Program-made: the position numbers and the translations under genes
Notes under the pieces: model-generated
Told to the model about the DNA's origin: nothing
The model's input: the letters and a program-made list of their open reading frames with translations, nothing else
Databases searched by the model: none
Part shown: piece by piece, positions 1 to 64,000 of the stretch
How the letters are laid out: every line of letters starts with the position of its first letter
How positions within the stretch are numbered: position 1 is the first letter of the stretch
Assembly (NCBI GenBank): GCA_020723305.1
Contig: DYJC01000001.1
Location: 1-64,000 of the forward strand
Source of the DNA: Desulfosudis oleivorans
GTDB lineage: Bacteria; Desulfobacterota; Desulfobacteria; Desulfobacterales; SURF-7
Direction of reading: 5' to 3'
Length of the DNA stretch: 64,000 nucleotides

Positions 1-253
1 TTCCCTGATAAGTGTCAAATCAGGGGGTTTTCGGGCACTTTTTCCCTGATATTAAGAATTCATTTTTTCGCAACAAATCGTTTGAAAAAAGTGAAATGTT
101 TCGTATACAACAGAACCCAGTTAACAAAAAAACCAACCCTTGCCAATGATAAAGACTCACAATCTGAACCATTTTATTAATATCATGTCAATACAAAATG
201 ACCGAAATTTGTCCGGCCCTTGACCGCCCGATTGTTGCGGTGTGTATGGATCA

Positions 254-610
254 TTACGTATTTTTCTTGGTTATGGCTTGCAGATCCTCCACCAGAAAAG
301 GCGTGCAGCGGATGCCCACGCTTTTTTTCCTGACCCAGATCCTGCCCATGGGAATGCTTTCCCCGTCCAAGGTGACAAGCGTCGGCAGCTCCTCTGCATA
401 GGAAATATCCTGTGTCCGGAACTCATAATACATCATGTTGCTGCTGTACGGATCTGCAATCAGCAACACCATATCCGGATTGGTGGGATGTTTCCGCGGC
501 GCTCCTGTAAAGGGGATGTGTGTTTCCCTTAATTTTGTCAGGCTTTTAGGTTTCTGGTAGACCTGCACTTCAAACTTCTCTGCTTCCTGTAGTATTTTGG
601 TGATCGGCAT
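254..610 (-). CDS. Small conserved-looking protein of unknown function (118 aa)
   Basis: I do not recognise this protein with confidence. The reading frame stays open upstream to 697, but the extra residues come from a dispersed repeat. I therefore start at the ATG at 610 (MPITKILQ), which is preceded by a good AGGAGGG ribosome binding site. The product is soluble and mixed alpha/beta in character, with no signal peptide, membrane segment or Cys cluster. It reads as a single compact domain with a Tyr/Met-rich centre (SSNMMYYEFR) and a basic stretch (WVRKKSVGIR). It has no operon partner: the next gene on the strand, dnaE2, ends 260 bases upstream, behind a repeat. A link to small proteins annotated as pyrophosphatase-like in sulfate reducers is possible, but I could not verify it. 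Confidence 0.6.
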   Translation of the reverse strand: MPITKILQEAEKFEVQVYQKPKSLTKLRETHIPFTGAPRKHPTNPDMVLLIADPYSSNMMYYEFRTQDISYAEELPTLVTLDGESIPMGRIWVRKKSVGIRCTPFLVEDLQAITKKNT

Positions 611-663
611 ATGCTGCTCCCTCCTGTCATTCAAAACAGTCTGATCTTTATACCAAGGTTTAT

Positions 664-746
664 CATTCCGGCGGAAGCTGGACACGCAGTGAAGCATAGC
701 GCTATCCAGACAGACGCTGGATGCCGGATCAAGTCCGGCATGACGG
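664..746. repeat. REP-like palindromic repeat, diverged
   Basis: It contains CATTCCGGCGGAAGCTGGA at the left and a GCCGGATCAAGTCCGGCATGACGG hairpin at the right. The layout CATTCCGGCG...GAAGC..CTATCCAG matches the interior of the longer MITE-like copy at 21309-21449, so this looks like a related core without the GAGCCAATTTC ends. It lies between dnaE2 and the small gene at 254-610 and supplies the spurious N-terminal extension of that gene's reading frame. Confidence 0.6.
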
Positions 747-869
747 AATTAATGTATTTATTTGCCGGGTTAATAGAATGAATTCATCCACAGATGCTCC
801 ATCTCTTATACCGCATATTGAGTTGCAACAAAAGAGAGATTTGTTTATTTGAAATCGACTCATTTTTTT

Positions 870-3800
870 TCATTTGCCGGATGCCACCGCTTCCACATGG
901 GAAACCGTCAGGGTGATTGCGCCGAAATCTTCTTCGACTTTTCCGGTCAGGATAAATGGCCGGCTCCGGTCCAGCATGGAACAGAATCTTCGATAGGGTT
1001 CCGGGAAAAAGGTTGCCTCCACCAGACCGGTCTCATCCTCAAAAGTTAGAAACTCCATGGGTTCCCCCTTTTTGGTATGTACCACCTTGCCGGTAACCAA
1101 AAGCCCGGCAACCCGGACCCTCCTTCCTACAAAGCGATCCATCTCACAGATCCGTATCACCTTAGATTTCTGCATCACTTCCCGATGCAGCAGCATGGGA
1201 TGACGGTCGCACAAAAAACCGAGAACAGAGAATTCATTCCGCAACCGTTTTTTTTCACTATCCGGCGGAAAATTGGGCATGCCGACATGCACCTGTTTTT
1301 CAAAAAGAGTGAGCTGCCCTGACCGTTTCCCCCGTTTTTTCCGAAAACCGGCAAGCGTCCACAAAAGAGCTGCCCGTGGATCTTCAGGATGGAGCCTGTC
1401 CAATGCACCGGCATGGATCAGGGCATGGGCTTCATTGTCATCCGGCCCTACCCGGTTCAGGAAATCTTCCATATGGAGATATCTTTTATCTCTTCTTTTT
1501 TCCACAATCAATTGCATGGTCGCAGCCGTCAGTTCCCCCACGGACAGCAGCCCCACACGAAGCTGATTCCCCTTGCCTTTCCAGCGGATATCGCTTTCAT
1601 TCACATCCGGCTTCAGGATTTCCACACCCATCCGTCTGGCTTCGGATACATAGGCAGACGTATTGTAGTATCCGCCCTGATTGCTGATCACTGCGGCCAT
1701 GAATTCTGCCGGATAGTGTGTTTTCAGGTATGCGGCCTGAAACGAAACCCGTGCATAGCTCGCACTGTGGGGTTTGCAGAAGGAGTATCCGCTGAAGCTC
1801 AGGATCATCTCCCAGACCATATCAATCTGCGGATCGGAAACTCCCCGTTCCCTGGCTCCTTCCGCAAAACGTTTGCGATAATCAGACAACTGGCGGGCCT
1901 TGTCTTTTTTGGAAATGATTTTCCGCAGACCATCTGCATCTGCATGGGAAAAACCGGCCATGGCAACAGCAGTCTTGGCCACATCCTCCTGATAAACCAT
2001 GATGCCGTAAGTTTCATCCAGGACATCCGAAAGAAGCGGATGAATCGGGTCCCATCGGCCGCCATGCAAACGCCTTACATATTCGCGGATAAACACATTG
2101 GCCGCCGGACGGATAATGCTGCTGTGGATAACCACATGTTCAAAATCCCCGTGTTTGGCTTTTTTCTGGAGAAGCCGGGTTGCCGGGCTTTCAATGTAGA
2201 AACACCCCATGGTGTTCCCTTTTGCGATCTGCTCCTGTGTGGCCGGGTCATCCTCCGGCTCCCAGCGCTGCTCATCAAAAACAACTCCGTTTTTACGGAT
2301 ATTATCTATGGCATCGCGAATCACGCCAAGGCTTCGATTCCCGAGGAGATCGATTTTGACCAGCCCTCCCTCTTCCGCCCCATCCTTTTCCCATTGGATG
2401 ATGGGTACGCCCTTGGGCGCTTTTTCAACAGGAACATAGGTATCAATAGGGTCCGGAGTAATCACGACACCACCCGGGTGTACGGACAGATATCGCGGAA
2501 TACCGATAATCCGATGGGCAAGGCAGACGATCTCCGGCCATGGCTCTGAAAAATCAAACCAGTCCAGCTCCGGCAACTGTCTGAGCTGCGACAACAGATC
2601 GTAGGGCAGATCCCGGATCTGAAAAAACCACGGCAACCTTGTGGAAACCTGGCCGATCTCCCGGTCTGTCAACCCAAAGACCTTGGCCACCTCCCGGATC
2701 GCCATACGCGGCTGGAAAGCAACATGGTTGGACACCATGGCAGCATGTCCTTGATATCTCTCAAAAACCGCATCCAGTACCGCATCCCGCTCATCCCATG
2801 AAAAATCCACATCAATATCCGGCGGGTCTGTACGGCCTGGGTTTAGAAACCGTTCAAAATAGAGATTGTGTTTGACCGGGCAGACATTGGTGATGCCGAG
2901 ACAGTAAGCTGCCAGGGATGCGGCCCCGCTGCCCCGTCCGCAGATCCTGGGGCTTCGGGATACAATATCCCGGACCACCAGAAAATAGGATGAGAATCCC
3001 TTCTCCTCAATTACGGAGAGTTCATGCTCCACTCTCTCTACGACCGCTTCCGGCAGTTCCTCCCCGTACCGCCGATACGCACCCTTGTAAACATCGTCTC
3101 GCAAAACTTCTCCGGCACTTTTACAACTACCCTCCCCCTCCCATGGCGGCATCACAACCCCATGTTCCGGACCGGTAAACCAAAGACGCTTTGCAATCTT
3201 CTCTGTTTCGGAAAAAAGATCCGGCCATGCAGCAAGCTTTTCATAATACACCTCCGGAGACGCCAGAAAAGCATCCGGAGCGGTCATATCTTCCGGTTCC
3301 AGACGGGAAAGAGAGGTATTCAGATCAATTGCCCGAAGCATCTTATGGACAGCAAACTCTTCCGGTTTCAGAAAAAAAACATCCGGGGCCAGCACTGCCG
3401 GAACCCTGAGACAACGGGCAGACTGCCGCAGACCGGACATCATCTCTCCGGACCGGCCGGACAGGGCTGCCGCCACAGTTACACCGGATTCAACAAAAAC
3501 CTGAAGCAGCCTGGGCGTGCGGACGAGCACTGTCAAACCTTCTGCATACCGGGGAAGGGTTGATGATAAATCAAAATCAGCATCCATATGACGGCGTGTG
3601 ATCAAACGGCAAAGATTCTTATACCCCCGGCTGTTTTCCACCAGACAGACAACCCGTTCCCCGGAGCCTTTCTCTGTAATTTCCGCTCCGATAATGGGTG
3701 CCAGTCCTTCCTGCCGGCATGCCCGTAAAAAAGGGAACAAGCCATACAGATTATTGGTGTCGGTCAGGGCAATCCGCGAATATCCCATCTCTTTGGCCGC

Positions 3801-3872
3801 CCGGCAAATCTCGAGAGGAAAAGCCGTGCCCCACATCAGGGAATAGCAGGAATGCATGGAAAGAAGGATCAT
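870..3872 (-). CDS. dnaE2: Error-prone DNA polymerase III alpha subunit, DnaE2/ImuC type
   Basis: This is a C-family DNA polymerase of 1000 aa, in the DnaE2 size range and shorter than replicative DnaE (about 1160). Visible parts in order are an N-terminal PHP domain (SMHSCYSLMWGT), a palm with GRGSGAASLAAYCLGIT and the catalytic motif PPDIDVDF (Asp352 and Asp354), a helix-hairpin-helix region, and a C-terminal OB fold (VRVAGLLVTGKVV). Its start overlaps the imuB stop by four bases (ATGA), so the two are translationally coupled. It is last in the lexA-DUF72-imuB-dnaE2 operon. By family knowledge DnaE2 does damage-induced translesion synthesis together with ImuB and the sliding clamp. LexA control is inferred from the operon. 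A second replicative DnaE is expected elsewhere in the genome. Confidence 0.9.
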   Translation of the reverse strand: MILLSMHSCYSLMWGTAFPLEICRAAKEMGYSRIALTDTNNLYGLFPFLRACRQEGLAPIIGAEITEKGSGERVVCLVENSRGYKNLCRLITRRHMDADFDLSSTLPRYAEGLTVLVRTPRLLQVFVESGVTVAAALSGRSGEMMSGLRQSARCLRVPAVLAPDVFFLKPEEFAVHKMLRAIDLNTSLSRLEPEDMTAPDAFLASPEVYYEKLAAWPDLFSETEKIAKRLWFTGPEHGVVMPPWEGEGSCKSAGEVLRDDVYKGAYRRYGEELPEAVVERVEHELSVIEEKGFSSYFLVVRDIVSRSPRICGRGSGAASLAAYCLGITNVCPVKHNLYFERFLNPGRTDPPDIDVDFSWDERDAVLDAVFERYQGHAAMVSNHVAFQPRMAIREVAKVFGLTDREIGQVSTRLPWFFQIRDLPYDLLSQLRQLPELDWFDFSEPWPEIVCLAHRIIGIPRYLSVHPGGVVITPDPIDTYVPVEKAPKGVPIIQWEKDGAEEGGLVKIDLLGNRSLGVIRDAIDNIRKNGVVFDEQRWEPEDDPATQEQIAKGNTMGCFYIESPATRLLQKKAKHGDFEHVVIHSSIIRPAANVFIREYVRRLHGGRWDPIHPLLSDVLDETYGIMVYQEDVAKTAVAMAGFSHADADGLRKIISKKDKARQLSDYRKRFAEGARERGVSDPQIDMVWEMILSFSGYSFCKPHSASYARVSFQAAYLKTHYPAEFMAAVISNQGGYYNTSAYVSEARRMGVEILKPDVNESDIRWKGKGNQLRVGLLSVGELTAATMQLIVEKRRDKRYLHMEDFLNRVGPDDNEAHALIHAGALDRLHPEDPRAALLWTLAGFRKKRGKRSGQLTLFEKQVHVGMPNFPPDSEKKRLRNEFSVLGFLCDRHPMLLHREVMQKSKVIRICEMDRFVGRRVRVAGLLVTGKVVHTKKGEPMEFLTFEDETGLVEATFFPEPYRRFCSMLDRSRPFILTGKVEEDFGAITLTVSHVEAVASGK

Positions 3873-5053
3873 GCTGCATCCAGGGAAAACGTCCGCCCTG
3901 TCCGGAGAGAACCTGAACCGAACCGCTGACGAACCTGGTCAAGGGCGCTCATCAATTGTTCTTTTTTTTCCTTTTCCGCCCGTGACCCGGCAAAAAGCTC
4001 CAGTTGTGAAGACCTTGATTCAAAATGGTTACAGCTCAGCGAGATATGCCGGATCCTTACCCTTCGGGTCCAGGCCCGTTTCAGGGCCAGTTTTGCAACC
4101 GAAAACAGGGAAAGATCATCATGGACTGGCGGTCTGGCAGCTGCCTGTCTGGCAATGCGTTTCCCATCCGAAAAGTCAAGGATCAACCCGAGATTCTTTG
4201 CGGAAAGACGCTGCTTGCGGAGAAAAGAACCGATCTTTTCCGCCAGGCAATACAAAACACCTTCCACCACGGCCACCTGACCGGTATCGGTGCCGAACAG
4301 ATGCTCAAAGCAGATCCCCTTCTTTTTCAGAGAGAAAGATTGTACCGGTGACAGATCAACCCCGCGTACGAGATTGAATAAGGTCTGGCCGCGTCTTCCA
4401 AAGATCAGATCCAGTTGCTCCAGGGTAAGCCCGGCCGCCTGTCCCACAAAAGAGAGATTGAACTCTCCGAATTGTTTCCGCTCTTCCGGAAGTATACCCG
4501 GCACAAGATACAGTGGCAGGGGTTGTAAAAAATGGGCTTCCTCCCCTTCCCGGACAATATATTCTCCGGATGGTTTGACCAGACGGGTGGCGACCTTGGC
4601 CACCAGTTTGTTCGATGCCACAGACCAGATCGGATCCAGTCCCATTTCCGAACGGAATGCACGGCGTATCCGCCAGGCAATATCCGGAGGCGGCCCGAAC
4701 AGCCTGCCGCTTCCGGTGACATCCACAAAAATATGCCCCTTCTGATCCGTCATTTCCGCCAGCGGGGAATAAGGCAGCACCCTCTTGAAACATTCCATCA
4801 TGGCCTGTTCATACCGATCCGGATGGGGGGGTAATATTCTGGCGCCGGAACAGAAACGGAGGGCTTTTTTCAGAGGCATTCCCTTTCGGACGCCATCCTG
4901 ATAAGCCTCCTCACTCATGTCGTACACCTCGGCCCGTGCAGCCGCTTCCGGGGCAACAATCACCGGACGGTTCCGCAGCCGGCAATCTGCCTGACGTTCG
5001 ACTGCAACGGCAAAATCAGCCACATTCAGATGAATAATGGATCGTGACCGCAT
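3869..5053 (-). CDS. imuB: Catalytically degenerate Y-family polymerase, ImuB-like
   Basis: A 394-aa Y-family (DinB/UmuC) homologue. The start at 5053 (MRSRSIIHL) follows a GGAGGT site; the longer frame would run back into the DUF72 gene. Two metal-binding motifs of active polymerases are altered. The usual IHVDMD is IHLNVAD, giving Asn10 where the first catalytic Asp should be. The SxDEAYxDVT motif reads TDQKGHIFVDVT, without the Asp-Glu pair. Near the C-terminus SSQLELF (Gln350-Phe354) fits a beta-clamp binding motif. Loss of catalysis with a retained clamp motif is the hallmark of ImuB, the hub of the ImuA-ImuB-DnaE2 mutasome. The protein is shorter than typical ImuB (about 500 aa) and lacks most of the C-terminal tail. 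DNA polymerase IV would be the automatic annotation but the active site argues against it. Confidence 0.82.
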   Translation of the reverse strand: MRSRSIIHLNVADFAVAVERQADCRLRNRPVIVAPEAAARAEVYDMSEEAYQDGVRKGMPLKKALRFCSGARILPPHPDRYEQAMMECFKRVLPYSPLAEMTDQKGHIFVDVTGSGRLFGPPPDIAWRIRRAFRSEMGLDPIWSVASNKLVAKVATRLVKPSGEYIVREGEEAHFLQPLPLYLVPGILPEERKQFGEFNLSFVGQAAGLTLEQLDLIFGRRGQTLFNLVRGVDLSPVQSFSLKKKGICFEHLFGTDTGQVAVVEGVLYCLAEKIGSFLRKQRLSAKNLGLILDFSDGKRIARQAAARPPVHDDLSLFSVAKLALKRAWTRRVRIRHISLSCNHFESRSSQLELFAGSRAEKEKKEQLMSALDQVRQRFGSGSLRTGRTFSLDAA

Positions 5054-5054
5054 C

Positions 5055-5900
5055 TTATCCGACCTCCAGACCTTCCTTTGAAAGAAGCCGGCGCAATTGC
5101 AAGGCATTTCCCGCAGCCTGGCCCCGGACATGGTTATTAAAAAAAATAACCCCTTTCCCTGCCCGGCTGCTCATGGGAATAATCCGTTTTTCAATCCATT
5201 CCCGGAGCTGATCATCCGAATAGAAGTAATCAAACTGCTTCTGCATATTCCCGGACCGCCATCCCCGATCATTCCGGCCATGAAAGCGCACATAAAACAG
5301 ATCCGGACAGGTCACAACATCCAGCGCCGGAAACAGGCCCGGCAAATCCGGTTCATCCACACTGACCAGACACACCCTGCGGCGCTCCAGTTCATCAAAA
5401 ACCCGATCCACGGCCCAGGAGCGGTGACGGAATTCCACGGCCAGGGGAAGACCCTCAAGGCTGTCCAGCAGAACCGACAGGTGCGTACGGTTTCCCTGTG
5501 TCCGGGCAAAAGAAGGAGGAAGTTGAATCAGCACAGCCAAAAGCTGTTTGCTTTGAAGCAGCGGGGACATTCCCTCCCGATAGCGAAGTGCCTCCTTCTG
5601 CCACTTCATTGGATCGATTTCATGGGTCAGCGTACGGATCAGCTTGGCGGTGAACAGAAAACCGGAACCTGCCTGTTGACGCTGGCGCTCAATGGTTTCA
5701 GGTACCGGCATCCGGTACCATGTATAATTGAGTTCGGTAATGGAGAACTGCTTTGCATACAGCGGAAGCATCTGGCCCGATTTTGTGCCGGCCGGATAAA
5801 AGCCGGCATCCGTCCACTCTGCATATGCATAACCGCTGGTGCCGACATGGATCCTGCAGGAAGCCGGGAGACCTTTTTGTTTCGGAGTTTCTTCAATCAT
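5055..5900 (-). CDS. DUF72 (YecE-like) TIM-barrel protein
   Basis: A 281-aa protein with the DUF72 signature: an N-terminal HVGTSGYAYAEW, the ELNYTWYRMP strand, FTAKLIRTLTH, LAVEFRHRSW and a C-terminal FFNNHVRGQAAGNAL. The family is widespread, has a TIM-barrel fold and has no firmly assigned reaction. The gene lies between lexA and imuB. Its ATG overlaps the lexA stop (ATGA) and its TAA is one base from the imuB ATG, so it belongs to the SOS operon. In many bacteria imuA occupies this position. Whether DUF72 substitutes for ImuA or does a different damage-response job cannot be told from sequence. Confidence 0.9.
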   Translation of the reverse strand: MIEETPKQKGLPASCRIHVGTSGYAYAEWTDAGFYPAGTKSGQMLPLYAKQFSITELNYTWYRMPVPETIERQRQQAGSGFLFTAKLIRTLTHEIDPMKWQKEALRYREGMSPLLQSKQLLAVLIQLPPSFARTQGNRTHLSVLLDSLEGLPLAVEFRHRSWAVDRVFDELERRRVCLVSVDEPDLPGLFPALDVVTCPDLFYVRFHGRNDRGWRSGNMQKQFDYFYSDDQLREWIEKRIIPMSSRAGKGVIFFNNHVRGQAAGNALQLRRLLSKEGLEVG

Positions 5901-6547
5901 ACTTTACCACATATTTTTTCCATGACATCCGGCCCGCGCTGAACCCCCACAACCTTCCCCTGGATCAACACTTCATCGAACGCATAAGAAACAGGTGTAA
6001 AGTCCGGATTTTCCGGATAAAGCTCAATCCGGTTTTCCCGTAAAAAAAAACGCTTGACCGTTGCCTCTTCCTGATGAATCAGGGCAACGACAATCTCATT
6101 ATCGGATGCAAACTGTCTTGGCTCACAAATGGCGATATCCCCGTCCAGGATTCCCGCATTTTTCATGGAATCCCCCCGGACCTTCAAGGCGAACAGATTT
6201 GCCCCCCGGTAAATATCCGCGTCCAGAACCACACTGCCGCCCCATTCCTGCTGGGCATACAAGGGCAATCCTGCGGCGATATTGCCGATAACCGGCACCT
6301 CCCGCCATCTCATCCTGCCCGCAGTCTTCCTAAGGCGGTTCAGGAGCAGAATCTTGCGGCTATAAACACCATCCCGTCTGAGCATCTCTTTTGTTTCCAA
6401 TATCCGGATCATCTGGGAAACAGCAGCGTGACTCACGCCCATATCGGAAGCAGCCCGGCGTAAGCTCGGCGCCTTGCCGGTACGGGAAATCTCCTTTTCC
6501 AGATAATTGAGAAAAAGCTGTTGTTTGGGGGTTAATTCATCCATCAT
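5897..6547 (-). CDS. lexA: LexA repressor
   Basis: SOS repressor/autoprotease of 216 aa. The N-terminal winged helix-turn-helix covers about residues 1-70 (APSLRRAASDMGVSHAAVSQ). The cleavage site is Ala92-Gly93 in IAAGLPLYA. The S24 peptidase domain has Ser127 (GDSMKNAG) and Lys165 (EATVKRFF) as the catalytic dyad, so RecA-stimulated self-cleavage should work. It heads the operon lexA-DUF72-imuB-dnaE2, and autoregulation of the whole operon is expected. The recognition helix is unusual enough that the operator cannot be guessed. The start ATG at 6547 is preceded by AAGGAACG; a second ATG follows immediately. The upstream region carries a palindromic element and three 12-bp repeats. Confidence 0.95.
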   Translation of the reverse strand: MMDELTPKQQLFLNYLEKEISRTGKAPSLRRAASDMGVSHAAVSQMIRILETKEMLRRDGVYSRKILLLNRLRKTAGRMRWREVPVIGNIAAGLPLYAQQEWGGSVVLDADIYRGANLFALKVRGDSMKNAGILDGDIAICEPRQFASDNEIVVALIHQEEATVKRFFLRENRIELYPENPDFTPVSYAFDEVLIQGKVVGVQRGPDVMEKICGKV

Positions 6548-6580
6548 CGTTCCTTAGATCATGACCAGTGATTTGTTATT

Positions 6581-6725
6581 ACAAGCTATCTCAAAAAAAA
6601 GATTTTGGTTCAAAATCAAGGCGGATTCAGATTTCAAACCGCAGGCATACTCGAAGTATGTCGAGGATTTGAAAACTGAATCCAACGCAGAGTTTGAGCC
6701 AAAAGACTTTTTTGAGATAGCTTGT
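6581..6725. mobile_element. 145-bp palindromic MITE-like element with possible TA target duplication
   Basis: The ends ACAAGCTATCTCAAAAAA and TTTTTTGAGATAGCTTGT are inverted copies. The interior is also self-complementary (GATTCAGATTTCAAA...TTTGAAAACTGAATC, and CATACTCGAAGTATG at the centre), so one strand could fold into a single long hairpin. TA dinucleotides flank the CAAGCTATCTC ends on both sides, as for Tc1/mariner/IS630-type elements. It encodes nothing credible. It sits 33 bases upstream of the lexA start codon, between the gene and any upstream promoter. Confidence 0.75.
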
Positions 6726-6758
6726 ACATTCCGATATCCGACAACATGCCATAGTAAA

Positions 6759-6794
6759 ATGTAAATGTCAATGTAAATATATATGTAAATATTA
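6759..6794. promoter_or_regulatory. Three tandem 12-bp repeats, possible operator
   Basis: ATGTAAAT recurs at 6759, 6771 and 6783, exactly 12 bp apart, each followed by a less conserved AT-rich tetramer. The array lies in the 419-bp gap between lexA (minus) and the kinase gene (plus). Helical-period-like spacing suggests a protein-binding array, perhaps for LexA, but no known LexA box is matched. The rest of the gap holds the palindromic element and AT-rich sequence. Confidence 0.35.
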
Positions 6795-6966
6795 TCCGTC
6801 ACAAAGCAAAGCAAGCAAGATCCCAGATATTGACATAAAGAACTGAAAATCTATTAAAAAGTTAAAAACCGGATGGATTATCAATTGACATGAATCTTAA
6901 AATACAGATATATGACCTACATCAGTATCCATTGAACAGACCGGGAAAAAACAGATCACCTGAACT

Positions 6967-9450
6967 ATGATAAAAAAAAGTACCCTATTGCTGCTGTTCC
7001 TTATTCTTGGGATACTCACCACAACCTTTCTGTTGTTTCTGAGCTATGAGTGGGAGATCCAAAGAGATACCCTGTATTTAAAAGAAGGCCGCATCGTGAT
7101 CTCCGAAGAAACCAGCGAGGGGGGAAACCTGGTTTACTATCAACAGGATGGTTCTACCAAAGTCCTCCCCAAGGATGAAGTGGAGCATATTGGTTATGGC
7201 GATGCCAGCCAGACAACCAGTGGTGAGGCGTTGCTGTCCTGCTATGCAACCCTTGCAAAAGAAAAGGTTAAAAAACAGATAAAATCCGGTAAGAAGATAA
7301 TTACCCGGATACAAAACCGGTTTCCAATGTTTCAAAACGGAAACTATCTCTGGTTGCCCCTCCTCATTCTTGTTCCTGCCGCTTACCTCATTGCACGGAA
7401 GTGGCGATCCACCCGAAAAAAGAGACAGGAAGAAACAATCTCAAACCCAAAAACAGTATCGGAATCAAACATCCCTGTTCTGAAAAAAAAGGAGGAGGCG
7501 CCGGATACTTCAGACACACTGAGAATTGTAAAATTCTTCCTCGAGCTGTTCAGACTCCAGACAGGCGCAGCCCCGGATGCTGCATCCAACCTGTTTCCAG
7601 TGGAAGCCAAAACCATTGGATCCAACCAGATCTATCAGCTCCGGATTCTGCACAACGGGGAATGGGTCAACAGAAGAATGAGCATCGGCCCCCTTGGCGA
7701 GGAAAGCGGCAGTAAAAGCAAATGCTTTTATGTGATTTATGATGTGCATATTGTCGTCAAAATTCCTCCCAAACCCCTGAATGATTTTCAAGCCTATATT
7801 GACAGTATTAAGAAGGAAGGCCGGATTGTAGATAAGCTGGTGCCCAAAAAATGCATTGTTCCGAAAATCTCCGTAATCCTCCAAAGAATATATACCTTTC
7901 CGGGAGCGGAAAAAATCTCCCCTGAAAAACTGGAAGAAAAATATATCCGTCTTCTCGGGACACGCCCGGCTCTCCAGGAATACCTTAAAATCGGGGGGGG
8001 CTTTGTTTTTTTCATGGATCTTTCCAAATACTTTTTCCTGGGTCATATCATTGACAATCTGCATGATCTGAATCAGAAGCTGAATGAAGAAATCATTCAA
8101 AATCCGGGCATCATATGGGATTTGCCTGGATTTGCCGGAAGGTATGGGCAATCCAACAGCAATATCTGCGACAAGATGCAGGAGATCTATTCAGGTTTTG
8201 AGACAGAGGTTCGAGATTGGCTGGCAGCACAGGATCCCCCGGTTCAGGTACAGCATTACCAGATCCGGAATTGGTATTTACTGAATCTGGCTGGAAACAC
8301 CGTAAAAGCGGATACAAAACTTCTTTCTCAGACACATGCGAAAAAAATCAATAATACAGCAGGAGATTTGTTTACCCGGAACGTAAAGGAGATCGCACTC
8401 TATAAAAAAATTGTTCACAAATATGTCCGGGATATCAACTTTACCCAAATCAGGGCTCAACTGGAAAGCATCTCAGTAAACATTCTCACCCTGCTCGCCT
8501 GGCTGGGGGAAAAGAAAATCGCCATGCGGGATTTAAAACCGGACAATCTGCTTGTCGAAGGTGACCCGAAAGATTATCCCCACTTCCTGACAGCCGTTGA
8601 AAAGTTCAACATCGGGCTGATTGATGTGGAAACAGCCGTGGATTATACTGTTTCAGAGGGACAAAACATCCCGCAACCACAGCTCGGGGGCACACCAAAC
8701 TATGCCACCCCCACCCATCTGTTTGACAACCCGATGCTCTCGCTTGTATATGACGATCTGCCCGGCATCTTCCATCTTCAGGACTGGCAGGCAACCATCG
8801 GAATGATTTTTAAAGTGGCAATTGGAAAGACCCTGTTTCAAAAAACGGGAAAACTGCTCCCCATCATTGTAAAAACCATTCATCAATCCATGGCTGAAAA
8901 AAAACAGCCGGAGACAATCATTAAAGAAGTCAATCAGATGTTCTGGCAATGTGCGATCGAGGATTTCATAACGCAGACGCAAAAAAAAGCCTTCTATTTG
9001 CAATCCCTGAAGCTGAGATTATCCGAAAACATCAAAAAAATGTTTCAAAAAGAGGTTTCTCAGGCAAGCCGGAAGATCATCAGTGCAATCAAAAAACAGA
9101 TCGATTCCCAGACTGCCTTTCCGGGCGATCAAAATTCCAAGCAGTTAACTACAGCGTCCTATCAGCAAATCCTTTCCCTGAAAAAAAAATGGGAAAATCG
9201 GGCCGATTCCCATTCATCCGGCAAATCGGAACAAATCAAGATTCTTCAAACCCTTGAACGGCTGAAACTTCAGAATATGGTATTGACGGATTTTTTAAGC
9301 CGGCTTGACCAGCCTGGTGTAAAGCTGACGGTTTACGATATTCTGTCTCTCATGTTTGCAGTCGTGTATAATTCCATGCACAAACCCGAATGGGAACCTT
9401 TCTCTCCGGAAACACCCTGGCTGAAAAAAGGCAAAAAAAATGCCTCCTGA
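6967..9450 (+). CDS. Membrane-anchored, divergent eukaryotic-type protein kinase
   Basis: An 827-aa protein. Two membrane segments flank a short loop: residues about 6-26 and about 128-143, followed by the basic stop RKWRSTRKKR. A kinase-like domain follows. Visible motifs are a candidate ATP-lysine (VVKIPP, Lys265), the catalytic loop MRDLKPDN (Asp522, Lys524, Asn527; canonical HRDLKPEN), a DVE triplet at 553-555 where DFG is usual, and an activation-segment end GGTPNYATP. About 250 residues separate the Lys from the catalytic loop, far more than a standard kinase N-lobe, so there is a large insertion or a different N-lobe. The C-terminal 250 residues are helical. The HRD and metal Asp are kept, so catalysis is possible; DFG to DVE is atypical. 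The stop overlaps the pgeF start by 11 bases. The substrate is unknown. Confidence 0.75.
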   Translation: MIKKSTLLLLFLILGILTTTFLLFLSYEWEIQRDTLYLKEGRIVISEETSEGGNLVYYQQDGSTKVLPKDEVEHIGYGDASQTTSGEALLSCYATLAKEKVKKQIKSGKKIITRIQNRFPMFQNGNYLWLPLLILVPAAYLIARKWRSTRKKRQEETISNPKTVSESNIPVLKKKEEAPDTSDTLRIVKFFLELFRLQTGAAPDAASNLFPVEAKTIGSNQIYQLRILHNGEWVNRRMSIGPLGEESGSKSKCFYVIYDVHIVVKIPPKPLNDFQAYIDSIKKEGRIVDKLVPKKCIVPKISVILQRIYTFPGAEKISPEKLEEKYIRLLGTRPALQEYLKIGGGFVFFMDLSKYFFLGHIIDNLHDLNQKLNEEIIQNPGIIWDLPGFAGRYGQSNSNICDKMQEIYSGFETEVRDWLAAQDPPVQVQHYQIRNWYLLNLAGNTVKADTKLLSQTHAKKINNTAGDLFTRNVKEIALYKKIVHKYVRDINFTQIRAQLESISVNILTLLAWLGEKKIAMRDLKPDNLLVEGDPKDYPHFLTAVEKFNIGLIDVETAVDYTVSEGQNIPQPQLGGTPNYATPTHLFDNPMLSLVYDDLPGIFHLQDWQATIGMIFKVAIGKTLFQKTGKLLPIIVKTIHQSMAEKKQPETIIKEVNQMFWQCAIEDFITQTQKKAFYLQSLKLRLSENIKKMFQKEVSQASRKIISAIKKQIDSQTAFPGDQNSKQLTTASYQQILSLKKKWENRADSHSSGKSEQIKILQTLERLKLQNMVLTDFLSRLDQPGVKLTVYDILSLMFAVVYNSMHKPEWEPFSPETPWLKKGKKNAS

Positions 9451-10354
9451 ACTTTCAAAAAAAAACGGCCTGCACTTCTATCAATTTCCCAATCTGGCCC
9501 AATTTACTGAAATCAAACATGGTATGTTCACCCGTTTATCCGGATTCAGCAAAGGCCCTTTTCAGGGGTTAAACGTCAGCGTAAATGTCGGGGATGATCC
9601 GGAAAGCGTTGCCCGGAATCGTCATGCGATTTTAACCTGTCTGGATGAAGATGAACTGGTTTTTATCCATCAGGTTCATGGTTCGGATATTATTCTGCTG
9701 AGCCAATTTCAAAACGATGAAAAACCGTCACACCGGCGAAGGCCGGTGTCCAGAAAAGTATTGAAAATACTGGATTCCGGCTTTCGCCGGAATGACAACA
9801 AGAGACTTTTGAAACTGGCTCTGCTGAAAAAAGAAAATACAGACACACCCCTGATTCATAACAATCAAACCGGTGATGCGATCATCACGGACATTCCAGG
9901 GAAAATGCTCGTCATCCAGACAGCGGATTGCCAGCCGGTACTGCTGTTTGATCCAAATCAAAAAGTGGTCGCAGCCGTTCACTCGGGCTGGCGAGGCAGT
10001 CTGCAAAATATCATTGGTAAAACCATTATGTCCATGGTACACCACTTTCATTGCAGCCCGGAAAAAATCATTGCAGGAGTCGGGCCTTCGCTGGGTCCTT
10101 GCTGCTGTGAATTTGTTCATTACAGAAAAGAAATTCCCGACTCCTTCTGGAAATATCAAAAAAAAGAAAACCATTTTGACTTCTGGGAATTGAGCCAAGA
10201 TCAGATGTTGGAAACCGGGGTCAGGACAAACAATATCCATATCAGTGGATTGTGTACAAAATGCCGCAACGATCTCTTCTTCTCATATCGCAGACAAAAA
10301 ATAACCGGCCGTTGTGCCGGAGTGATCGGACTGACATATTCCGACAGGAGATAA
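9440..10354 (+). CDS. pgeF: PgeF/YfiH-type purine nucleoside phosphorylase (peptidoglycan editing factor) with an in-frame repeat insertion
   Basis: A 304-aa protein of the DUF152/laccase-domain family. Family motifs present are HQVHGSD, TADCQPVLLFDP (Cys and metal ligand), AAVHSGWRGS (His), a GPSLGPCCCEF turn, and CTKCRNDLFFSYRR near the C-terminus. Members act as zinc-dependent purine nucleoside phosphorylases/deaminases or edit peptidoglycan precursors. Normal length is about 250 aa. The excess is mostly a 42-codon segment, residues 88-129, encoded by a MITE-like repeat plus its 4-bp target duplication and lying in the loop between HQVHG and the TDIPG strand. The frame is kept. The gene overlaps the kinase gene upstream and is followed one base later by selD. 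Confidence 0.88.
   Translation: MPPELSKKNGLHFYQFPNLAQFTEIKHGMFTRLSGFSKGPFQGLNVSVNVGDDPESVARNRHAILTCLDEDELVFIHQVHGSDIILLSQFQNDEKPSHRRRPVSRKVLKILDSGFRRNDNKRLLKLALLKKENTDTPLIHNNQTGDAIITDIPGKMLVIQTADCQPVLLFDPNQKVVAAVHSGWRGSLQNIIGKTIMSMVHHFHCSPEKIIAGVGPSLGPCCCEFVHYRKEIPDSFWKYQKKENHFDFWELSQDQMLETGVRTNNIHISGLCTKCRNDLFFSYRRQKITGRCAGVIGLTYSDRR
9700..9821 (+). mobile_element. MITE-like repeat copy A, inside pgeF
   Basis: A 122-bp element bounded by GAGCCAATTTCAAAA and TTTTGAAACTGGCTC (terminal inverted repeats, one mismatch). The flanks show a 4-bp direct duplication, TGCT, at 9696-9699 and 9822-9825. Element plus duplication is 126 bp, exactly 42 codons, and it has no stop in the pgeF frame. The interior carries the CACCGGCGAAGGCCGGTGTCC and GGATTCCGGCTTTCGCCGGAATGAC palindromes typical of REP-type repeats. 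Confidence 0.9.
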
Positions 10355-10355
10355 A

Positions 10356-11396
10356 ATGACAGAAATACCGTTGACCGAAAAAGTCCGGGCTTCCGGGTGA
10401 GCGGCCAAACTCGGTCCAGGGGTCCTGGACTCGGTCCTCAGCAAACTGAAGCGAAAAAACCACCCGGATCTGATCGTGGGATTTGACCATGCGGATGATG
10501 CGGGTGTCTTTCGCATCCGGCCGGATCTTGCATTGATTCAAACCCTTGATTTTTTTACACCGATCATTGATTCCCCGTTTGATTTCGGCCGGATTGCCGC
10601 CGGCAACGCCCTGAGCGATGTATATGCCATGGGTGGAAGACCGATCACGGCAATGAATATCGTCTGTTTTCCCATTGAAGAGATGCCGGAAACCATATTG
10701 CAGGAGATCCTCGAGGGCGGACTGGAAAAAATCAACGAATCCGGTGCGATTCTGGTCGGCGGGCACAGCGTGGATGACCGGGAGCTGAAATATGGACTTT
10801 CCGTTACCGGTCTGATTCATCCGGAAAAAGTCCTGACCAATTGCAAAGCCAGGATCGGCGATCACCTGATTCTTACAAAACCCATCGGCACAGGAGTCCT
10901 TGCAACTGCAATCAAGGGAAAAGTTGCGGATCAACAGGCCATCCGAACGCTGGTTACGGTGGCCGCAACCCTGAATAAAGATGCCGCGGAAATCATGCTT
11001 CAATTCACACCATCTGCGTGTACGGACATCACCGGATTCGGACTGGCCGGCCACCTCCTGGAAATGGCAAAAGGAAGCCGGAAACAGATCCATCTGGATA
11101 CCGGCAGCGTACCGTTTATCCCCCAGGCGATTGAATACGCAAACATGGGGCTGATTCCTGCTGGAACCTATACGACCCGGAAATTCTGCGAACCACATAT
11201 TCAGATCAACTCATCCGTGAAACAGGTGTATTCCGATCTGATTTTTGACCCCCAGACTTCGGGGGGTCTCCTGTTTTCATTACCCCGAAAACAGGCGGAG
11301 GAATGTGTGAACATCATGAAAGACAAAGGGATTGAAGCAGCCATCATCGGAGATATTACCGGAGACCATCCGGATGGCCTTATCTCCGTAATGTAG
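10356..11396 (+). CDS. selD: Selenide, water dikinase containing selenocysteine
   Basis: SelD makes selenophosphate from selenide and ATP for selenocysteine and selenouridine synthesis. Starting at ATG 10356, the frame crosses a TGA at 10398-10400 (codon 15) and continues to TAG at 11396, giving 346 aa. The TGA falls in the SGxAAKLGPG loop, where SelD proteins have Cys or Sec, so it is read as selenocysteine. A SECIS-like hairpin lies just downstream. Other family features are DDAGV, TLDFFTPI, NALSDVYAMGG, GGHSVDD and the C-terminal DPQTSGGLLFS. The start has an AGGAG site inside the end of pgeF and is one base after the pgeF stop, so the genes are co-transcribed. Standard gene callers would truncate it to begin near 10476. 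Confidence 0.95.
10398..10430 (+). promoter_or_regulatory. UGA (Sec) codon and bacterial SECIS-like hairpin
   Basis: TGA at 10398-10400 is followed 13 bases later by GTCCAGG-GGT-CCTGGAC (10414-10430), a perfect 7-bp stem with a GGU apex. Spacing and a G-containing apical loop fit the bacterial SECIS recognised by SelB. Folding is by eye. Confidence 0.75.
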
Positions 11397-11430
11397 TTGA
11401 TTTTCCAGACGAGCCGGCCCGATTTTTCCA

Positions 11431-14154
11431 TCAGGCTTTCCGATCACCCAGCGCTTTTCTTATTTTTTGAGAAAAATTGTTGATCGTAAACGGCTTTTGG
11501 ATGAACCCATTGCATCCTCTTCGTAAAATTTCACTGGCCTGGCCGTTTAAGGCATAACCACTGGAAAGGATAACCGGCATATCCGGCCGGACTTCGCGAA
11601 TCCGATCAAATGTCTTACCACCGTCCATTCCCGGCATAATAAGATCCAGAATAACCAGATCGATGAATGGATGGCTTTTTATCATTTCCAAAGCCTCTGC
11701 GCCACTCTTTGCCACAATGATATGATATCCCAATTTTTCCAGAAACGCTTTGCCCACATCAATGATCAATTCCTCATCATCGACCAGAAGAATGGTTTCC
11801 GATCCGCTGATGACGGTTTCTTTCGAAATGGTCTCATGGTGTGCTTCCTTGTTCGATAGCGGCAAATAAATATTAAACGTCGCACCTTGGCCGATTTCAC
11901 TGTAGACGGTAATCATGCCGCCATGATTCTTAACAATGCCATAAGCGGAAGCCAGTCCCAGCCCGGTACCTCTGGTTTTATCCTTGGTGGTGAAAAACGG
12001 GTCAAAAACCCGCTCACAGGTATCACTGCTCATTCCAATGCCTGTATCCGAAACCGACACATTGACATAAGGACCTGGCGTTATCTGATGCGATGAGCAG
12101 TATGGTTCATGCAACATCACCATCTTTGTTTCCAGGTGAAGCTCCCCTCCGTTCGGCATTGCCTGCCATGCATTGACATACATATTCAGAAGAACCTGTT
12201 CAATCTGTCCTTGATCTGCTTCGACTACGAGAGGTTTTTCCGGACATCGGGTTTGAATCCGAATCTCTTTTTTCGTCCGGCCGAACATGGCGGAGCTTTT
12301 CAACACCATCTCATTGATATCGATGGGTCTGACTTCATATTTTCCGCCCCGGGCAAATCCCAGCATCTGTCTTGTCAACTGTGAGGCACTATGGATATAC
12401 TCCTCAAGGGCTTTGAGATGTTCGATAAAAGGATGGGGAGGCGTGAGTTTCATCAACATGAGAGATGCCCGTCCCTGCATGCCCATCAAAAGATTGTTGA
12501 AATCATGAGCAACACCTCCTGCAAGTGTTGCAACAGCTTCAAATTTCTGTACCTGGTAAAACTGTTGTTCCATTTTCATCTTTTCCGTGATGTCTTCATA
12601 AAGTACGAACTGATCATCATTCTCCATGGTAACCGGCCTGAAATGAATCTCTTTTCGTGATCCGTCTTTGCATGTGACGGTAAACACGCGCGGTCTGATC
12701 TGCCCCAAACCTGCCTGTTTTTGATCTTCCACCCAGGTTTGAATGATTTTTTCCCGATACCGGATGTCCGGATAGGCTTTCCGGAACCATTCCCGTCCCG
12801 TAGGCACATCTTCTATCGTGTAACCAAATATTTCACTGAATCGGGGATTGCAGTATTTAAATCGTCCGTCCTTTTCGATGATGGAGATTCCTAGAGGTGA
12901 CTTTTCAACCAATGTTCGGAATTTCGCTTCGCTTTCTTGTAATGCAGCCTTGGCTTGCACATGCTCGGTAATGTCATGAAAAATTACAATCCCGGCCTGG
13001 ATTGTGCCATTTCCATCCCGGATAGGGGATGCATTTACTGAAACCCAGCGTTCCTGACCGGATTCATGCCGGATAATAACCTCTACATCTCTTGAAATTT
13101 CACCTTTCAGGATCGCCCTTGAAAGCGGCAAATCTTTTGGGTCATAAGGCCTGCCGTCCGGATAAAAAGTCTGCCAGCGTCTGGTGTGATCGGCAACGTC
13201 AATCTCGATAATTTGTTCCTGGGATCCTCCCCGGATCCCTAACGCCGCTGGATTGGCAAAATGGATTCGGACATCCGGGGCATCTGCAATCAAAATTCCG
13301 GAAGGCGATTGATTGATGGCTGCTTCAAGCAGGGCACGGGTTCTCTGCAACTCTTTTTCCCGTTTTTTCCGGTCGGAGATATCGGTATGGATACCGACAA
13401 GGCTTGTCACATTGCCTGTATCATCCTTGACCGCATACGCACGCAGAAAAATCTGCAAGATATTTCCGTCTTTCCCGTACATCTCAACTTCATCCGCCCA
13501 TTTTCCTCCATTCATAATGATTCGAAAAACCTCACGGCCGATCTTTTCATCCACATAAAGACGTGCCGGAGGATCCGGGCCGATCTCTCCGAAAAGATGA
13601 TCAAAAACTTTATTCTGATACCAGTGTCTTCCCTCCGGAGTGGACATGCCGATTGCATCCGAAGCCTCATCAACAGCGGTTTTATAATACTCCAGAGCCG
13701 CCTCCGCTTTCTTTCGGACGCTCATATCGATCCCCATACCCGCCAGATAGTGCTGCCGGCCAATACAAAGACGCATTCCTGTAAAATAATGGGGTGTTGC
13801 ACTTCCATTTCTATTCACGAAATCCGCTTCTACTGAAGAAAAGCCTTTCTCGAAGGTCTCCTGAATCCGTTCCGCCACCCTGTGTTTATCCGCATCATGA
13901 AAAAAATCAAGAGGATGCATATTGGATATTTCTTCTGCGGTATAACCGGATACAATTTCAAAATTTTTGTTCCATCGTAAAAAATGCCCGGCATCATCGA
14001 AATAATAAAAGATGCCGGGCAGACTGTCGATGATCAGATCGGATAAGTGTTCTCCTGAAACCTGGGTATTATTAGGCGTGGATTGTCCGGAAAATTTTTT
14101 CTCTAACAAGGAAACTTTTTGCTCCAATTCCTCATAGGTCGGCTTTTGGGACAT
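11431..14154 (-). CDS. PAS-rich hybrid sensor histidine kinase with C-terminal receiver
   Basis: A 907-aa cytoplasmic-looking protein; no membrane segment is visible. A short coiled coil (residues 1-20) is followed by about four PAS/PAC modules between residues 30 and 530 (repeated WxxAyP/GYTxEE and PxxDxxGxxxG-type blocks). The phosphoacceptor motif GGVAHDFNNLL has His550. The ATPase domain includes the N box and GTGLGLASAYGIV. The receiver begins at ILLVDDEE, with phospho-Asp837 in LVILDLIMPGMDGG and the conserved C-terminal Lys in GFIQKPF. The domain order suggests sensing by PAS modules and intramolecular phosphotransfer. No output domain or cognate regulator is adjacent, so the signal and targets are unknown. 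It faces selD convergently. Confidence 0.93.
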   Translation of the reverse strand: MSQKPTYEELEQKVSLLEKKFSGQSTPNNTQVSGEHLSDLIIDSLPGIFYYFDDAGHFLRWNKNFEIVSGYTAEEISNMHPLDFFHDADKHRVAERIQETFEKGFSSVEADFVNRNGSATPHYFTGMRLCIGRQHYLAGMGIDMSVRKKAEAALEYYKTAVDEASDAIGMSTPEGRHWYQNKVFDHLFGEIGPDPPARLYVDEKIGREVFRIIMNGGKWADEVEMYGKDGNILQIFLRAYAVKDDTGNVTSLVGIHTDISDRKKREKELQRTRALLEAAINQSPSGILIADAPDVRIHFANPAALGIRGGSQEQIIEIDVADHTRRWQTFYPDGRPYDPKDLPLSRAILKGEISRDVEVIIRHESGQERWVSVNASPIRDGNGTIQAGIVIFHDITEHVQAKAALQESEAKFRTLVEKSPLGISIIEKDGRFKYCNPRFSEIFGYTIEDVPTGREWFRKAYPDIRYREKIIQTWVEDQKQAGLGQIRPRVFTVTCKDGSRKEIHFRPVTMENDDQFVLYEDITEKMKMEQQFYQVQKFEAVATLAGGVAHDFNNLLMGMQGRASLMLMKLTPPHPFIEHLKALEEYIHSASQLTRQMLGFARGGKYEVRPIDINEMVLKSSAMFGRTKKEIRIQTRCPEKPLVVEADQGQIEQVLLNMYVNAWQAMPNGGELHLETKMVMLHEPYCSSHQITPGPYVNVSVSDTGIGMSSDTCERVFDPFFTTKDKTRGTGLGLASAYGIVKNHGGMITVYSEIGQGATFNIYLPLSNKEAHHETISKETVISGSETILLVDDEELIIDVGKAFLEKLGYHIIVAKSGAEALEMIKSHPFIDLVILDLIMPGMDGGKTFDRIREVRPDMPVILSSGYALNGQASEILRRGCNGFIQKPFTINNFSQKIRKALGDRKA

Positions 14155-14284
14155 GATGGGATCTCTTTTCGGGGGAAAATCGTGAGTAAAAACCGTTTCA
14201 TAAAGTGATTCCAGTGTTGTGATTTTATATCAGATCAACGTAAAAAAAACAATGAAATGGTTTGTCTTAGACCTGTTTTTTACA

Positions 14285-14312
14285 TTGACTTATATGGATA
14301 CCGTATGATAAT
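14285..14312 (+). promoter_or_regulatory. Candidate sigma70 promoter for the Fo operon
   Basis: TTGACT at 14285-14290 and GATAAT at 14307-14312 with a 16-bp spacer, about 75 bases upstream of the first Fo gene, in the 196-bp gap divergent from the histidine kinase gene. Confidence 0.5.
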
Positions 14313-14386
14313 GAACCTACTTTGAATTTGTCCGGATACGGAATGAATTCATGGCTGCAAACTGTTTTTTGAAAAGACTTTTTTTC

Positions 14387-14605
14387 ATGAAAAAAGAAAC
14401 CAGACTTGCCATACGTGAACTTGCATACTACAGCAGTCTAGGGTTCTCAGTTTCTTTTTCAATTTTTATTGGATTGTTTGCAGGTGTTTATCTTGACAGA
14501 CGGTTCAGTATATCGCCCTGGTTGACCCTTATCGGTCTGGGACTGGGTATTGCAGCTGCTTTTAAAAACATTGCTCTGGCTCTTAAAAAAAGCCGGAAGC
14601 TTTAA
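14387..14605 (+). CDS. atpZ: AtpZ-like small membrane protein of the ATP synthase operon
   Basis: A 72-aa protein starting at MKKETRLAI; the frame also allows an ATG at 14351, and neither start has a strong ribosome site. Two hydrophobic helices are separated by a short polar loop with LDRRF, followed by a GLGIAAAFKNI helix and a basic tail, which is the AtpZ/AtpI-type pattern. Such proteins accompany ATP synthase operons and are thought to help c-ring assembly or Mg/Ca supply. It heads a tight cluster with atpI, atpB and atpE. Confidence 0.75.
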   Translation: MKKETRLAIRELAYYSSLGFSVSFSIFIGLFAGVYLDRRFSISPWLTLIGLGLGIAAAFKNIALALKKSRKL

Positions 14606-14621
14606 GGTAAGGAACACGGGA

Positions 14622-15008
14622 GTGAACATACAGGAGAGACTTTTACTTTTTGTTACCCGGGCAAACTGGATACTTTTTATCATGGCCAGCCTGGCAGGAT
14701 TCTTCTTCTCTCCGATTTCTTTTGCACTGGGGATCTTTTCCGGAGGACTGATCGTTACTATTAATTTTCATCTCTTGTCCAAAACACTGAAAAAAGCATT
14801 AACCCCCCCCTATCTTTCTTCACATAATGTTGTTCTGGCAAAGTATTATATCCGCTTTATCGCAAGTGGAGTTATTTTATTTGTCCTCATTTCAGGACAT
14901 TTTGTAGATCCATTGGGCCTGTTCATCGGGCTTTCGGTTGTTGTTGCAAGCATTATAGCAGCAACCATGAACGAACTGACAAAAATTATCTTCAAGGAGG
15001 CTGTCTAA
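14622..15008 (+). CDS. atpI: ATP synthase protein I (AtpI)
   Basis: A 128-aa protein with four hydrophobic segments, matching the AtpI family that assists c-ring assembly. I choose the GTG at 14622 (VNIQERLLL) because AAGGA lies the right distance upstream; the longer frame from 14550 would overlap atpZ. The TAA at its end is immediately followed by the GTG of atpB, whose AAGGAGG site lies inside the atpI 3' end. Confidence 0.75.
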   Translation: MNIQERLLLFVTRANWILFIMASLAGFFFSPISFALGIFSGGLIVTINFHLLSKTLKKALTPPYLSSHNVVLAKYYIRFIASGVILFVLISGHFVDPLGLFIGLSVVVASIIAATMNELTKIIFKEAV

Positions 15009-15009
15009 G

Positions 15010-15708
15010 GTGGAACATCCATATCTGTTTTTCGTTGATTTGTTTAAACTCATCGGATTGGAACCAGTGTACGCTTTTGCTCATCACTATCCCCATGTTG
15101 TCTATTCCTGGGTGGTTATGGCGATCTTAATATTTTTTGGCGCACTTGCATCAAAAAACATCGCCATGATTCCAAACAAAATGCAGAACTTTTTTGAAGT
15201 TACGATTTCAGGCATCGAAGAGTTTATGGTGGAAAATACCGGTGAAGAAGGAAGGTGGCTGCTTCCGCTGGCGGCAACTGTTTTTATCTATGTATTTGTC
15301 GGAAACATGGTCGGACTTATACCAGGATTTTTCCCTCCAACCGCCAGCATCAATACCACATTATCATGTGCGCTTGTTGTGGTTGTCTTTACCCATGTCA
15401 TCGGAATTAAATACCATGGTGCAAAATACATTAAACACTTCATGGGCCCGGTATGGTGGATGAGCCCCCTGATTTTTGTTATCGAAATCATCGGACATGC
15501 AGCAAGAATTCTTTCTCTGACCTTCCGTCTTTTTGGAAACATGATGGGACATGAAATCGTTCTGGCGATTCTGTTCGGCCTTGCCGGAGCTTTTTTTGCC
15601 CCCTTGCCGATTATGGCTCTTGGTCTTTTTGTTGCCTTTGTTCAGGCATTTGTATTCTTTTTACTTTCCATCATCTACTTTACAGGTGCAATGGAGCATG
15701 CTCATTAA
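15010..15708 (+). CDS. atpB: ATP synthase Fo subunit a
   Basis: A 232-aa integral membrane protein with five to six hydrophobic helices. The essential arginine is in SLTFRLFGNMMGHE, the helix that faces the c-ring. The C-terminal FVAFVQAFVFFLLSIIYF helix is typical of subunit a. Translation starts at GTG 15010, with AAGGAGG at 14994-15000. Subunit a forms the ion half-channels of Fo. The other Fo and F1 genes (b, delta, alpha, gamma, beta, epsilon) are not in the window; a split operon of this kind is common in deltaproteobacteria. Confidence 0.95.
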   Translation: MEHPYLFFVDLFKLIGLEPVYAFAHHYPHVVYSWVVMAILIFFGALASKNIAMIPNKMQNFFEVTISGIEEFMVENTGEEGRWLLPLAATVFIYVFVGNMVGLIPGFFPPTASINTTLSCALVVVVFTHVIGIKYHGAKYIKHFMGPVWWMSPLIFVIEIIGHAARILSLTFRLFGNMMGHEIVLAILFGLAGAFFAPLPIMALGLFVAFVQAFVFFLLSIIYFTGAMEHAH

Positions 15709-15780
15709 TTCATTTTTTTTATATCAATTGGGTTTTTGGAAGAAGCCCGAGTTAACTTATCACTCTTAAGGAGGTTGTCA

Positions 15781-16062
15781 ATGGAAGCTGAAGCATTAAA
15801 GTTTTTTGTCGCTTGTGTAACTGCAGCAGGTTTTGGTATCGCCATCGCAGCTTTTGGTTGCGGTATCGGTCAGGGCATGGGTTTAAAGGCCGCTGTTGAA
15901 GGTATTGCAAGAAATCCCGAATCTTCAGGTAAAGTAACCGTTACCATGCTGATCGGTCTTGCGATGATCGAGTCTCTCTGTATTTATGCACTGGTTGTCG
16001 CATTGATCCTGATCTATGCCTCACCCATGGCCACAACAGTTACAGGATTGCTCGTCAAATAA
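15781..16062 (+). CDS. atpE: ATP synthase Fo subunit c
   Basis: A 93-aa hairpin of two transmembrane helices, starting at ATG 15781 behind AAGGAGG. Helix 1 has the glycine-rich GCGIGQGMG with Gln31, the loop is ARNPESSGK, and helix 2 carries the ion-binding carboxylate Glu64 followed by Ser65 (AMIESLCIY). The Gln...Glu-Ser combination matches part of the Na+-binding signature of Na+-type c-rings, although the residue after Ser is Leu. This is the last gene of the Fo cluster and is followed by a strong terminator. Confidence 0.95.
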
Positions 16063-16083
16063 TAAGGTTTATTTCTTTCATCC

Positions 16084-16125
16084 AAAAAGGGTTGTGTCAT
16101 AAGAATGGCATAACCCTTTTTTTTT
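16084..16125 (+). terminator. Rho-independent terminator after atpE
   Basis: The stem AAAGGGTTGTGTCAT / ATGGCATAACCCTTT, with G-T wobble pairs and an AAGA loop, is followed by a run of T at 16117-16125. Confidence 0.9.
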
Positions 16126-16153
16126 GACTTGAACTTGCCGCATCCTTTATAAT
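16124..16153 (+). promoter_or_regulatory. sigma70-type promoter for mltG-nagZ
   Basis: TTGACT at 16124-16129 and a perfect TATAAT at 16148-16153, spacer 18 bp, 27 bases before the mltG start. The -35 hexamer begins at the end of the atpE terminator T-run. Confidence 0.7.
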
Positions 16154-16179
16154 AGTTTAAAGAGAGTTGAGGCTCATGT

Positions 16180-17226
16180 ATGAACAAAACAGAGGATGAA
16201 AAAAGTGAAAACCAGGACTTGAAAAAACGGATCATCGTGCTTTCCGTCTGTGCTTTCATTGTTTTGATATCTGTTTTTTTTTATATCATCAGTATCTATC
16301 AATATGGTAAAAAACCAGGCAGCGACCAGACAGAAAAAAAAATCTTTTCCATTCATACCGGGCAGAACATCCATACGATAGCTGAACAGCTTCATCATCT
16401 TCACATTATTCAAAATCCATCAAAATTTAAAATGCTGTCAAGAATCAAAGGCCTTAGCCACAAACTGAAAACCGGAGAGTATGAGCTGTCACCTTCCATG
16501 ACCCCGAATGAGATACTGGATATCATTGTATCCGGAAAAAGCATGCTGTACCGGGTGACAATTCCGGAAGGCAGCAATCTTAATCAAGTGTCCTTGATCA
16601 TTGAAAAGTCCGAACTGATATCGTGTGGAAAATTTTATCAGACTGCAACCGACCCGAAAGTAACCCGTGAAATGGGTATCCCTGCTGAAACGTTTGAAGG
16701 ATATCTTTTCCCGGACACTTATCTTTTTCCTAAAAAAACAACCCCAAAAATAATCATTGCCACCATGCTGAACCGGTTTAAAGAAATATTTAAGGAAGAT
16801 TGGAAGAAACAGTCAAATCGATTGGGATTATCCATTCATGAGGTTGTCATCCTCGCTTCCATGATCGAAAAAGAGACGGGTTCTGCATTTGAAAGGCCCA
16901 TTATTTCATCTGTCTTTCACAACAGGCTTCAAAAAGGAATGCGGCTGGAAAGCGATCCAACAGTGATTTACGCTATCCAGGATTTTGACGGAAACCTGAC
17001 CCGGGAACATCTCCAGACGCAGACACCTTATAACACATATAAAATACTTGGGTTACCCATTGGACCGATTTCCAATCCCGGAAAAAAATCATTAGAAGCT
17101 GCTCTATACCCTTCGGATACGAGTTATCTGTTTTTTGTTTCAAAACGTGATGCAACACACCAGTTTTCTAACACGATCGATGAACACAACCGGGCAGTCA
17201 AAATATTCCAATTACAAAAAAAATAA
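16180..17226 (+). CDS. mltG: Endolytic peptidoglycan transglycosylase MltG
   Basis: A 348-aa YceG-family protein with an N-terminal membrane anchor (residues about 17-40) and a periplasmic body. A LysM-like section (SIHTGQNIHTIAEQL) precedes the catalytic domain. The active-site Glu is Glu230 in LASMIEKETG, and family blocks FEGYLFPDTY, RLQKGMRLESDPTVIYA, YNTYKILGLPIGPISNPG and YLFFVSK are all present. MltG cleaves nascent glycan strands and helps set their length. The nagZ start lies just after its stop, so a cell-wall turnover operon is likely. Confidence 0.95.
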   Translation: MNKTEDEKSENQDLKKRIIVLSVCAFIVLISVFFYIISIYQYGKKPGSDQTEKKIFSIHTGQNIHTIAEQLHHLHIIQNPSKFKMLSRIKGLSHKLKTGEYELSPSMTPNEILDIIVSGKSMLYRVTIPEGSNLNQVSLIIEKSELISCGKFYQTATDPKVTREMGIPAETFEGYLFPDTYLFPKKTTPKIIIATMLNRFKEIFKEDWKKQSNRLGLSIHEVVILASMIEKETGSAFERPIISSVFHNRLQKGMRLESDPTVIYAIQDFDGNLTREHLQTQTPYNTYKILGLPIGPISNPGKKSLEAALYPSDTSYLFFVSKRDATHQFSNTIDEHNRAVKIFQLQKK

Positions 17227-17233
17227 TACCTCT

Positions 17234-18238
17234 ATGACATTCAATCACTTTTCAAACAAACAGATCGCCGGCCAACGCTTGATGGTTGGCTTTGAAGGAA
17301 AGGAACTGAACAGCGACCTCAAGTTCCTCATCCGCGAGTTAAAAGTAGGCGGCTTGATCTTATTTTCCATAAACCTGTCCTCACCGGAACAGATCAGGGA
17401 ATTGTGCACTTCTGCACAGGATTATGCACTTTCCTGCAATCAGCCGCCTCTTTTTATTGCAATCGACCAGGAAGGCGGACAGGTTGCCCGGCTCAAGGAA
17501 CCGTTCACCCGTTTTCCCGGAAACCCATCTATGAAGACCACGGAAGACGCAGTTGATTTTGCCAGGATCACCGCATCAGAACTGAAAAGTGTCGGGATTA
17601 ATATGAATATGGCACCGGTGTTGGATGTCCCCCTGGAGAACAATCTAAGCGTGATGACAGAAAGAGCCTTTGGCCATAACCCCGAATGGGTTGCAGATAT
17701 GGGATCAACCGTGATCCAGTCTCTCCAGGGGAACGGTATTATGGCGGTTGCCAAACACTTTCCCGGAATCGGACGAACTGTTCTGGACTCTCATATCGAT
17801 ACCCCCTTTCTGGATGCTTCAATTACGGATATGGATGCTACGGATCTGCTGCCTTTCAGAGCTGCTGTTTCAAAGCAGGTGGCAGGTATCATGTTGTCCC
17901 ATATCCGATATGTCCAGCTTGATCAAAACCTTCCGGCCAGCCTTTCGCGGCATATCGCAAAGGTTATCCTGAGAGATCAGATGGGTTATAAAGGGCTTGT
18001 GATGACGGATGATCTGGATATGGGGTCTATTCAAAAATATTTTACCATCCAGGACGCCATCCGCCACATCCTTGATGCAGAGATTGATATTGCCCTGATA
18101 TGTCATAAAGGCCCGGATATTGAATCTGCATTTGAAACAATATATTCATCAATCCAACATTCCTCCAAACATAAAAACCTTGCATTTCAATCTCTATACA
18201 GGATCTTCCAATTAAAAAGAGAGTATAATCTGACCTGA
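17234..18238 (+). CDS. nagZ: Beta-N-acetylhexosaminidase (GH3), NagZ-like
   Basis: A 334-aa GH3 glycosidase, started at MTFNHFSNKQIAGQ; the longer frame from 17135 runs inside mltG. Family motifs are IDQEGGQVARL, the VAKHFPGIGRT loop, and VMTDDLDMGSI with the catalytic Asp. In Gram-negative bacteria NagZ removes GlcNAc from anhydromuropeptides during cell-wall recycling in the cytosol, and no signal peptide is seen. The gene follows mltG by seven bases, consistent with processing of transglycosylase products. Confidence 0.92.
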   Translation: MTFNHFSNKQIAGQRLMVGFEGKELNSDLKFLIRELKVGGLILFSINLSSPEQIRELCTSAQDYALSCNQPPLFIAIDQEGGQVARLKEPFTRFPGNPSMKTTEDAVDFARITASELKSVGINMNMAPVLDVPLENNLSVMTERAFGHNPEWVADMGSTVIQSLQGNGIMAVAKHFPGIGRTVLDSHIDTPFLDASITDMDATDLLPFRAAVSKQVAGIMLSHIRYVQLDQNLPASLSRHIAKVILRDQMGYKGLVMTDDLDMGSIQKYFTIQDAIRHILDAEIDIALICHKGPDIESAFETIYSSIQHSSKHKNLAFQSLYRIFQLKREYNLT

Positions 18239-18252
18239 GATACCTTCTCTTG

Positions 18253-18281
18253 TTGACATGATCAAATTTATCTACTAATTA
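18253..18281 (+). promoter_or_regulatory. Possible promoter for the acyltransferase gene
   Basis: TTGACA at 18253-18258 and the weak -10 TAATTA at 18276-18281 with a 17-bp spacer, about 80 bases before the ATG at 18361. Confidence 0.4.
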
Positions 18282-18360
18282 ATTGTAAAAGTTTTGTAAA
18301 AGTGAAATATGATTGTTGCTGTCCGATATTTCATTTTCCGATGGGTTGGATAAAAAAAAT

Positions 18361-19203
18361 ATGGCCGGAACAAATCAAACAGAAAACCTTTTTCAGAATT
18401 GGTTAAAAAAATATTTTCTATTTTTTTCAACGGATTTGAAAATCCCTCAATTGAAAAACTATACCCTGAAAGTTGCACGAATTCTGTACAAACCATACCA
18501 ATTTTTTCTTTATATGCCATTTTTGGCAGTGAATACCTTTATCATGGGAACACTTGCCTATCTATCTGCTTCATGGGTAAGCCCCAGGTTTGCCAGCACT
18601 GTATTCGGAAAGTTTTGGGCACGGATCAACAGTTTTGCGACACCCATGTTCGTGAAAATAAAAGGTCAGGAATTCATTGATAGAAAACAATCGTATGTGA
18701 TCGTCTCCAATCATCAAAGCTTTTTTGATATATTCATTCTCTATGGATGGATCGGAATCGATTTTAAGTGGGTGATGAAATCAACACTCAGGAATGTGCC
18801 TTTTCTTGGATCTGCCTGTGAAAAAATGGAGCATATCTATATTGATCGATCCAATCCAGCCGCAGCCATTGAATCGATCAACCTGGCCAAAGAAAAGATC
18901 GTAAATGGAACTTCTGTTATTTTCTTTCCGGAAGGTACCCGCAGCGCAACCGGTAAAATCGGAACCTTTAAAAAAGGGGCTTTTATATTCGCGATGGATA
19001 TGGATCTTCCCATTCTTCCCATAACCATCATTGGAACAAAAAACATTCTTCCAGCCAAAACACTGGATCTCTTTCCAGGAAAGGCGGAAATGATCATCCA
19101 TCCATTGGTAAGGATTGAAAACTATAAGGACAAGGATATACAATGTCTCATGGATGATATTAAAAAGGTCATCCAGTCCGCCATTCCATCAGGATATGCC
19201 TGA
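18361..19203 (+). CDS. 1-acyl-sn-glycerol-3-phosphate acyltransferase (PlsC-like)
   Basis: A 280-aa membrane-associated acyltransferase. The catalytic NHxxxxD motif is SNHQSFFD, the substrate motif is FFPEGTRSATG, and a PITIIGT strand follows, all typical of LPLAT/PlsC enzymes that make phosphatidic acid. A hydrophobic segment near residues 45-75 anchors it. I use ATG 18361; a TTG at 18313 in the same frame is possible but has no better ribosome site. A second PlsC-type gene lies at 30949-31896, so the two may differ in acyl or acceptor preference. Confidence 0.9.
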   Translation: MAGTNQTENLFQNWLKKYFLFFSTDLKIPQLKNYTLKVARILYKPYQFFLYMPFLAVNTFIMGTLAYLSASWVSPRFASTVFGKFWARINSFATPMFVKIKGQEFIDRKQSYVIVSNHQSFFDIFILYGWIGIDFKWVMKSTLRNVPFLGSACEKMEHIYIDRSNPAAAIESINLAKEKIVNGTSVIFFPEGTRSATGKIGTFKKGAFIFAMDMDLPILPITIIGTKNILPAKTLDLFPGKAEMIIHPLVRIENYKDKDIQCLMDDIKKVIQSAIPSGYA

Positions 19204-19247
19204 CCAGGTCCGGCAGTATAAAAAATCGAACATTGGCTTTCCTTGAA

Positions 19248-19300
19248 TAAAAAAACGCCCGGGGTTTTCTTAAAACCTTTTAAGAAAATCCCGGGCGTTT
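19248..19300. terminator. Bidirectional terminator
   Basis: A near-perfect stem AACGCCCGGGGTTTTCTTAAAA / TTTTAAGAAAATCCCGGGCGTT with a CC loop, flanked by A and T runs, between the convergent acyltransferase and outer-membrane protein genes. Confidence 0.9.
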
Positions 19301-19309
19301 ATCGTTCCA

Positions 19310-20413
19310 TTACCACCCAATGGAAAGCTGACCTACATACCGGCGGTCTTCCCTCTGCCCGGCATAGGCTCCGACCTCTTCAGCATAGGTTGCAACATCC
19401 AGTCTCACTACCGGGAAATCCAGTGTCGCTCCTGCCGTAAAATACCCCTGATTCAAACCCATCCGGACAGCCGCAATAACCGGCATCTGGAGTTCCGCAC
19501 CCATGTGAATCCGCTTCATATAATCATCATCCTGATCATAGCTTTTGGTAATATCCAGAATATCAAAAGCGCCGATCAGGGTAAATCCGGCAAAGGATCT
19601 CTGGGTTGCGATTCCAAGATTGATTGTCCGATCGATATCTTCCGCATCTCCCATGTCCATTTCGATCAGGTTGTTGACACTCAGGCCCACCTCCGTTGTA
19701 AAAGAGGATTCGATGGGCAGCTCATACAACACCCCTATATCCATGGTAAAACCGGATCCGGATTTCCGGTCATCATCCAGACGATCCTCAAAATCATCAT
19801 TTGCAATATCCGCTGCGGTGTAAACCTGATCCAGACTCTCACGGCTGATATATTTTGCCGTGCCTCCCACACGAAGGCCTTTGAATGGAACCTTGGCTCC
19901 AACCCCGCCGGTGAATCCATAATCCCAATTGGCTTTTGGATGAAACTCCGGATACGGAGGATTCCGGATCTCGGCATCTGCGTTTACACTGGCAATACCC
20001 GCAACCATGATTCCCAGATTGGCTGCGCTGAAACCCACATACGGAATCCAGTTGACGGAAAGATGCTGATATTCACCCACATTTTTCCTGAGCAGTTCAG
20101 TGGTTTCTCCTGTATCGTCCAAATCTGCATCGTTGAGGTCTTCGTAGAAGTCAATGCTGTTTTCAGAAACATCAATCATCGGATTGATAATCCCCATGCT
20201 GAAGGTTGATATTTTGGATAAGCCTGCTGGATTATAAAACAGTGCATTTTCATCATCTGAAATTGCGGTAAAAGCTCCGCCCATACCCAGAGGCCGGATT
20301 CCCCGATAGTTGTTTGAATACTCCGCAGCTTCAGCGCAGACAGCCACACAGACAAAACATATGAAAGACAGTGTCAGCATGGAAATATGGTTATAAAGAG
20401 ATCGTTTTCTCAC
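19310..20413 (-). CDS. Outer-membrane beta-barrel protein (PorV/UPF0164-FadL-like)
   Basis: A 367-aa exported protein with an N-terminal signal peptide (hydrophobic stretch 12-28, cleavage near AEA-AEYSNN). After cleavage comes RPLGMGGAFTAISDDENALFYNPAGL, the mature N-terminal signature of UPF0164/PorV and FadL-like barrels. Alternating hydrophobic strands follow and the chain ends in an aromatic residue (QLSIGW), as outer-membrane barrels do. It lies 21 bases downstream of the lipoprotein gene at 20435, so the two are probably made together as envelope partners. The substrate or role is unknown. Confidence 0.85.
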   Translation of the reverse strand: MRKRSLYNHISMLTLSFICFVCVAVCAEAAEYSNNYRGIRPLGMGGAFTAISDDENALFYNPAGLSKISTFSMGIINPMIDVSENSIDFYEDLNDADLDDTGETTELLRKNVGEYQHLSVNWIPYVGFSAANLGIMVAGIASVNADAEIRNPPYPEFHPKANWDYGFTGGVGAKVPFKGLRVGGTAKYISRESLDQVYTAADIANDDFEDRLDDDRKSGSGFTMDIGVLYELPIESSFTTEVGLSVNNLIEMDMGDAEDIDRTINLGIATQRSFAGFTLIGAFDILDITKSYDQDDDYMKRIHMGAELQMPVIAAVRMGLNQGYFTAGATLDFPVVRLDVATYAEEVGAYAGQREDRRYVGQLSIGW

Positions 20414-20434
20414 TGTGTTCCTCCTTGATCAGCC

Positions 20435-21280
20435 TCATATCTGATTGTTGATGTAATTTTCAAGGTCTGTTTCAGACAGATTTCCATCACCATTATTATC
20501 AATATCATTCTGAAACTGTGAAAAATCCTGTGACAGGTCATTTCCTTCATTGGAGATGTTATCCAGAACCGTTACAGCATCTGCCACATATCCTAGATCG
20601 GCTGTCAGCTCCGAAAGATTCTGTGTATCAGAATCGACATCGCTGAAATCAGCAGACTGATTGCCATATTGACTGTTCAAACCCTGCTCTGTCAGGACAA
20701 CCGATGTCCCCCCTTGATCCTCCAAAACAATATTTCCCAATGTCAGGGCGATATGCGCCACGGCCAGAAGTCCGAGCTGAACCTTATGGTCATCATTCCG
20801 ACGGGAGATCCCTTCCATAGCATGGATTGCATTTTCAATATTCACCAATTTTGCCCGAAGCTGGGCTGCTGTCAGAACACCATTGCTGTTTCCCAGAATC
20901 AGCCCCATCATGTCTATACTTCCGGAATTGCTTCTTTCGTCCAATGTTTCAATGGTTGTCAGGAGATTAAAGGTGTCCAACCCGGCCAGACCGGCATATG
21001 CATTGGATAGGTACTGCTGAATTGTTGCATTCCCGGGATTCGCGTCATCCAGAGCCTCCAGTAATTCAACCGCTCTTGAATACTCTCCCTTATCCAGGGC
21101 AATGCGGGCTTCTTCGAGCTTTGCTTCAAAAGAGTCATCATCTGCGAGCCCTTCCAGAATACTGTCGTCACAACCTATTGTAAATGAAGCAATCAGGAGC
21201 ATGATACTCAGAATCATAAGTATTTTGGGTATGATTACATTTTCACTTTCGTTTTTTCGATCTCTTTTTCGTATCATCAT
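20435..21280 (-). CDS. Lipoprotein with TPR-like repeat and C-terminal EF-hand loop
   Basis: A 281-aa lipoprotein. After a charged N-terminus and a hydrophobic segment the lipobox is SFTIGC, so Cys37 should be lipidated. Residues about 53-95 read as a TPR pair (ARIALDKGEYSRAVELLEAL). The C-terminus ends in DIDNNGDGNLSETDLENYI, a textbook Ca-binding EF-hand/dockerin-like loop. The start is the first of two consecutive ATGs behind AAAGGAGG. It forms an operon with the outer-membrane barrel downstream. A MITE-like copy ends 28 bases upstream of its start codon, so its promoter either lies in or beyond the element. Confidence 0.85.
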   Translation of the reverse strand: MMIRKRDRKNESENVIIPKILMILSIMLLIASFTIGCDDSILEGLADDDSFEAKLEEARIALDKGEYSRAVELLEALDDANPGNATIQQYLSNAYAGLAGLDTFNLLTTIETLDERSNSGSIDMMGLILGNSNGVLTAAQLRAKLVNIENAIHAMEGISRRNDDHKVQLGLLAVAHIALTLGNIVLEDQGGTSVVLTEQGLNSQYGNQSADFSDVDSDTQNLSELTADLGYVADAVTVLDNISNEGNDLSQDFSQFQNDIDNNGDGNLSETDLENYINNQI

Positions 21281-21308
21281 ACTGCCGATCCTCCTTTTTT
21301 TGTATTAT

Positions 21309-21449
21309 GAGCCAATTTTAAAAGTCTGTTGTGTCATTCCGGCGAAAGCCGGAATCCAGAGAAGTGAAGCACTATCCAGTATTTTCAATTCTTTTCTGGA
21401 CACCGGCCTTCGCCGGTGTGACGGTTTTTCATCGTTTTGAAATTAGCTC
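21309..21449 (-). mobile_element. MITE-like repeat copy B (141 bp)
   Basis: The ends GAGCCAATTTTAAAA and TTTTGAAATTAGCTC are flanked by TTAT on both sides (21305-21308 and 21450-21453). It is longer than the 122-bp copies because the central CATTCCGGCGAAAGCCGG section carries extra sequence. It lies in the 266-bp gap upstream of the lipoprotein gene. Confidence 0.9.
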
Positions 21450-21546
21450 TTATGATTATTTGTTTACATGTGTGATGTAACGGATAGCATACTTTGCATA
21501 CGGAAACAATATATCATCATATCATCCGGTTTATTGGATAATGATC

Positions 21547-22587
21547 TTATCCAACCATCCATTTTTGAAATACAGATATGGGCAGCGGAATCACCTGAAC
21601 CTTCTTCCTTTCCTCTGTTGTCTTGACCCAGACATCAACTGGCGTTGTTTTCGGAACCTTGCCATAAGAAGCGCATATGGCTGCAACAAGCAGACGTTTC
21701 TCCTCGCTGCTGCTTCCACCACCTGGGGCCATCACAACCGGCCCAGGGATTTTCACCAGATTGCATAGCATATCCTGGTTTGGATCGTACAATTTCGCAA
21801 TCAGATTATTATCCTCTTCCGTTCTCCCGACAATAACCTTTGTCAAAGGGTCCAGACGAAAATGCCTTCCTGATTTTAACAGATGAAAATCTCTTTTTTC
21901 ATACATGTCCTGATGATCAAACAAATCTTTTAATCGCCGACTAAACACTTTGTCTGTCAGCAGGCATCCACCCGCCGGTGCCGGATATTCTGTGATACCG
22001 AATTCCCGGGCCAGTCTGATCTGCGGCTTCCTGGATCTTCCGGCCAGATCCAGCAACCGTTCTCTATCAATCAGACCCTGCTTCTCGGGAATGGATATAG
22101 TCAGATGTTTTGCGCTTAACGGCCTGACGATATAATCGTCAAACCCGGAATGCTTCTCCACATATCGCAATGACTGTCTGGTCTGAGACATGGGTCTCTG
22201 CCCCAGCACTTCGCCGCTGAACAGAAAATCAAAATTGTTTTCAATCATCATATTACCGGCCAGACGAAACATCAGTGAATGGCAATCCATGCACGGATTC
22301 ATGTATTTCCCGTAACCAGCCGGAGGATCTTTCAGCATAACAATATATTCCGGTGTGATATCTTTTACGGTCAAAGGTATCCCATATAACCGTGAGGCTT
22401 TTCGTGCTTTTTCAGATGAAAAAAACGGGGTTTCAAAGGAAACCCATTCAACCTCGATGCCCTGTTCCTTTAGAACACGGCCGGCCAGTATGCTGTCCAG
22501 CCCTCCGGAACATAATCCAAGACCTCTTACTTTTCTTGATCTGCTTTTCATGGTAAGTAACCATTCAGGGGTTTGCTTTTCATTCAT
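21547..22587 (-). CDS. PP-loop ATPase, tRNA-thiolation-type enzyme with C-terminal NFACT-R-like domain
   Basis: A 346-aa protein. The PP-loop for ATP pyrophosphate cleavage is LCSGGLDSILAG, near residue 27. Cysteine-bearing stretches PCMDCHSLMF and APAGGCLLTD recall ThiI/MnmA-type sulfur transfer enzymes that adenylate a tRNA uridine and replace oxygen by sulfur. The C-terminal third (GRHFRLDPLTKVIVGRTEEDN) resembles the NFACT RNA-binding domain found fused to such enzymes. A ThiI- or MnmA-related role is likely; which uridine is modified cannot be told. It is divergent from nth, and their start codons are about 45 bases apart. Confidence 0.75.
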   Translation of the reverse strand: MNEKQTPEWLLTMKSRSRKVRGLGLCSGGLDSILAGRVLKEQGIEVEWVSFETPFFSSEKARKASRLYGIPLTVKDITPEYIVMLKDPPAGYGKYMNPCMDCHSLMFRLAGNMMIENNFDFLFSGEVLGQRPMSQTRQSLRYVEKHSGFDDYIVRPLSAKHLTISIPEKQGLIDRERLLDLAGRSRKPQIRLAREFGITEYPAPAGGCLLTDKVFSRRLKDLFDHQDMYEKRDFHLLKSGRHFRLDPLTKVIVGRTEEDNNLIAKLYDPNQDMLCNLVKIPGPVVMAPGGGSSSEEKRLLVAAICASYGKVPKTTPVDVWVKTTEERKKVQVIPLPISVFQKWMVG

Positions 22588-22632
22588 TTTTTCCGGTCAG
22601 CTGTTCAACCGTTGACCAATACAACAGTGATC

Positions 22633-23268
22633 ATGAAAAATACCAGCCGCATACGTAAAATTCGACAGATACTAAGAGAGAGCTACCCGGATGTCAAGAC
22701 CCAGCTCTATCATAAAAGCCCGTTTGAATTGCTGATGGCCACCATCTTATCCGCCCAATGCACGGATCGGCAGGTGAACAGCGTCACTCCCAAATTATTT
22801 CAGGAACTCCCGACTCCTGAAGATTTTGCAAAGGCGCCCCAACAAAAAATAGAAAAATTAATTCATTCTACGGGTTTTTACCGGAACAAAGCCAAAAATC
22901 TGAAACAGTGCGCAAAATCCCTGATCCGGAACCACCAGGGTAAGGTGCCATCCAGTATCGAAGAGCTGATCCAACTTCCCGGGGTCGGCAGAAAAACAGC
23001 AAATGTGGTTCGTGGCGCTGCCTTCCATATCCCTTCAATAGTAGTGGATACGCATGTATCCAGAATTTCGCAGCGGCTCGGATTAACCTTACATAAAGAT
23101 CCGACCAGGATAGAATTCGACCTCATGGATATCATACCCAAAAAAGAATGGAACGATTTTTCGCTGTATCTGATCTACTTTGGAAGAGAGATCTGCACGG
23201 CAAGAAAGCCTGCGTGCCCGAAATGCAAAATGATCCGTCTGTGTCCTTTTCCGGATAAAACCGGTTAG
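22633..23268 (+). CDS. nth: Endonuclease III (DNA glycosylase/AP lyase)
   Basis: A 211-aa base-excision repair enzyme for oxidised pyrimidines. The helix-hairpin-helix is LPGVGRKTANVV with the catalytic Lys, followed by VVDTHVSRIS with the catalytic Asp. The C-terminal iron-sulfur motif is Cys-x6-Cys-x2-Cys-x5-Cys (CTARKPACPKCKMIRLC). The start at ATG 22633 (MKNTSRIRK) is preferred over the 60-bp longer frame that overlaps the divergent gene. It ends six bases from the convergent nfo gene, another base-excision repair enzyme. Confidence 0.97.
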   Translation: MKNTSRIRKIRQILRESYPDVKTQLYHKSPFELLMATILSAQCTDRQVNSVTPKLFQELPTPEDFAKAPQQKIEKLIHSTGFYRNKAKNLKQCAKSLIRNHQGKVPSSIEELIQLPGVGRKTANVVRGAAFHIPSIVVDTHVSRISQRLGLTLHKDPTRIEFDLMDIIPKKEWNDFSLYLIYFGREICTARKPACPKCKMIRLCPFPDKTG

Positions 23269-23274
23269 CAACTC

Positions 23275-24129
23275 TTATTCTCTTTTCTGCAGAGAATATA
23301 AAAATTGAATCTCTTTTTTCCATTCATCCGGATCAGGTGTTTCAAGAATCAATGGAATATGATCAAACCTTTTGTCATTCATGATATGCTGAAAGCCGAT
23401 TGTACCGATCTCCCCCTTTCCTAAGGATGCATGCCGGTCCACCCTGCTCTGGAATTTTTTCTTTGAATCGTTCAGATGGGCTCCTGCAAGATACCGGATC
23501 CCGATAATTGATTCAAATTGTTTCATTGTCTTTTTATATTCATTCCGTTCCCGGATATCATACCCCTCTGGTGATCCAAACAGATGGCAGGTATCCAGAC
23601 AGACGCCCACACGGCTTTTGTCTTCCACATGGTCGATGATATAAGACAGTTGTTCAAATGAATACCCGACATTGGTTCCCTGGCCGGATGTGTTTTCAAT
23701 CACAGTGATCACCCTTCGGGTTTTGGTGTGCGACAAGTTTATGGATTCACTGATCCTGTCCAGACACTTCTCAACAGGAAAACCATTCAGATGACTTCCC
23801 GGATGAAAATTGAGTCTGGTAATCCCCAGAATCTCACACCGTTTCATTTCGTCCAGGAAAGCTTCCCTTGATTGTTCAAGATTGTGATCATCCGGATGAC
23901 CCAGATTAATCAGATAGCTGTCATGGGCAAGGATATGATCGGGATGAAAACCGTATTTCCCGCAATTGATTGTAAAGTTTTCAGCCTGACTCTCCGAAAT
24001 AGGCGGAGCGTTCCAGCGCCGCTGATTCTTCAGGAACATGGCAAAAGCCTTTGCACCGATTTTAAAGGCATTTTCCGGTGCATTTTCCACACCGCGTTTT
24101 ATACTGACATGTGCGCCGATATATTTCAT
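23275..24129 (-). CDS. nfo: Endonuclease IV (AP endonuclease)
   Basis: A 284-aa TIM-barrel AP endonuclease, started at MKYIGAHVSI. Zinc-ligand motifs of the family are visible in order: GAHVS, NFHPGSH, VCLDTCHLFG, GAHLNDSKK, RHASLGKGEIG and LILETP. It cleaves DNA 5' of abasic sites and handles the blocked ends left by lyases such as Nth, whose gene converges on it with six bases between stops. Confidence 0.96.
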   Translation of the reverse strand: MKYIGAHVSIKRGVENAPENAFKIGAKAFAMFLKNQRRWNAPPISESQAENFTINCGKYGFHPDHILAHDSYLINLGHPDDHNLEQSREAFLDEMKRCEILGITRLNFHPGSHLNGFPVEKCLDRISESINLSHTKTRRVITVIENTSGQGTNVGYSFEQLSYIIDHVEDKSRVGVCLDTCHLFGSPEGYDIRERNEYKKTMKQFESIIGIRYLAGAHLNDSKKKFQSRVDRHASLGKGEIGTIGFQHIMNDKRFDHIPLILETPDPDEWKKEIQFLYSLQKRE

Positions 24130-24262
24130 GAATCTTTTTTCCCCCAATATCGTATCCATCCATCAAAAAGGCTTGCAGCCTCGATAATCTCTTGTTATCT
24201 AAAAAAGATTATAAAACAAGAACCGTTTCAATGACACATTTAAAAATCAACTGGAGTCTTCA

Positions 24263-25270
24263 ATGGCCCGCAATCATTTTTTCATTCTGCAACTCACAAC
24301 GATTCTCATGCTGTTATTCATCAGTGCATTGTCTTTTGCTTCTTCAACAGAGCCGCAGACGGAAAATGAAAAGGCAGCCATTGTAAATAATATTGTTATC
24401 AGCAAAATGGAGCTGGATCAAAATGTAAATATTGTTATGCGGAAAAAAGGACTTCTGAAAAGTGATCTTCCCCAGGATCAGTTGAAAGAAATAACAACTC
24501 ATACCCTTGAAGAACTGATCAACCGCGAGCTGCTTTTTCAGGAAAGTCAAAGATTGGATATACATATTGAATCGCAGATAGTGAACCAGCAATATGATCT
24601 GATGAAAAAAATGTATCCGGATAAAAAAGCTTTTGCGGATAAACTATCCGCAGTAAACCTGACTGAAAAAGAGATGAAATCCGAGGTCGAACGAGGACTG
24701 ATCATCCGCCGGCTGATTCAGGAAAAAGTAGTGATCCGGGCTCAAACCCCGGAAGAAGAGAGCCTTGCCTTTTATGAAAAAAACAAAGGTCAGTTCAAAC
24801 AGCCTGAAATGGTTCGCGCTCAGCATATTTTATTTTCTTTTTCCCCTGATACCTCTTCCGAACAGAAACAGAAAACAAGGGAAGCCATGGAAAAAATCCA
24901 AAAACGGATCAAAAGAGGAGAAAACTTTTCCGAACTGGCCAAAAAATTTTCAAATGATCCCAATGGAAAAAACGGAGGGGAGCTTGGTTACTTTGACAGG
25001 GAACAAATGATTGAGCCCTTTTCCAGGGCAGCTTTTGCATTGGAGATCAATGGCGTGAGCGATATTGTGGAAACGGAATACGGTTTCCATCTGATCAAGG
25101 TCCTTGATAAAAAGCCGGAGCGGATACCTGCCTTTGAGGAGATCAAGGAGGATATCGCCCAGCTTATTGTTCAGAAAAAAATAGCCAACGGAATTAAAAG
25201 CTATATCCAGATCCTCCGGGACAAGGCGAAGATTACTACCTTTCCGGAACAGCATCCCCCAAATGAATAG
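24263..25270 (+). CDS. Periplasmic SurA/PpiC-type peptidyl-prolyl isomerase
   Basis: A 335-aa exported chaperone. The signal peptide (residues 1-27) ends at SFA-SST. A SurA-type N-terminal helical domain (residues 40-175) precedes one parvulin domain (about 180-285): MVRAQHILF, FSELAKKFSNDPNGKNGGELGYF and ETEYGFHLIKVLDK. These proteins fold outer-membrane and secreted proteins. Only one parvulin domain is present where E. coli SurA has two. It converges on the FAD protein gene at 25278. Confidence 0.93.
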   Translation: MARNHFFILQLTTILMLLFISALSFASSTEPQTENEKAAIVNNIVISKMELDQNVNIVMRKKGLLKSDLPQDQLKEITTHTLEELINRELLFQESQRLDIHIESQIVNQQYDLMKKMYPDKKAFADKLSAVNLTEKEMKSEVERGLIIRRLIQEKVVIRAQTPEEESLAFYEKNKGQFKQPEMVRAQHILFSFSPDTSSEQKQKTREAMEKIQKRIKRGENFSELAKKFSNDPNGKNGGELGYFDREQMIEPFSRAAFALEINGVSDIVETEYGFHLIKVLDKKPERIPAFEEIKEDIAQLIVQKKIANGIKSYIQILRDKAKITTFPEQHPPNE

Positions 25271-25277
25271 CAACGGC

Positions 25278-26816
25278 TTACCCTGACATTTCAATAATTC
25301 GCGATGCAGCCCTGATTCCATCTGTGGCGCTTGAAATGATCCCTCCGGAATGCCCGCTCCCCTCACCCACCATAAACAGGTTTTCAAATCCTGCGCATAA
25401 ACGGCTTTCATCCCGGATAACCTGAACCGGAGAGGATGTCTTGCTCTCAAGCCCCATGATCAAGCCGGTTTCAAAGCCTTTTATTTTTCGAGAAAAGGCG
25501 TTCAGCCCTTCCCGGATCGCATGGCTGATTTCAGCAGGGAGCAGTTCCCACAAGGCAGCCGGTTTGAGGCCGAGAGGATAACTGGATTCGGCCGTTTGGG
25601 TGGTTTCTTTTTTATGGATAAAATCCTGAATGCTGCAAAAGGGTGCCTGATAACCTTTGGCATATCTGTAAAATTTATGTTCAAGTTCGGCGAGCCATTC
25701 GAGTGCCTGAATCGGGGTCGTTTCCCTGCCCAGAAGCCTTTCCATATTCACACCGGCCACGCAGGCAGCGTTTGCGAATTTCCGGTTCCGAAGATACTGA
25801 CTCATTCCATTGACGATATTCAGATTTTCATAGGGTGTTGCCGGAACGATCGTGCCACCGGGGCACATGCAGAATGTGTATACCGGCAGACTTCCCGGAT
25901 GGTTCAGTGTCAGACGGTATTCCGCTGCCTTGACACCCGGAAGTTTTTTTTGCCCCCACTGTGCCTGATTGATGAGTTCCTGAGGATGTTCCACCCGGCA
26001 TCCGATTGCAAAATTTTTCGTACGGAATAAAACATTACGGCGGATCATCATGCGATAGGTCTCATGAGCGTTCTGGCCGGGCGCAATGATGAAATAGTCG
26101 GCTTCCATGCTGCCGGTATTGGTAATGCCTGAAACAACGCGGTGGTTCTTTATCCTCAGATCTTCCAGAAATGTTTCAAAAAGAATTGTTCCGCCGATAT
26201 TGATAAAACCATTTCTCAGATTTTTCACGATTTTTTTCAGGTTGTTGCTGCCAAGATGAGGATGGGACAAATACCTGATTTCTTCCGGCGCACCAGCCTG
26301 AATGTAGTTATCGATAATAAACTGTTTTTCACGGGTTATGTTTTTGGTCCGGGAAGTGAGCTTCCCGTCTGAAAAGGTTCCGGCCCCTCCTTCACCAAAT
26401 GCATAATTACCCATGGGATCGAAATGGCCTGTGTTTTCAAATATGCGAATACCTTCTGCCCGTTTATGGACATCTGCTCCCCTTTCGATCAGGGTTACTT
26501 GAAAACCTGCCTTCCGGAGAACAAATGCGGAAAAAAAACCGGCAGGACCGCTGCCCACTACAAGTACTTTCTCATCTCTTTTCCGAAAAGGAATATCCAG
26601 GGCCGGAGGTAAAATCTTGTCCGGCCCGCTGATCTGATCGGACATTACAACGACCCGGATCAGCCAATGGATATTGTTTTTCTTTCGTGCATCCAGACTC
26701 TTCTGCACGATCTGATAAGAAAATTCAGTAACATCCAGTTCCTTCCGAATGCATTGTCGGAGCTGCTCATCCACGTACCCCGTTGGCAATTGTAATGTTA
26801 TTTCCCGATAACCCAT
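25278..26816 (-). CDS. FAD-dependent oxidoreductase (uncharacterised YhfW/FAD-dehydrogenase family)
   Basis: A 512-aa flavoprotein. The N-terminal 80 residues (LQLPTGYVDEQL...) form the small domain typical of this family. The FAD dinucleotide fold is VLVVGSGPAGFFSAFVL, followed by LIERGADVHKRAEG, FGEGGAGTFSDGKLTSR, IIAPGQNAHETY, a CMCPGGTIVPA block, and a C-terminal GEGSGHSGGIISSATDG. Members are annotated as FAD-dependent dehydrogenases and have no proven substrate. I start at ATG 26816; the frame is open to an ATG at 26891, also without a clear ribosome site. A second, more distant member is at 52909-54309. Confidence 0.85.
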   Translation of the reverse strand: MGYREITLQLPTGYVDEQLRQCIRKELDVTEFSYQIVQKSLDARKKNNIHWLIRVVVMSDQISGPDKILPPALDIPFRKRDEKVLVVGSGPAGFFSAFVLRKAGFQVTLIERGADVHKRAEGIRIFENTGHFDPMGNYAFGEGGAGTFSDGKLTSRTKNITREKQFIIDNYIQAGAPEEIRYLSHPHLGSNNLKKIVKNLRNGFINIGGTILFETFLEDLRIKNHRVVSGITNTGSMEADYFIIAPGQNAHETYRMMIRRNVLFRTKNFAIGCRVEHPQELINQAQWGQKKLPGVKAAEYRLTLNHPGSLPVYTFCMCPGGTIVPATPYENLNIVNGMSQYLRNRKFANAACVAGVNMERLLGRETTPIQALEWLAELEHKFYRYAKGYQAPFCSIQDFIHKKETTQTAESSYPLGLKPAALWELLPAEISHAIREGLNAFSRKIKGFETGLIMGLESKTSSPVQVIRDESRLCAGFENLFMVGEGSGHSGGIISSATDGIRAASRIIEMSG

Positions 26817-26989
26817 TGTCTGTGAATGTGGAGTTAAACCTTGATTTTTGATTTGATTGCCGAATATGGGATTGTGATTATACACCTGCATTCAATCTGT
26901 CAATACATAATCACCAATCGGGTTCGACTCCTATTCTGACCTCAATCCAGTGTTGACAGAAACCACTATTATGGGGCATATAAAAATTC

Positions 26990-28219
26990 ATGTTGATTCC
27001 TTCACCCAACCGATTCCTGATATTCAAAACAACCATTGTTCTTTTATTAATGGCAAGCCTTTGTTGCGGAACTGCTTTTGCACAGAACGGGCTGGACTAC
27101 ACAACAGGATCTCCCCGGAACAACGAAAGCATTTGCGACAGATGCAAACAACCGCTTCTGGGAGGATACATCAAGGCTGACGGATATAAATTTCATCAGG
27201 AGTGTTTTCTGTGCAGCAAATGCGGAAAGCCCATAACCGGATCATTTCAACACAAAGACAGCGATTTTTATCATTCCGATTGTTATAAAGAAAAAATGGG
27301 ACTTGTGTGCGCAAAATGCGGAAAACTTCTGGATCAGAAATGGCAGGTTCTGGGTGATCGGAAATTTCACGCTGACTGTCTGAAACAGCACTTGCAGCAA
27401 ATCCGCATGGTCTGTGACATCTGCAAAAAACCGCTTACCGGCAAATACACAAAAGACGAATCCAAAAACTATCACATCGACTGCTTACGGAACTATAAGC
27501 TTACCAGATGCGCTGTGTGCGAAAAACCCATTGAAGGCAGGATGCTCATCGATCCATGGGGAAATAAGGCGCATGAAAAACATGAAGACCATAAAACCGT
27601 CACTTGCAGTTCCTGTATGCGGATTATATCCAATAAAATATCCAAGGGCGGTTTTCGTTATTCTGATGGGAGAACAATCTGCGGTATCTGTAAACCAACC
27701 GTTGTTGAAAAAGATAATGTCATCATGAAAAGCCGGAACACTGTACTTTCCCTTCTGCATTCCATCGGGATCACCGATATCCCGGCGACTATTCCAATCA
27801 ATATTGTGGATATGGAAAAACTGAAACAATATTCAAAATCAAACCCAACATCCGATTCAAAAGGATTTACATCATGCCTGACAACATATAAAAACAATCA
27901 GGCAATTTCCAAAAGCCAGACAATATACATATTAAACGGACTGCCCTTGCTGGAATTTAATGGAGTTCTGGCCCATGAAATGATGCATGTATGGTTACAT
28001 GAGCGGGATATCAAACTGGCGGACCCTGAAACAGAAGGTTTCTGTAACCTGGGCACCATGAAGGTTTACCTGGATGATGGGTCGGAATCAGCAAAGATTC
28101 TATTGGAAAATATGGAAAAGGATCAAGATCCCATTTATGGAGACGGGTATCAGAATATGAAAAAACAGCTTGAGGCAATGGGATGGGAAAAGCTGATCCA
28201 AATGATACAAAACAGATGA
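26990..28219 (+). CDS. Secreted LIM-domain protein with DA1-like zinc peptidase domain
   Basis: A 409-aa exported protein. The signal peptide has its core at 9-25 and cleaves near AFA-QNG, residue 31. A full LIM zinc-binding domain follows with perfect spacing: Cys49, Cys52, His69, Cys72, Cys75, Cys78, His95, Cys98. Further Cys/His pairs at 107/110/127/130, 142/145/162/165, 174/177/195/198 and 206/209/231/234 suggest more LIM-like zinc sites. The C-terminal part (about 240-409) matches the DA1-like domain: YILNGLPLLEFNGVLAHEMMHVWL, with the HEMMH zinc motif at 329-333, then PETEGFCNLG. In plants DA1 is a ubiquitin-activated LIM peptidase controlling organ size. Here a signal peptide replaces the ubiquitin-binding region, so the target must be extracytoplasmic. 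It is flanked by unrelated genes. Confidence 0.85.
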   Translation: MLIPSPNRFLIFKTTIVLLLMASLCCGTAFAQNGLDYTTGSPRNNESICDRCKQPLLGGYIKADGYKFHQECFLCSKCGKPITGSFQHKDSDFYHSDCYKEKMGLVCAKCGKLLDQKWQVLGDRKFHADCLKQHLQQIRMVCDICKKPLTGKYTKDESKNYHIDCLRNYKLTRCAVCEKPIEGRMLIDPWGNKAHEKHEDHKTVTCSSCMRIISNKISKGGFRYSDGRTICGICKPTVVEKDNVIMKSRNTVLSLLHSIGITDIPATIPINIVDMEKLKQYSKSNPTSDSKGFTSCLTTYKNNQAISKSQTIYILNGLPLLEFNGVLAHEMMHVWLHERDIKLADPETEGFCNLGTMKVYLDDGSESAKILLENMEKDQDPIYGDGYQNMKKQLEAMGWEKLIQMIQNR

Positions 28220-28255
28220 GTGCTGTCTGTGCGCCCACCATCCAACGACCAAATG

Positions 28256-29545
28256 TTAAGCAGGATTTTTTTTATCATCCTTTTCTACTAAAACCTTGTC
28301 TACTCTTTTCCCATCCATATCAATCACTTCAAACTTATAATTTCCTGAGATAAACTTATCACCGATCTGGGGGATTTTGTTTAGCTTGAACATCATATAA
28401 CCGCCTAAAGTTGAGTATTCCTCCGGCTGTTCAAATAGTATATTTACTTTTTCTTTCAGTTCGTCAATCAACAAACTTCCTTCAATAAGAAGTGACCCAT
28501 CTTCTCTTTCGAAAATCGGAGATTCAAATATTTCATGCTTGTCCGGAAGCTCACCAAATATATTTTCGATAAGATCATGCAAGGTAATCATTCCTTCGAT
28601 AGCGCCATATTCATTAATTACTACTGCGATATGAATCTTGGTTTCCCTGAAACGTTCAAGAATTTTTATAGCAGGTAAATTCTCAGGAATAAACAACGGT
28701 TGAACTGCGAGATCTTTTAAATTGAATTCATTGCCTTTTTCAAAATGTCGGAAAAAATCTTTAACCTTAATAATCCCGATTATCTGATCTAAAGAACCAT
28801 CACCTAAAGGCAGCCTGGAGTAGTTACTGTTATATACGGTCTCTTTTGTATCTTCCAGAGAATCATTAACATCAATCCAAACAATATCCTGCCGGTTAAT
28901 CATTATCGAATGAGCTTTCCTGTCGCCGAAACGGAAAATACTTTTTATCATTTCGGTTTCATTCTTTTCAATGGATCCGAAGCGGCTTCCTTGTTCAATC
29001 AATATTTTTATTTCTTCCTCTGTAACAGGAGGTTGGTTCTTAGGTGTAATCCCGAAAATTTGGACAACAATTCTAGTTGAAAAAGTTAAAAATCTTATTA
29101 GTGGTGTAGTAAATATGGAGAGCATTCTCATAACGGGTGCCAATGCGATCGAAATTGCTTCAGGATTATTGTAGGCTATGCTTTTAGGGACAAGCTCACC
29201 AATGATTAATGAGAGATATGTTACCAATCCAATAACGATTAAATAAGAAATTTCTACTGCGTATTCTTTTAAAGCAGTGTATTGTTCAAAGAATGGAGAG
29301 ATGTCTCCAGTCCAGGCAACTCCTCCGTAAGCACCGGCGATAATACCGATCAATGTAATCCCAACCTGAACTGTAGATAAAAACTCTTCCGGTTTCTTCA
29401 GAAGGAGTAAAGCGGTTTTGGCTCCCTTGCTTCCATTATTTGCTTTTTCTTCAAGCCTCGCTTTCCTTGAAGAGACGAGAGCAATTTCAGCCATCGCAAA
29501 TATGCCATTTAGAATTACGAGCATTAATATTATTAAGAATTCCAT
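28256..29545 (-). CDS. CNNM/CorC-HlyC family membrane protein with CBS pair
   Basis: A 429-aa protein. The N-terminal CNNM/DUF21 domain has three or four membrane helices (LIILMLVILNGIFAMAEIALV, TLIGIIAGAYGG, ISYLIVIGLVTYLSLIIGELVPKSIAY). A CBS pair follows (about 200-330: MINRQDIVWIDVNDSL, RFRETKIHIAVVINEYGAIEGMITLHDLIENIFG), then the CorC_HlyC domain (350-420). Family members are magnesium/cobalt efflux or Mg-sensing transporters often misnamed hemolysins. By eye the gene is more AT-rich than its neighbours. It is convergent with the LIM-DA1 gene and has no operon partner. Confidence 0.93.
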   Translation of the reverse strand: MEFLIILMLVILNGIFAMAEIALVSSRKARLEEKANNGSKGAKTALLLLKKPEEFLSTVQVGITLIGIIAGAYGGVAWTGDISPFFEQYTALKEYAVEISYLIVIGLVTYLSLIIGELVPKSIAYNNPEAISIALAPVMRMLSIFTTPLIRFLTFSTRIVVQIFGITPKNQPPVTEEEIKILIEQGSRFGSIEKNETEMIKSIFRFGDRKAHSIMINRQDIVWIDVNDSLEDTKETVYNSNYSRLPLGDGSLDQIIGIIKVKDFFRHFEKGNEFNLKDLAVQPLFIPENLPAIKILERFRETKIHIAVVINEYGAIEGMITLHDLIENIFGELPDKHEIFESPIFEREDGSLLIEGSLLIDELKEKVNILFEQPEEYSTLGGYMMFKLNKIPQIGDKFISGNYKFEVIDMDGKRVDKVLVEKDDKKNPA

Positions 29546-29712
29546 CCGCTATTCTTTCAAAAATTTATCTTCTTTCTATACCAAAATCAGAAGTGCCTAA
29601 AATCATATGTTACCATTTTAATATCATATGGCATTGTCTTAAAAAAGAACATAATTTATCACTTGAAATCTATATAAAAAGCAACTCCTTATCCACGAAA
29701 TCTACACCGTTA

Positions 29713-29910
29713 TCAGAATGTCTTCCACTGTATCGTGATGATTTCCGTCCCACGTCTGTGAAAATGATTTCCACGAACAACCCCCGGCAGATTTGTCACA
29801 ACATGAATATTGCGCTGAAAGCCAAGTTCATCCGGCTGAATTGGTTCATAAACGGTGCCACGGAAATCTGAATGGACTTTTACGGCTTCAACCACCACTC
29901 TATTCATCAT
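29713..29910 (-). pseudogene. Truncated cupin (WxcM/CapF-type) fragment
   Basis: A 65-codon frame starting at an ATG pair behind GGGAGG. It begins SDFRGTVYEPIQPDEL and reaches GVVRGNHFHRRGTEIITI, the metal-site half of a small cupin of the type found in sugar-nucleotide epimerase and capsule proteins. It then stops at QWKTF. The second half of the barrel is missing and no continuation is recognisable in the other frames downstream. It is best read as a 3'-truncated remnant, though a working mini-gene cannot be excluded. Confidence 0.55.
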
Positions 29911-30018
29911 GCCTCCCTTGCTACTGGTTTGCATTTTTTTAAGAGTTGTACTATATCAGCGCTGATTTACGATACAACAGAATTATTTCCGTTCAGCAAA
30001 GAAAGCAGGTTATATCAT

Positions 30019-30882
30019 ATGAAAATTGAACAACCGAATATCTCCAGTGTCGATATAGGTGAGGCAGAAATTCCTTACCTGCTGTATGAAAATTCCGGGC
30101 CCTGTATTGTCATGACCCATGCTACCGGATTCCAGCCGTGGCAATGGCACCCGATAGCGAGGAGCCTTTCCAATGCATATCGAGTTGTTGCACCGTATTT
30201 CTGCACGCATCGCGAACCAGACCCAACCCAGCAATCAATTTCATGGGTTCAGCTTGCTGAGGATCTCACCGTTTTCTGCGACAGACTGAACATAAAAAAT
30301 CCTTATCTGGTAGGCCATTCCATGGGAGCGACATTAGCAACAATCTCAACCGCTAAGTTCGGACTCAAGGCTCAAAAAATGGTTTTAATTGAACCCATAT
30401 TTTTACCCCGTTCATTGTATACAATCCGCATCGGAGTTGAGGAGCATCCTCTGGCAAGCAAATCGATAAAAAGACGTAATTCCTGGAAAAACAACAGGGA
30501 AGCGGAAAACTATCTGCGATCAAAAAAAATGTTTCAGCAATGGGATGATGAGGCGATCCAGCTTTACATTGAACATGGGATGGTTCAGAATGAAGATCAT
30601 TGCCTGCATCTCTCCTGTCCTCCTGCCAACGAGGCCGGACTTTTTGTAGGGGGTGGCGAATTGGATCCCTGGCCGCTTCTTGAGAAAATCTCCTGCCCGG
30701 TTATGATTGTTGAAGGGGAAACCAGTGAGAACAAAACGTTTATTGATCTGAAAAAAGCAGCAGCAAGGTTTTTACACGGCCATTATACCGAGATCAAAGG
30801 AGCAGGCCACCTGATTCCGATGGAAAAACCAAAAGCAGTTTATGAAATAATCCATTCTTTTCTGGGTTCCAAGGAATCATAA
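30019..30882 (+). CDS. Alpha/beta hydrolase
   Basis: A 287-aa alpha/beta hydrolase started at MKIEQPNIS (ATG 30019, GCAGG upstream). The oxyanion region is MTHATGFQPWQW, the nucleophile elbow is VGHSMGATLA, and the catalytic His lies in KGAGHLIPMEKP near the C-terminus. The fold and length fit esterases or C-C hydrolases. No signal peptide is present. The substrate is not identifiable from context; the neighbours are a cupin remnant and an acyltransferase on the other strand. Confidence 0.88.
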   Translation: MKIEQPNISSVDIGEAEIPYLLYENSGPCIVMTHATGFQPWQWHPIARSLSNAYRVVAPYFCTHREPDPTQQSISWVQLAEDLTVFCDRLNIKNPYLVGHSMGATLATISTAKFGLKAQKMVLIEPIFLPRSLYTIRIGVEEHPLASKSIKRRNSWKNNREAENYLRSKKMFQQWDDEAIQLYIEHGMVQNEDHCLHLSCPPANEAGLFVGGGELDPWPLLEKISCPVMIVEGETSENKTFIDLKKAAARFLHGHYTEIKGAGHLIPMEKPKAVYEIIHSFLGSKES

Positions 30883-30948
30883 CCACTTTATTTGAACCGG
30901 ATATAATGGCCATAGCCGTTATACAAGCCGGTCATATATAAGTGAGCA

Positions 30949-31896
30949 TTAACCAGGAATTTCCGAAACCATAACTTCCGGAACAACATCTGTCAGCTCC
31001 TCACTCCTCTGGAGTGAAAGAGCATTCAGGTCTTTATCCTTTTTCTCCCATAGTTGATTCACCCAGTTTTGAAAATGTTCCCGGTAAACAGGATCATGAA
31101 AGTAATCTCCCAGGAGATCTTCCGTTATCGGAGTGATTTCGACCTGAACATCAATGCGGGTTACCTTGCCGCACATAAACTCGATAAAATTTTTTACACC
31201 ATAAGGATAGGTAATGGTCACATTCACAAGGCTGTTCAGATACTCTCCCATTGCCCCCAATACAAAAGCAACCCCTCCGGCCTTGGGTCGCAAAAGATTT
31301 TTATAAGGGGATTGCTGTTTTTCATGTTTCGCCTTTGTGAACCGGGTGCCTTCAACAAAATTCATGACCGAAACGGGCTTTGTTTTAAATTTCTGGCAGG
31401 CTTTTCTCGTTATTTCAATATCTTTTCCCTTTAGATCCGGATGTTTTATTAAAAATTCATTGGAATACCGTTTCATGAATGGAAAATCCAGAGCCCACCA
31501 TGCGATTCCCAGGAACGGAACCCAGATCAACTCCTTTTTCAGAAAAAATTTTAAAAAAGGAATTTTCCCCTGGAAAATCGTTTGCAATACAATGATATCC
31601 ACCCATGATTGATGATTGGAAATAACCAGATACCATTCCCTGAGAGATACATTTTCAATACCCTGAATATTCCATTCGATCCTGTGCATCAGCCGTAAAA
31701 TGAGTGCGTTGTTGTTTACCCAGAAGGAGGAAATCCCTATCAGTATCCATTCACAGAACCGTCGCCACGCAGAGAATGGGATCAAAAGCTTAAAAAATGC
31801 AGCAACGAACAGCAGATTGCATAAAACAACCGTGTTTGTTCCCATCAAAACTGCAGTAATGAATCCCCGAACGCGCCATGGTAAAAAATGTAACAT
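30949..31896 (-). CDS. Acyltransferase of the YihG/LPLAT family
   Basis: A 315-aa membrane acyltransferase. An N-terminal hydrophobic hairpin (residues 10-55) precedes SNHQSWVDIIVLQ (NHxxxxD), KKELIWVPFLGIAWW, FPFMKR and NFVEGTRFT, the arrangement seen in YihG and eukaryotic-type LPLATs rather than in short PlsC. Likely role: acylation of lysophosphatidic acid or a related lysophospholipid. AGGGAG precedes the ATG. Confidence 0.9.
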   Translation of the reverse strand: MLHFLPWRVRGFITAVLMGTNTVVLCNLLFVAAFFKLLIPFSAWRRFCEWILIGISSFWVNNNALILRLMHRIEWNIQGIENVSLREWYLVISNHQSWVDIIVLQTIFQGKIPFLKFFLKKELIWVPFLGIAWWALDFPFMKRYSNEFLIKHPDLKGKDIEITRKACQKFKTKPVSVMNFVEGTRFTKAKHEKQQSPYKNLLRPKAGGVAFVLGAMGEYLNSLVNVTITYPYGVKNFIEFMCGKVTRIDVQVEITPITEDLLGDYFHDPVYREHFQNWVNQLWEKKDKDLNALSLQRSEELTDVVPEVMVSEIPG

Positions 31897-32478
31897 CGAT
31901 AACTCCCTTTAACCGTCTCCGATAGATGACAACAAAGATTATGATCCATATCCGGCGATTACCTATTTTACGGTAAATGAAATGGATGAAATTTCACAGT
32001 TTTTTTCATATTTTTACAAAAATTTTACACTTTAACCCAACCATATTATTTATCCTTAACCTTCATCTGCCTGGTCTTAATCCATCTGAGCATAAATTGG
32101 TCCTGGATTGTCCAGTCTACAAAAAACTATTTTGGAGAAAACTGGAAAAACATGCTTTTTGCTCTTTGTGGCTCCTGGATTATTCTGATTATCATCCTTT
32201 GGATCGCAATCAAAGTGTAAACAAAAGATTCCGTTGACACGGCCTTTCCGGTGATTAGCTTTTAATAGAAAAGACAAAGTATCCTGATTGAGAAATAGAG
32301 ATCACGACGTTGGTAATCTGAATCTGAAATAATACAACATCTTTTTAAACCGGATGGGAATTACAGCTAAACTATGGTGGTTGAGATGTCGATAAAAACA
32401 TAAACAGCATGATATGAATTCAATTTACCAGCATAAAATCCAAATTATTATTATTATTTTTACAAGTGAGAGAATAAA
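31897..32478. other. Gap of about 580 bp without a supported gene
   Basis: AT-rich sequence upstream of the acyltransferase gene. It holds a weak open stretch ending in a 22-residue hydrophobic peptide (ATG at 32152, LFALCGSWIILIIILW) without a ribosome site. I see no convincing promoter pair, repeat or RNA gene. Confidence 0.4.
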
Positions 32479-32646
32479 ATGTTTGACCGAAGAAAAGAAA
32501 ATTTACCCATACAAACCAATAATGATCGTAGAGCCCCAATCCTGACGGAAAACAGAATGCAACTGATCTGGAAAATTGCCTCTCAACATTATATTGACCG
32601 GTTGCAAAGAAATGGGCATCCGAGCAATTTTTCAGATTCCGAATAA
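32479..32646 (+). CDS. Small protein with paired DRR motifs (55 aa)
   Basis: An ATG at 32479 follows GTGAGAGAA and opens a 55-codon frame: MFDRRKENLP, then NNDRRAPILTENRM, an amphipathic helix WKIASQHYIDRLQR, and an Asn/Ser-rich tail. It is unrecognised. The repeated Asp-Arg-Arg recalls two other small genes in this window (52535-52753 and 54996-55229). Too short for certainty. Confidence 0.45.
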   Translation: MFDRRKENLPIQTNNDRRAPILTENRMQLIWKIASQHYIDRLQRNGHPSNFSDSE

Positions 32647-32657
32647 GAAACAGATAG

Positions 32658-33536
32658 CTATAATCCACGCATTGCTTCACTTCTGAGCGCTCTCATATCT
32701 CTTGTTCGAAGGACTTCATTAACAATACCCAGCATTTTTTGTCGATCTCTCTGGAGGGTTCCGCTCACCGGAAGGTAATTGGAAGCATGCGCTCCAACAA
32801 ATTTCAGATTGTCGATTGTGATATTCTCAAAAATCAGCTTCATCTCTTCCAGTGTTTCAAAAGGGTCCGGCAATTCAAACCGGCCTGAAGCCACTTTTGA
32901 GAACAACGGTGTATTGGGAACCGGGGTATAGGTTAATGCGGCAAGATACTTGGGCTTCATCTGATTGGTGATCTCAGCGGTTGCAATGGCATGTTCACGT
33001 GACCGTTCTCCCCTACCGGCAATTCCCAGTAAAACCATGGAAGAGAGGTTAATATCCGCATCCACAAGGTTTTTTCCTGCCTGAAGCATTTCCGTGGCGG
33101 TTACCCCTTTTTGGATTTCCTGAAGCAGATTTTCATCACCGGTTTCCACTCCAAGGTAAGCTTTTGTCAATCCTGCTGCCCTGAGCTGATTCAATTCTGA
33201 AACTGTTTTTCGCAAAGTGCTCTTGGGTCCCACATAGGACCCGACATGCCGCAAGGACGGAAACCCGGCATATAGTTCCTTCAATATCTCAAGAAGAATA
33301 TCGGTTTCGATATCAATGGCATCTCCATCACAAAGAAATACTTTTTCAAGATCCCCATAATAATCCCTGGCCATCTGAATATCGGTTCGTATCTCCTCCA
33401 GACTGCGAATCCGGAACTTTCGATCTTTATACATTCCACAGAATGTGCACTTGTTATGTGAGCAGCCGATCGTACACTGTAAAAGATAGCTATTGGCCTC
33501 ACTGAACGGCCGAAACACATTTCCTTCATATCGCAT
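32658..33536 (-). CDS. Radical SAM protein (Elp3/HemN-like fold)
   Basis: A 292-aa radical SAM enzyme. The cluster motif is CSHNKCTFCGMY (Cys-x4-Cys-x2-Cys). Downstream are VFLCDGDAIDIET, HVGSYVGPKS, AGLTKAYLGVETGDENLL and VLLGIAGRGER, as in Elp3/MiaB-like domains. No C-terminal substrate domain is left, so the reaction is unknown. Its start is 20 bases after the stop of the transglutaminase-like gene, suggesting an operon of the two. Confidence 0.88.
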   Translation of the reverse strand: MRYEGNVFRPFSEANSYLLQCTIGCSHNKCTFCGMYKDRKFRIRSLEEIRTDIQMARDYYGDLEKVFLCDGDAIDIETDILLEILKELYAGFPSLRHVGSYVGPKSTLRKTVSELNQLRAAGLTKAYLGVETGDENLLQEIQKGVTATEMLQAGKNLVDADINLSSMVLLGIAGRGERSREHAIATAEITNQMKPKYLAALTYTPVPNTPLFSKVASGRFELPDPFETLEEMKLIFENITIDNLKFVGAHASNYLPVSGTLQRDRQKMLGIVNEVLRTRDMRALRSEAMRGL

Positions 33537-33556
33537 GAAATACTTCTCTTCCTATC

Positions 33557-34249
33557 TTAAGGGGTCTTTGAGGCTTTATCCGCCTCTGCTTCTTTTTCAA
33601 AATCTCCAAATATTTTCTGGATACCGTCCTGAAAAAAAATGGGATATGCCTCTTTCATCGATATCAGCATTTTTTCCACCGGCAGATCGTCAAACTGGCC
33701 ATGATCCTTTAAATATTCCATATGTTTCTGACCTTTTTTGTCAAACTCATGCAACATACAGTCGTTTCTGCCGTCAAATTCAAGAGGGGAAACGCCGAAC
33801 TTGATACACAGATCATTATTGAATGTCGGCGTTGCCTTTACCCATCTTCCCTCAAGGTAGAGTTCTGTGTATCCATGAAACACAAAAATATCTGTTTTCA
33901 TCATCTCTTTTAATCGTTCTGTTGTTAAATGGTTCCGGACGTCAGCAAAGCAAAGACGACTGGGTATGTCCATGACCCGGGCAAGAGAAGCAAGAAGTAT
34001 GGCTTTTGCCACACAATACCCGGTTTTACGTTTCAGTGTGGAGCTAGCCTTAAAAGACGCAGGGTTCATCTCAATGCTGTATGGATCATATCGAACTCCA
34101 TCCCGGACAGCATAAAAAAGGGAAATGGCCTGCTCTGTTTTATCAGTAAGATTGAAACATTTTTCTTTGGCAAAAGCCGCGATGTCCGGATGATCATGAT
34201 CGATAAAATAAGTCGGTCTTAGATAAATTTCAAAATCCGCATTGAACAT
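33557..34249 (-). CDS. Transglutaminase-like cysteine protease-fold protein
   Basis: A 230-aa cytosolic protein. The catalytic triad region is visible: KTGYCVAKAILLASLAR (Cys), FHGYTELYLEGRWVKATPTFN (His and Asp). The body is typical of small bacterial transglutaminase-core proteins, which act as peptidases or amidases more often than cross-linkers. I prefer the ATG at 34249 (MFNADFEIYL) with GGAGAG just upstream; an in-frame ATG lies at 34261. It is upstream of the radical SAM gene in the same direction. Confidence 0.88.
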   Translation of the reverse strand: MFNADFEIYLRPTYFIDHDHPDIAAFAKEKCFNLTDKTEQAISLFYAVRDGVRYDPYSIEMNPASFKASSTLKRKTGYCVAKAILLASLARVMDIPSRLCFADVRNHLTTERLKEMMKTDIFVFHGYTELYLEGRWVKATPTFNNDLCIKFGVSPLEFDGRNDCMLHEFDKKGQKHMEYLKDHGQFDDLPVEKMLISMKEAYPIFFQDGIQKIFGDFEKEAEADKASKTP

Positions 34250-34365
34250 ACAACTCTCCATTCTGAACCTGGCCAGACCCGATCTGTTTTGAAATTTATT
34301 CTTTCCTCACAGCAATATTATCCGACACATCTTCCCAGACCCCTCTGTGTGATATACTTTTTGAT

Positions 34366-35034
34366 TTACGAAATAAAATCACTGAGCGAAAAAACATACT
34401 GGGATACTGTTTTTTTGGTCTCTTCCACATTTCGTTCCGTAAAAATAAACCCGATTTTGACTTCCTCAAGATTTTTTTTAATGTTCTTGATTTCGCCATG
34501 CAGCAGAACAGACTCTTCCATCCCCGGGAATTGACAAGTAAGAGAAATCTGGCTGTTCAATCGTATGGAGGGAACTCTATCGTTTTTACCAATTTTAAAT
34601 ATACAGCTCCCGCCACCATTGCTGATATCACCGATAACCGCCTGTTTTTCTTCCTTTCCAAAATTTATATTTGCCGGGATAAAACAATTGATCCGTTTGT
34701 GAGCACGGATTTCATGGCTTTCCACGAGTTTGGGATATTCAAGGAACAGAAGTTTGACCGGCTTTGTAAATATCTCCATAAGCTTGGTCTGAAAAGCAAA
34801 TACGCTTCCCTTATAAAGATATTTCACAATCATATCATTTCCGATAAAAAGCTTATTCTTGATCGTACTCAAAGGTGCCGGGGTTCGAATAATGATATAT
34901 TGTCCTTCTTCCATTCCCACGAGATTGCTCTCAAGAGTCATATTGACCCCTTGAATTTCAACTCGGAGCTTTGTCCCGATATCCAAACAGATTCGAGAGG
35001 AATGGTTAAAACATTCAAACGCCTCATTCGCCAT
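34366..35034 (-). CDS. YcgR-like PilZ domain protein
   Basis: A 222-aa protein with an N-terminal YcgR-type domain (residues 1-110) and a C-terminal PilZ domain. The c-di-GMP-binding elements are RAHKRINCFIPA (an RxxxR-type motif) and GDISNGGGSCIF (D/NxSxxG). The predicted role is c-di-GMP-dependent control of motility, adhesion or envelope functions. AAGGAGAC precedes the ATG. It appears to be a single-gene unit. Confidence 0.85.
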   Translation of the reverse strand: MANEAFECFNHSSRICLDIGTKLRVEIQGVNMTLESNLVGMEEGQYIIIRTPAPLSTIKNKLFIGNDMIVKYLYKGSVFAFQTKLMEIFTKPVKLLFLEYPKLVESHEIRAHKRINCFIPANINFGKEEKQAVIGDISNGGGSCIFKIGKNDRVPSIRLNSQISLTCQFPGMEESVLLHGEIKNIKKNLEEVKIGFIFTERNVEETKKTVSQYVFSLSDFIS

Positions 35035-35142
35035 AATGTCTCCTTGACAGTGAGTTTACATGCAGCAGATCATCTATAATCATAACCGATATTTGGATGA
35101 TGAACAAGCCATATTCTTTTGTCTGTCAACCCTTTTCATGTA

Positions 35143-35886
35143 TTAATAATATTCCTTCTTGCGAGAAATCTTACCCAGCAAGATACCAATCAGCAATACA
35201 CCACTTCCTGCAAGGAACCAACGGATCATATCCGCTTGGAAAAAAGTATCTTTAATGGTTTTCATGGTTCTTATGACTTCATCACTCTTTTTCCCGGCAG
35301 CTCGAAGCTGAATATTCTCATTTTCCAGTGTTTCCAGCTTTTGAGACAATTGGGTCACATTTTTAGATTGATTGAGTAATTTGTTATATTTTTCGGAAAT
35401 TTCTTGATGCTCCGTAACGATTCTCTCCATATCCTTTCTTGCCTGCTCATTTGTCGATTGAACTGCACCCGATGGATTATCCGGATTGCTTTGAATCTTC
35501 TCCAGCTCAATTCCCAGTTGATTTTTTTCTTTCTCAAGGGTTTCAAGACTCAATTCAAGATGTTTAATCTTTTCCTCCAGTTCTGTAATAATCGTGGTTT
35601 TTGGAATATTCGGGGTTATGTAGCGTTTGATCACCCACCCTTCCTGGTTTGAATCGGTTCTAACCCTCGCAAAGTCTGCTACCTCTTCGAGTACTTCAAG
35701 CGGTGCATCGGAACGCAATCTTTGAATCATTTCTGAATCATTATCCGGAGACTTTCGCAAGGTGATCATCATCACATCCGAGACATATCGGGTTTCTGCT
35801 GAAGCAGCTGCCGGAAATACCGCTATCAGGATAATTAAGAAAAGGATAATAGAAAGGATCGGTTTCCCCAAATAAACTCGCTGCAT
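35143..35886 (-). CDS. SH3-domain protein with coiled coil and C-terminal membrane anchor (TIGR04211-like)
   Basis: A 247-aa envelope protein, started at MQRVYLGKP behind GGAGGT. The signal peptide ends near ASA-ETRYVSD. A bacterial SH3 domain covers about 25-90 (ITLRKSPDNDSEMIQRL...GWVIKRYI), then a long coiled coil (95-205), one membrane helix (MIRWFLAGSGVLLIGILLG) and a basic tail. This architecture defines the TIGR04211 family (SH3 and anchor), which is probably periplasmic and inner-membrane attached. Function is unknown. Confidence 0.9.
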   Translation of the reverse strand: MQRVYLGKPILSIILFLIILIAVFPAAASAETRYVSDVMMITLRKSPDNDSEMIQRLRSDAPLEVLEEVADFARVRTDSNQEGWVIKRYITPNIPKTTIITELEEKIKHLELSLETLEKEKNQLGIELEKIQSNPDNPSGAVQSTNEQARKDMERIVTEHQEISEKYNKLLNQSKNVTQLSQKLETLENENIQLRAAGKKSDEVIRTMKTIKDTFFQADMIRWFLAGSGVLLIGILLGKISRKKEYY

Positions 35887-36189
35887 TGATCTACCTCCGT
35901 AAAGCATAAAAATAGCTTCCGTATTTATTATTGATCTTCGTAATTTATGATTCGGATATTATTTATAATCCGCCATCCCCTGTCAAGGCCTATGCCATCC
36001 GCATGTCATTTTTCTGACACCTCTGGCCCTTTCCTGCATTATGAAAAGCAGAATCGGCAGCTCTATTAAGGAAATAACAACTATATTTTCAATCAGATAT
36101 ACATATTGATTTATTTCTTCAACTGGTAATGGCATAATTTTTGATAACCTTTTCAGAAGAATTGAAACCGGACAAAGGGGACACAACCT

Positions 36190-36363
36190 ATGGCGAATCA
36201 ACAGAAAAAAACAAATACCCATCATCTGATCTGGAAACGTGTGATGCATATTCTAACGGAAAAACAGAACAACAAGGCCGGAAGCGATTTGCATCAAAAA
36301 TCCCTGATCAATATCAATCTTTTTATTGAGAAAACAGAAAAGGATCTAAGACTCATCCATTAG
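36190..36363 (+). CDS. Possible small protein (57 aa)
   Basis: ATG at 36190 follows AAGGGGACA at a good distance. The product is basic and helical (HHLIWKRVMHILTEKQNN... INLFIEKTEKDLRLIH). Unrecognised. Support is only the ribosome site and a clean frame. Confidence 0.35.
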   Translation: MANQQKKTNTHHLIWKRVMHILTEKQNNKAGSDLHQKSLININLFIEKTEKDLRLIH

Positions 36364-36444
36364 CGCCTTATCCTTTTCATAAGAACAGATCATTGAGGAT
36401 CTGGCTCTCCAAATCACTTTATAAAGGCTTGCCCCAACACTTTT

Positions 36445-36579
36445 TTAAGGCTTTGACAATAATCTGGCTGCCGCAGAAAGGTCTACTGCATCGCATATCA
36501 GTATTTGAGAGTAGTCGTTGGAGGCATATATTTCGCCATTTTCAAGTACGGAAATATCATTCGGTGACCAGTCTTCAGG
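36445..36579 (-). pseudogene. Remnant of an arylesterase/SMP-30-type gene
   Basis: The minus strand reads PEDWSPNDISVLENGEIYAS followed by NDYSQILICDAVDLSAAARL and a stop at 36445. The SPNDI...GEIYASND pattern is the calcium-site motif of paraoxonase/arylesterase and SMP-30/gluconolactonase propellers. Only about 44 codons survive, and the upstream side is cut by the TTAGCCCG repeat region. Confidence 0.45.
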
Positions 36580-36675
36580 TTAGCCCGTTAGCCCGTTAGC
36601 CCGTTGACCGGATGGCCGGTAAAATATCATTTCCAACTACTGGCCAACCGGCTAACGGGCAAACGGGCAAACCGG
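36580..36675. repeat. Tandem TTAGCCCG repeats with an inverted partner
   Basis: Three copies of TTAGCCCG (36580-36603) are answered at 36650-36675 by GGCTAACGGGCAAACGGGCA, so the two arms can pair. It lies directly after the larE stop and may act as a terminator-like structure. Confidence 0.6.
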
Positions 36676-36676
36676 T

Positions 36677-37477
36677 CTACCGATTCATCTTGCCCTGGAT
36701 ATACCCCTCCAAATCCAGCGCAACATGGATAAATCCGAGTTTCCGGATCTCCGGAACAATCCTTTTCAGTCTCTCCGGATCGATCATCTTCTGAAATTCA
36801 TTTTTCTGGATTTCAATCCGGGCGATCGTTCCATGATGCCGTACCCTGCTGCCGGAGAACCCTTCGGAATGAAGAATCTGCTCTGCGGATTCAATCATCC
36901 GGATCATATCCTCATGAATGGGGATTCCAAAAGGAATTCGTGTTGCCAGGCAGGCCATTGCAGGCTTATTCCAAGTTGAAAGCCCCCTCTCTTTCGAAAG
37001 CTGCCGGATATCTTCCTTGGTCAATCCAGCATCGATCAATGGAGCATGAATCCCATGCTCCTGTGCGGCTGCAAATCCAGGCCGGATATCATTGAGATCA
37101 TCGATATTGGCGCCATGACAAATCGCCTGAATTCCCAGTTCAGCGGCCTTGTTTTTTAAAATCTGAAACAGATTCTGTTTGCAGACATAGCATCGATCCG
37201 GATGATTGTTCCTGAACCCGGGCAGTTTCAATTCATCCGTATCAATAACGATATGCTGAGCCCCAAGTTTTTCAGCAATCGCAAGAGAATCCCTATATTC
37301 CTTTCTTGAATGTACTATGGATGAAGATGTAATTGCGACAGCCCTGTCTCCGAGAACTTCACAAGCAACGGAGAGAAGAAAGGTGCTGTCCACGCCGCCG
37401 GAAAATGCCACCATCAGTGAATCGAACTTTTGTAAAACGCGGATCAACGCCTCTTTTTTCTGCTGTAAGCTTTTCAC
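36677..37477 (-). CDS. larE: ATP-dependent sacrificial sulfur transferase LarE
   Basis: A 266-aa PP-loop protein. SLMVAFSGGVDSTFLL is the ATP site. The sulfur-donor cysteine sits in KPAMACLATRIPFG, as in Lactobacillus LarE. DRCYVCKQNLF and HGANIDDLNDIRPG are family blocks. LarE donates its Cys sulfur to build the nickel-pincer cofactor of lactate racemase and related LarA enzymes; LarB, LarC and LarA are not in the window. I favour the GTG at 37477, which has AGAGGT upstream; the longer frame uses TTG 37522 and overlaps the upstream gene. It is probably co-transcribed with the nitronate monooxygenase gene. Confidence 0.9.
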   Translation of the reverse strand: MKSLQQKKEALIRVLQKFDSLMVAFSGGVDSTFLLSVACEVLGDRAVAITSSSIVHSRKEYRDSLAIAEKLGAQHIVIDTDELKLPGFRNNHPDRCYVCKQNLFQILKNKAAELGIQAICHGANIDDLNDIRPGFAAAQEHGIHAPLIDAGLTKEDIRQLSKERGLSTWNKPAMACLATRIPFGIPIHEDMIRMIESAEQILHSEGFSGSRVRHHGTIARIEIQKNEFQKMIDPERLKRIVPEIRKLGFIHVALDLEGYIQGKMNR

Positions 37478-37508
37478 CAGGATCGAAACCTCTTTGGGAT
37501 TAAAATGA

Positions 37509-38474
37509 TTATGCCCTTCCAAATCGCATGACGGACTCTTTTGCCTGTTCCATAATTCTAACCATCAACTCTTTGACCGTAGGAATATCATGGATCAAGC
37601 CCACCCCCTGACCAACAGAAATCACACCCGCATCCAGATCTCCTTCACGATACATTTTTCGTGCAAGATCACCGGCAACGATAGACAACACCTCGGCAAA
37701 ATCCCCACCTGATGCTTCTGTTTCCGCACATTTCCGTGCAGCGGCATTATTCCAGACTCTATGGGTTGCATCGATTGATCTCATGATCAGCATGGTATCC
37801 AGTTCAGATGCATTCAGGAGGGCCTGTTTCAAATTATCATGAATCGGGCATTCTTTGGTCAGCAGAAACCGGGTCCCCATGATCGCCCCATCCGCTCCCA
37901 GAGAAAGAACGGCTGCGACACCGCGGCCATCCGAAACACCGCCGCCCCCGATCACCGGAATTTTCACCGCATCCTTGACAGCCGGAATCAGGACAAGTGT
38001 TCCAATATCCAGTTTTCCCGTAGCCCCCCCATTTTCATACCCCACCACCGTAACCATATCCGCACCCATGGCTTCCACTTTCTGGGCATACCGGATTCCC
38101 ACGCATTTATGAATCCATATCATTCCAGCGTCTTTAAAGCGTCTGCAAAGATCGACAGGAGCGGAGTGGCCCGAAGTCTCAACAATCCTGACTCCCTTTT
38201 CGATCAAAACATCCACATAATCATTGTTATCGATAGGACGCATGCTTGGAAACAGATTGATATTCACCGCAAAAGGTTTCGTGGTTTGTTCATTAATCCG
38301 GTCTATGGCGGAAGCGAATTCCTCTCTGGATCGATAAATTGCAGAAGCCAGTATTCCAAGTCCTCCGGCTTCGGATATGGCTGCGACAAAATCCGAGGTA
38401 GAAATGGACATCATGGTACCACCGACAATGGGATATTGAATCCCCAATTTTTCAGTCAAGGCTGTTTGAAACAT
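37509..38474 (-). CDS. Nitronate monooxygenase / FMN-dependent dioxygenase-like
   Basis: A 321-aa TIM-barrel flavoprotein. LGIQYPIVGGTM begins the barrel, GLGILASA follows, and VVGYENGGATGKLD and PVIGGGGVSDGRGVAAVLSLGADGAIMGTRFLL form the FMN-phosphate site. The active-site His region is VETSGHSAP. Relatives include nitronate monooxygenase and the FabK-type enoyl-ACP reductase; sequence alone does not separate the two. The start is ATG 38474 behind GGGAGG. Confidence 0.85.
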   Translation of the reverse strand: MFQTALTEKLGIQYPIVGGTMMSISTSDFVAAISEAGGLGILASAIYRSREEFASAIDRINEQTTKPFAVNINLFPSMRPIDNNDYVDVLIEKGVRIVETSGHSAPVDLCRRFKDAGMIWIHKCVGIRYAQKVEAMGADMVTVVGYENGGATGKLDIGTLVLIPAVKDAVKIPVIGGGGVSDGRGVAAVLSLGADGAIMGTRFLLTKECPIHDNLKQALLNASELDTMLIMRSIDATHRVWNNAAARKCAETEASGGDFAEVLSIVAGDLARKMYREGDLDAGVISVGQGVGLIHDIPTVKELMVRIMEQAKESVMRFGRA

Positions 38475-38543
38475 GCTCCTCCCTTTTTTACTTATAAATA
38501 CTGAGTCATCCGGTTCAATTTCATATCCAATCATTTTCAACAA

Positions 38544-38754
38544 CTATAACTCAAGATTATACGGAGTGCCAATGTTTTTTTATGATGCAATAAGCCGTGT
38601 TCAACAGTTCCTGCCCGATTATCACTGTCTGATTTTACATCAGGCTCTGCACGTGGCCTTCAGAACATTTCACTGGAGTATTTGTTCCCTTTCTGTTAAA
38701 AATTTTTCATCAAACGTTTTTGTAAATATCGCATATATGATTTCCGGGGGAGCA
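38544..38754 (+). ncRNA. Structured-looking leader upstream of dapF, possible small RNA
   Basis: About 210 bases between nitronate monooxygenase and dapF. A strong hairpin CTGAT-TTTAC-ATCAG (38629-38643) sits inside a region with further pairing potential, flanked by GCCGTGTTC and CACTGGAGTAT. The layout is reminiscent of 6S-type RNAs but I cannot verify it. It is open in the dapF frame, but the protein there is not family-like. Confidence 0.25.
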
Positions 38755-39606
38755 ATGCAGATTGAATTCACCAAAATGGAAGGCATCGGCAATGATTTTA
38801 TTTTCATAGATGACCGTAAACATTCTATTGAAGATCATATTTCCTACCATACATTATCCAGACGCCTCTGCGACAGAAGGTTCGGCATCGGAGGAGACGG
38901 AATGATCCTGATTCTGAATTCCCAGGTTTGTGATCTGCAATTCAGGATATTCAACTCAGACGGGAGTGAGGCACAGATGTGCGGAAACGGCATGCGATGC
39001 TTTGCCTGGCTTGTTTATGAAAAACAGATTATCCAAAAAAATGAATTTTCCGTGGAAACCCTGGCCGGAAAAATCATCCCGAGAATTTTGTTCGACAAAG
39101 AAGGAAAAATAGATGCTGTAAAAGTGGACATGGGACAGCCCATACTTGATCCTGCAAGCATACCATTTGTTTCAACCCGATCGCAGGCGATTTCCGAAGA
39201 GATGGAAATTGAAGGCCGTAAGATCATGATTACCGCCGTATCCATGGGGAATCCCCATGCTGTCATTTTTGTTGATTCAGCAGACAGGGCTCCGGTTCTC
39301 CAGCTTGGCCCGATGATCGAAAAGAATCCACGGTTTCCGGAAAAAACAAATGTTGAATTTGTGGAAGTCATCACGGACAATGAATTAAGAATGAAGGTAT
39401 GGGAACGCGGCGCCGGCGTGACACTCGCTTGCGGCACAGGGGCCTGCGCAGCCATGGTCGCTGCACATTTAAATAAAAAAATTGGAGAGCAGGCAGTGGT
39501 GCATCTGGATGGCGGGGATCTTTTTATTGAATGGGATCAAAAAACCAATCACGTTTATAAAACCGGTCCTGCCCATATGGTGTATACCGGTATGATGGAA
39601 ATATAA
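38755..39606 (+). CDS. dapF: Diaminopimelate epimerase
   Basis: A 283-aa enzyme converting LL- to meso-diaminopimelate for lysine and peptidoglycan. The two catalytic cysteines are in NSDGSEAQMCGNGMRC and TLACGTGACAAM; GIGNDFIFID is the N-terminal block. The start at ATG 38755 (MQIEFTKMEG) has GGGGGAG just upstream; the frame is open 94 codons further up but that part is not family sequence. Monocistronic here. Confidence 0.97.
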   Translation: MQIEFTKMEGIGNDFIFIDDRKHSIEDHISYHTLSRRLCDRRFGIGGDGMILILNSQVCDLQFRIFNSDGSEAQMCGNGMRCFAWLVYEKQIIQKNEFSVETLAGKIIPRILFDKEGKIDAVKVDMGQPILDPASIPFVSTRSQAISEEMEIEGRKIMITAVSMGNPHAVIFVDSADRAPVLQLGPMIEKNPRFPEKTNVEFVEVITDNELRMKVWERGAGVTLACGTGACAAMVAAHLNKKIGEQAVVHLDGGDLFIEWDQKTNHVYKTGPAHMVYTGMMEI

Positions 39607-39728
39607 GAAAAGATGAACCGCTATATTTCACATACCTTCCTTTCATTCTTGACACATTTGAGATTATTTATTACCGTGACAAAAATTTCCCATTGATTCA
39701 ATGACCCGAACCTCAGGAAATCGCCCCC

Positions 39729-40478
39729 ATGATTGTCAGCTTTGTACAAACAAAAGGTGGAACCGGGAAAAGCACTCTGGCACTGAACACAGCATTCTCC
39801 CGGCAGATTCAAAAACAGTTTCAATCCATTGCGCTGGTGGAACTGGATCCCCAGGGAAGCCTGAAAAACTGGTGGATACAAAGAGAGGAAGAAGGACGCG
39901 ATACGGAAAAGGTATCTTTTCACCATATCTCCAGCACACAAAAAGCGGTTTTTCAAAGCGGCATTACCGCCATTGCAGAACATAATGAGTTGATCATCAT
40001 GGACATCCCGGGAGAAAGCACCGGAAAACTCCATACCCGATTTGCCTGCGCATCTTCGGATCTCGTGATTATCCCCATGCGTACATCAACCAATGATGAA
40101 CTGGCCTTTGCAGACAACCTGTATCCGATTATCCGGGAAATCACTAACATCGCCCCTGAAAAACGAAAAACATTTCATGTGCTGCCGTCCTTTACTCATC
40201 CGCAATCCAATAATAAAAAGATCCTTGAATATTTTTCAGACATTCTTCCCAGCCATCTGCAATGCATGGAGGTTGTATATCCACATCGATCGGTCTACGA
40301 AAACTTTAACCGGGACGGTATGAACCTTTCGGAATATGCTTTATCGGTCGAACAGAACAAACGAAATGCCGTTCAGGCATCACGGGCGGTTATGGATATT
40401 GAAGAAATTTCAAAAAACATCATTGATTTACTGGAGAAAAACAATGGCGGTGCCAAGAAAAAGAAAAAAACTCGATGA
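39729..40478 (+). CDS. ParA/MinD-type partition ATPase
   Basis: A 249-aa ATPase. The deviant Walker A is KGGTGKSTLA, the A' region is VELDPQGSLKNW, and Walker B is LIIMDIPGESTG. It resembles VirC1/ParA-like orphans rather than chromosomal Soj. CAGGAA precedes the ATG. A second gene overlaps its 3' end by 35 bases, which is a typical ParA plus partner layout, although the partner is not a recognisable ParB. Whether it positions DNA or a protein complex is open. Confidence 0.88.
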   Translation: MIVSFVQTKGGTGKSTLALNTAFSRQIQKQFQSIALVELDPQGSLKNWWIQREEEGRDTEKVSFHHISSTQKAVFQSGITAIAEHNELIIMDIPGESTGKLHTRFACASSDLVIIPMRTSTNDELAFADNLYPIIREITNIAPEKRKTFHVLPSFTHPQSNNKKILEYFSDILPSHLQCMEVVYPHRSVYENFNRDGMNLSEYALSVEQNKRNAVQASRAVMDIEEISKNIIDLLEKNNGGAKKKKKTR

Positions 40479-40896
40479 AACAGCGAAGGAACTGAAGAAA
40501 AAGGGTTCAACGCCGAAACACCAAAGACATGCGATCAAGACAGAAGAGGCATTGTCCCGAAACACTTCAAAAAAAATTGATACTGCCTTTGAAATTATGG
40601 ATCATATTCAAGAGGAAACATCGACCCATATCCCATCCGATCAAAAAAGAACATCCGGTCCGGTGGATTCAAAAAAATTCCGTTCAAAAAAAGAACGTAC
40701 CGGATTTCGATTTCACATTTCACTGGATGCGGTCATGCCTGAAAAAACAACAGACAGCCGAAGCAGATCCATGCTTCCCGTCAACGAATCATCGATACTG
40801 GATATCGGACTCACCATACCCTTTTTCTGGAAGATGCCCATTATTGGTAAAATCGTTCAAAAAGTCATCCGGAACATGAAAACAGTAAAATTGTAA
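40444..40896 (+). CDS. Basic protein coupled to the ParA-like ATPase (150 aa)
   Basis: Starts inside the ParA-like gene (ATG 40444 after CTGGAG) and overlaps it by 35 bases. The N-terminal half is very lysine/arginine-rich and probably disordered (VPRKRKKLDETAKELKKKGS). The C-terminal 50 residues hold a hydrophobic stretch (ILDIGLTIPFFWKMPIIGKIV). Unrecognised. The position suggests an adaptor for the ATPase, perhaps DNA- or membrane-binding. Confidence 0.7.
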   Translation: MAVPRKRKKLDETAKELKKKGSTPKHQRHAIKTEEALSRNTSKKIDTAFEIMDHIQEETSTHIPSDQKRTSGPVDSKKFRSKKERTGFRFHISLDAVMPEKTTDSRSRSMLPVNESSILDIGLTIPFFWKMPIIGKIVQKVIRNMKTVKL

Positions 40897-41001
40897 ACCC
40901 GTGAACGGGGAGAGCTACGAATTGACCGACTTACGGATTTTTATCTGTTTCCGTTAATAGGCATAGGATGTCCAGCCTTCGGATCATTGGATTCGATTGT
41001 A

Positions 41002-42723
41002 TCATGCGATATCCGCTATATCGGTATTATACGACCAATCCCCCCAGACCTTTTCAACAATCTGCATGACAATCGGATTGATATACTCTTCAGCCGCTTT
41101 TCCATATAAGAGATCAATATGGTTGGCGCCTTCAATGATGAAATCCACCAGAAGGCTCTCTTCCTGGGGAATTTCTATTTTTTTCAGATCCTTGACAGAT
41201 TGAATATGGTACGTCTGCTTATAACGATGAGGATACAGTTCACTGTACCGCACATTGTCAACAGAAGCGAGATTATCTGCGGTTCCCCAGAAATGGAATA
41301 CCGGTATGTTATCCGGGAACAAGGAAAACAATTCAGAATAATTCAGACGGCTGGCATCCATTCGTTTAAATCCCCTGCCATCATAAATCGCTTTGAGACA
41401 TTGAAAACCCAGCCCAAGAGGAATCGATTCTGTTGCAACCTGTAAGTACTTTTCAATGAAATATTTATCATCCTTATGGTTTTCCGGTGAGATCAGAAAA
41501 TTCAAATCCCCGACGTTGTAATTGGATAAAACCCTTACAAAATCCTTCAGGAATGGAATCCCGGTAATCGCTTTTGAGATTTCCTGGATCGGTACGTGTT
41601 TGAGGCGGAATATCCTGGACAAGTGGTTGAACCACAATACGATGGGGAAAAAAAGATGTGATTTTCGATTGAAAAATTTCGGAGAACCAAGGGAAATCAC
41701 TCCTCGAATGGTTTTTAAATATTGTGATGTTTCAATCAGGGGAGGCAGGATCTGATTTAAAACACTTTTTTGTTTTTCAGTTAATATATCAATATCATCC
41801 AGATGCTCTCGAAGAGACCAGTTCAGGATCATATTTTCAGATACCACCCCTCCCATACTATGCCCAAGGAGAATGGTGGGTTTTCCATGGCTGCGTGCGT
41901 AAATGAATTGGACCACGGTGGCCAGATCATAATCAATCATTGAATCAATGGTGTAATACGGATCAAACCGGCCCTCATTCACCCCTACCCCTCGAGGATC
42001 AAAGAGATATACCCAGAAACCCATATCTGCTAAATCCTTGGCCATGGAATACCGGTTATTGATATTAAAACAGTTGCTGTTGTTGGCAAACCCCGGAACC
42101 AGTGTGAGGGCCGGCCTGTTATCGTTTGCAGTTACATCTTCCATGCTGACCAGCCGACGAAAACCGATCTCTTTTCCTTCCTCGGTAAAATCCCGATAAT
42201 AGACAATCTCATAATTCCCACGGCCATTCTGTTCCAATTCTTCGATTTCACTTTCAAAATAAGCAGGCATCCTGTCCGCTTTCAGGGACTCTTTCAGTAT
42301 CCGACGCCGTCCGGCCTCCATCAGGATATTGGGTAAAAAATCCTGGGAAATCTTAAACCGCTGCTGTACCAGATGATTCAGATCAATCTGATTTAACAGG
42401 ATCACATTTTCCGTCATCCGTAATCGTTGCTTCTCCAGTTCGTCAATAATAACCAGTTTGATCTGGTCGCGGGGTATTCTGATGCCTGTTGCACGCAGGA
42501 TGATATGATACAGCGCAAGAGCCAGTTTTCCGACAGCGCTGTTCCGGATCTCTTCCTGGCTTACAACAAGCTCCTTGGAAACAGGTAATCCAAGAGTGAT
42601 CTGCCCTTTATAGATCCTGCTGTAAGTATTATAACTGGCATTGATTATATTTGTGGGTACACCATTGACCACAAAACGCAAAATGGATTTACTTGCGTTT
42701 TGAAGCTTTTTTACTGCTTTCAT
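41002..42723 (-). CDS. Large alpha/beta hydrolase (lipase/esterase-like) of the storage-lipid operon
   Basis: A 573-aa protein. The first 190 residues are helical and unrecognised. The hydrolase core follows: LTLVPGFANNSNCFN (oxyanion), YLFDPRGVGVNEG, the nucleophile elbow LLGHSMGGVVSE, a late Asp region FHFWGTADNLAS, and the catalytic His in IEGANHIDLLYG. The elbow Ser distinguishes it from PHA synthases, which use Cys, though the size and core are similar. It starts 35 bases inside the end of the upstream reductase-like gene, so it is coupled to the WS/DGAT operon. Likely roles are lipid-ester mobilisation or acyl transfer. Confidence 0.82.
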   Translation of the reverse strand: MKAVKKLQNASKSILRFVVNGVPTNIINASYNTYSRIYKGQITLGLPVSKELVVSQEEIRNSAVGKLALALYHIILRATGIRIPRDQIKLVIIDELEKQRLRMTENVILLNQIDLNHLVQQRFKISQDFLPNILMEAGRRRILKESLKADRMPAYFESEIEELEQNGRGNYEIVYYRDFTEEGKEIGFRRLVSMEDVTANDNRPALTLVPGFANNSNCFNINNRYSMAKDLADMGFWVYLFDPRGVGVNEGRFDPYYTIDSMIDYDLATVVQFIYARSHGKPTILLGHSMGGVVSENMILNWSLREHLDDIDILTEKQKSVLNQILPPLIETSQYLKTIRGVISLGSPKFFNRKSHLFFPIVLWFNHLSRIFRLKHVPIQEISKAITGIPFLKDFVRVLSNYNVGDLNFLISPENHKDDKYFIEKYLQVATESIPLGLGFQCLKAIYDGRGFKRMDASRLNYSELFSLFPDNIPVFHFWGTADNLASVDNVRYSELYPHRYKQTYHIQSVKDLKKIEIPQEESLLVDFIIEGANHIDLLYGKAAEEYINPIVMQIVEKVWGDWSYNTDIADIA

Positions 42724-44776
42724 CTTTCTTAAATTCCTTTACTGCTAATGCTTTAACCCTATTAATATGTTCATCGCTGATCACACCGCTTAAACCGGTT
42801 ATGGCGGCCAGTTCCATGCCGTGCTTTAATCCCAGCCGATAGATCTCCCGTACCTTATCCCATTGAGTATCACTCCCAACAGTGAATGTCTCGAAACGTC
42901 CTTCCAGTGCCAGAATAATGGTTTCTGCAAGCCCTGCATATACCACCTGATCCGGTAAACCGATATCTTTCATTTCAATGTGTTCACCCGGCAGAAGAAT
43001 TTCACCGCTCCGGATAACCAGAATATCCGGTCTTTTTGCGATATCATCCGTTGTAAGACTCATTGGACGGGTGATGTCCGTAACAACGCATCCCGGCTTC
43101 AGTCTCATGATATCCAACACTTTTTTCGCTTCCGAACTTGCAACAACAACCACATCCATATCCCCCAGATGCGTATCTCCTCTGGTTGAAACATGGAGCT
43201 TGACTTGCGGAGCCTCTTCCTCAATAGACTCCTGTAAAGCAAGCAGTTTGGCCATATTCTTGCTGACAATATATACTTCTTCGAAAGCCGTTGCGAGTAG
43301 CCGTGAGCAGATGGAGCCCACTGCACCCGTAGCCCCGATAACCATTGTTTTCGCTTTCAATTTTTTATTGTCTGTCAACCGGGCCAGCCCCATTCTACGG
43401 ACAGCCTCTGCAGCAGCCCAAAGAGCCGTCGATGCAACATAGCTGTTGCCGGTTGTTATGGGAAGAACCGCGTGTTTCGCAACTTCGATGCTTGAATCTT
43501 TCATGGCCTTGGGCAGCATTCCAATCCCCATGATCTGTGCCCCCAATTTCTTTGCCATGACTGCAGCCTGCAATATCCGCTTGGTCGTGAACTCAGGAGT
43601 ATGGGCCTGCATCTGCTCCGGTGTCTCTCCCAATGCAATAAGCCACCCTTCCGCCTCTACCCCTGTTTTTGATTTGATGCCGGTGACTTTAGAATAAACA
43701 AAAGGTGGTGAATAAGCCATTACCTTTTCCACGGTATTCATGGTAATGGGTGCAAAATCAGACACCATTTCAACCGCTTTTATTTTCTTTAAATAATCCT
43801 GAGTAAGCGGATATACAATATAAGCAAATCGATTGATCCGTTTTTTCCTTCCGGACGGATAGATAATCCTCGGTTCCATCTGCATATCCGTAATGATTTC
43901 AAGCAAATCATCATCACTACCCTCTTGCTGAGGAATATTCATTGCAGAGAACAGTAGCGCTTCAGATATACTTACACCAACCACTCTATCCAATATTTTT
44001 GGCGTGGTATCAATAATAACAGTCACCCCTTTATCTCTCAGATATTTTACCCTGTCTTCATATGCCGTGGATGTGATGACGATTTTCCCTTCCAGATCTT
44101 CCGAGGTAAAGCCATCCAGATATTGAAAAAAATTAAAATGCGGAACGACGAGAACATGCGCCTGTTTCAGGGCATTGCGCAACAGGAATTCATTTGTTTT
44201 TTTCACAGGAGATGATTCTGTAACAATCTTTTTTCCAGGAATCCATTTCAGTACATCATGTACCCTATTGGCATACAGTTCAAGCTCTTTGATGGAACCG
44301 ATCAGACGGGGCACCCCATCCTTCAGCAGCGGATCAGCAAACTGCAAATTGTCCGTATATTCCGATATCACCGTTGCAACTCTTGAATCCACCATGCCGG
44401 AAAAAAACAAAACCCGTGCATTGTTAAAATAGTTGTTGCCGTGAATGAACTGAGTATGACGGATTGTCCACTCATGACCGACACTTCGAAGGATATTGCC
44501 GCTTGTAACCGGTGTCTGAATCTGTTTACCGATCTTCAATAAATCCCGTGTTGCTTTATCCGGTATGGATCCGGAACCAATTTCATAAGGAAAACTGATC
44601 CCTCCCAAACCAATTGCATCTGCTTTCTTGTTCCAGGACAAAATTAAATCCGCAGCTTGCTCAAAATCACCATCTGTGCCGATTCGCTTCAGTAAAAACT
44701 TCTGATTTAAAAAAGTGGTTTTAAATTCATAATCATCCTGACTGGTCCCTAAACTGATGTTGATAATCTGCCTCAT
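42689..44776 (-). CDS. AAR-like two-domain dehydrogenase, paralogue B (catalytic Cys replaced by Gly)
   Basis: A 695-aa protein, paralogous over its full length to the gene just upstream. The N-terminal half (1-370) is an unrecognised alpha/beta region. The C-terminal half resembles cyanobacterial acyl-ACP reductase (AAR): PITTGNSYVAST, the NAD(P) site VIGATGAVGSICSRLL (about 479-494), VVTDITRPMSL, and LAETIILALEG. In AAR the catalytic cysteine lies just before this last motif (F/YACxAE). Here that position is Gly615 (VVYAGLAE), whereas the paralogue has Cys614. So nucleotide binding looks intact but thioester chemistry is doubtful. It may be a structural or regulatory partner. Its 3' end overlaps the hydrolase gene by 35 bases. 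Confidence 0.8.
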   Translation of the reverse strand: MRQIINISLGTSQDDYEFKTTFLNQKFLLKRIGTDGDFEQAADLILSWNKKADAIGLGGISFPYEIGSGSIPDKATRDLLKIGKQIQTPVTSGNILRSVGHEWTIRHTQFIHGNNYFNNARVLFFSGMVDSRVATVISEYTDNLQFADPLLKDGVPRLIGSIKELELYANRVHDVLKWIPGKKIVTESSPVKKTNEFLLRNALKQAHVLVVPHFNFFQYLDGFTSEDLEGKIVITSTAYEDRVKYLRDKGVTVIIDTTPKILDRVVGVSISEALLFSAMNIPQQEGSDDDLLEIITDMQMEPRIIYPSGRKKRINRFAYIVYPLTQDYLKKIKAVEMVSDFAPITMNTVEKVMAYSPPFVYSKVTGIKSKTGVEAEGWLIALGETPEQMQAHTPEFTTKRILQAAVMAKKLGAQIMGIGMLPKAMKDSSIEVAKHAVLPITTGNSYVASTALWAAAEAVRRMGLARLTDNKKLKAKTMVIGATGAVGSICSRLLATAFEEVYIVSKNMAKLLALQESIEEEAPQVKLHVSTRGDTHLGDMDVVVVASSEAKKVLDIMRLKPGCVVTDITRPMSLTTDDIAKRPDILVIRSGEILLPGEHIEMKDIGLPDQVVYAGLAETIILALEGRFETFTVGSDTQWDKVREIYRLGLKHGMELAAITGLSGVISDEHINRVKALAVKEFKKDESSKKASKRK

Positions 44777-44857
44777 GTTAATCTCCTCATGAAACCATTC
44801 ATTCCTGTATGATTCGTTGCGTATCCGAAGCCATTTTTCACATCCTGGATCTTGCTT

Positions 44858-46930
44858 TTATCCACTGACCGCTGCCTGGCCTTTTTTTCTGGCGTCCAGG
44901 GCAAGCTGTTTCACCCTTTGAATATCCTCATCCGTAAATATACCATTGACACCTGAAATTGCGGCCAGTTTCATGCCATGTTTAAGGCCCATTTTATAAA
45001 TCTCCCTTACTTTTTCCCATTCAATATCCCTTCCAATGGTAAAAACTTCATAGCGGCCTTCCAGAGCCAGAACAATTGTCTCGGCAAGACAGGCATAGAC
45101 TATTTTATGAGGCAGTCCGATATTTTTCATTTCCGGATTTCCGGGAAGTTCAATCTCACCGGACTCTATCACCAGAACATCCGGGCGTTTGGCGACATCC
45201 TCCGGAGACAGATCCAGCGGTCTTGCCACATCGGTGATAACGCATCCTGGTTTTGCCTTGGTAATATCCAATACAGTCTTACCCTGCCCGGATGTGGCTG
45301 TAACGATTACATCCATATCCTCAATATACCGGTCCGGCCTGGTCGTAACCTTGATCGTGACACCAGGGGTCTCCTCAAGAATGGATTCTTTCAGGGCCAT
45401 TAATTTGGCGGTATTTCTTCCTACCATATAAACTTCGTTAAATGCTTTTGCCAGAAGACGACAGCAGACCGACCCGATAGCACCGGTGGCCCCAAGCACC
45501 ATTGTTTTTCCAATAATCCTTTTCCCTTTCTCAACTTTTAAAAGCCCCATTCGTCTGACAGCATCTGCTGCTGCCCATAGAGCACCGGAAGCACTGTAAC
45601 TGTTTCCGGTTGTAATCGGGATTTCAGCCCTTTTTGCAACCGTAACACCAGCATCCCCGACCACTTTGGTAAAGGCGCCCAGCCCCATAATCTGAGCCCC
45701 CATTCTTTTGGACATACGAGCCGCCTGCAATAATCGTTTATAGGTAAATTCAGGGTCATGGGCGAGCATCTGTTTTGGTGTACCGCCAACCGTTATCAGC
45801 CATCCTTCCGCTTCAGCCCCCGTCGGCGATTTGATGCCGGTCACTCGCGAATATACCCAGGGCGGTGCATATGCAATCACCTTCTCAACCGCATCTAAAA
45901 ATGCAGGTGGTGTAAAGTTTGACAAAAAGTCAACCGCCTTATCCTTTTTCAAGAACTCCTTGGATAGAGGGTGGATAACAAAGGCAAACCGGTTGATCCG
46001 CTTGGGGTTTCCCGATGGATAAACAACTCTTGGATCCATTTTTTGTGTACGGATAATTTCCAGCAGATCATCTTTTCGAATCTGATCCCGATTTCTTCCA
46101 AGTGCCGCGATAATCAAAGCTTCCAGAACATTTGGAGCAACCACCCTTTCCAAAATTTTGGGTGTTGTATCAATGACGACATTTACGCCCCTTTCTTTCA
46201 GAAACTCAATCCGATCATCATAAGCTGTCGGCGTAATAATCGTTTTACCGCCTAGCTCCTCCAGGGTTGCGTGTTCCAGATAATCGTAAAAATGAAAATG
46301 GGGGACAACGATAACATTCGCCTTTTGCATCGCTTTTTTGACAATATAATCATTCCAGGATTTTAACGGTACGATGGATGAAGAAAGCCGTTTGCTCGGA
46401 ATCCATTGCAGGATTTCATGGACACCACGTGCATAATTTTGTAAGTCTTTTTTGGATCCGATAAATTTGGCAATCCCATTCTCAAAAATCGGATCTGCAA
46501 AAGTCATATTATCGGTAAATTCCGACATCACGTTCACAATTCGGAAATGATCCATTCCGGAAAGAAACAAAACCTTTGCATTATCAAAATAATTACCGAA
46601 CTTATATTGTATAAATCGAAGGCACCATTCAAAGGAAACTTCCCGCAACTCATTTCCGATAGTAACCGGCGTTTCAATCTGTGTGCCAAGTCTCGCCAGC
46701 TTGTCGATATTCTTTTTCTTAAGATATCTGGGGCCTATGCCATACGGCCGAACACCTCCGATCCCGATTGCATCCGCTTTTTTGTCCCACTGCAGAAGCA
46801 TTTCCGCAGCTTTTTCCAGATCGCCATCTGTTCCCAATCGTTTTATGTTAAAATTCTGCCCAAGAAATTCCGTCTCAAACTCATAATCGTTTTTGGTTGC
46901 CCCTAAGCTGATGCTAACAATTTGCTTCAC
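44858..46930 (-). CDS. AAR-like two-domain acyl reductase, paralogue A (catalytic Cys present)
   Basis: A 690-aa protein. Residues 1-370 form an alpha/beta region of unknown family (KVLFLSGMDHFR, VIVVPHFHFYDYLE, VVIDTTPKILERVV). Residues about 370-660 align by motif with cyanobacterial long-chain acyl-ACP reductase: GAEAEGWLIT, IPITTGNSYSASGALWAA, MVLGATGAIGSVCCRLL (NAD(P)-binding, 477-493), VITDVARPLDL, KIVYACLAETIVLALEG with the likely nucleophile Cys614, and MGLKHGMKLA. AAR reduces fatty acyl thioesters to aldehydes. Next to a wax-ester synthase and a ferredoxin, a role in making fatty aldehyde or alcohol is plausible, but it is inferred. The enzymes known in cyanobacteria are about half this length. 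Confidence 0.8.
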   Translation of the reverse strand: MKQIVSISLGATKNDYEFETEFLGQNFNIKRLGTDGDLEKAAEMLLQWDKKADAIGIGGVRPYGIGPRYLKKKNIDKLARLGTQIETPVTIGNELREVSFEWCLRFIQYKFGNYFDNAKVLFLSGMDHFRIVNVMSEFTDNMTFADPIFENGIAKFIGSKKDLQNYARGVHEILQWIPSKRLSSSIVPLKSWNDYIVKKAMQKANVIVVPHFHFYDYLEHATLEELGGKTIITPTAYDDRIEFLKERGVNVVIDTTPKILERVVAPNVLEALIIAALGRNRDQIRKDDLLEIIRTQKMDPRVVYPSGNPKRINRFAFVIHPLSKEFLKKDKAVDFLSNFTPPAFLDAVEKVIAYAPPWVYSRVTGIKSPTGAEAEGWLITVGGTPKQMLAHDPEFTYKRLLQAARMSKRMGAQIMGLGAFTKVVGDAGVTVAKRAEIPITTGNSYSASGALWAAADAVRRMGLLKVEKGKRIIGKTMVLGATGAIGSVCCRLLAKAFNEVYMVGRNTAKLMALKESILEETPGVTIKVTTRPDRYIEDMDVIVTATSGQGKTVLDITKAKPGCVITDVARPLDLSPEDVAKRPDVLVIESGEIELPGNPEMKNIGLPHKIVYACLAETIVLALEGRYEVFTIGRDIEWEKVREIYKMGLKHGMKLAAISGVNGIFTDEDIQRVKQLALDARKKGQAAVSG

Positions 46931-46993
46931 GATTTCCTCCTATGATTCCATTGGAAAGTGATACGATTTCAAATTGGCCTTATGAAAAATAAT

Positions 46994-47239
46994 CTACTCC
47001 GGAATGCCATCATTCCAGATGGCATTCACAGGACAAATCTCCATAGCCTCCATACATAATGTCTCTTCCATGCTTGTAGTAGGCTGTTTGCAGACATATT
47101 CATAACCTTCTTCCAGATCTGAACAAAAATTCGTTGGTGCAATTTCCGCACAGACGCTGCAACCGATGCAACGGATATCAATATAATATTTTCCGGGGAC
47201 ATTATTTGCGACCTTTAATGTTTTATCCGGTTGGATCAT
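46994..47239 (-). CDS. Small single-cluster ferredoxin
   Basis: An 81-aa ferredoxin. CIGCSVC (Cys24, 27, 30) and the distant Cys69 in ICPVNAIW bind one [4Fe-4S] cluster. Cys39, Cys50 and Cys62 are extra, and a pair may form a disulfide as in other monocluster ferredoxins. It sits between the small membrane protein and the acyl-reductase-like genes, so it may supply electrons to that pathway. Spacing to its neighbours is 15 and 63 bases. Confidence 0.9.
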   Translation of the reverse strand: MIQPDKTLKVANNVPGKYYIDIRCIGCSVCAEIAPTNFCSDLEEGYEYVCKQPTTSMEETLCMEAMEICPVNAIWNDGIPE

Positions 47240-47254
47240 TTACTTAATACCTTT

Positions 47255-47491
47255 TTACAATATCAATTGTTCATGATCACGAAAAGAGGAACATCCCTTT
47301 TTCTTTCCGGAGCGATAGTCCAGAAAAATCAACAAAATAAAGGGCAATTCCAGGATAAATTCAAATACAAATCCTGCGACAATGGCCAATAACATTAACG
47401 GCAGCTTTACAAGAGTGAAGTAAACCTTTGAAAATCTTGCCTTCAGGATATCATAAACCATCCGTATATCTTCAGGAACAGAAGGTTTCAT
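47255..47491 (-). CDS. Small membrane protein of the storage-lipid operon (78 aa)
   Basis: One long hydrophobic stretch (residues 25-57) is probably one or two membrane helices, with a basic C-terminal tail (DYRSGKKKGCSSFRD). The ATG overlaps the WS/DGAT stop by four bases, so it is translationally coupled. Unrecognised. Location suggests it helps dock the synthase or lipid body at the membrane. Confidence 0.75.
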   Translation of the reverse strand: MKPSVPEDIRMVYDILKARFSKVYFTLVKLPLMLLAIVAGFVFEFILELPFILLIFLDYRSGKKKGCSSFRDHEQLIL

Positions 47492-49164
47492 GAAATTAAT
47501 TCCTTCATCAGCTGAACAACATCTTTGATCTGACTATCCTCTTCCGTGTAATCCGAATGCATCTTGCAATATCCGGATCCTGACACGGCTTTGTTTCTGC
47601 ATTTTTTCCCGCTTCTGGTGACTGCCCTGCATCGATCACTTGTTTCTTCCGAATCTTCAAGGGAACCCTTTTCTTCCAGATGTTTTGCAGCATCCTGTGC
47701 TTCCTTATACCGGTCATGCAATACAAGAGGTTCATCATAGATCTTTCCGGTTTGAACCAGCTCCAATAGATAATTGAATTCCTCTTCAATTCCTTCCAAT
47801 AATATTTCAGGATCCGGCATCAGTTTTTCATCAGAAGCGATTCCGACGGTAACCTTTCCATCATAGCTTAATATACTGATTCCAAGACCGACTTTCCCGG
47901 ATCGGGGAACCCAGAACATGAGATTGTCAATCCTGCTGCCGGCAAAATAGAGAGGCGTCTTTGGGCCAGGGACATTGGTCATCACTCCGGAGGCCTTATT
48001 CGCGAACAGATGAGCTGCCTTTTTTGCAATGCCCGGCGGGAAGTACCCAATGGAATTCAGCAAGACAAAATTGATATAGGGATCTGGTGAATTCTTTAAA
48101 GAATCCATACGCCGTTTCACTTCTTTCAAGCGAAGAACCGGATCTTCAAGATACACGGGCAAGGCGAGAAACACTAGGCTGAACTTGTTGCCCAACTCAA
48201 ACTCGGTGCCTGGTTTTCGTATATTTACAGGGATCGCTACTCTAAGATCCAGTTCATTCACTGCCACATGTCTGGTCTTAAGGTAGCGACGCATTGCCCC
48301 GGTCACCGTTGCAACGAGGACATCATTCAGGGTTGTCGTGCTGATTGCACGGCCAACTGTTTTTATCTGGCTCAGTTCCATGGGGTCGGTCCAGGCGACC
48401 AGTTTCCGTACACCCAGTTGCCCCTTGAAAGGAGTGTTGGGATCGGAACTCATGATTGTATGTTTGGACAGAACCTTGGTAAAATCAGTTGGAAAACGAC
48501 CGGTGGTTTTAATAATTTTTTTTCGATACTCGGGATTGGAAACGACCTTCTCCAACTCTTTGGCTATTTGTTTACCAACTTTTTGTGATGCTTTCAAACC
48601 AATGCCGACTGACTCGGACATTACCCGGAAAGATAAGGATTGGGCAATGTTCCTGGATCGTTTCTTCTTTTTATCAGATCTGCTTTCCGGCCAGGGCGCA
48701 TCCGGATCTGTATCTGCGGCAGCAAGTAAAACATACATCAACCCGATTCCATCTCCAATCGCATGATGAATTCGAAAAAAGATTACGCATCCATCACCAT
48801 AATTTTCAATCAGGTGAACCTGCCACAGGGGTTTATTGAGATCTAACGGCATCATTGCCAGGTTGCTGATCATCTCCTGAAGATCTTTTTTATCACCTGG
48901 TGATGGTAATGCAATACGCTGAACATGGGACCGGAGATCGTAATTTGGATCCATCTCCCAGTTTGGCAGACCCACTCCGGATTTTGGCCTGACAGCCCGC
49001 ATCTGAAACCGCGGGAAAGACGCAAGGCGACTGTCAATGGTAGCCTGAAGACGTTTGAAATCAACCGATTCTTTAAACTCCATGAAGGCGGTAATCACCA
49101 TCAGGTTAGTGGGTTCATCCATGCACAACCAGAAATTATCTGCATTTGTCATTCTTTCTGCCAT
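47488..49164 (-). CDS. Wax ester synthase/diacylglycerol acyltransferase (WS/DGAT) with C-terminal zinc-motif tail
   Basis: A 558-aa WS/DGAT enzyme. The active-site motif HHxxxDG is HHAIGDG (His133, His134, Asp138). PLW is at 112-114, LNDVLVATVTGAMRRYL supplies the ND motif, and NVPGPKTPLYFAGSRI is near the C-terminal half, all standard for bacterial WS/DGAT, which joins acyl-CoA to fatty alcohols or diacylglycerol. Beyond the usual end, residues 512-536 form Cys-x9-Cys-x10-Cys-x2-His (CRAVTRSGKKC...YCKMH), matching the small DUF5763-type zinc motif, then a helix. It heads the minus-strand operon. Its start lies 243 bases from the divergent phasin-like gene, sharing the region with the dyad operator. 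Confidence 0.92.
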   Translation of the reverse strand: MAERMTNADNFWLCMDEPTNLMVITAFMEFKESVDFKRLQATIDSRLASFPRFQMRAVRPKSGVGLPNWEMDPNYDLRSHVQRIALPSPGDKKDLQEMISNLAMMPLDLNKPLWQVHLIENYGDGCVIFFRIHHAIGDGIGLMYVLLAAADTDPDAPWPESRSDKKKKRSRNIAQSLSFRVMSESVGIGLKASQKVGKQIAKELEKVVSNPEYRKKIIKTTGRFPTDFTKVLSKHTIMSSDPNTPFKGQLGVRKLVAWTDPMELSQIKTVGRAISTTTLNDVLVATVTGAMRRYLKTRHVAVNELDLRVAIPVNIRKPGTEFELGNKFSLVFLALPVYLEDPVLRLKEVKRRMDSLKNSPDPYINFVLLNSIGYFPPGIAKKAAHLFANKASGVMTNVPGPKTPLYFAGSRIDNLMFWVPRSGKVGLGISILSYDGKVTVGIASDEKLMPDPEILLEGIEEEFNYLLELVQTGKIYDEPLVLHDRYKEAQDAAKHLEEKGSLEDSEETSDRCRAVTRSGKKCRNKAVSGSGYCKMHSDYTEEDSQIKDVVQLMKELIS

Positions 49165-49280
49165 TGAACGCCTCCTTGCATAGTAGGTGCCAAGTGTCTA
49201 ATAATATTTTTTTTACAATATCAAATTATATGGGTATTTCAAGGCTTGGTTTATTTTTTTAAAAAAAAATAAAAAAACGC

Positions 49281-49309
49281 TTGACATCCATAACGCACTG
49301 CGTCATATT
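49281..49309 (+). promoter_or_regulatory. Candidate promoter of the phasin-like gene
   Basis: TTGACA at 49281-49286 and CATATT at 49304-49309, 17-bp spacer. The spacer and the -10 region are covered by the left arm of the dyad at 49287-49336. Confidence 0.6.
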
Positions 49310-49336
49310 CCAAACCATGACGCAGTGCGTTATGGA
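49287..49336. promoter_or_regulatory. Perfect 19-bp dyad, likely operator between WS/DGAT and phasin-like genes
   Basis: TCCATAACGCACTGCGTCA (49287-49305) and its exact reverse complement TGACGCAGTGCGTTATGGA (49318-49336), 12-base spacer. Each arm itself contains the palindrome ACGCA-C/G-TGCGT, centre to centre 27 bp, so this is two operators arranged in mirror image, one between -35 and -10, one just past the expected start site. Binding would block transcription. The PhaR-type regulators downstream are the obvious candidates for binding it. Confidence 0.8.
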
Positions 49337-49406
49337 AATGAAATACAGGTTTCGCCATAGAAAAGCAAAGAAAAAATGAACATATAAACACATCAGGAGG
49401 AAAAAA

Positions 49407-50075
49407 ATGACTACAAAAAATGCAAACAAAAAGGCAACCGGCAAAAAAACAACTCGAAAATCCAAATTCCATACTGTGAATGTGGTTAAAGATGTAAAAA
49501 ACAGCTTGTCCGATACGGTTAAGGAAATCAATCAAAAATTGATTCAAAAACCAATTCGAAACGGGAAAGATTTCATTAAGGATCTTCAAAAGAACCCTCG
49601 CAAAACAATTGACAGCCTGATTGACGACAGCAAAGAATTTATTGAAGATACCACAAAGGACGCCCGGAAAAAAATTGATGCATATGTGAAAGACGGGAAA
49701 ACTTTTGCAAAGAAGGCCCAAAAAAATCCGCGCAAAACAATTACCAGCCTGTTTGATGATGGCAAGGATTATATCAAGGATTTAAAGACAGATACACAGA
49801 AAAAAGTGGACACCTATTTTGAAGACGGAAAAGAGCTTTTCCAGAAAGTTGAGAAAGACGCTCGTCTTATCGTTGAGGAACTTCTGGAAACCGGTAAAAA
49901 ATCCATTGATAAAATTCCAGGCAAAAAATCCATTGAGATCAACCTTGAAAAACGTGTTAAATCAATTCCCAACACATTGAATCTGCCGAGCAAAAAAGAT
50001 ATCGAGAATTTGAATCAAAGCATGAAGGCCCTGAATAAAAAGGTTGAAACCTTACGTGCCCAGTATGCTGCATAA
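49407..50075 (+). CDS. Phasin-like, lysine-rich granule-associated protein
   Basis: A 222-aa, very lysine-rich, helical protein with no signal peptide. After a basic N-terminus (KKATGKKTTRKSK) it has degenerate repeats of about 35 residues: KNPRKTIDSLIDDSKEFI, KNPRKTITSLFDDGKDYI, and weaker copies with DGKTFAKKA and DGKELFQKV. It ends in LNLPSKKDIENLNQSMKALNKKVETL, the coiled-coil tail seen in PHA granule proteins and shared with both PhaR-like proteins downstream. A phasin coats storage granules, and a DNA-binding basic tail as in PhaF is also possible. AGGAGG precedes the ATG. The operator dyad lies just upstream. Confidence 0.78.
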   Translation: MTTKNANKKATGKKTTRKSKFHTVNVVKDVKNSLSDTVKEINQKLIQKPIRNGKDFIKDLQKNPRKTIDSLIDDSKEFIEDTTKDARKKIDAYVKDGKTFAKKAQKNPRKTITSLFDDGKDYIKDLKTDTQKKVDTYFEDGKELFQKVEKDARLIVEELLETGKKSIDKIPGKKSIEINLEKRVKSIPNTLNLPSKKDIENLNQSMKALNKKVETLRAQYAA

Positions 50076-50160
50076 AAATCGTAATGAACGCTTTTTAGGG
50101 TAAGTAACAAACAGAACCGATCCTTTACGAAATTGCCAGTTTCGAGTTAAAGGTCTACCA

Positions 50161-50210
50161 AAAACTTCCTGCTGCCCCAGTGAAAAAAACAGCAGGAAGT
50201 TTTCTTTATT
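50161..50210 (+). terminator. Rho-independent terminator after the phasin-like gene
   Basis: A perfect 14-bp stem AAAACTTCCTGCTG / CAGCAGGAAGTTTT with an A-rich loop, followed by CTTTATT. Confidence 0.85.
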
Positions 50211-50259
50211 AAATGCGGATTACTCATGATCACATACAAATCAAGCGAAGGAGAATTTC

Positions 50260-50787
50260 ATGTTAACAATCAAACAATACGCAAACGGCCGGTATTTTGA
50301 TGAAGTAAATAAAAAATATATTACGAAAGAGGATCTTGCAAAACTCTTTGCAAAAAAGACAAAAGTGAAAATCATTTCCAGCAAAGATGGCAGGGATATT
50401 ACGAAAACAACCATCAGTCATGCATCGAAACCACAGAAAACCGAAAAAAAGACCACTAAAAGGCAAAATGTCCTCAAGAAGTGGATGGAAGACAATAAAA
50501 AATGGATTCGCGATAACATGGATGAACGGATCAATAAGATTTTAAGTGCAATGAATCTTGCCACCAAGGAACAGGTGAAAAAACTGACCGCCGGCATGGA
50601 TGCACTGAATGACAAGGTAAATGAATTGGAAAAAAACCAGGCCAAAAGAGCAAAAGAAATGGAGCGGAAGCACATCGAGAAGATTAAAGAAATGGAAAAG
50701 ATACAGTCTCACAAGGTTCAACAGGCTGAAAAAGAACAGGCACCGGAAATCGAAGACATGGAAGTTTCCCAAGAGACTGTATTATAG
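50260..50787 (+). CDS. PhaR-type regulator, paralogue 1
   Basis: A 175-aa protein. Residues 1-50 match the PHB/PHA accumulation regulator DNA-binding domain (KQYANGRYFDEVNKKYITKEDLAKL). The middle is lysine-rich (KPQKTEKKTTKRQN). WIRDNMDERINKILSAMNLATKEQVKKLTAGMD leads into a long charged coiled coil. It is shorter than classical PhaR and its second domain is replaced by the phasin-like tail. PhaR proteins repress phasin genes and are released when granules appear. It sits between the phasin-like gene and a second paralogue, each in its own transcription unit judging by the gaps and terminator. Confidence 0.82.
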   Translation: MLTIKQYANGRYFDEVNKKYITKEDLAKLFAKKTKVKIISSKDGRDITKTTISHASKPQKTEKKTTKRQNVLKKWMEDNKKWIRDNMDERINKILSAMNLATKEQVKKLTAGMDALNDKVNELEKNQAKRAKEMERKHIEKIKEMEKIQSHKVQQAEKEQAPEIEDMEVSQETVL

Positions 50788-50984
50788 ATTATAGATAGAG
50801 TTTCATAATTCAATATATCCTCTCTGCCGGCTGAGACTATGATCCCGGCAAAATGAGACGGAAAATAGAATATGTCAGGAAAAAACAGATGGATTCAAAC
50901 CATAGGGTTCGCACCGGAAAAAATGTGAATCCTATGGAAAAAAGACTTTCTTATTCATTCTCATTCGTTTTTTTAAAAACAACC

Positions 50985-51015
50985 ATTCAATAAACAATTC
51001 AATAAACAATTGACA
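50985..51015 (+). promoter_or_regulatory. Tandem 12-mer and -35-like element before the second PhaR-type gene
   Basis: ATTCAATAAACA occurs twice in tandem (50985-51008) and runs into TTGACA at 51010-51015. The -10 (AAGAAT at 51033) is poor. About 65 bases before the gene. Confidence 0.35.
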
Positions 51016-51077
51016 AACGCCTTTCATGAAGCAAGAATGTATTGTGAGAATGGAATCTTATCGTATAGGAGAGTCAT

Positions 51078-51641
51078 ATGCATAAAGTGAAAAAATATGC
51101 CAATCGGAAAATGTATGACACGACAGATAAAAAATACATATCCATGGATAGCCTTGCAAAACTGATCAAATCCGGCAAAGAGGTTTGCATTATCGATAAT
51201 AAAACCGGTGAAGATCTCACCACATCGATTGTCTCACAACTGATTGCCCGGGATAAAAACAGTCAAGACAAGGTCATCTCATCCAAGGTACTAATGGATC
51301 TTCTCCGGAAAGGTGGTGATACCCTGAGCGATTATGCCAAAAAGTATGTCTCCCTCTGGCAGGGTGCCTTAACCATGGCAGAGGATGAAGTTGATAAACT
51401 GGTGACGCTTCTGGTCAAAGACAAGGAACTTTCCAGATCCGAAGGAAGAAACCTGAAAAATGAGATTATCGGTTATACGGACTCCTTAAAGACCTGGATT
51501 CGGGAAAGTATTGACAGGCAGATAAGCGAAGTTCTCGGTGTGATGAACCTGGCCTCCAAAGATCAGGTAGAAGACCTTGCAACTAAAATTGATCATTTAA
51601 CCAAAAAAATGGAAAAATTTGAACGATCGAAAAAAAAATAA
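51078..51641 (+). CDS. phaR: PhaR-type regulator, paralogue 2
   Basis: A 187-aa protein. The N-terminal domain is close to the PhaR consensus: VKKYANRKMYDTTDKKYISM, LAKLIKSGKEVCIIDNKTGEDLTTSIV. A PHB-accumulation second domain follows (VLMDLLRKGGDTLSDYAKKYV), then a helical phasin-like section and the tail VMNLASKDQVEDLATKIDHLTKKMEKFE. It is probably the granule-sensing repressor of this locus. AGGAGAG precedes the ATG. A MITE-like copy starts 48 bases after its stop. Confidence 0.88.
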   Translation: MHKVKKYANRKMYDTTDKKYISMDSLAKLIKSGKEVCIIDNKTGEDLTTSIVSQLIARDKNSQDKVISSKVLMDLLRKGGDTLSDYAKKYVSLWQGALTMAEDEVDKLVTLLVKDKELSRSEGRNLKNEIIGYTDSLKTWIRESIDRQISEVLGVMNLASKDQVEDLATKIDHLTKKMEKFERSKKK

Positions 51642-51688
51642 AAAGAACCGGTAATCGTTTTCCGGACTTCCATAAGGTTTTCAGTATT

Positions 51689-51810
51689 GAGCCAATTTCA
51701 AAACGATTATAAAGCGTCACACCGGCGAAAGTCAGTGCTCAGAAAAGAGCCGAAAATACTGGATTTTAGTTTTCGCCGGAACTACAACAAGAGACTTTTG
51801 AAATTGGCTC
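51689..51810 (+). mobile_element. MITE-like repeat copy C
   Basis: 122 bp with perfect terminal repeats GAGCCAATTTCAAAA / TTTTGAAATTGGCTC, flanked by TATT duplications (51685-51688, 51811-51814). By eye it is identical to copy D. Confidence 0.92.
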
Positions 51811-51866
51811 TATTGTTCTGATAATCAGAAATCAAACTTTTTATAAAGCCATCAGAGATTATGTGA

Positions 51867-52517
51867 ATGAAAAAATCAGTGACCCCGGATGAATTTATAC
51901 AATTAAAAAGAGCCCTCCAGGCATTTCAATCCAATCGCTTGAATCAAACCTATGCGGATTTAAAAAACAATCCTGAGTACTCAAAAATCGGTGTCTTTTT
52001 CTTTGAAAAACTCTATGCACCAGATGATTTTTCTTTCCGGGATACCAGCATCAAGCAACTGCATAAATTACTCAGAGGGAAAATTTATAAAGGTATCATA
52101 TCTGCGGTAAGCCAGGTAATTGAACTGCACGAGCTGACGGACGAACTGGATGACCGTATGGTTGAACAAATGATACATTTCAATATAGGTACAGAGTTAA
52201 CCATGAAGGAATATCAAAAGGTTTACTGCGGTCTTAATAATTATAATCAGCGAATATATCAGATCCGACTAAGTACCAATGTGACAAAAGCTTTCCATCG
52301 ACTCAGTCAAAAATGGATCGTTGCCGTTTCCTTAAAGACCATCCGTACCGCAGCTCATCTGGTTGGAGTTGGAAAAATTATCGACTTTATTTATGAAGGG
52401 TATGAAGGCTTCAGGGCGATGAAAAATATTGACTACTTTGTTGAAACAATAGAAGAACGGGAAATCGCTTGGCATAATAAAATATGGAGAAAAAACAGCG
52501 TCTTAATTATGGAATAA
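51867..52517 (+). CDS. FFLEELY-motif protein of unknown function
   Basis: A 216-aa helical protein. GVFFFEKLYAPDDFSFRD near residue 40 corresponds to the FFLEELYGPxDFxxRD block that names this uncharacterised family. YADLKNNPEYSKIG precedes it, and the rest is helical with no membrane segment. It lies downstream of the PhaR-type genes, separated by a MITE copy, and may be transcribed with them. No function is known to me. Confidence 0.8.
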   Translation: MKKSVTPDEFIQLKRALQAFQSNRLNQTYADLKNNPEYSKIGVFFFEKLYAPDDFSFRDTSIKQLHKLLRGKIYKGIISAVSQVIELHELTDELDDRMVEQMIHFNIGTELTMKEYQKVYCGLNNYNQRIYQIRLSTNVTKAFHRLSQKWIVAVSLKTIRTAAHLVGVGKIIDFIYEGYEGFRAMKNIDYFVETIEEREIAWHNKIWRKNSVLIME

Positions 52518-52534
52518 CACTTTTTATATGATCA

Positions 52535-52753
52535 TTATTGGTTCGCTGCCTCTGAGATTGTAATACCAATATAAGCGCTGCTCCACTTGTTGATGCGGGT
52601 CCATCCGGTTCTGAGCTCAATGTCGGATCTTCGGTCTGTCATGAACTGCCTGCGCTCCAGAAAACAAGTATTTTTAAGGCGCAATGGCCTCATCTGACGT
52701 CTGTCAATACCAGATCTTCGGTCAGATCCGATTCGTTTATCCTTTAACGGCAT
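52535..52753 (-). CDS. Small Arg-rich protein with DRR motifs (72 aa)
   Basis: Starts at ATG 52753 behind GGAGGA; the frame upstream uses TTG. The sequence has KRIGSDRRSGIDRRQMRP, LERRQFMTDRRSD and a tail with YIGITISEAANQ. The repeated x-DRR spacing is striking. Unrecognised family. Convergent with the FFLEELY gene. Confidence 0.6.
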   Translation of the reverse strand: MPLKDKRIGSDRRSGIDRRQMRPLRLKNTCFLERRQFMTDRRSDIELRTGWTRINKWSSAYIGITISEAANQ

Positions 52754-52842
52754 GGCCCATTCCTCCAATAATGATTCATAAAACTTACATTAGTTCTTTC
52801 CCGCTAACATTGTTTACACTAAAAATTAAAATTTGTCAATAA

Positions 52843-52862
52843 CCCCCCCCCCCCCCCCCCCC
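52843..52862. repeat. Poly-C tract of 20
   Basis: Twenty consecutive C residues between the 72-aa gene and the 3' end of the FAD gene. It is intergenic and slippage-prone; the exact length may be unreliable in the assembly. Confidence 0.9.
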
Positions 52863-52908
52863 AATCCAAAATAGCTTGAGTGGGAAAAATGATTTTATCT
52901 TACGAATT

Positions 52909-54309
52909 TTAGACCATTTTCCTGATTATCGCCTTGGCAGGAATCAACCCTGTTGCACTGGCGGAAACAATATTTCCAGCGACCCCTGGCCCATCTCCGG
53001 CCACATACATGCCTTTGATTTTTGTTTCCAGGTCATTGTTGGTTTTCAATTGTGTTGCAAAAAATTTAATCTCCGGAGCATACAGCAGGGTTTCATCATT
53101 GGATACCCCCGGAACCACACAGTCCAGCTTGCTCAATCCTTCAATTATGTTTGTCAGGATTCTTTCCGGAAGCGCCATTGCAATATCTCCGCATACAACA
53201 TCATTCAGGCTGGGTTCAATATAACCCTTCTTAACCCGATTCCACGTACTGCGTCTTCCCCGCTTAAGATCTCCGAAGCGTTGAAGCAAAGGTTTTCCCC
53301 CACCAATCAGGGTCGCAAGACTTCCGATGGATTCTCCATATGCCTGGTTATCCGTAACCGGTTCTGTCAGAATTACTTTTGAAAGAAACGCAAAATTCGT
53401 GTTATCAGACTTTTTATTTCGATAGGCATGGCCATTTACGCACACAAGGTTGCTATAGCTTTCTTGGGTAACAAAGCCCCCCTTGTTTGTACAGAATGTT
53501 CTTGTTTCATCATCATATTTGTTGGTTTGAATAAAAAAAGTTGGGTCGTAAATCACCTCGCAAAGATCATGCATAATATCATTGTGAACCTCAACACGGA
53601 CTCCAACCTCAATTCCACGCTGACTGAGTTCAATATGATGCCGGGAAGCAAGATTGACGATCCAGTTTGATCCAATCCTGCCCGGTGCAAGAATCACATT
53701 TTCAGAAAAGTACTGTTTCCGATTGGTTACCACCCCTTTTACAGTGTTTTTATCAACAAGGATATCTTTCACCTCTTCTGAAGTATGGATCACAACTCCT
53801 TTTGATTTAATGTACTCGGTCATTCCTGCGATATGGCCTGGTAAAAAATCACTCCCCAGATGTTTCTGCTTGATCAGAAGAAGATCAACTCCTCGGATCT
53901 TCGCCTGCTTTCGAATCTGCTTGGCAGCATCCATATCTGAAGGATAGATAGGCCCATCCATATTAAAATGATTGAATATCTGCTCTGTCTCATCAATGAG
54001 ATGGACTGCAGATGAAACTGATAGAAACTGGGTTAAATCGGTTTTCCCGAGCTTATGAATAAAATTGAGCTTCCCGTCAGAAAAAAGACCTGCCCCCCCG
54101 ATACCGGAGAGAATATTGCAAGGTTTGCACTTCATACATCCCCGTGTATTATTTATCGGACATTTTCGCCCCAGGACCCCTTTCCCTTTTTCAATCAATA
54201 ACACATTATGATTGGAATGCTCACAAAGGTAATAGGCAGCAAACAATCCCGCTGGACCGCCTCCGACAATAATCACATCAAATTCTGAAGATTTTCTGTT
54301 TACCATCAT
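52909..54309 (-). CDS. NAD(P)/FAD-dependent oxidoreductase
   Basis: A 466-aa flavoprotein. The FAD site is VIIVGGGPAGLFAAYYL, followed by LIEKGKGVLGRKCP, a Cys-rich segment GCMKCKPCNILSGIGGAGLFSDGK, ILAPGRIGSNW, and the C-terminal AGDGPGVAGNIVSASATG. The layout, including FSDGKL and the C-terminal GDG block, is that of the gene at 25278-26816 without its N-terminal domain. The CxxC pairs could be redox-active. Substrate unknown. GAGGAG precedes the ATG pair. Confidence 0.88.
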   Translation of the reverse strand: MMVNRKSSEFDVIIVGGGPAGLFAAYYLCEHSNHNVLLIEKGKGVLGRKCPINNTRGCMKCKPCNILSGIGGAGLFSDGKLNFIHKLGKTDLTQFLSVSSAVHLIDETEQIFNHFNMDGPIYPSDMDAAKQIRKQAKIRGVDLLLIKQKHLGSDFLPGHIAGMTEYIKSKGVVIHTSEEVKDILVDKNTVKGVVTNRKQYFSENVILAPGRIGSNWIVNLASRHHIELSQRGIEVGVRVEVHNDIMHDLCEVIYDPTFFIQTNKYDDETRTFCTNKGGFVTQESYSNLVCVNGHAYRNKKSDNTNFAFLSKVILTEPVTDNQAYGESIGSLATLIGGGKPLLQRFGDLKRGRRSTWNRVKKGYIEPSLNDVVCGDIAMALPERILTNIIEGLSKLDCVVPGVSNDETLLYAPEIKFFATQLKTNNDLETKIKGMYVAGDGPGVAGNIVSASATGLIPAKAIIRKMV

Positions 54310-54365
54310 CCGGGCAGCTCCTCTTTCAGAAAAAGAAAATATTGAACAACCATTTATATCTTCTG

Positions 54366-54776
54366 TCAGTGAAGAGTAATCTTTTTTGAGGGCTTACCAC
54401 TCATCTTTTCCGCAATCGATACAATCTGAAAAAAACTCTGGCTCAACTTATGGATTGCATTCTGGATCGCATCATAGTCAATATGAATTTTATCCAATTC
54501 TTTTTCCTGCCTCAAAAAGGCAACATAAGCAGCCAGTATCTTTCTGTTTTCAATGGAAAGATCTCCGATTTTCAGCTCAGTCAAATACCCGCTTGATCCG
54601 TTATTCCGGATATAATCACTTTTTATGACAACTCCATTTATGGTAAACGAATCCAGAAAGATCTCTTGCGGCATTTCAATCTCAAATTCCACCACAGATC
54701 CCTCTTTTTTCAATTCATCATAAAGTATTGTAGCTGTATCTTCGGTTAAGCCGATTAGCTCACATCCAATTTTCAT
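54366..54776 (-). CDS. Hypothetical protein, PilZ-like (136 aa)
   Basis: The N-terminal 85 residues form a beta-rich domain reminiscent of PilZ (VVEFEIEMPQEIFLDSFTI, VVIKSDYIRNNGSSGYLTEL) but without the RxxxR motif. The C-terminal part is helical (YDAIQNAIHKLSQSFFQIVSIAEKM). GGGGA lies just before the ATG. The call is tentative. Confidence 0.55.
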   Translation of the reverse strand: MKIGCELIGLTEDTATILYDELKKEGSVVEFEIEMPQEIFLDSFTINGVVIKSDYIRNNGSSGYLTELKIGDLSIENRKILAAYVAFLRQEKELDKIHIDYDAIQNAIHKLSQSFFQIVSIAEKMSGKPSKKITLH

Positions 54777-54911
54777 TCCCCAAAAACCCTTTTTTTCAAA
54801 TAATCAATATAGTAAAACCATAGCCTTTCTAATATTTTTTTTATGAGTAGGATACCCGTTCATGCATGTCAAATATTATTTGGTTTACATTTGTAAAAAT
54901 AATAAGATAGA

Positions 54912-54951
54912 AAGAAAAGAAACAGGCAGTGCAATAGAAGCCACTGCCTGT
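54912..54951 (-). terminator. Terminator of the 77-aa small gene
   Basis: The stem ACAGGCAGTG / CACTGCCTGT followed, on the minus strand, by TTTCTTTTCTTTC, 45 bases after the small gene's stop. Confidence 0.75.
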
Positions 54952-54995
54952 CAACTATAGTTTCATCAACATTGATCAATTGAATGTAGAAAAGG

Positions 54996-55229
54996 TTACA
55001 TTACTCCATACGGGGCAAGATGTTTATATTCATGAAGCTTTGATAAAACATCCGCAATGGCCTTTTCCATTCGATGTGAAATTAAATTTTCCGACCATCT
55101 CCTCTCCCTGCCTTCTAGAAGAAAATAGCCGAAATAACTCGGGTCATCCAATTCCCTTCTATCCAAACCCGAATACGCATTTATAACAGAGGCATTTTTT
55201 TTCAATTTTCTTTTTTTCACTGCGCCCAT
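54996..55229 (-). CDS. Small basic protein with DRR/ERR motifs (77 aa)
   Basis: ATG at 55229 with a strong GGGAGGTG site, and a terminator after the stop, support a real gene. Sequence: VKKRKLKKNASVINAYSGLD then RRELDDPSYFGYFLLEGRERR and a helix. It is related in style to the small Arg-rich genes at 32479 and 52535. Function unknown. Confidence 0.6.
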   Translation of the reverse strand: MGAVKKRKLKKNASVINAYSGLDRRELDDPSYFGYFLLEGRERRWSENLISHRMEKAIADVLSKLHEYKHLAPYGVM

Positions 55230-55548
55230 TTTTCACCTCCCGGCTGTATTGTTTTGATTGTTCACATTTACATATAGTGAAACTGATAACAAACATCATG
55301 CCAACCCATAAATATAAACACATAACAAGCTGAAGTTAAAATTAATACAAAGTTTCTTCTTGAAAAAAAGCAAAAGAGTCGCCTTAGGTAAACCCGCAAA
55401 ACCTGTATAGGAGATGTACACAATATGTCTCTGTCTCAGGTTTTAGATCAAAGAGAGACTTCGATCTGATGAAAATTATCTTGTATCCGATATTAAATCT
55501 ATCCGAGTCACCCAGGAAAACAGAATGGATATTTGCGAATTACTGTAT
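55230..55548. other. Gap with no supported gene
   Basis: AT-rich region upstream of MITE copy D. It contains a stretch with several short complementary segments (CCTTAGGTAAACCCGCAAAACC, 55380-55470) that I could not assign to any riboswitch class. Confidence 0.4.
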
Positions 55549-55670
55549 GAGCCAATTTCAAAACGATTATAAAGCGTCACACCGGCGAAAGTCAGTGCTC
55601 AGAAAAGAGCCGAAAATACTGGATTTTAGTTTTCGCCGGAACTACAACAAGAGACTTTTGAAATTGGCTC
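55549..55670 (+). mobile_element. MITE-like repeat copy D
   Basis: 122 bp, with ends as in copy C, flanked by GTAT duplications (55545-55548, 55671-55674). It lies about 145 bases upstream of the pilus promoter. Confidence 0.92.
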
Positions 55671-55815
55671 GTATGTAAAATATTATTACATAAGCCGAGA
55701 CAAAATACAAACCAATTAAGAGCCGATTCCCGTCAATTATATGGCAATGAATATGATTAAAAAAAATCATAAGAATATCTCCACTTTTTTCAAAGGAGGT
55801 GTATGATATTTTTGG

Positions 55816-55843
55816 TTGACAGCAGAAAGGATTATGTTATAAT
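55816..55843 (+). promoter_or_regulatory. Strong sigma70 promoter of the pilus operon
   Basis: Perfect TTGACA (55816-55821) and TATAAT (55838-55843), 16-bp spacer. The leader to the pilin start is about 210 bases, long enough for regulation in the RNA. Confidence 0.8.
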
Positions 55844-56063
55844 CAGTTACAAATATCGGCGATATCTCAATTTTTAAATAAGCTTTTATCCTGCCGATCA
55901 ACATCAACTCACAAAACCGATACGCTTACTTTTTTTCATCTGATGAACTTCATTTTGTGAATACGGATTCAAGAGTGAAAACCACTTTGGATCTGAATTC
56001 CCTGTGCTGAATAACCATTTTCACAAAAGCAAACAATCCTACTTTTGGAAAAGGAGGCAGGAA

Positions 56064-56714
56064 ATGCAATTCCTGAACCGGATAATGACCATCGCTAAAA
56101 ATAACAAAGGGTTCACACTGATTGAAATGGCCATTGTACTCATCATCATTGGCATTATCATCGGTGCAGTCGTGAAAGGAAAAGACATAATCCGCAGCGG
56201 AGAACAAAAAAAGATCTATTCAAAATTTTTTAATGAATGGCGGTTGACTTATGTCAATTACTATGATCGTTCCGGCAGAATTCTGGGTGACATATCATCA
56301 CCACCGGATAATCAGGCAGACGGCACCGATTGCGTGAATCTGAACAATCATACACCGGTACCGGGTCAACCACACTACGGTATCACTCAAATTGGTCTTT
56401 CCGCTCCGACAACCAACAGCACCGACACGTGTACCTATCGATATACAAACAGCGAAGGCGGCGCACAAGACATCTCAATCACCTTCAATCATGGAGCCGA
56501 CAATAACACCAGCGGCAACTATAATTACATGCAAATCTCCAATATCCCTCTTGAACTGGCATTGGCTATTGACCGGATGGTCGATGGGCAGGCAGATGGC
56601 ACAACCGGAGATTTTATCCGGGTAAACGCCACCGGTGCTTTGCAGGCATGGATTCAGTCCGGTGAAAAGCCAACCGATATAACCAGCGATGCACGCTGGA
56701 AAATGCAGTTTTAA
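56064..56714 (+). CDS. Type IV (MSHA-like) pilin
   Basis: A 216-aa prepilin. The start at ATG 56064 (MQFLNRIMTI) is behind AAGGAGG. The class III signal is NNKGFTLIEMAIVLIIIGII, cleaved by the prepilin peptidase after Gly, with the +5 Glu present. The body is Asn/Thr-rich with two Cys (GTDCVNL, TDTCTYR) that can form a disulfide loop. It is the first gene of the pilus operon and followed two bases later by the next gene. No second pilin is seen in the window. Confidence 0.92.
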   Translation: MQFLNRIMTIAKNNKGFTLIEMAIVLIIIGIIIGAVVKGKDIIRSGEQKKIYSKFFNEWRLTYVNYYDRSGRILGDISSPPDNQADGTDCVNLNNHTPVPGQPHYGITQIGLSAPTTNSTDTCTYRYTNSEGGAQDISITFNHGADNNTSGNYNYMQISNIPLELALAIDRMVDGQADGTTGDFIRVNATGALQAWIQSGEKPTDITSDARWKMQF

Positions 56715-56716
56715 CT

Positions 56717-57220
56717 ATGAAAACATCGCTTACATTTTTGAAATCCGGTTTGCTTTCCATGATTCTTGCCATTCTTGTGATGGTTTCAGGATATTTTTTC
56801 CTAAAAGAATATGGCTTCTGCCTCGCTCAGGAAGAAAGACTGGAAGCCCTGAATGTGAGACTTAATATTTCGAAAAACCAGCTTCAGGAAACAACCAGAA
56901 AACAGCGGATCTTTACCCGGGTTCAAACCTTTCTTAACCAGGCTAATACGTTGGGTCTTCATGAAAAGAAGTGGGCAACATATAACGTCAACATAGAAGA
57001 ACCGGTTACGTTTGAAGCTTTTGAACAAATACTGGAACAGTGTAAACAGACTCCTTTGTTCTATTTCAATCCCATCAGTCTTGAAATAACAACAGCAATA
57101 GACGAAGAGCCAAATAAAAATCCAAGTTCAAATCAATCAAATCGATCCGCCCTGCCCGAAAAAAAAGACGGCGATATCTTGATCAACCTGAAAGGTGCTT
57201 TCATCGTCAGAGAGAAATAA
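56717..57220 (+). CDS. PilO/GspM-like pilus assembly protein
   Basis: A 167-aa inner-membrane protein. One membrane helix (residues 11-30) is followed by a coiled coil (EERLEALNVRLNISKNQLQE) and a small ferredoxin-like periplasmic domain. Position and topology match PilO/MshJ/GspM, which form the alignment subcomplex with the PilN/GspL-like neighbour. The stop shares its last base with the next ATG. Confidence 0.72.
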   Translation: MKTSLTFLKSGLLSMILAILVMVSGYFFLKEYGFCLAQEERLEALNVRLNISKNQLQETTRKQRIFTRVQTFLNQANTLGLHEKKWATYNVNIEEPVTFEAFEQILEQCKQTPLFYFNPISLEITTAIDEEPNKNPSSNQSNRSALPEKKDGDILINLKGAFIVREK

Positions 57221-58512
57221 TGATAACACACCCCCAAAAATACATCATTGAACTGGACGGTATCTGCTACAGATTGAATGGGAAAATTTTAGAGCAGATT
57301 CCCAACCTATCCAATATTACCGATGATTGTTTTCTCATATCCGATTTTGGACTATCCAACTCACGAACCATGATAGTAGACTCCGATGTCCGTTATTCCG
57401 AGCTCATGGTTCGAAAAAAACTTATGGAATCCGGAGAGTATAATGAACCGGTTACCGTTATTACGCATTGGAAAAAAGCAAAAGGCGGAAATTCAACTTT
57501 AATTTTTTTCACATCTCTGCCCACACGCATCTTCAGTCAATATCAAAACAACACCTCCTCCCAGGATGGTTGCATAATACTATTTCCCTTGTATTCAATA
57601 CTCTACAGCGTAATTCAAAAATATCGCTCCAACAAACCAGTTGCCGTTCTTTTCCAGCATAACCGGTTTGGTGATCTCCTGATCGGAACGCGCAGGGAAA
57701 TCTTCTATGCCAACCGGTGTGTCAGTTTTGATAATAGTGATGAACAGATCAAAACCCTTTGGGAAACAATAGAGAGGGATATCAAAACCGCTGAAGCAGA
57801 TAACGGGATAAAAATTGAAAAGCTTATTCTGGTGAATTGGCTGGACAGCTCAAAGCTTCCGATGCATGAGAAAAATACTCATTTTGAATATTCATTCCTC
57901 CGGAAAGAGGTTATTCACTTTTGTGATAAACCCCTGGAACTTTCTTTTTTCAATGCGGCTCGAATGGAAAGCATTCGAAACAGTATCTCCAAACCAATTG
58001 AAAAGGCCGCCTATTTTGCAAAAAGAATTACTCACCTGGCAAACATCCTGTGTGTTCTCATGATTCTATTTTTCGCAGGGGCCGGCCTTTTTTCTGCAAA
58101 CCGAACGCAACAACTTGACAAAACCATTATACAGGCCAGGCGTGAAATTATTGAGATACAAAAACAGATCCCCATATTGCCGGCAGCTGTTGGATATCAG
58201 GATACACTTTCCTTTGTAAAAAAGATTTCCACTTATCGTGAAACACCTTCTTTTCAATTTGTCCTGAATGATCTGTCAAGCACATGGTTTGCAGAAATGA
58301 AACTTGAAACCTTGAAAATCAACTATGCCTCTGACTCGATTCAACTGGAACTTAATGGGAAAATTTCCAGTTCATTCAACTCAGCTTACAAGGGATATCA
58401 GAATTTTTTACACACATTGAAAAAGCGCGGTTACCACCTGACTGAAAATCGTTTTGATACAGAAATTCAAAACTCCCGGTTTTTCATCAAGCTCTCAAGG
58501 GCGATACCATGA
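57220..58512 (+). CDS. PilM/PilN or GspL/MshI-like assembly protein
   Basis: A 430-aa protein. A cytoplasmic actin-like N-terminal part (1-265) precedes one membrane helix (HLANILCVLMILFFAGAGLF, about 285-305), a coiled coil (IIQARREIIEIQKQIPIL) and a periplasmic domain. This is the GspL/MshI arrangement, or PilM plus PilN fused. It overlaps the previous gene by one base and the next by four (ATGA). Confidence 0.75.
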   Translation: MITHPQKYIIELDGICYRLNGKILEQIPNLSNITDDCFLISDFGLSNSRTMIVDSDVRYSELMVRKKLMESGEYNEPVTVITHWKKAKGGNSTLIFFTSLPTRIFSQYQNNTSSQDGCIILFPLYSILYSVIQKYRSNKPVAVLFQHNRFGDLLIGTRREIFYANRCVSFDNSDEQIKTLWETIERDIKTAEADNGIKIEKLILVNWLDSSKLPMHEKNTHFEYSFLRKEVIHFCDKPLELSFFNAARMESIRNSISKPIEKAAYFAKRITHLANILCVLMILFFAGAGLFSANRTQQLDKTIIQARREIIEIQKQIPILPAAVGYQDTLSFVKKISTYRETPSFQFVLNDLSSTWFAEMKLETLKINYASDSIQLELNGKISSSFNSAYKGYQNFLHTLKKRGYHLTENRFDTEIQNSRFFIKLSRAIP

Positions 58513-59084
58513 AAGCAAAATATCAAGGACTGGTTTCAATCGTACTAATCCTTTCCTCAATCGGATTAACTCTTTTCTATTATGCTACCGATTCCTGGAA
58601 AATCATCGAAAGCTCTTCCGGCAATCCAGACTTCAAACCGCTACCGCTTTACCCGGAACCCAGTCCATTGGAAATGAGTACTATTGATCAGCTTAGCTCC
58701 AGAATGGATGTATTGAGGACTCCCTTGATCACGCAACAAATTCCATCAGACCTTCGTCTTCTCGGTTATATGAATCCCGATTCGACCAACTTCAGTCAAA
58801 AAAAAAACAATCTCATTTCACAACATGAAAAAATGGACTATTTGCTCTCCTTTACCTTTTCTTCGGGAAGCAAACAATTTTGTATACTCAACAATACTTT
58901 TTACCAGGAAGGAGCTTTACTTCCGGACGGCAGCCAAATCCTGATGATTCAAACAAGACAGGTGCTGCTGGATAAAGATAGGATTCAAAGCTGGATCAAA
59001 ATCGATACTCAAACAACCAGCCAACAAGAAAAACAGCAGCAGAATCTCAGTCCGGGGCGTACGCAAAATAAGGAGAAAAAATGA
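58509..59084 (+). CDS. PilP/MshK-like pilus assembly protein
   Basis: A 191-aa protein with an N-terminal membrane anchor (residues 7-25), a Pro/Ser-rich linker, and a small C-terminal beta domain ending FYQEGALLPDGSQILMIQTR, the homology-region pattern of PilP/GspC/MshK that contacts the secretin. The C-terminal tail is Gln/Lys-rich. It overlaps both neighbours by four bases (ATGA). Confidence 0.65.
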   Translation: MKAKYQGLVSIVLILSSIGLTLFYYATDSWKIIESSSGNPDFKPLPLYPEPSPLEMSTIDQLSSRMDVLRTPLITQQIPSDLRLLGYMNPDSTNFSQKKNNLISQHEKMDYLLSFTFSSGSKQFCILNNTFYQEGALLPDGSQILMIQTRQVLLDKDRIQSWIKIDTQTTSQQEKQQQNLSPGRTQNKEKK

Positions 59085-60592
59085 AAAATAAATATGTATT
59101 ACTCTGGTTGAGCCTCCTTTTTTTCCTAGCAGGCTGTTCTCACTCTCGTTCTGCTGCGCCCTCCCCCCCTCTGAATAATAAGAATCTATCCGAAATTTCA
59201 AAAGCGTCAGAAGAAGTAGCAGATCGAGAGGATAAGATATCGGCAAGTCTTGAAAAAGAAAGAAAGGACAATATCAATCTTGAACCGATCATGCCGACAT
59301 ATGATCCCCTTGAGGAACACATTGTCTCCTTTTCCATGATGGATGAGAAATTACAGACGGTTCTCTATTCACTTGCCCGATCCATCGGAATGAATCTGAT
59401 CATAGATTCGGATGTCGATTATGAAGACCAAAAGCTTACAATGAATTTTGAAAAGGTGACTGCATCCCAGGCGCTCAAAGAGATACTCAGATCCTTTGAC
59501 CTCTATTATGAAACAAAAGGCAATATTATTCGAATCCGATCCTTTCAGGAAAAACTCTTCAAAATCAATTTTCTGGATACGGAAATAAAAACAACCTTTG
59601 ATGTTGGTGGAGATGTTCTCGGCTCTCAGGGTTCAGAAAGCTCAACCGGTTTGTCCGGTAATTTCAAACTTACCGGCAGCGGTTCCAAGACATCAAATCC
59701 ATATGAAACGCTCGAAAAAATAATAACCCAGGTGAAATCCAAGGAAGGTAAATATACGATCAATCGTATGGCCGGAAGTCTTTTTATCAAAGACAAACCA
59801 TCCGTCATTTCTTCTGTTTCACAAATTGTAAATCATTTTCAAAATATGCTGAACAGGCAGGTTTTGATTAAAGCAAGAATTATCGAAGTCAATCTTTCCG
59901 ATGATTACAAATATGGAATCGACTGGAGCGTAATCCGGGACTCTGCTTCATCGGTTGATTCCTTTACAAAAATGTCATGGTCGGCAGGTAATGGGCTGGT
60001 GCTGTCTCATCGAAACGGGAACTACTCTCTCAATCCCCTGGATGAAGCAGTGAATGCACTGCAGACTTTTGGAGATGCAAAAATAATTTCCAACCCGAGT
60101 ATCCGTTCCATGCACGGCAAACCGGCGATTATCAGTGTCGGAACATCGCTGACGTATAAAAAAAGTGTGGAAACCACCACCTCCGGTACTGGAGATGTTC
60201 GAACCGAAGAAACCCAGGTCGAAGTTTCAAATGTTTTTGATGGCCTGATTTTGGGCATTATTCCTTTTATTGAAGAAAACGGAAAAATCTCCCTTCTCAT
60301 CAATCCCATTAAAAGCGACGTTGACCGAGCAAGTCTTGAACTGCAAAATGTTGGAGCAGACCAGAGCATATCCCTGCCGGAAGTAAATGTGAAGGAGATC
60401 AGTTCGACCATATCCATGCATGATCAGGATGTCATTATATTGGGCGGCCTGATTGATAAACGCAACATCAATGAGAATCAGGATGTTCCTTATTTATCTG
60501 TGATCCCTGTTGTTGGCTATCTGTTTAAAAGTGAAATGCAAAATGTTGAAACCCGTGAATTGGTAATTATTCTGAGCGTAAAAATAATATGA
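59081..60592 (+). CDS. mshL: MshL-like secretin lipoprotein
   Basis: A 503-aa outer-membrane secretin. The lipobox FFLAGC is at the end of the signal. STN/N0-like (MDEKLQTVLYSLARSIGMNLI) and N1-like parts precede the secretin domain with VLIKARIIEVNLSDDYKYGIDW, ALQTFGDAKIISNPSIRSMHGKPAIISVG, and the C-terminal VPYLSVIPVVGYLF, LVIILSVKII. It forms the pilus exit channel. The Ser/Gly-rich segment near 180-210 (GSQGSESSTGLSGN) is a low-complexity insertion. ATGA overlaps at both ends. Confidence 0.93.
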   Translation: MKNKYVLLWLSLLFFLAGCSHSRSAAPSPPLNNKNLSEISKASEEVADREDKISASLEKERKDNINLEPIMPTYDPLEEHIVSFSMMDEKLQTVLYSLARSIGMNLIIDSDVDYEDQKLTMNFEKVTASQALKEILRSFDLYYETKGNIIRIRSFQEKLFKINFLDTEIKTTFDVGGDVLGSQGSESSTGLSGNFKLTGSGSKTSNPYETLEKIITQVKSKEGKYTINRMAGSLFIKDKPSVISSVSQIVNHFQNMLNRQVLIKARIIEVNLSDDYKYGIDWSVIRDSASSVDSFTKMSWSAGNGLVLSHRNGNYSLNPLDEAVNALQTFGDAKIISNPSIRSMHGKPAIISVGTSLTYKKSVETTTSGTGDVRTEETQVEVSNVFDGLILGIIPFIEENGKISLLINPIKSDVDRASLELQNVGADQSISLPEVNVKEISSTISMHDQDVIILGGLIDKRNINENQDVPYLSVIPVVGYLFKSEMQNVETRELVIILSVKII

Positions 60593-61647
60593 GTCTGATA
60601 TTCAAAGCGCTGAAAAAACTAAAAGCCCAACCGTTGCAGAAACCGGAAGGAAATGAAGATCTGCTTCGTAAGAGCGCCAATGTATATTCATTTCAAAAGA
60701 TCATTTTTTCTCCACTGGTTATAATCATGTTATTTATCGCAGGATTGTTTGTTTACTACGGAATTCAATTTTTGATCTCCTCCCTTCACCAAAACCCTCA
60801 AGCAAACGTTTCTTCCCCTTCCAGCAATTTTCAATCACATACCGCTGAACCCCCACCAAACCAAGGGAACAATGCGGGAAAGGGTACAGAAGAACTGGAA
60901 ATCCCTACCCATCCTGAAAACATGCCGGAAGCAAGGAAACAGGATATACAGCAACAGCCACCTGGAGTATCTTATTCGGAAACCGATCCCACTGCTTCGA
61001 TAGAAAAAGATTATCAAATCGAATACATGGAAAAAGATAGAGATTTATCCGGAACCTCCCCCCAGATATCGGATGCCGGAGATCAGGAAAAACCTCAACC
61101 GGAAAATCAACCTGCTGCATTGCTTCAAGATCTGAAAAATGGAATCCCTGTTACTGTGAATCAGAAGCAACCTGTAAAATGGGAAGAAGAACCGGTGAAC
61201 GAACCGAATGGCAACAGCCACCTCGCAACCAGTACCGAACAAAACCGGAAACAGAGCATGGAGGAGATTCTTGTTCAGGTAAAAATCGATAAGGGTAGAA
61301 AAGTCGCTTCTCTGATTTCAAATATCGAGGAGAGCATTCAAAAACAGGATTACCAGGAAACAGAGCAACTGATGCAAAAACTGAGCGACCTTACCCAAAA
61401 AGACAACCCATATCTTTTAAAAATCAAATCATTTTTTTACATCAAAACAAAAAAATATCCACAGGCTGTTGAAATCCTGCAGAGGATTTTGGCGAAAGAT
61501 CAAAATGATCTTGAAGCCAATATCAATATGGCCATCATTGAAATCAAAAACGAAAAAATAGAGGATGCCCATTTACGTCTTGTGAATCTGGCTAAAATCT
61601 ACCCGGAGAATTCAACCATTCAGGATCTGTTACATAATTTTTACTGA
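60589..61647 (+). CDS. MshN-like TPR membrane protein
   Basis: A 352-aa inner-membrane protein. MSLIFKALKKLKAQP is the N-terminal motif of MshN/GspB-like proteins, then one membrane helix (residues 40-62), a Pro/Gln-rich linker, and a C-terminal TPR array (residues 225-350: IQKQDYQETEQLMQKL, KYPQAVEILQRILAKDQNDLEA). It presumably links the inner membrane ATPase to the secretin. A MITE copy begins right after its stop; the target duplication includes the TGA codon. Confidence 0.8.
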   Translation: MSLIFKALKKLKAQPLQKPEGNEDLLRKSANVYSFQKIIFSPLVIIMLFIAGLFVYYGIQFLISSLHQNPQANVSSPSSNFQSHTAEPPPNQGNNAGKGTEELEIPTHPENMPEARKQDIQQQPPGVSYSETDPTASIEKDYQIEYMEKDRDLSGTSPQISDAGDQEKPQPENQPAALLQDLKNGIPVTVNQKQPVKWEEEPVNEPNGNSHLATSTEQNRKQSMEEILVQVKIDKGRKVASLISNIEESIQKQDYQETEQLMQKLSDLTQKDNPYLLKIKSFFYIKTKKYPQAVEILQRILAKDQNDLEANINMAIIEIKNEKIEDAHLRLVNLAKIYPENSTIQDLLHNFY

Positions 61648-61649
61648 TT

Positions 61650-61771
61650 GAGCCAATTTCAAAACGATTATAAAGCGTCACACCGGCGAAAGTCAGTGCT
61701 CAGAAAAGAGCCGAAAATACTGGATTTTAGTTTTCGCCGGAACTATAATAAGAGACTTTTGAAATTGGCTC
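61650..61771 (+). mobile_element. MITE-like repeat copy E
   Basis: 122 bp with the same ends, and near-identical to C and D (ACTATAATAAG instead of ACTACAACAAG). Flanked by TGATT (61645-61649, 61772-61776). It separates the TPR gene from the rest of the pilus operon without a stop-codon change. Confidence 0.92.
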
Positions 61772-61870
61772 TGATTGGATTAAAATATTATAATCGGTTT
61801 CAAAGAAGAATGAACCCTCTGGTTGGATATGGAATCAGAATGAAATAAAAAACTGTGACAGTGTATCTCA

Positions 61871-62374
61871 ATGCCCTCTACCCTATGGTCTGCAAACAGG
61901 ATTATTTCCGTACTGCTTTATTTCGGCGTCATTGTCCTTACAGCCTGGGGGGGGGTACGTGCAATAAACTATTCGATTGATTCTAAATTTTATAAGGATT
62001 ATCTTGTAAAATGGGAGATCTCGATCCGGTTATTAAACCAGATGCAAACAACCTGGCCGGTATTCACCGGTAACAACCATGTCCAGTATATGGAGCAGTT
62101 GGTTCATTATATGAAAAACAATCAGATCGTCAGGCCGGCCTCCAACACACAGTTTTCATACATCTATATTATGGATAAAATCGGGTTTGGACAGGGTGAA
62201 CAGAAAATATTTGTTCTCTGCCTTCCGGACAAATTAATTCTTTATGATATTTCAAAAGAATCCATAGAACGGGTTGATCGATTTGTCGACGGCGTAGCCG
62301 GATCAGACATGGGACGGTTTCAATGTCAGCTCAACAAAGGGAATTCCTTATATACATGCGTCTGGAAATTATAA
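61871..62374 (+). CDS. Membrane-anchored protein of the pilus operon, unknown (167 aa)
   Basis: One N-terminal membrane helix (ISVLLYFGVIVLTAWGGV) and a small alpha/beta domain with Cys pairs (CLPDK, CQLNK, CVWKL). Located between the TPR gene and the ExeA-like ATPase. I do not recognise the family. Position suggests a periplasmic pilus accessory protein. Confidence 0.7.
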   Translation: MPSTLWSANRIISVLLYFGVIVLTAWGGVRAINYSIDSKFYKDYLVKWEISIRLLNQMQTTWPVFTGNNHVQYMEQLVHYMKNNQIVRPASNTQFSYIYIMDKIGFGQGEQKIFVLCLPDKLILYDISKESIERVDRFVDGVAGSDMGRFQCQLNKGNSLYTCVWKL

Positions 62375-62389
62375 CCATAAGGTATAATC

Positions 62390-64000
62390 ATGGATAAACT
62401 GATATCCAATAATGAAATGGGGTATCTGGAATACTTTGGTTTACAGCGGAATCCGTTTCCGGTTGCTCCCGATGATGACAATTTTTTTATCTCCAACCAC
62501 ATTGAACAGATATTGGCGGAAATCATCCATGGAATTATCGCCAGAAAAGGGTTCATGGTTCTTTCCGGGGACACGGGTTTGGGGAAAACAAGTATCAGCC
62601 GGAGGATATTACGCTTGCTTGAAGAAAAGGGAATAGAAACCTCCCTTATTTTTCATACGTCATGCAGGAATATCGAACTGCTTCGGGAGATCAACCGGGA
62701 TTTTGGTTTGGAAACCGGTTCTCTCCGATTTGGAGATTTATTGAACGCACTGAGTGAATTTCTGACTGAAAAAAATAAAAACAATCAGAATTGCGCGATA
62801 ATTGTGGATGATGCCCAAAACCTGGACTCGAAATCCCTTGAATTGATCAGAATGATTTCCAACTACGAGGCAGATCAAAAAAAACTGGTTCAAATTTTAC
62901 TGATCGGCCAGCCGGAACTGATTGAAAAGCTGGATCAGCCGGAGCTGAGACAATTAAAAAGCAGAATCATCATCTGGCAAAAGGTTACCCCGTTGCTGCT
63001 GGTTGAGCTTGAAAGCTATCTATTTTTCAAACTGAATTTATCCGGGAATAATGGTCAGCTCCATGTATCCAGACCTGCTGTCAAAACGATTTTCAGACTT
63101 ACCCGCGGAAATCTACGGCAGATCAATATCTTACTGGATCGATGCCTCTATGCGGCTTATCTGGCGGATTCAAAAACCCTTACCCAAAAAATTGTCAAAG
63201 ACGCACACCGGGATATCCATCCGTTACGTGAATATAGAAGATCCGCGTCAAAACCAATGCTGGTATCGGCATGTCTCATTCTGTCTCTGATACTTGTCTT
63301 CTATTTCGGAAGCGCTTATTTACCATCTGCAATAGAGCGATTCTCTTCTGTTCCGTCTGTAGCGGAAAACCAAAAATTTCAAGACACCAAAAACAAACAA
63401 TCACCGTTGATTCAGAGCATTTTAGAAATCTCGCCGATTCAAAAACTACCTTACCCTAATTTGCAAAGACCGCCGGAACTCCTGACACCCATCGATCCTG
63501 CCCTACCCCCATCAAAGGTTTCTATTTTTTTAAAGGCTTATCAATTGGCATCCTATGAAAACCCGTTCCTGCAGGCAATCCATACAAACAACTTTCAAGA
63601 AATCTCCGGACAGATTTATGATCAGACCGGATATCGCCTTATTCGGTTAAATACGCTTCCGGCAAGCATAGAAGGTCAGTATGATGTCCTTATCCGGAAT
63701 GCAGCCCAAACCAATGAAAAGGAATATATCCTGTTCTGGCATCCTGACCCGAAAATAACCAATTTCTACTATGGATATCAAGGAGATGAAATACGTTCTC
63801 TCCAGCAAGCACTCAAAGAACTCTCACTGTACCAGTATGAACTGGATGGTATTGTAGGAAAGGAAGTATTAAGGGGGCTTGTCTCCTTTCAGAAACAATG
63901 GGATTTACCCATAACAGGATATCCGGATGAAAAAACCCTTTTCCTGTTATGTCATGTAAAAGGATCGGAAAATGACTCAAGAAAAGACCAAAAAATTTCT
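62390..64000 (+). CDS. mshM: ExeA/MshM-like ATPase with peptidoglycan-binding domain (partial, runs off the end)
   Basis: 537 codons from ATG 62390 to the window edge with no stop. LEYFGLQRNPFPVAPDDDNFF is the ExeA N-terminal motif, Walker A is SGDTGLGKTSISRR, and Walker B is CAIIVDDAQNLDS. One membrane helix lies near 288-306. The periplasmic part contains a PG_binding_1 repeat (EIRSLQQALKELSLYQYELD, then GIVGKEVLRGLVSFQKQWDL). ExeA/GspA-type proteins remodel or bind peptidoglycan to place the secretin. The 3' end is outside the window. Confidence 0.9.
   Translation, partial: MDKLISNNEMGYLEYFGLQRNPFPVAPDDDNFFISNHIEQILAEIIHGIIARKGFMVLSGDTGLGKTSISRRILRLLEEKGIETSLIFHTSCRNIELLREINRDFGLETGSLRFGDLLNALSEFLTEKNKNNQNCAIIVDDAQNLDSKSLELIRMISNYEADQKKLVQILLIGQPELIEKLDQPELRQLKSRIIIWQKVTPLLLVELESYLFFKLNLSGNNGQLHVSRPAVKTIFRLTRGNLRQINILLDRCLYAAYLADSKTLTQKIVKDAHRDIHPLREYRRSASKPMLVSACLILSLILVFYFGSAYLPSAIERFSSVPSVAENQKFQDTKNKQSPLIQSILEISPIQKLPYPNLQRPPELLTPIDPALPPSKVSIFLKAYQLASYENPFLQAIHTNNFQEISGQIYDQTGYRLIRLNTLPASIEGQYDVLIRNAAQTNEKEYILFWHPDPKITNFYYGYQGDEIRSLQQALKELSLYQYELDGIVGKEVLRGLVSFQKQWDLPITGYPDEKTLFLLCHVKGSENDSRKDQKIS

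Follow-up and report, generated by a model that had tools for sequence, protein, structure and literature searches.

The window analysed here, a 64-kb stretch (64,000 nucleotides) of Desulfosudis oleivorans DNA, carries six open reading frames, all on the minus strand, which overlap or follow each other closely over positions 41002-49164 (Table 1). The position, order and close spacing attributed to this block by the initial annotation hold. Pfam and NCBIfam confirm five of its six gene identities and assign the 78-aa protein to no family. The families, folds, motifs, conservation, co-occurrence and palindrome described below were all calculated. Blocks homologous to the operon were found in 44 genome loci, so the gene arrangement is not due to chance, and from spacing and conservation we infer that the six genes are co-transcribed. 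Scans for promoters and terminators were uninformative, with 24 promoter-like sites where shuffled sequences average 18.0 (sd 3.8) and 7 terminator-like sites where they average 9.2 (sd 3.1). Many of the 44 loci end at contig ends, which limits the following counts: WS/DGAT in 29, ferredoxin in 32, AAR2 in 29, hydrolase in 23, an iron alcohol dehydrogenase-SCP2 fusion (ADH-SCP2) near the operon in 21, PhaR in 24, phasin in 23 and the FFLEELY-motif protein in 18.

Table 1. Genes and features of the operon and of the adjoining divergent region (window coordinates).
Feature	Position	Strand	Remarks
Alpha/beta hydrolase	41002..42723	-	573 aa; 35-nt overlap with AAR2
AAR2	42689..44776	-	695 aa; 81-nt gap after AAR1
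AAR1	44858..46930	-	690 aa; GTG start; 63-nt gap after ferredoxin gene
Ferredoxin, single-cluster 4Fe-4S	46994..47239	-	81 aa; 15-nt gap after 78-aa gene
78-aa hydrophobic protein	47255..47491	-	4-nt overlap with WS/DGAT
WS/DGAT	47488..49164	-	558 aa
Perfect 20-nt inverted repeat, 10-nt spacer, two ACGCANTGCGT sites	49287..49336		In the gap that separates the WS/DGAT operon from the divergent phasin gene
Phasin-like granule-coat protein	49407..50075	+	PF05597 32.7 bits, cutoff 28.8; divergent from operon
PhaR-like N-domain with phasin-like tail	50260..50787	+	PF07879 38.9 bits, cutoff 25
PhaR-like regulator	51078..51641	+	PF07879 73.8 bits, cutoff 25; TIGR01848 74.2, under cutoff 109.45
FFLEELY-motif protein, recurrent neighbour	51867..52517	+	NF047641 181 bits, cutoff 55

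The WS/DGAT, the single match in its genome (97.87% complete), exceeds the curated cutoff of the bacterial family over its full length (TIGR02946, 379.3 bits vs 309.95), contains both PF03007 and PF06974, matches PDB 7nxg (E 3.9e-32) and carries the HHxxxDG active-site motif as HHAIGDG at residue 133. It differs from other bacterial members in an extra C-terminal tail with a weak resemblance to HGGxSTG/DUF5763, both under cutoff. Its identity is genuine and predicts wax-ester or TAG synthesis, and the product may be TAG. The 78-aa protein, with no match in Pfam or NCBIfam, has a homologue in 3 of the 44 loci (score above 45 bits, a criterion under which so small a protein is easily missed); its membrane location is guessed by eye. 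The hydrolase carries PF12146 and PF00561, has only weak matches in the PDB and presents its nucleophile in a GHSMGG motif in 24 of 25 homologue loci and in GHSLGG in the other one; it is a candidate lipase/esterase or thioesterase.

The two reductases, AAR1 and AAR2, are paralogues of 57% identity, each about twice as long as the single AAR chain of ~340 aa. The reading of the whole protein as an AAR was rejected, since only the C-terminal half (residues ~314-690) matches. Both were initially called AAR-like, with an HMM search and a structure prediction as the proposed checks. The first gave matches for both to the acyl-ACP reductase profile TIGR04058, but with 70.0 bits for AAR1 and 59.2 for AAR2 these lie far under the family cutoff of 449.7 and cover only residues ~351-655. 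The second, where the lack of a match would have counted against the reading, upheld the fold for the C-terminal module of AAR1: the model of residues 314-672 superimposes on cyanobacterial AAR (6jzq_A) with Z 31.3 and rmsd 3.5 over 326 aligned residues at 25% identity, the next fold group among the matches listed by VIA-align reaching Z 12.2, and the best Foldseek match is 6jzu (E 1.2e-19). Fold comparisons were made on the AAR1 model, AAR2 being placed by sequence. Neither protein matches the AcrB-type profile NF005539 in the NCBIfam lists at E <= 0.1.

The GxxGxxG nucleotide motif, GATGAIG in AAR1 and GATGAVG in AAR2, is present in all 62 AAR-family rows that were scored, out of 68 in the alignment. 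In the alignments, Cys614 of AAR1 falls on the Cys of the AAR segment FACFAEA and on its counterpart in the corresponding segment of PigE. We equate these two residues with the catalytic Cys294 described for AAR (PMC9743570) and Cys296 described for PigE (PMC8341465). The Cys is conserved in 41 of the 42 rows that fall outside the AAR2 clade; a Desulfonema magnum copy, with Ser, is the sole exception. Within that clade, recovered as a single group of 26 rows (SH-aLRT 100 in a short tree search), the site is occupied by Gly in 25 rows and by Ser in one, while GxxGxxG is intact in all 25 AAR2 rows that were scored and in the AAR2 of the window. Thirteen positions, one of them a gap, are fixed differently in AAR1 and AAR2 (>=90% in each), including F420L, T421P and C614G. 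The earlier view of two equivalent reductases was therefore abandoned: the acyl-accepting Cys belongs to AAR1, and it is missing across the whole AAR2 clade.

For the N-terminal half, neither Pfam nor NCBIfam has a match, and searching PDB sequences by profile also gave none. Residues ~1-312 of AAR1 are modelled as an AAR-like module devoid of the conserved Cys and of GxxGxxG, whose best match among those listed by VIA-align is again AAR, though a modest one (Z 13.8, rmsd 4.6, 252 aligned, 12% identity), followed by malic enzyme (Z 11.3); in Foldseek, binding proteins come first and AAR fourth. Profile comparison revealed no similarity between the N- and C-terminal modules, and in the N-terminal one Cys never exceeds 30% of the scored rows in any column. 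Homologues of this module were absent from plasmids and present in two of 297 genomes of the phylum (the own genome and G115, 57% identical), few of the 297 being from Desulfobacterales. A free-standing N-module frame of 318 aa, possibly truncated, lies near a contig end in G485.

Among known systems, cyanobacterial AAR (TIGR04058; PDB 6JZQ/6JZU/6JZY) shares with these proteins the fold of the C-terminal half, GxxGxxG and the acyl-site Cys of AAR1; the Desulfobacterales enzymes differ from it in their extra N-terminal module and in forming a Cys/Cys-less pair beside WS/DGAT and ferredoxin. By sequence, the closest characterised relative is the thioester-reductase domain of PigE (185 bits; PDB 4ppm 95.9 bits vs 52.3 for AAR), which, like the proposed AAR1, converts a thioester into an aldehyde and has both Cys and GxxGxxG. 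Unlike the reductases described here, the domains of PigE and of TamH, the latter counted as close on the word of its own paper, belong to proteins with a class III aminotransferase part and work in secondary metabolism. The carmabin TAD domain (PDB 9E4S series) has the same fold as the AAR1 module (Z 30.0) but is, by its PDB title, a domain of a large assembly-line enzyme.

The pairing of WS/DGAT with AAR-fold reductases in one conserved operon, as first proposed, is borne out at the level of the order. Among 242 Desulfobacterales genomes (own included), 41 have the AAR family, 38 WS/DGAT, 35 both and 198 neither (Fisher p 1.8e-32, uncorrected for relatedness), so that 35 of the 38 genomes with WS/DGAT carry the AAR family; the 35 are spread over 20 families, and 27 of them show neither an over-cutoff AcrB nor an over-cutoff HMGR/FcrA homologue. 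These counts depend on thresholds of our own choice. For AAR, E <= 1e-70 dropped 5 of 46 genomes (G024, G464, G492, G498, G512), four of which have frames of ~990 aa, the one examined, in G024, looking like a PigE-type fusion; for WS/DGAT, E <= 1e-50 dropped 5 of 43 (G024, G028, G405, G420, G514), and of the 38 kept 36 pass the family cutoff, those of G003 and G495 being broken or partial. The AAR family occurs without WS/DGAT in six genomes (G371, G376, G389, G409, G434, G488), some of them incomplete and G434 with a fragment only, and WS/DGAT without the AAR family in three (G395, G428, G437).

At the locus level, ferredoxin and AAR are found without WS/DGAT in the stretch covered in ten cases, some cut short by contig ends, six of which (L046, L047, L048, L050, L052, L053) cover at least 6.5 kb upstream; AAR can thus occur independently of a neighbouring wax synthase. 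Such loci would suit a different explanation, in which TAG is the product of WS/DGAT and the reductases feed membrane lipids of the alkyl-ether type, with co-regulation as the only tie; alkyl glycerol ethers are reportedly made by mesophilic sulfate reducers. The tight co-occurrence with WS/DGAT and granule genes, together with the large number of genomes that have neither family, argues against it, and we regard this explanation as distinctly improbable.

The ferredoxin (PF13370, 57.6 bits) retains Cys24, 27, 30 and 69 in all 39 rows of its homologue alignment, a number that includes overlapping loci, and wherever it is seen its gene lies <=270 bp upstream of an AAR1-type gene. This most constant neighbour of AAR1, ten times found where WS/DGAT is absent from the stretch covered and with all four cluster Cys intact, had been proposed as the electron donor of the reductases, and would in that case directly drive an energy-saving anaerobic AAR. 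Nevertheless, AAR takes its hydride from NADPH, according to PMC9743570, and Pfam and NCBIfam detect no flavin or Fe-S domain in AAR1 or AAR2; since the N-terminal module is also devoid of conserved Cys, there is no visible entry for one-electron transfer. This leaves the proposal unsupported, and a ferredoxin-driven AAR seems very unlikely to us. The ferredoxin would most likely serve aldehyde:ferredoxin oxidoreductase (AFOR) or another reductant step instead of AAR.

The six genes had also been presented as a complete route to wax ester, which is not supported: none of them is an alcohol dehydrogenase in Pfam or NCBIfam. In the own genome, adjacent genes for ADH, an SCP2-like protein and AFOR lie on another contig (C6) and show 72, 80 and 71% identity to the three genes located after the operon in L057. 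C6 also encodes a separate AcrB-type fatty acyl-CoA reductase (637.9 bits, cutoff 549), and the genome contains two HMGR homologues and a further reductase of the NAD_binding_4 type (204 bits). Alcohol could therefore come from enzymes other than AAR1 here; the broad profile PF07993 has 17 matches in this genome alone. No ADO, the partner of AAR in the alkane pathway, was present among the neighbour genes examined with Pfam.

The lack of an alcohol dehydrogenase within the operon itself raises the possibility that AAR2 is the missing aldehyde reductase, turning the aldehyde from AAR1 into alcohol, so that the pair would act as a four-electron reductase. AAR2 would take up no acyl group because it has lost the Cys, with NAD(P)H binding kept. 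The single Cys-less clade with its intact GxxGxxG and its fixed differences from AAR1 is consistent with this, as is the fact that in all 29 loci with AAR2 its gene follows that of AAR1 within 2.3 kb; furthermore, AAR and GluTR pass the aldehyde to the next enzyme (PMC8341465). However, 18 of these 29 loci also have ADH-SCP2 in the stretch covered, so the aldehyde step is probably covered, and L054 has WS/DGAT and AAR1 with no AAR2 across 8 kb downstream (L055 is alike, with only 1.5 kb downstream covered). We know of no enzyme of the AAR fold that reduces a free aldehyde, and we consider this role of AAR2 unlikely. Equally doubtful is a more elaborate arrangement, an AAR1-AAR2 complex of four AAR-like modules with one acylating Cys, in which AAR1 would produce the aldehyde and AAR2 the alcohol (or would channel the aldehyde to ADH-SCP2), the dedicated ferredoxin being tied to it by an undescribed mechanism.

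On the other side of the operon lie the divergent granule-type genes. The phasin-like protein scores 37.6 bits against TIGR01837, under its cutoff of 94.7. The palindrome at 49287-49336 is a candidate operator, and the PhaR-like protein encoded at 51078 its candidate binder. Over 45 loci ACGCANTGCGT has 20 sites against 0.2 expected, 16 of them placed 46-105 bp upstream of where a phasin, PhaR or FFLEE gene is projected to start; the 20 are not independent, because the palindrome-bearing loci are kin.

Since the own genome has a PHA synthase elsewhere (one PhaC_N match, on contig C31, not beside phasin or PhaR), the phasin and PhaR genes may have a purpose other than neutral lipid. It could then be argued that the locus belongs to PHA storage, with phasin and PhaR, which adjoin the operon, marking a PHA granule around which WS/DGAT, AAR and the hydrolase act. 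We find this highly improbable: PhaC lies on a separate contig, PHA synthesis uses neither WS/DGAT nor AAR chemistry, and the hydrolase was rejected as a PHA synthase, scoring only 16.6 bits with PhaC where the cutoff is 365.3. The nucleophile of PHA synthases is a Cys, at the place where the hydrolase has the Ser of GHSMGG.

Altogether, the preferred reading, to which we assign a probability of about 70%, is that the operon is the core of a granule island for neutral lipid, most likely wax ester, in Desulfobacterales, with AAR1 as the acyl reductase. We infer its substrate, its storage product and each catalytic and regulatory step as follows. A long-chain acyl thioester (acyl-CoA or acyl-ACP) would be transferred to Cys614 in the C-terminal AAR module of AAR1 and reduced with NAD(P)H to the fatty aldehyde, from which the iron-dependent alcohol dehydrogenase, with SCP2 as lipid carrier, would form the alcohol; WS/DGAT would then join this to a second acyl-CoA. 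Phasin would coat the resulting droplet, the PhaR-like repressor would govern the gene set at the ACGCANTGCGT palindromes, and the alpha/beta hydrolase would mobilise or edit the ester. AAR2 and the N-terminal modules would most likely be non-acylating partners holding the substrate or AAR1.

For wax-ester synthesis, PMC11948995 names four fatty acyl-CoA reductases: FarA, AcrB, Acr1 (SDR family) and FcrA (HMG-CoA reductase family). AAR has 0 occurrences in that paper, which also calls the fatty aldehyde reductase of the two-step route unknown. AcrB matches an SDR model. Like the proposed AAR1, these four enzymes provide alcohol or aldehyde for WS/DGAT, and the AAR1-AAR2 complex, if true, would constitute a further class of alcohol supply beside them, centred on anaerobic Desulfobacterales. 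In a 2023 survey, wax-ester/TAG synthesis is given as unreported in Deltaproteobacteria and their WS/DGAT scaffolds as too short or distant for synteny analysis (PMC10351704); no earlier report of wax ester in Desulfobacterales was found in the open-access literature, and one may exist in print elsewhere.

The missing gene context of WS/DGAT is now supplied and is conserved over Desulfobacterales. It comprises the proposed acyl reductase, ADH-SCP2 as the likely aldehyde reductase, and a site that is a candidate for regulation. With it, the question of wax esters becomes testable in cultured members of the order, and an oxygen-independent family of acyl reductases, with a natural Cys-less twin, would be on offer.

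The initial annotation's six closely packed genes (WS/DGAT, a 78-aa protein, a ferredoxin, the reductases AAR1 and AAR2, and an alpha/beta hydrolase) are present as it placed them, and we read the locus, with a probability of roughly 0.7, as one for wax-ester granules. The WS/DGAT and 78-aa genes overlap by 4 nt and those of AAR2 and the hydrolase by 35 nt, the remaining gaps being 15, 63 and 81 nt. WS/DGAT exceeds the curated cutoff of its NCBIfam profile and is the sole such match in its 5.4-Mb genome; a Cys/His C-terminal tail (residues ~510-540) shows sub-cutoff similarity to HGGxSTG and DUF5763. The ferredoxin is of the single-cluster 4Fe-4S type (Pfam).

Features of the locus, its genome (G000) and related loci (L) or genomes (G)
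Feature	Location	Strand	Remark
Six-gene set	window 41002-49164	-	
WS/DGAT	window 47488-49164	-	
ParA/MinD-type ATPase	window 39729-40478	+	adjoins hydrolase side of set
Small basic protein	window 40336-40896	+	beside ATPase and hydrolase
Perfect 20-nt inverted repeat	window 49287-49306 and 49317-49336		between divergent WS/DGAT and phasin genes
Third AAR-family paralogue	G000:C3:90388-92439 (L002, L086)		
Weak AAR match fused to class III aminotransferase	L012:1477-3342 (G024)		PigE/TamH kind
Free-standing N-module relative, 318 aa	L088:5003-5959 (G485:C31)		near contig end
AcrB-type fatty acyl-CoA reductase	G000:C6:125341-127296		over NF005539 cutoff
Second NAD_binding_4 reductase	G000:C1:362290-363315		adjoins SDR-like gene

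The proposed likeness to AAR is borne out for the C-terminal module of AAR1. In a structure predicted from 68 sequences (mean pLDDT 84.7, pTM 0.82), residues 314-672 align with AAR 6jzq_A (Z 31.3, rmsd 3.5, 326 aligned, 25% identity) and, at Z 30.0, with the carmabin TAD, while dehydrogenases and glutamyl-tRNA reductase come next from Z 12.2 downward; Foldseek concurs with the AAR fold. Among NCBIfam models, AAR1 scores 185 bits against the first 360 positions of PigE, from residue 314, and 70 bits against cyanobacterial AAR (cutoff 449.7), from residue 351. Its GATGAIG aligns with the AAR nucleotide motif and its Cys614 (YACLAET) with the Cys of FACFAEA, which we take from the alignment to be Cys294, the acyl site of AAR, with NADPH as hydride donor, in PMC9743570. 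PMC8341465 and PMC9594044 give a counterpart Cys for PigE and TamH. Frames of ~980-1000 aa that may resemble the aminotransferase fusion of G024 occur in genomes G464, G492, G512, G342 and G526.

Residues 1-312 have no profile match in Pfam, NCBIfam or PDB sequences. Modelled alone (pLDDT 87.4, pTM 0.88), this N-module finds AAR as its best VIA-align match (Z 13.8, rmsd 4.6, 252 aligned, 12% identity), then malic enzyme (11.3); Foldseek ranks AAR fourth, behind three periplasmic binding proteins, with similar E-values. Profile comparison found no similarity between the two modules, the alignment rows scored hold no conserved Cys in the N-module, and GxxGxxG is absent from the loop judged equivalent by eye. 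We read the N-module as AAR-like and two-lobed, possibly the product of an old internal duplication.

That both proteins are AAR-like reductases holds only partly for AAR2, which keeps GxxGxxG but has Gly for the catalytic Cys. In a tree of 68 rows from a short search, AAR2 forms a single clade (26 rows, SH-aLRT 100) with Gly at this site in 25 rows and Ser in one; Cys stands in 41 of the 42 other rows, the exception being Ser in Desulfonema magnum. GxxGxxG is intact in all 62 rows scored (six excluded). A Cys-less paralogue retaining the nucleotide motif thus arose once and stayed near AAR1. The D. magnum protein (L058, YPSLAET) is a lone AAR-family member; the 18-kb stretch retrieved there contains no WS/DGAT. 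The third paralogue of the genome, 60% identical to AAR1 and with the Cys present, lies, by eye, near glutamine synthetase and a transporter, on a different contig from the sole WS/DGAT. Lone AAR-family proteins 54% identical to AAR1, with the Cys retained, occur in Marinobacter sp. F4216 (L062; N-module 37%, C-module 68% identical) and a Nanopelagicales MAG (L064); horizontal transfer is possible for both, as is misbinning for the MAG gene.

These two are among 44 loci gathered by a close-relative search with short peptide patterns, the other 42 being titled Desulfobacterales kin, deltaproteobacteria, worm endosymbionts or (L061) Proteobacteria. Counting homologues above 45 bits within fetched stretches, many cut by contig ends, AAR1 occurs in 44, the ferredoxin in 32, WS/DGAT and AAR2 in 29 each, PhaR in 24, phasin and the hydrolase in 23 each, ADH-SCP2 in 21, FFLEE in 18, patatin in 17, the 78-aa protein in 3 and aldehyde:ferredoxin oxidoreductase (AFOR) in 2; restricted to the 25 loci that span 15 kb or more, the counts are WS/DGAT 20, AAR2 19, ferredoxin 18 and ADH-SCP2 17. 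Across 242 genomes of the order, taken as Desulfobacterales because close matches are so titled, and with the own genome included (our thresholds: AAR E <= 1e-70, WS/DGAT E <= 1e-50), 41 carry the AAR family and 38 WS/DGAT: 35 both, 6 AAR only, 3 WS/DGAT only and 198 neither (Fisher p 1.8e-32, unadjusted for relatedness; the 35 span 20 families).

Genes near the set in relatives encode, among others, a patatin-like lipase and a fusion of an iron alcohol dehydrogenase with an SCP2 domain (ADH-SCP2). ADH, SCP2-like and AFOR genes directly follow the hydrolase in L057 and L039, and cluster on contig C6 of the own genome (SCP2-like by similarity, with no Pfam match at 1e-5). ADH-SCP2 is thus the best candidate for the aldehyde-to-alcohol enzyme, and AFOR a plausible partner of the ferredoxin, although AFOR occurs in only two of the 44 loci and the ferredoxin lies beside AAR in 32.

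FarA, AcrB, Acr1 and HMGR-like FcrA are the wax-ester reductases listed in PMC11948995, which leaves AAR unmentioned. That the own genome also encodes AcrB, a pair of HMGR homologues and a further NAD_binding_4 reductase speaks against AAR1 as the only source there. Over-cutoff AcrB occurs in 6 of the 242 genomes (two WS/DGAT-positive, the own among them) and over-cutoff HMGR-family matches in 28 (8 of the 38 WS/DGAT-positive); 27 of the 35 genomes with AAR and WS/DGAT have neither, though incompleteness may hide some.

The inverted repeat is conserved in L022, with changes matched between arms. Its core, ACGCANTGCGT, has 20 sites in 45 related loci, not independent because the loci are kin; the number expected is 0.2, and none of 20 simulations gave more than 1. 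Sixteen sites precede the projected start of a phasin, PhaR or FFLEE gene by 46-105 bp, and five of these also stand 119-199 bp before a WS/DGAT start; two more are just inside the projected phasin start of L090, one is at the contig start of L029, and one, in L025, has none of the listed genes nearby. A PhaR-like repressor would be the obvious candidate to bind these sites. Homologues of the ATPase and the small basic protein, conceivably a granule-positioning pair, adjoin the island in only two of 45 loci (L022, L090).

In Deltaproteobacteria, WE/TAG accumulation had not yet been reported according to PMC10351704. The locus is one of ordinary parts in an unusual assembly.
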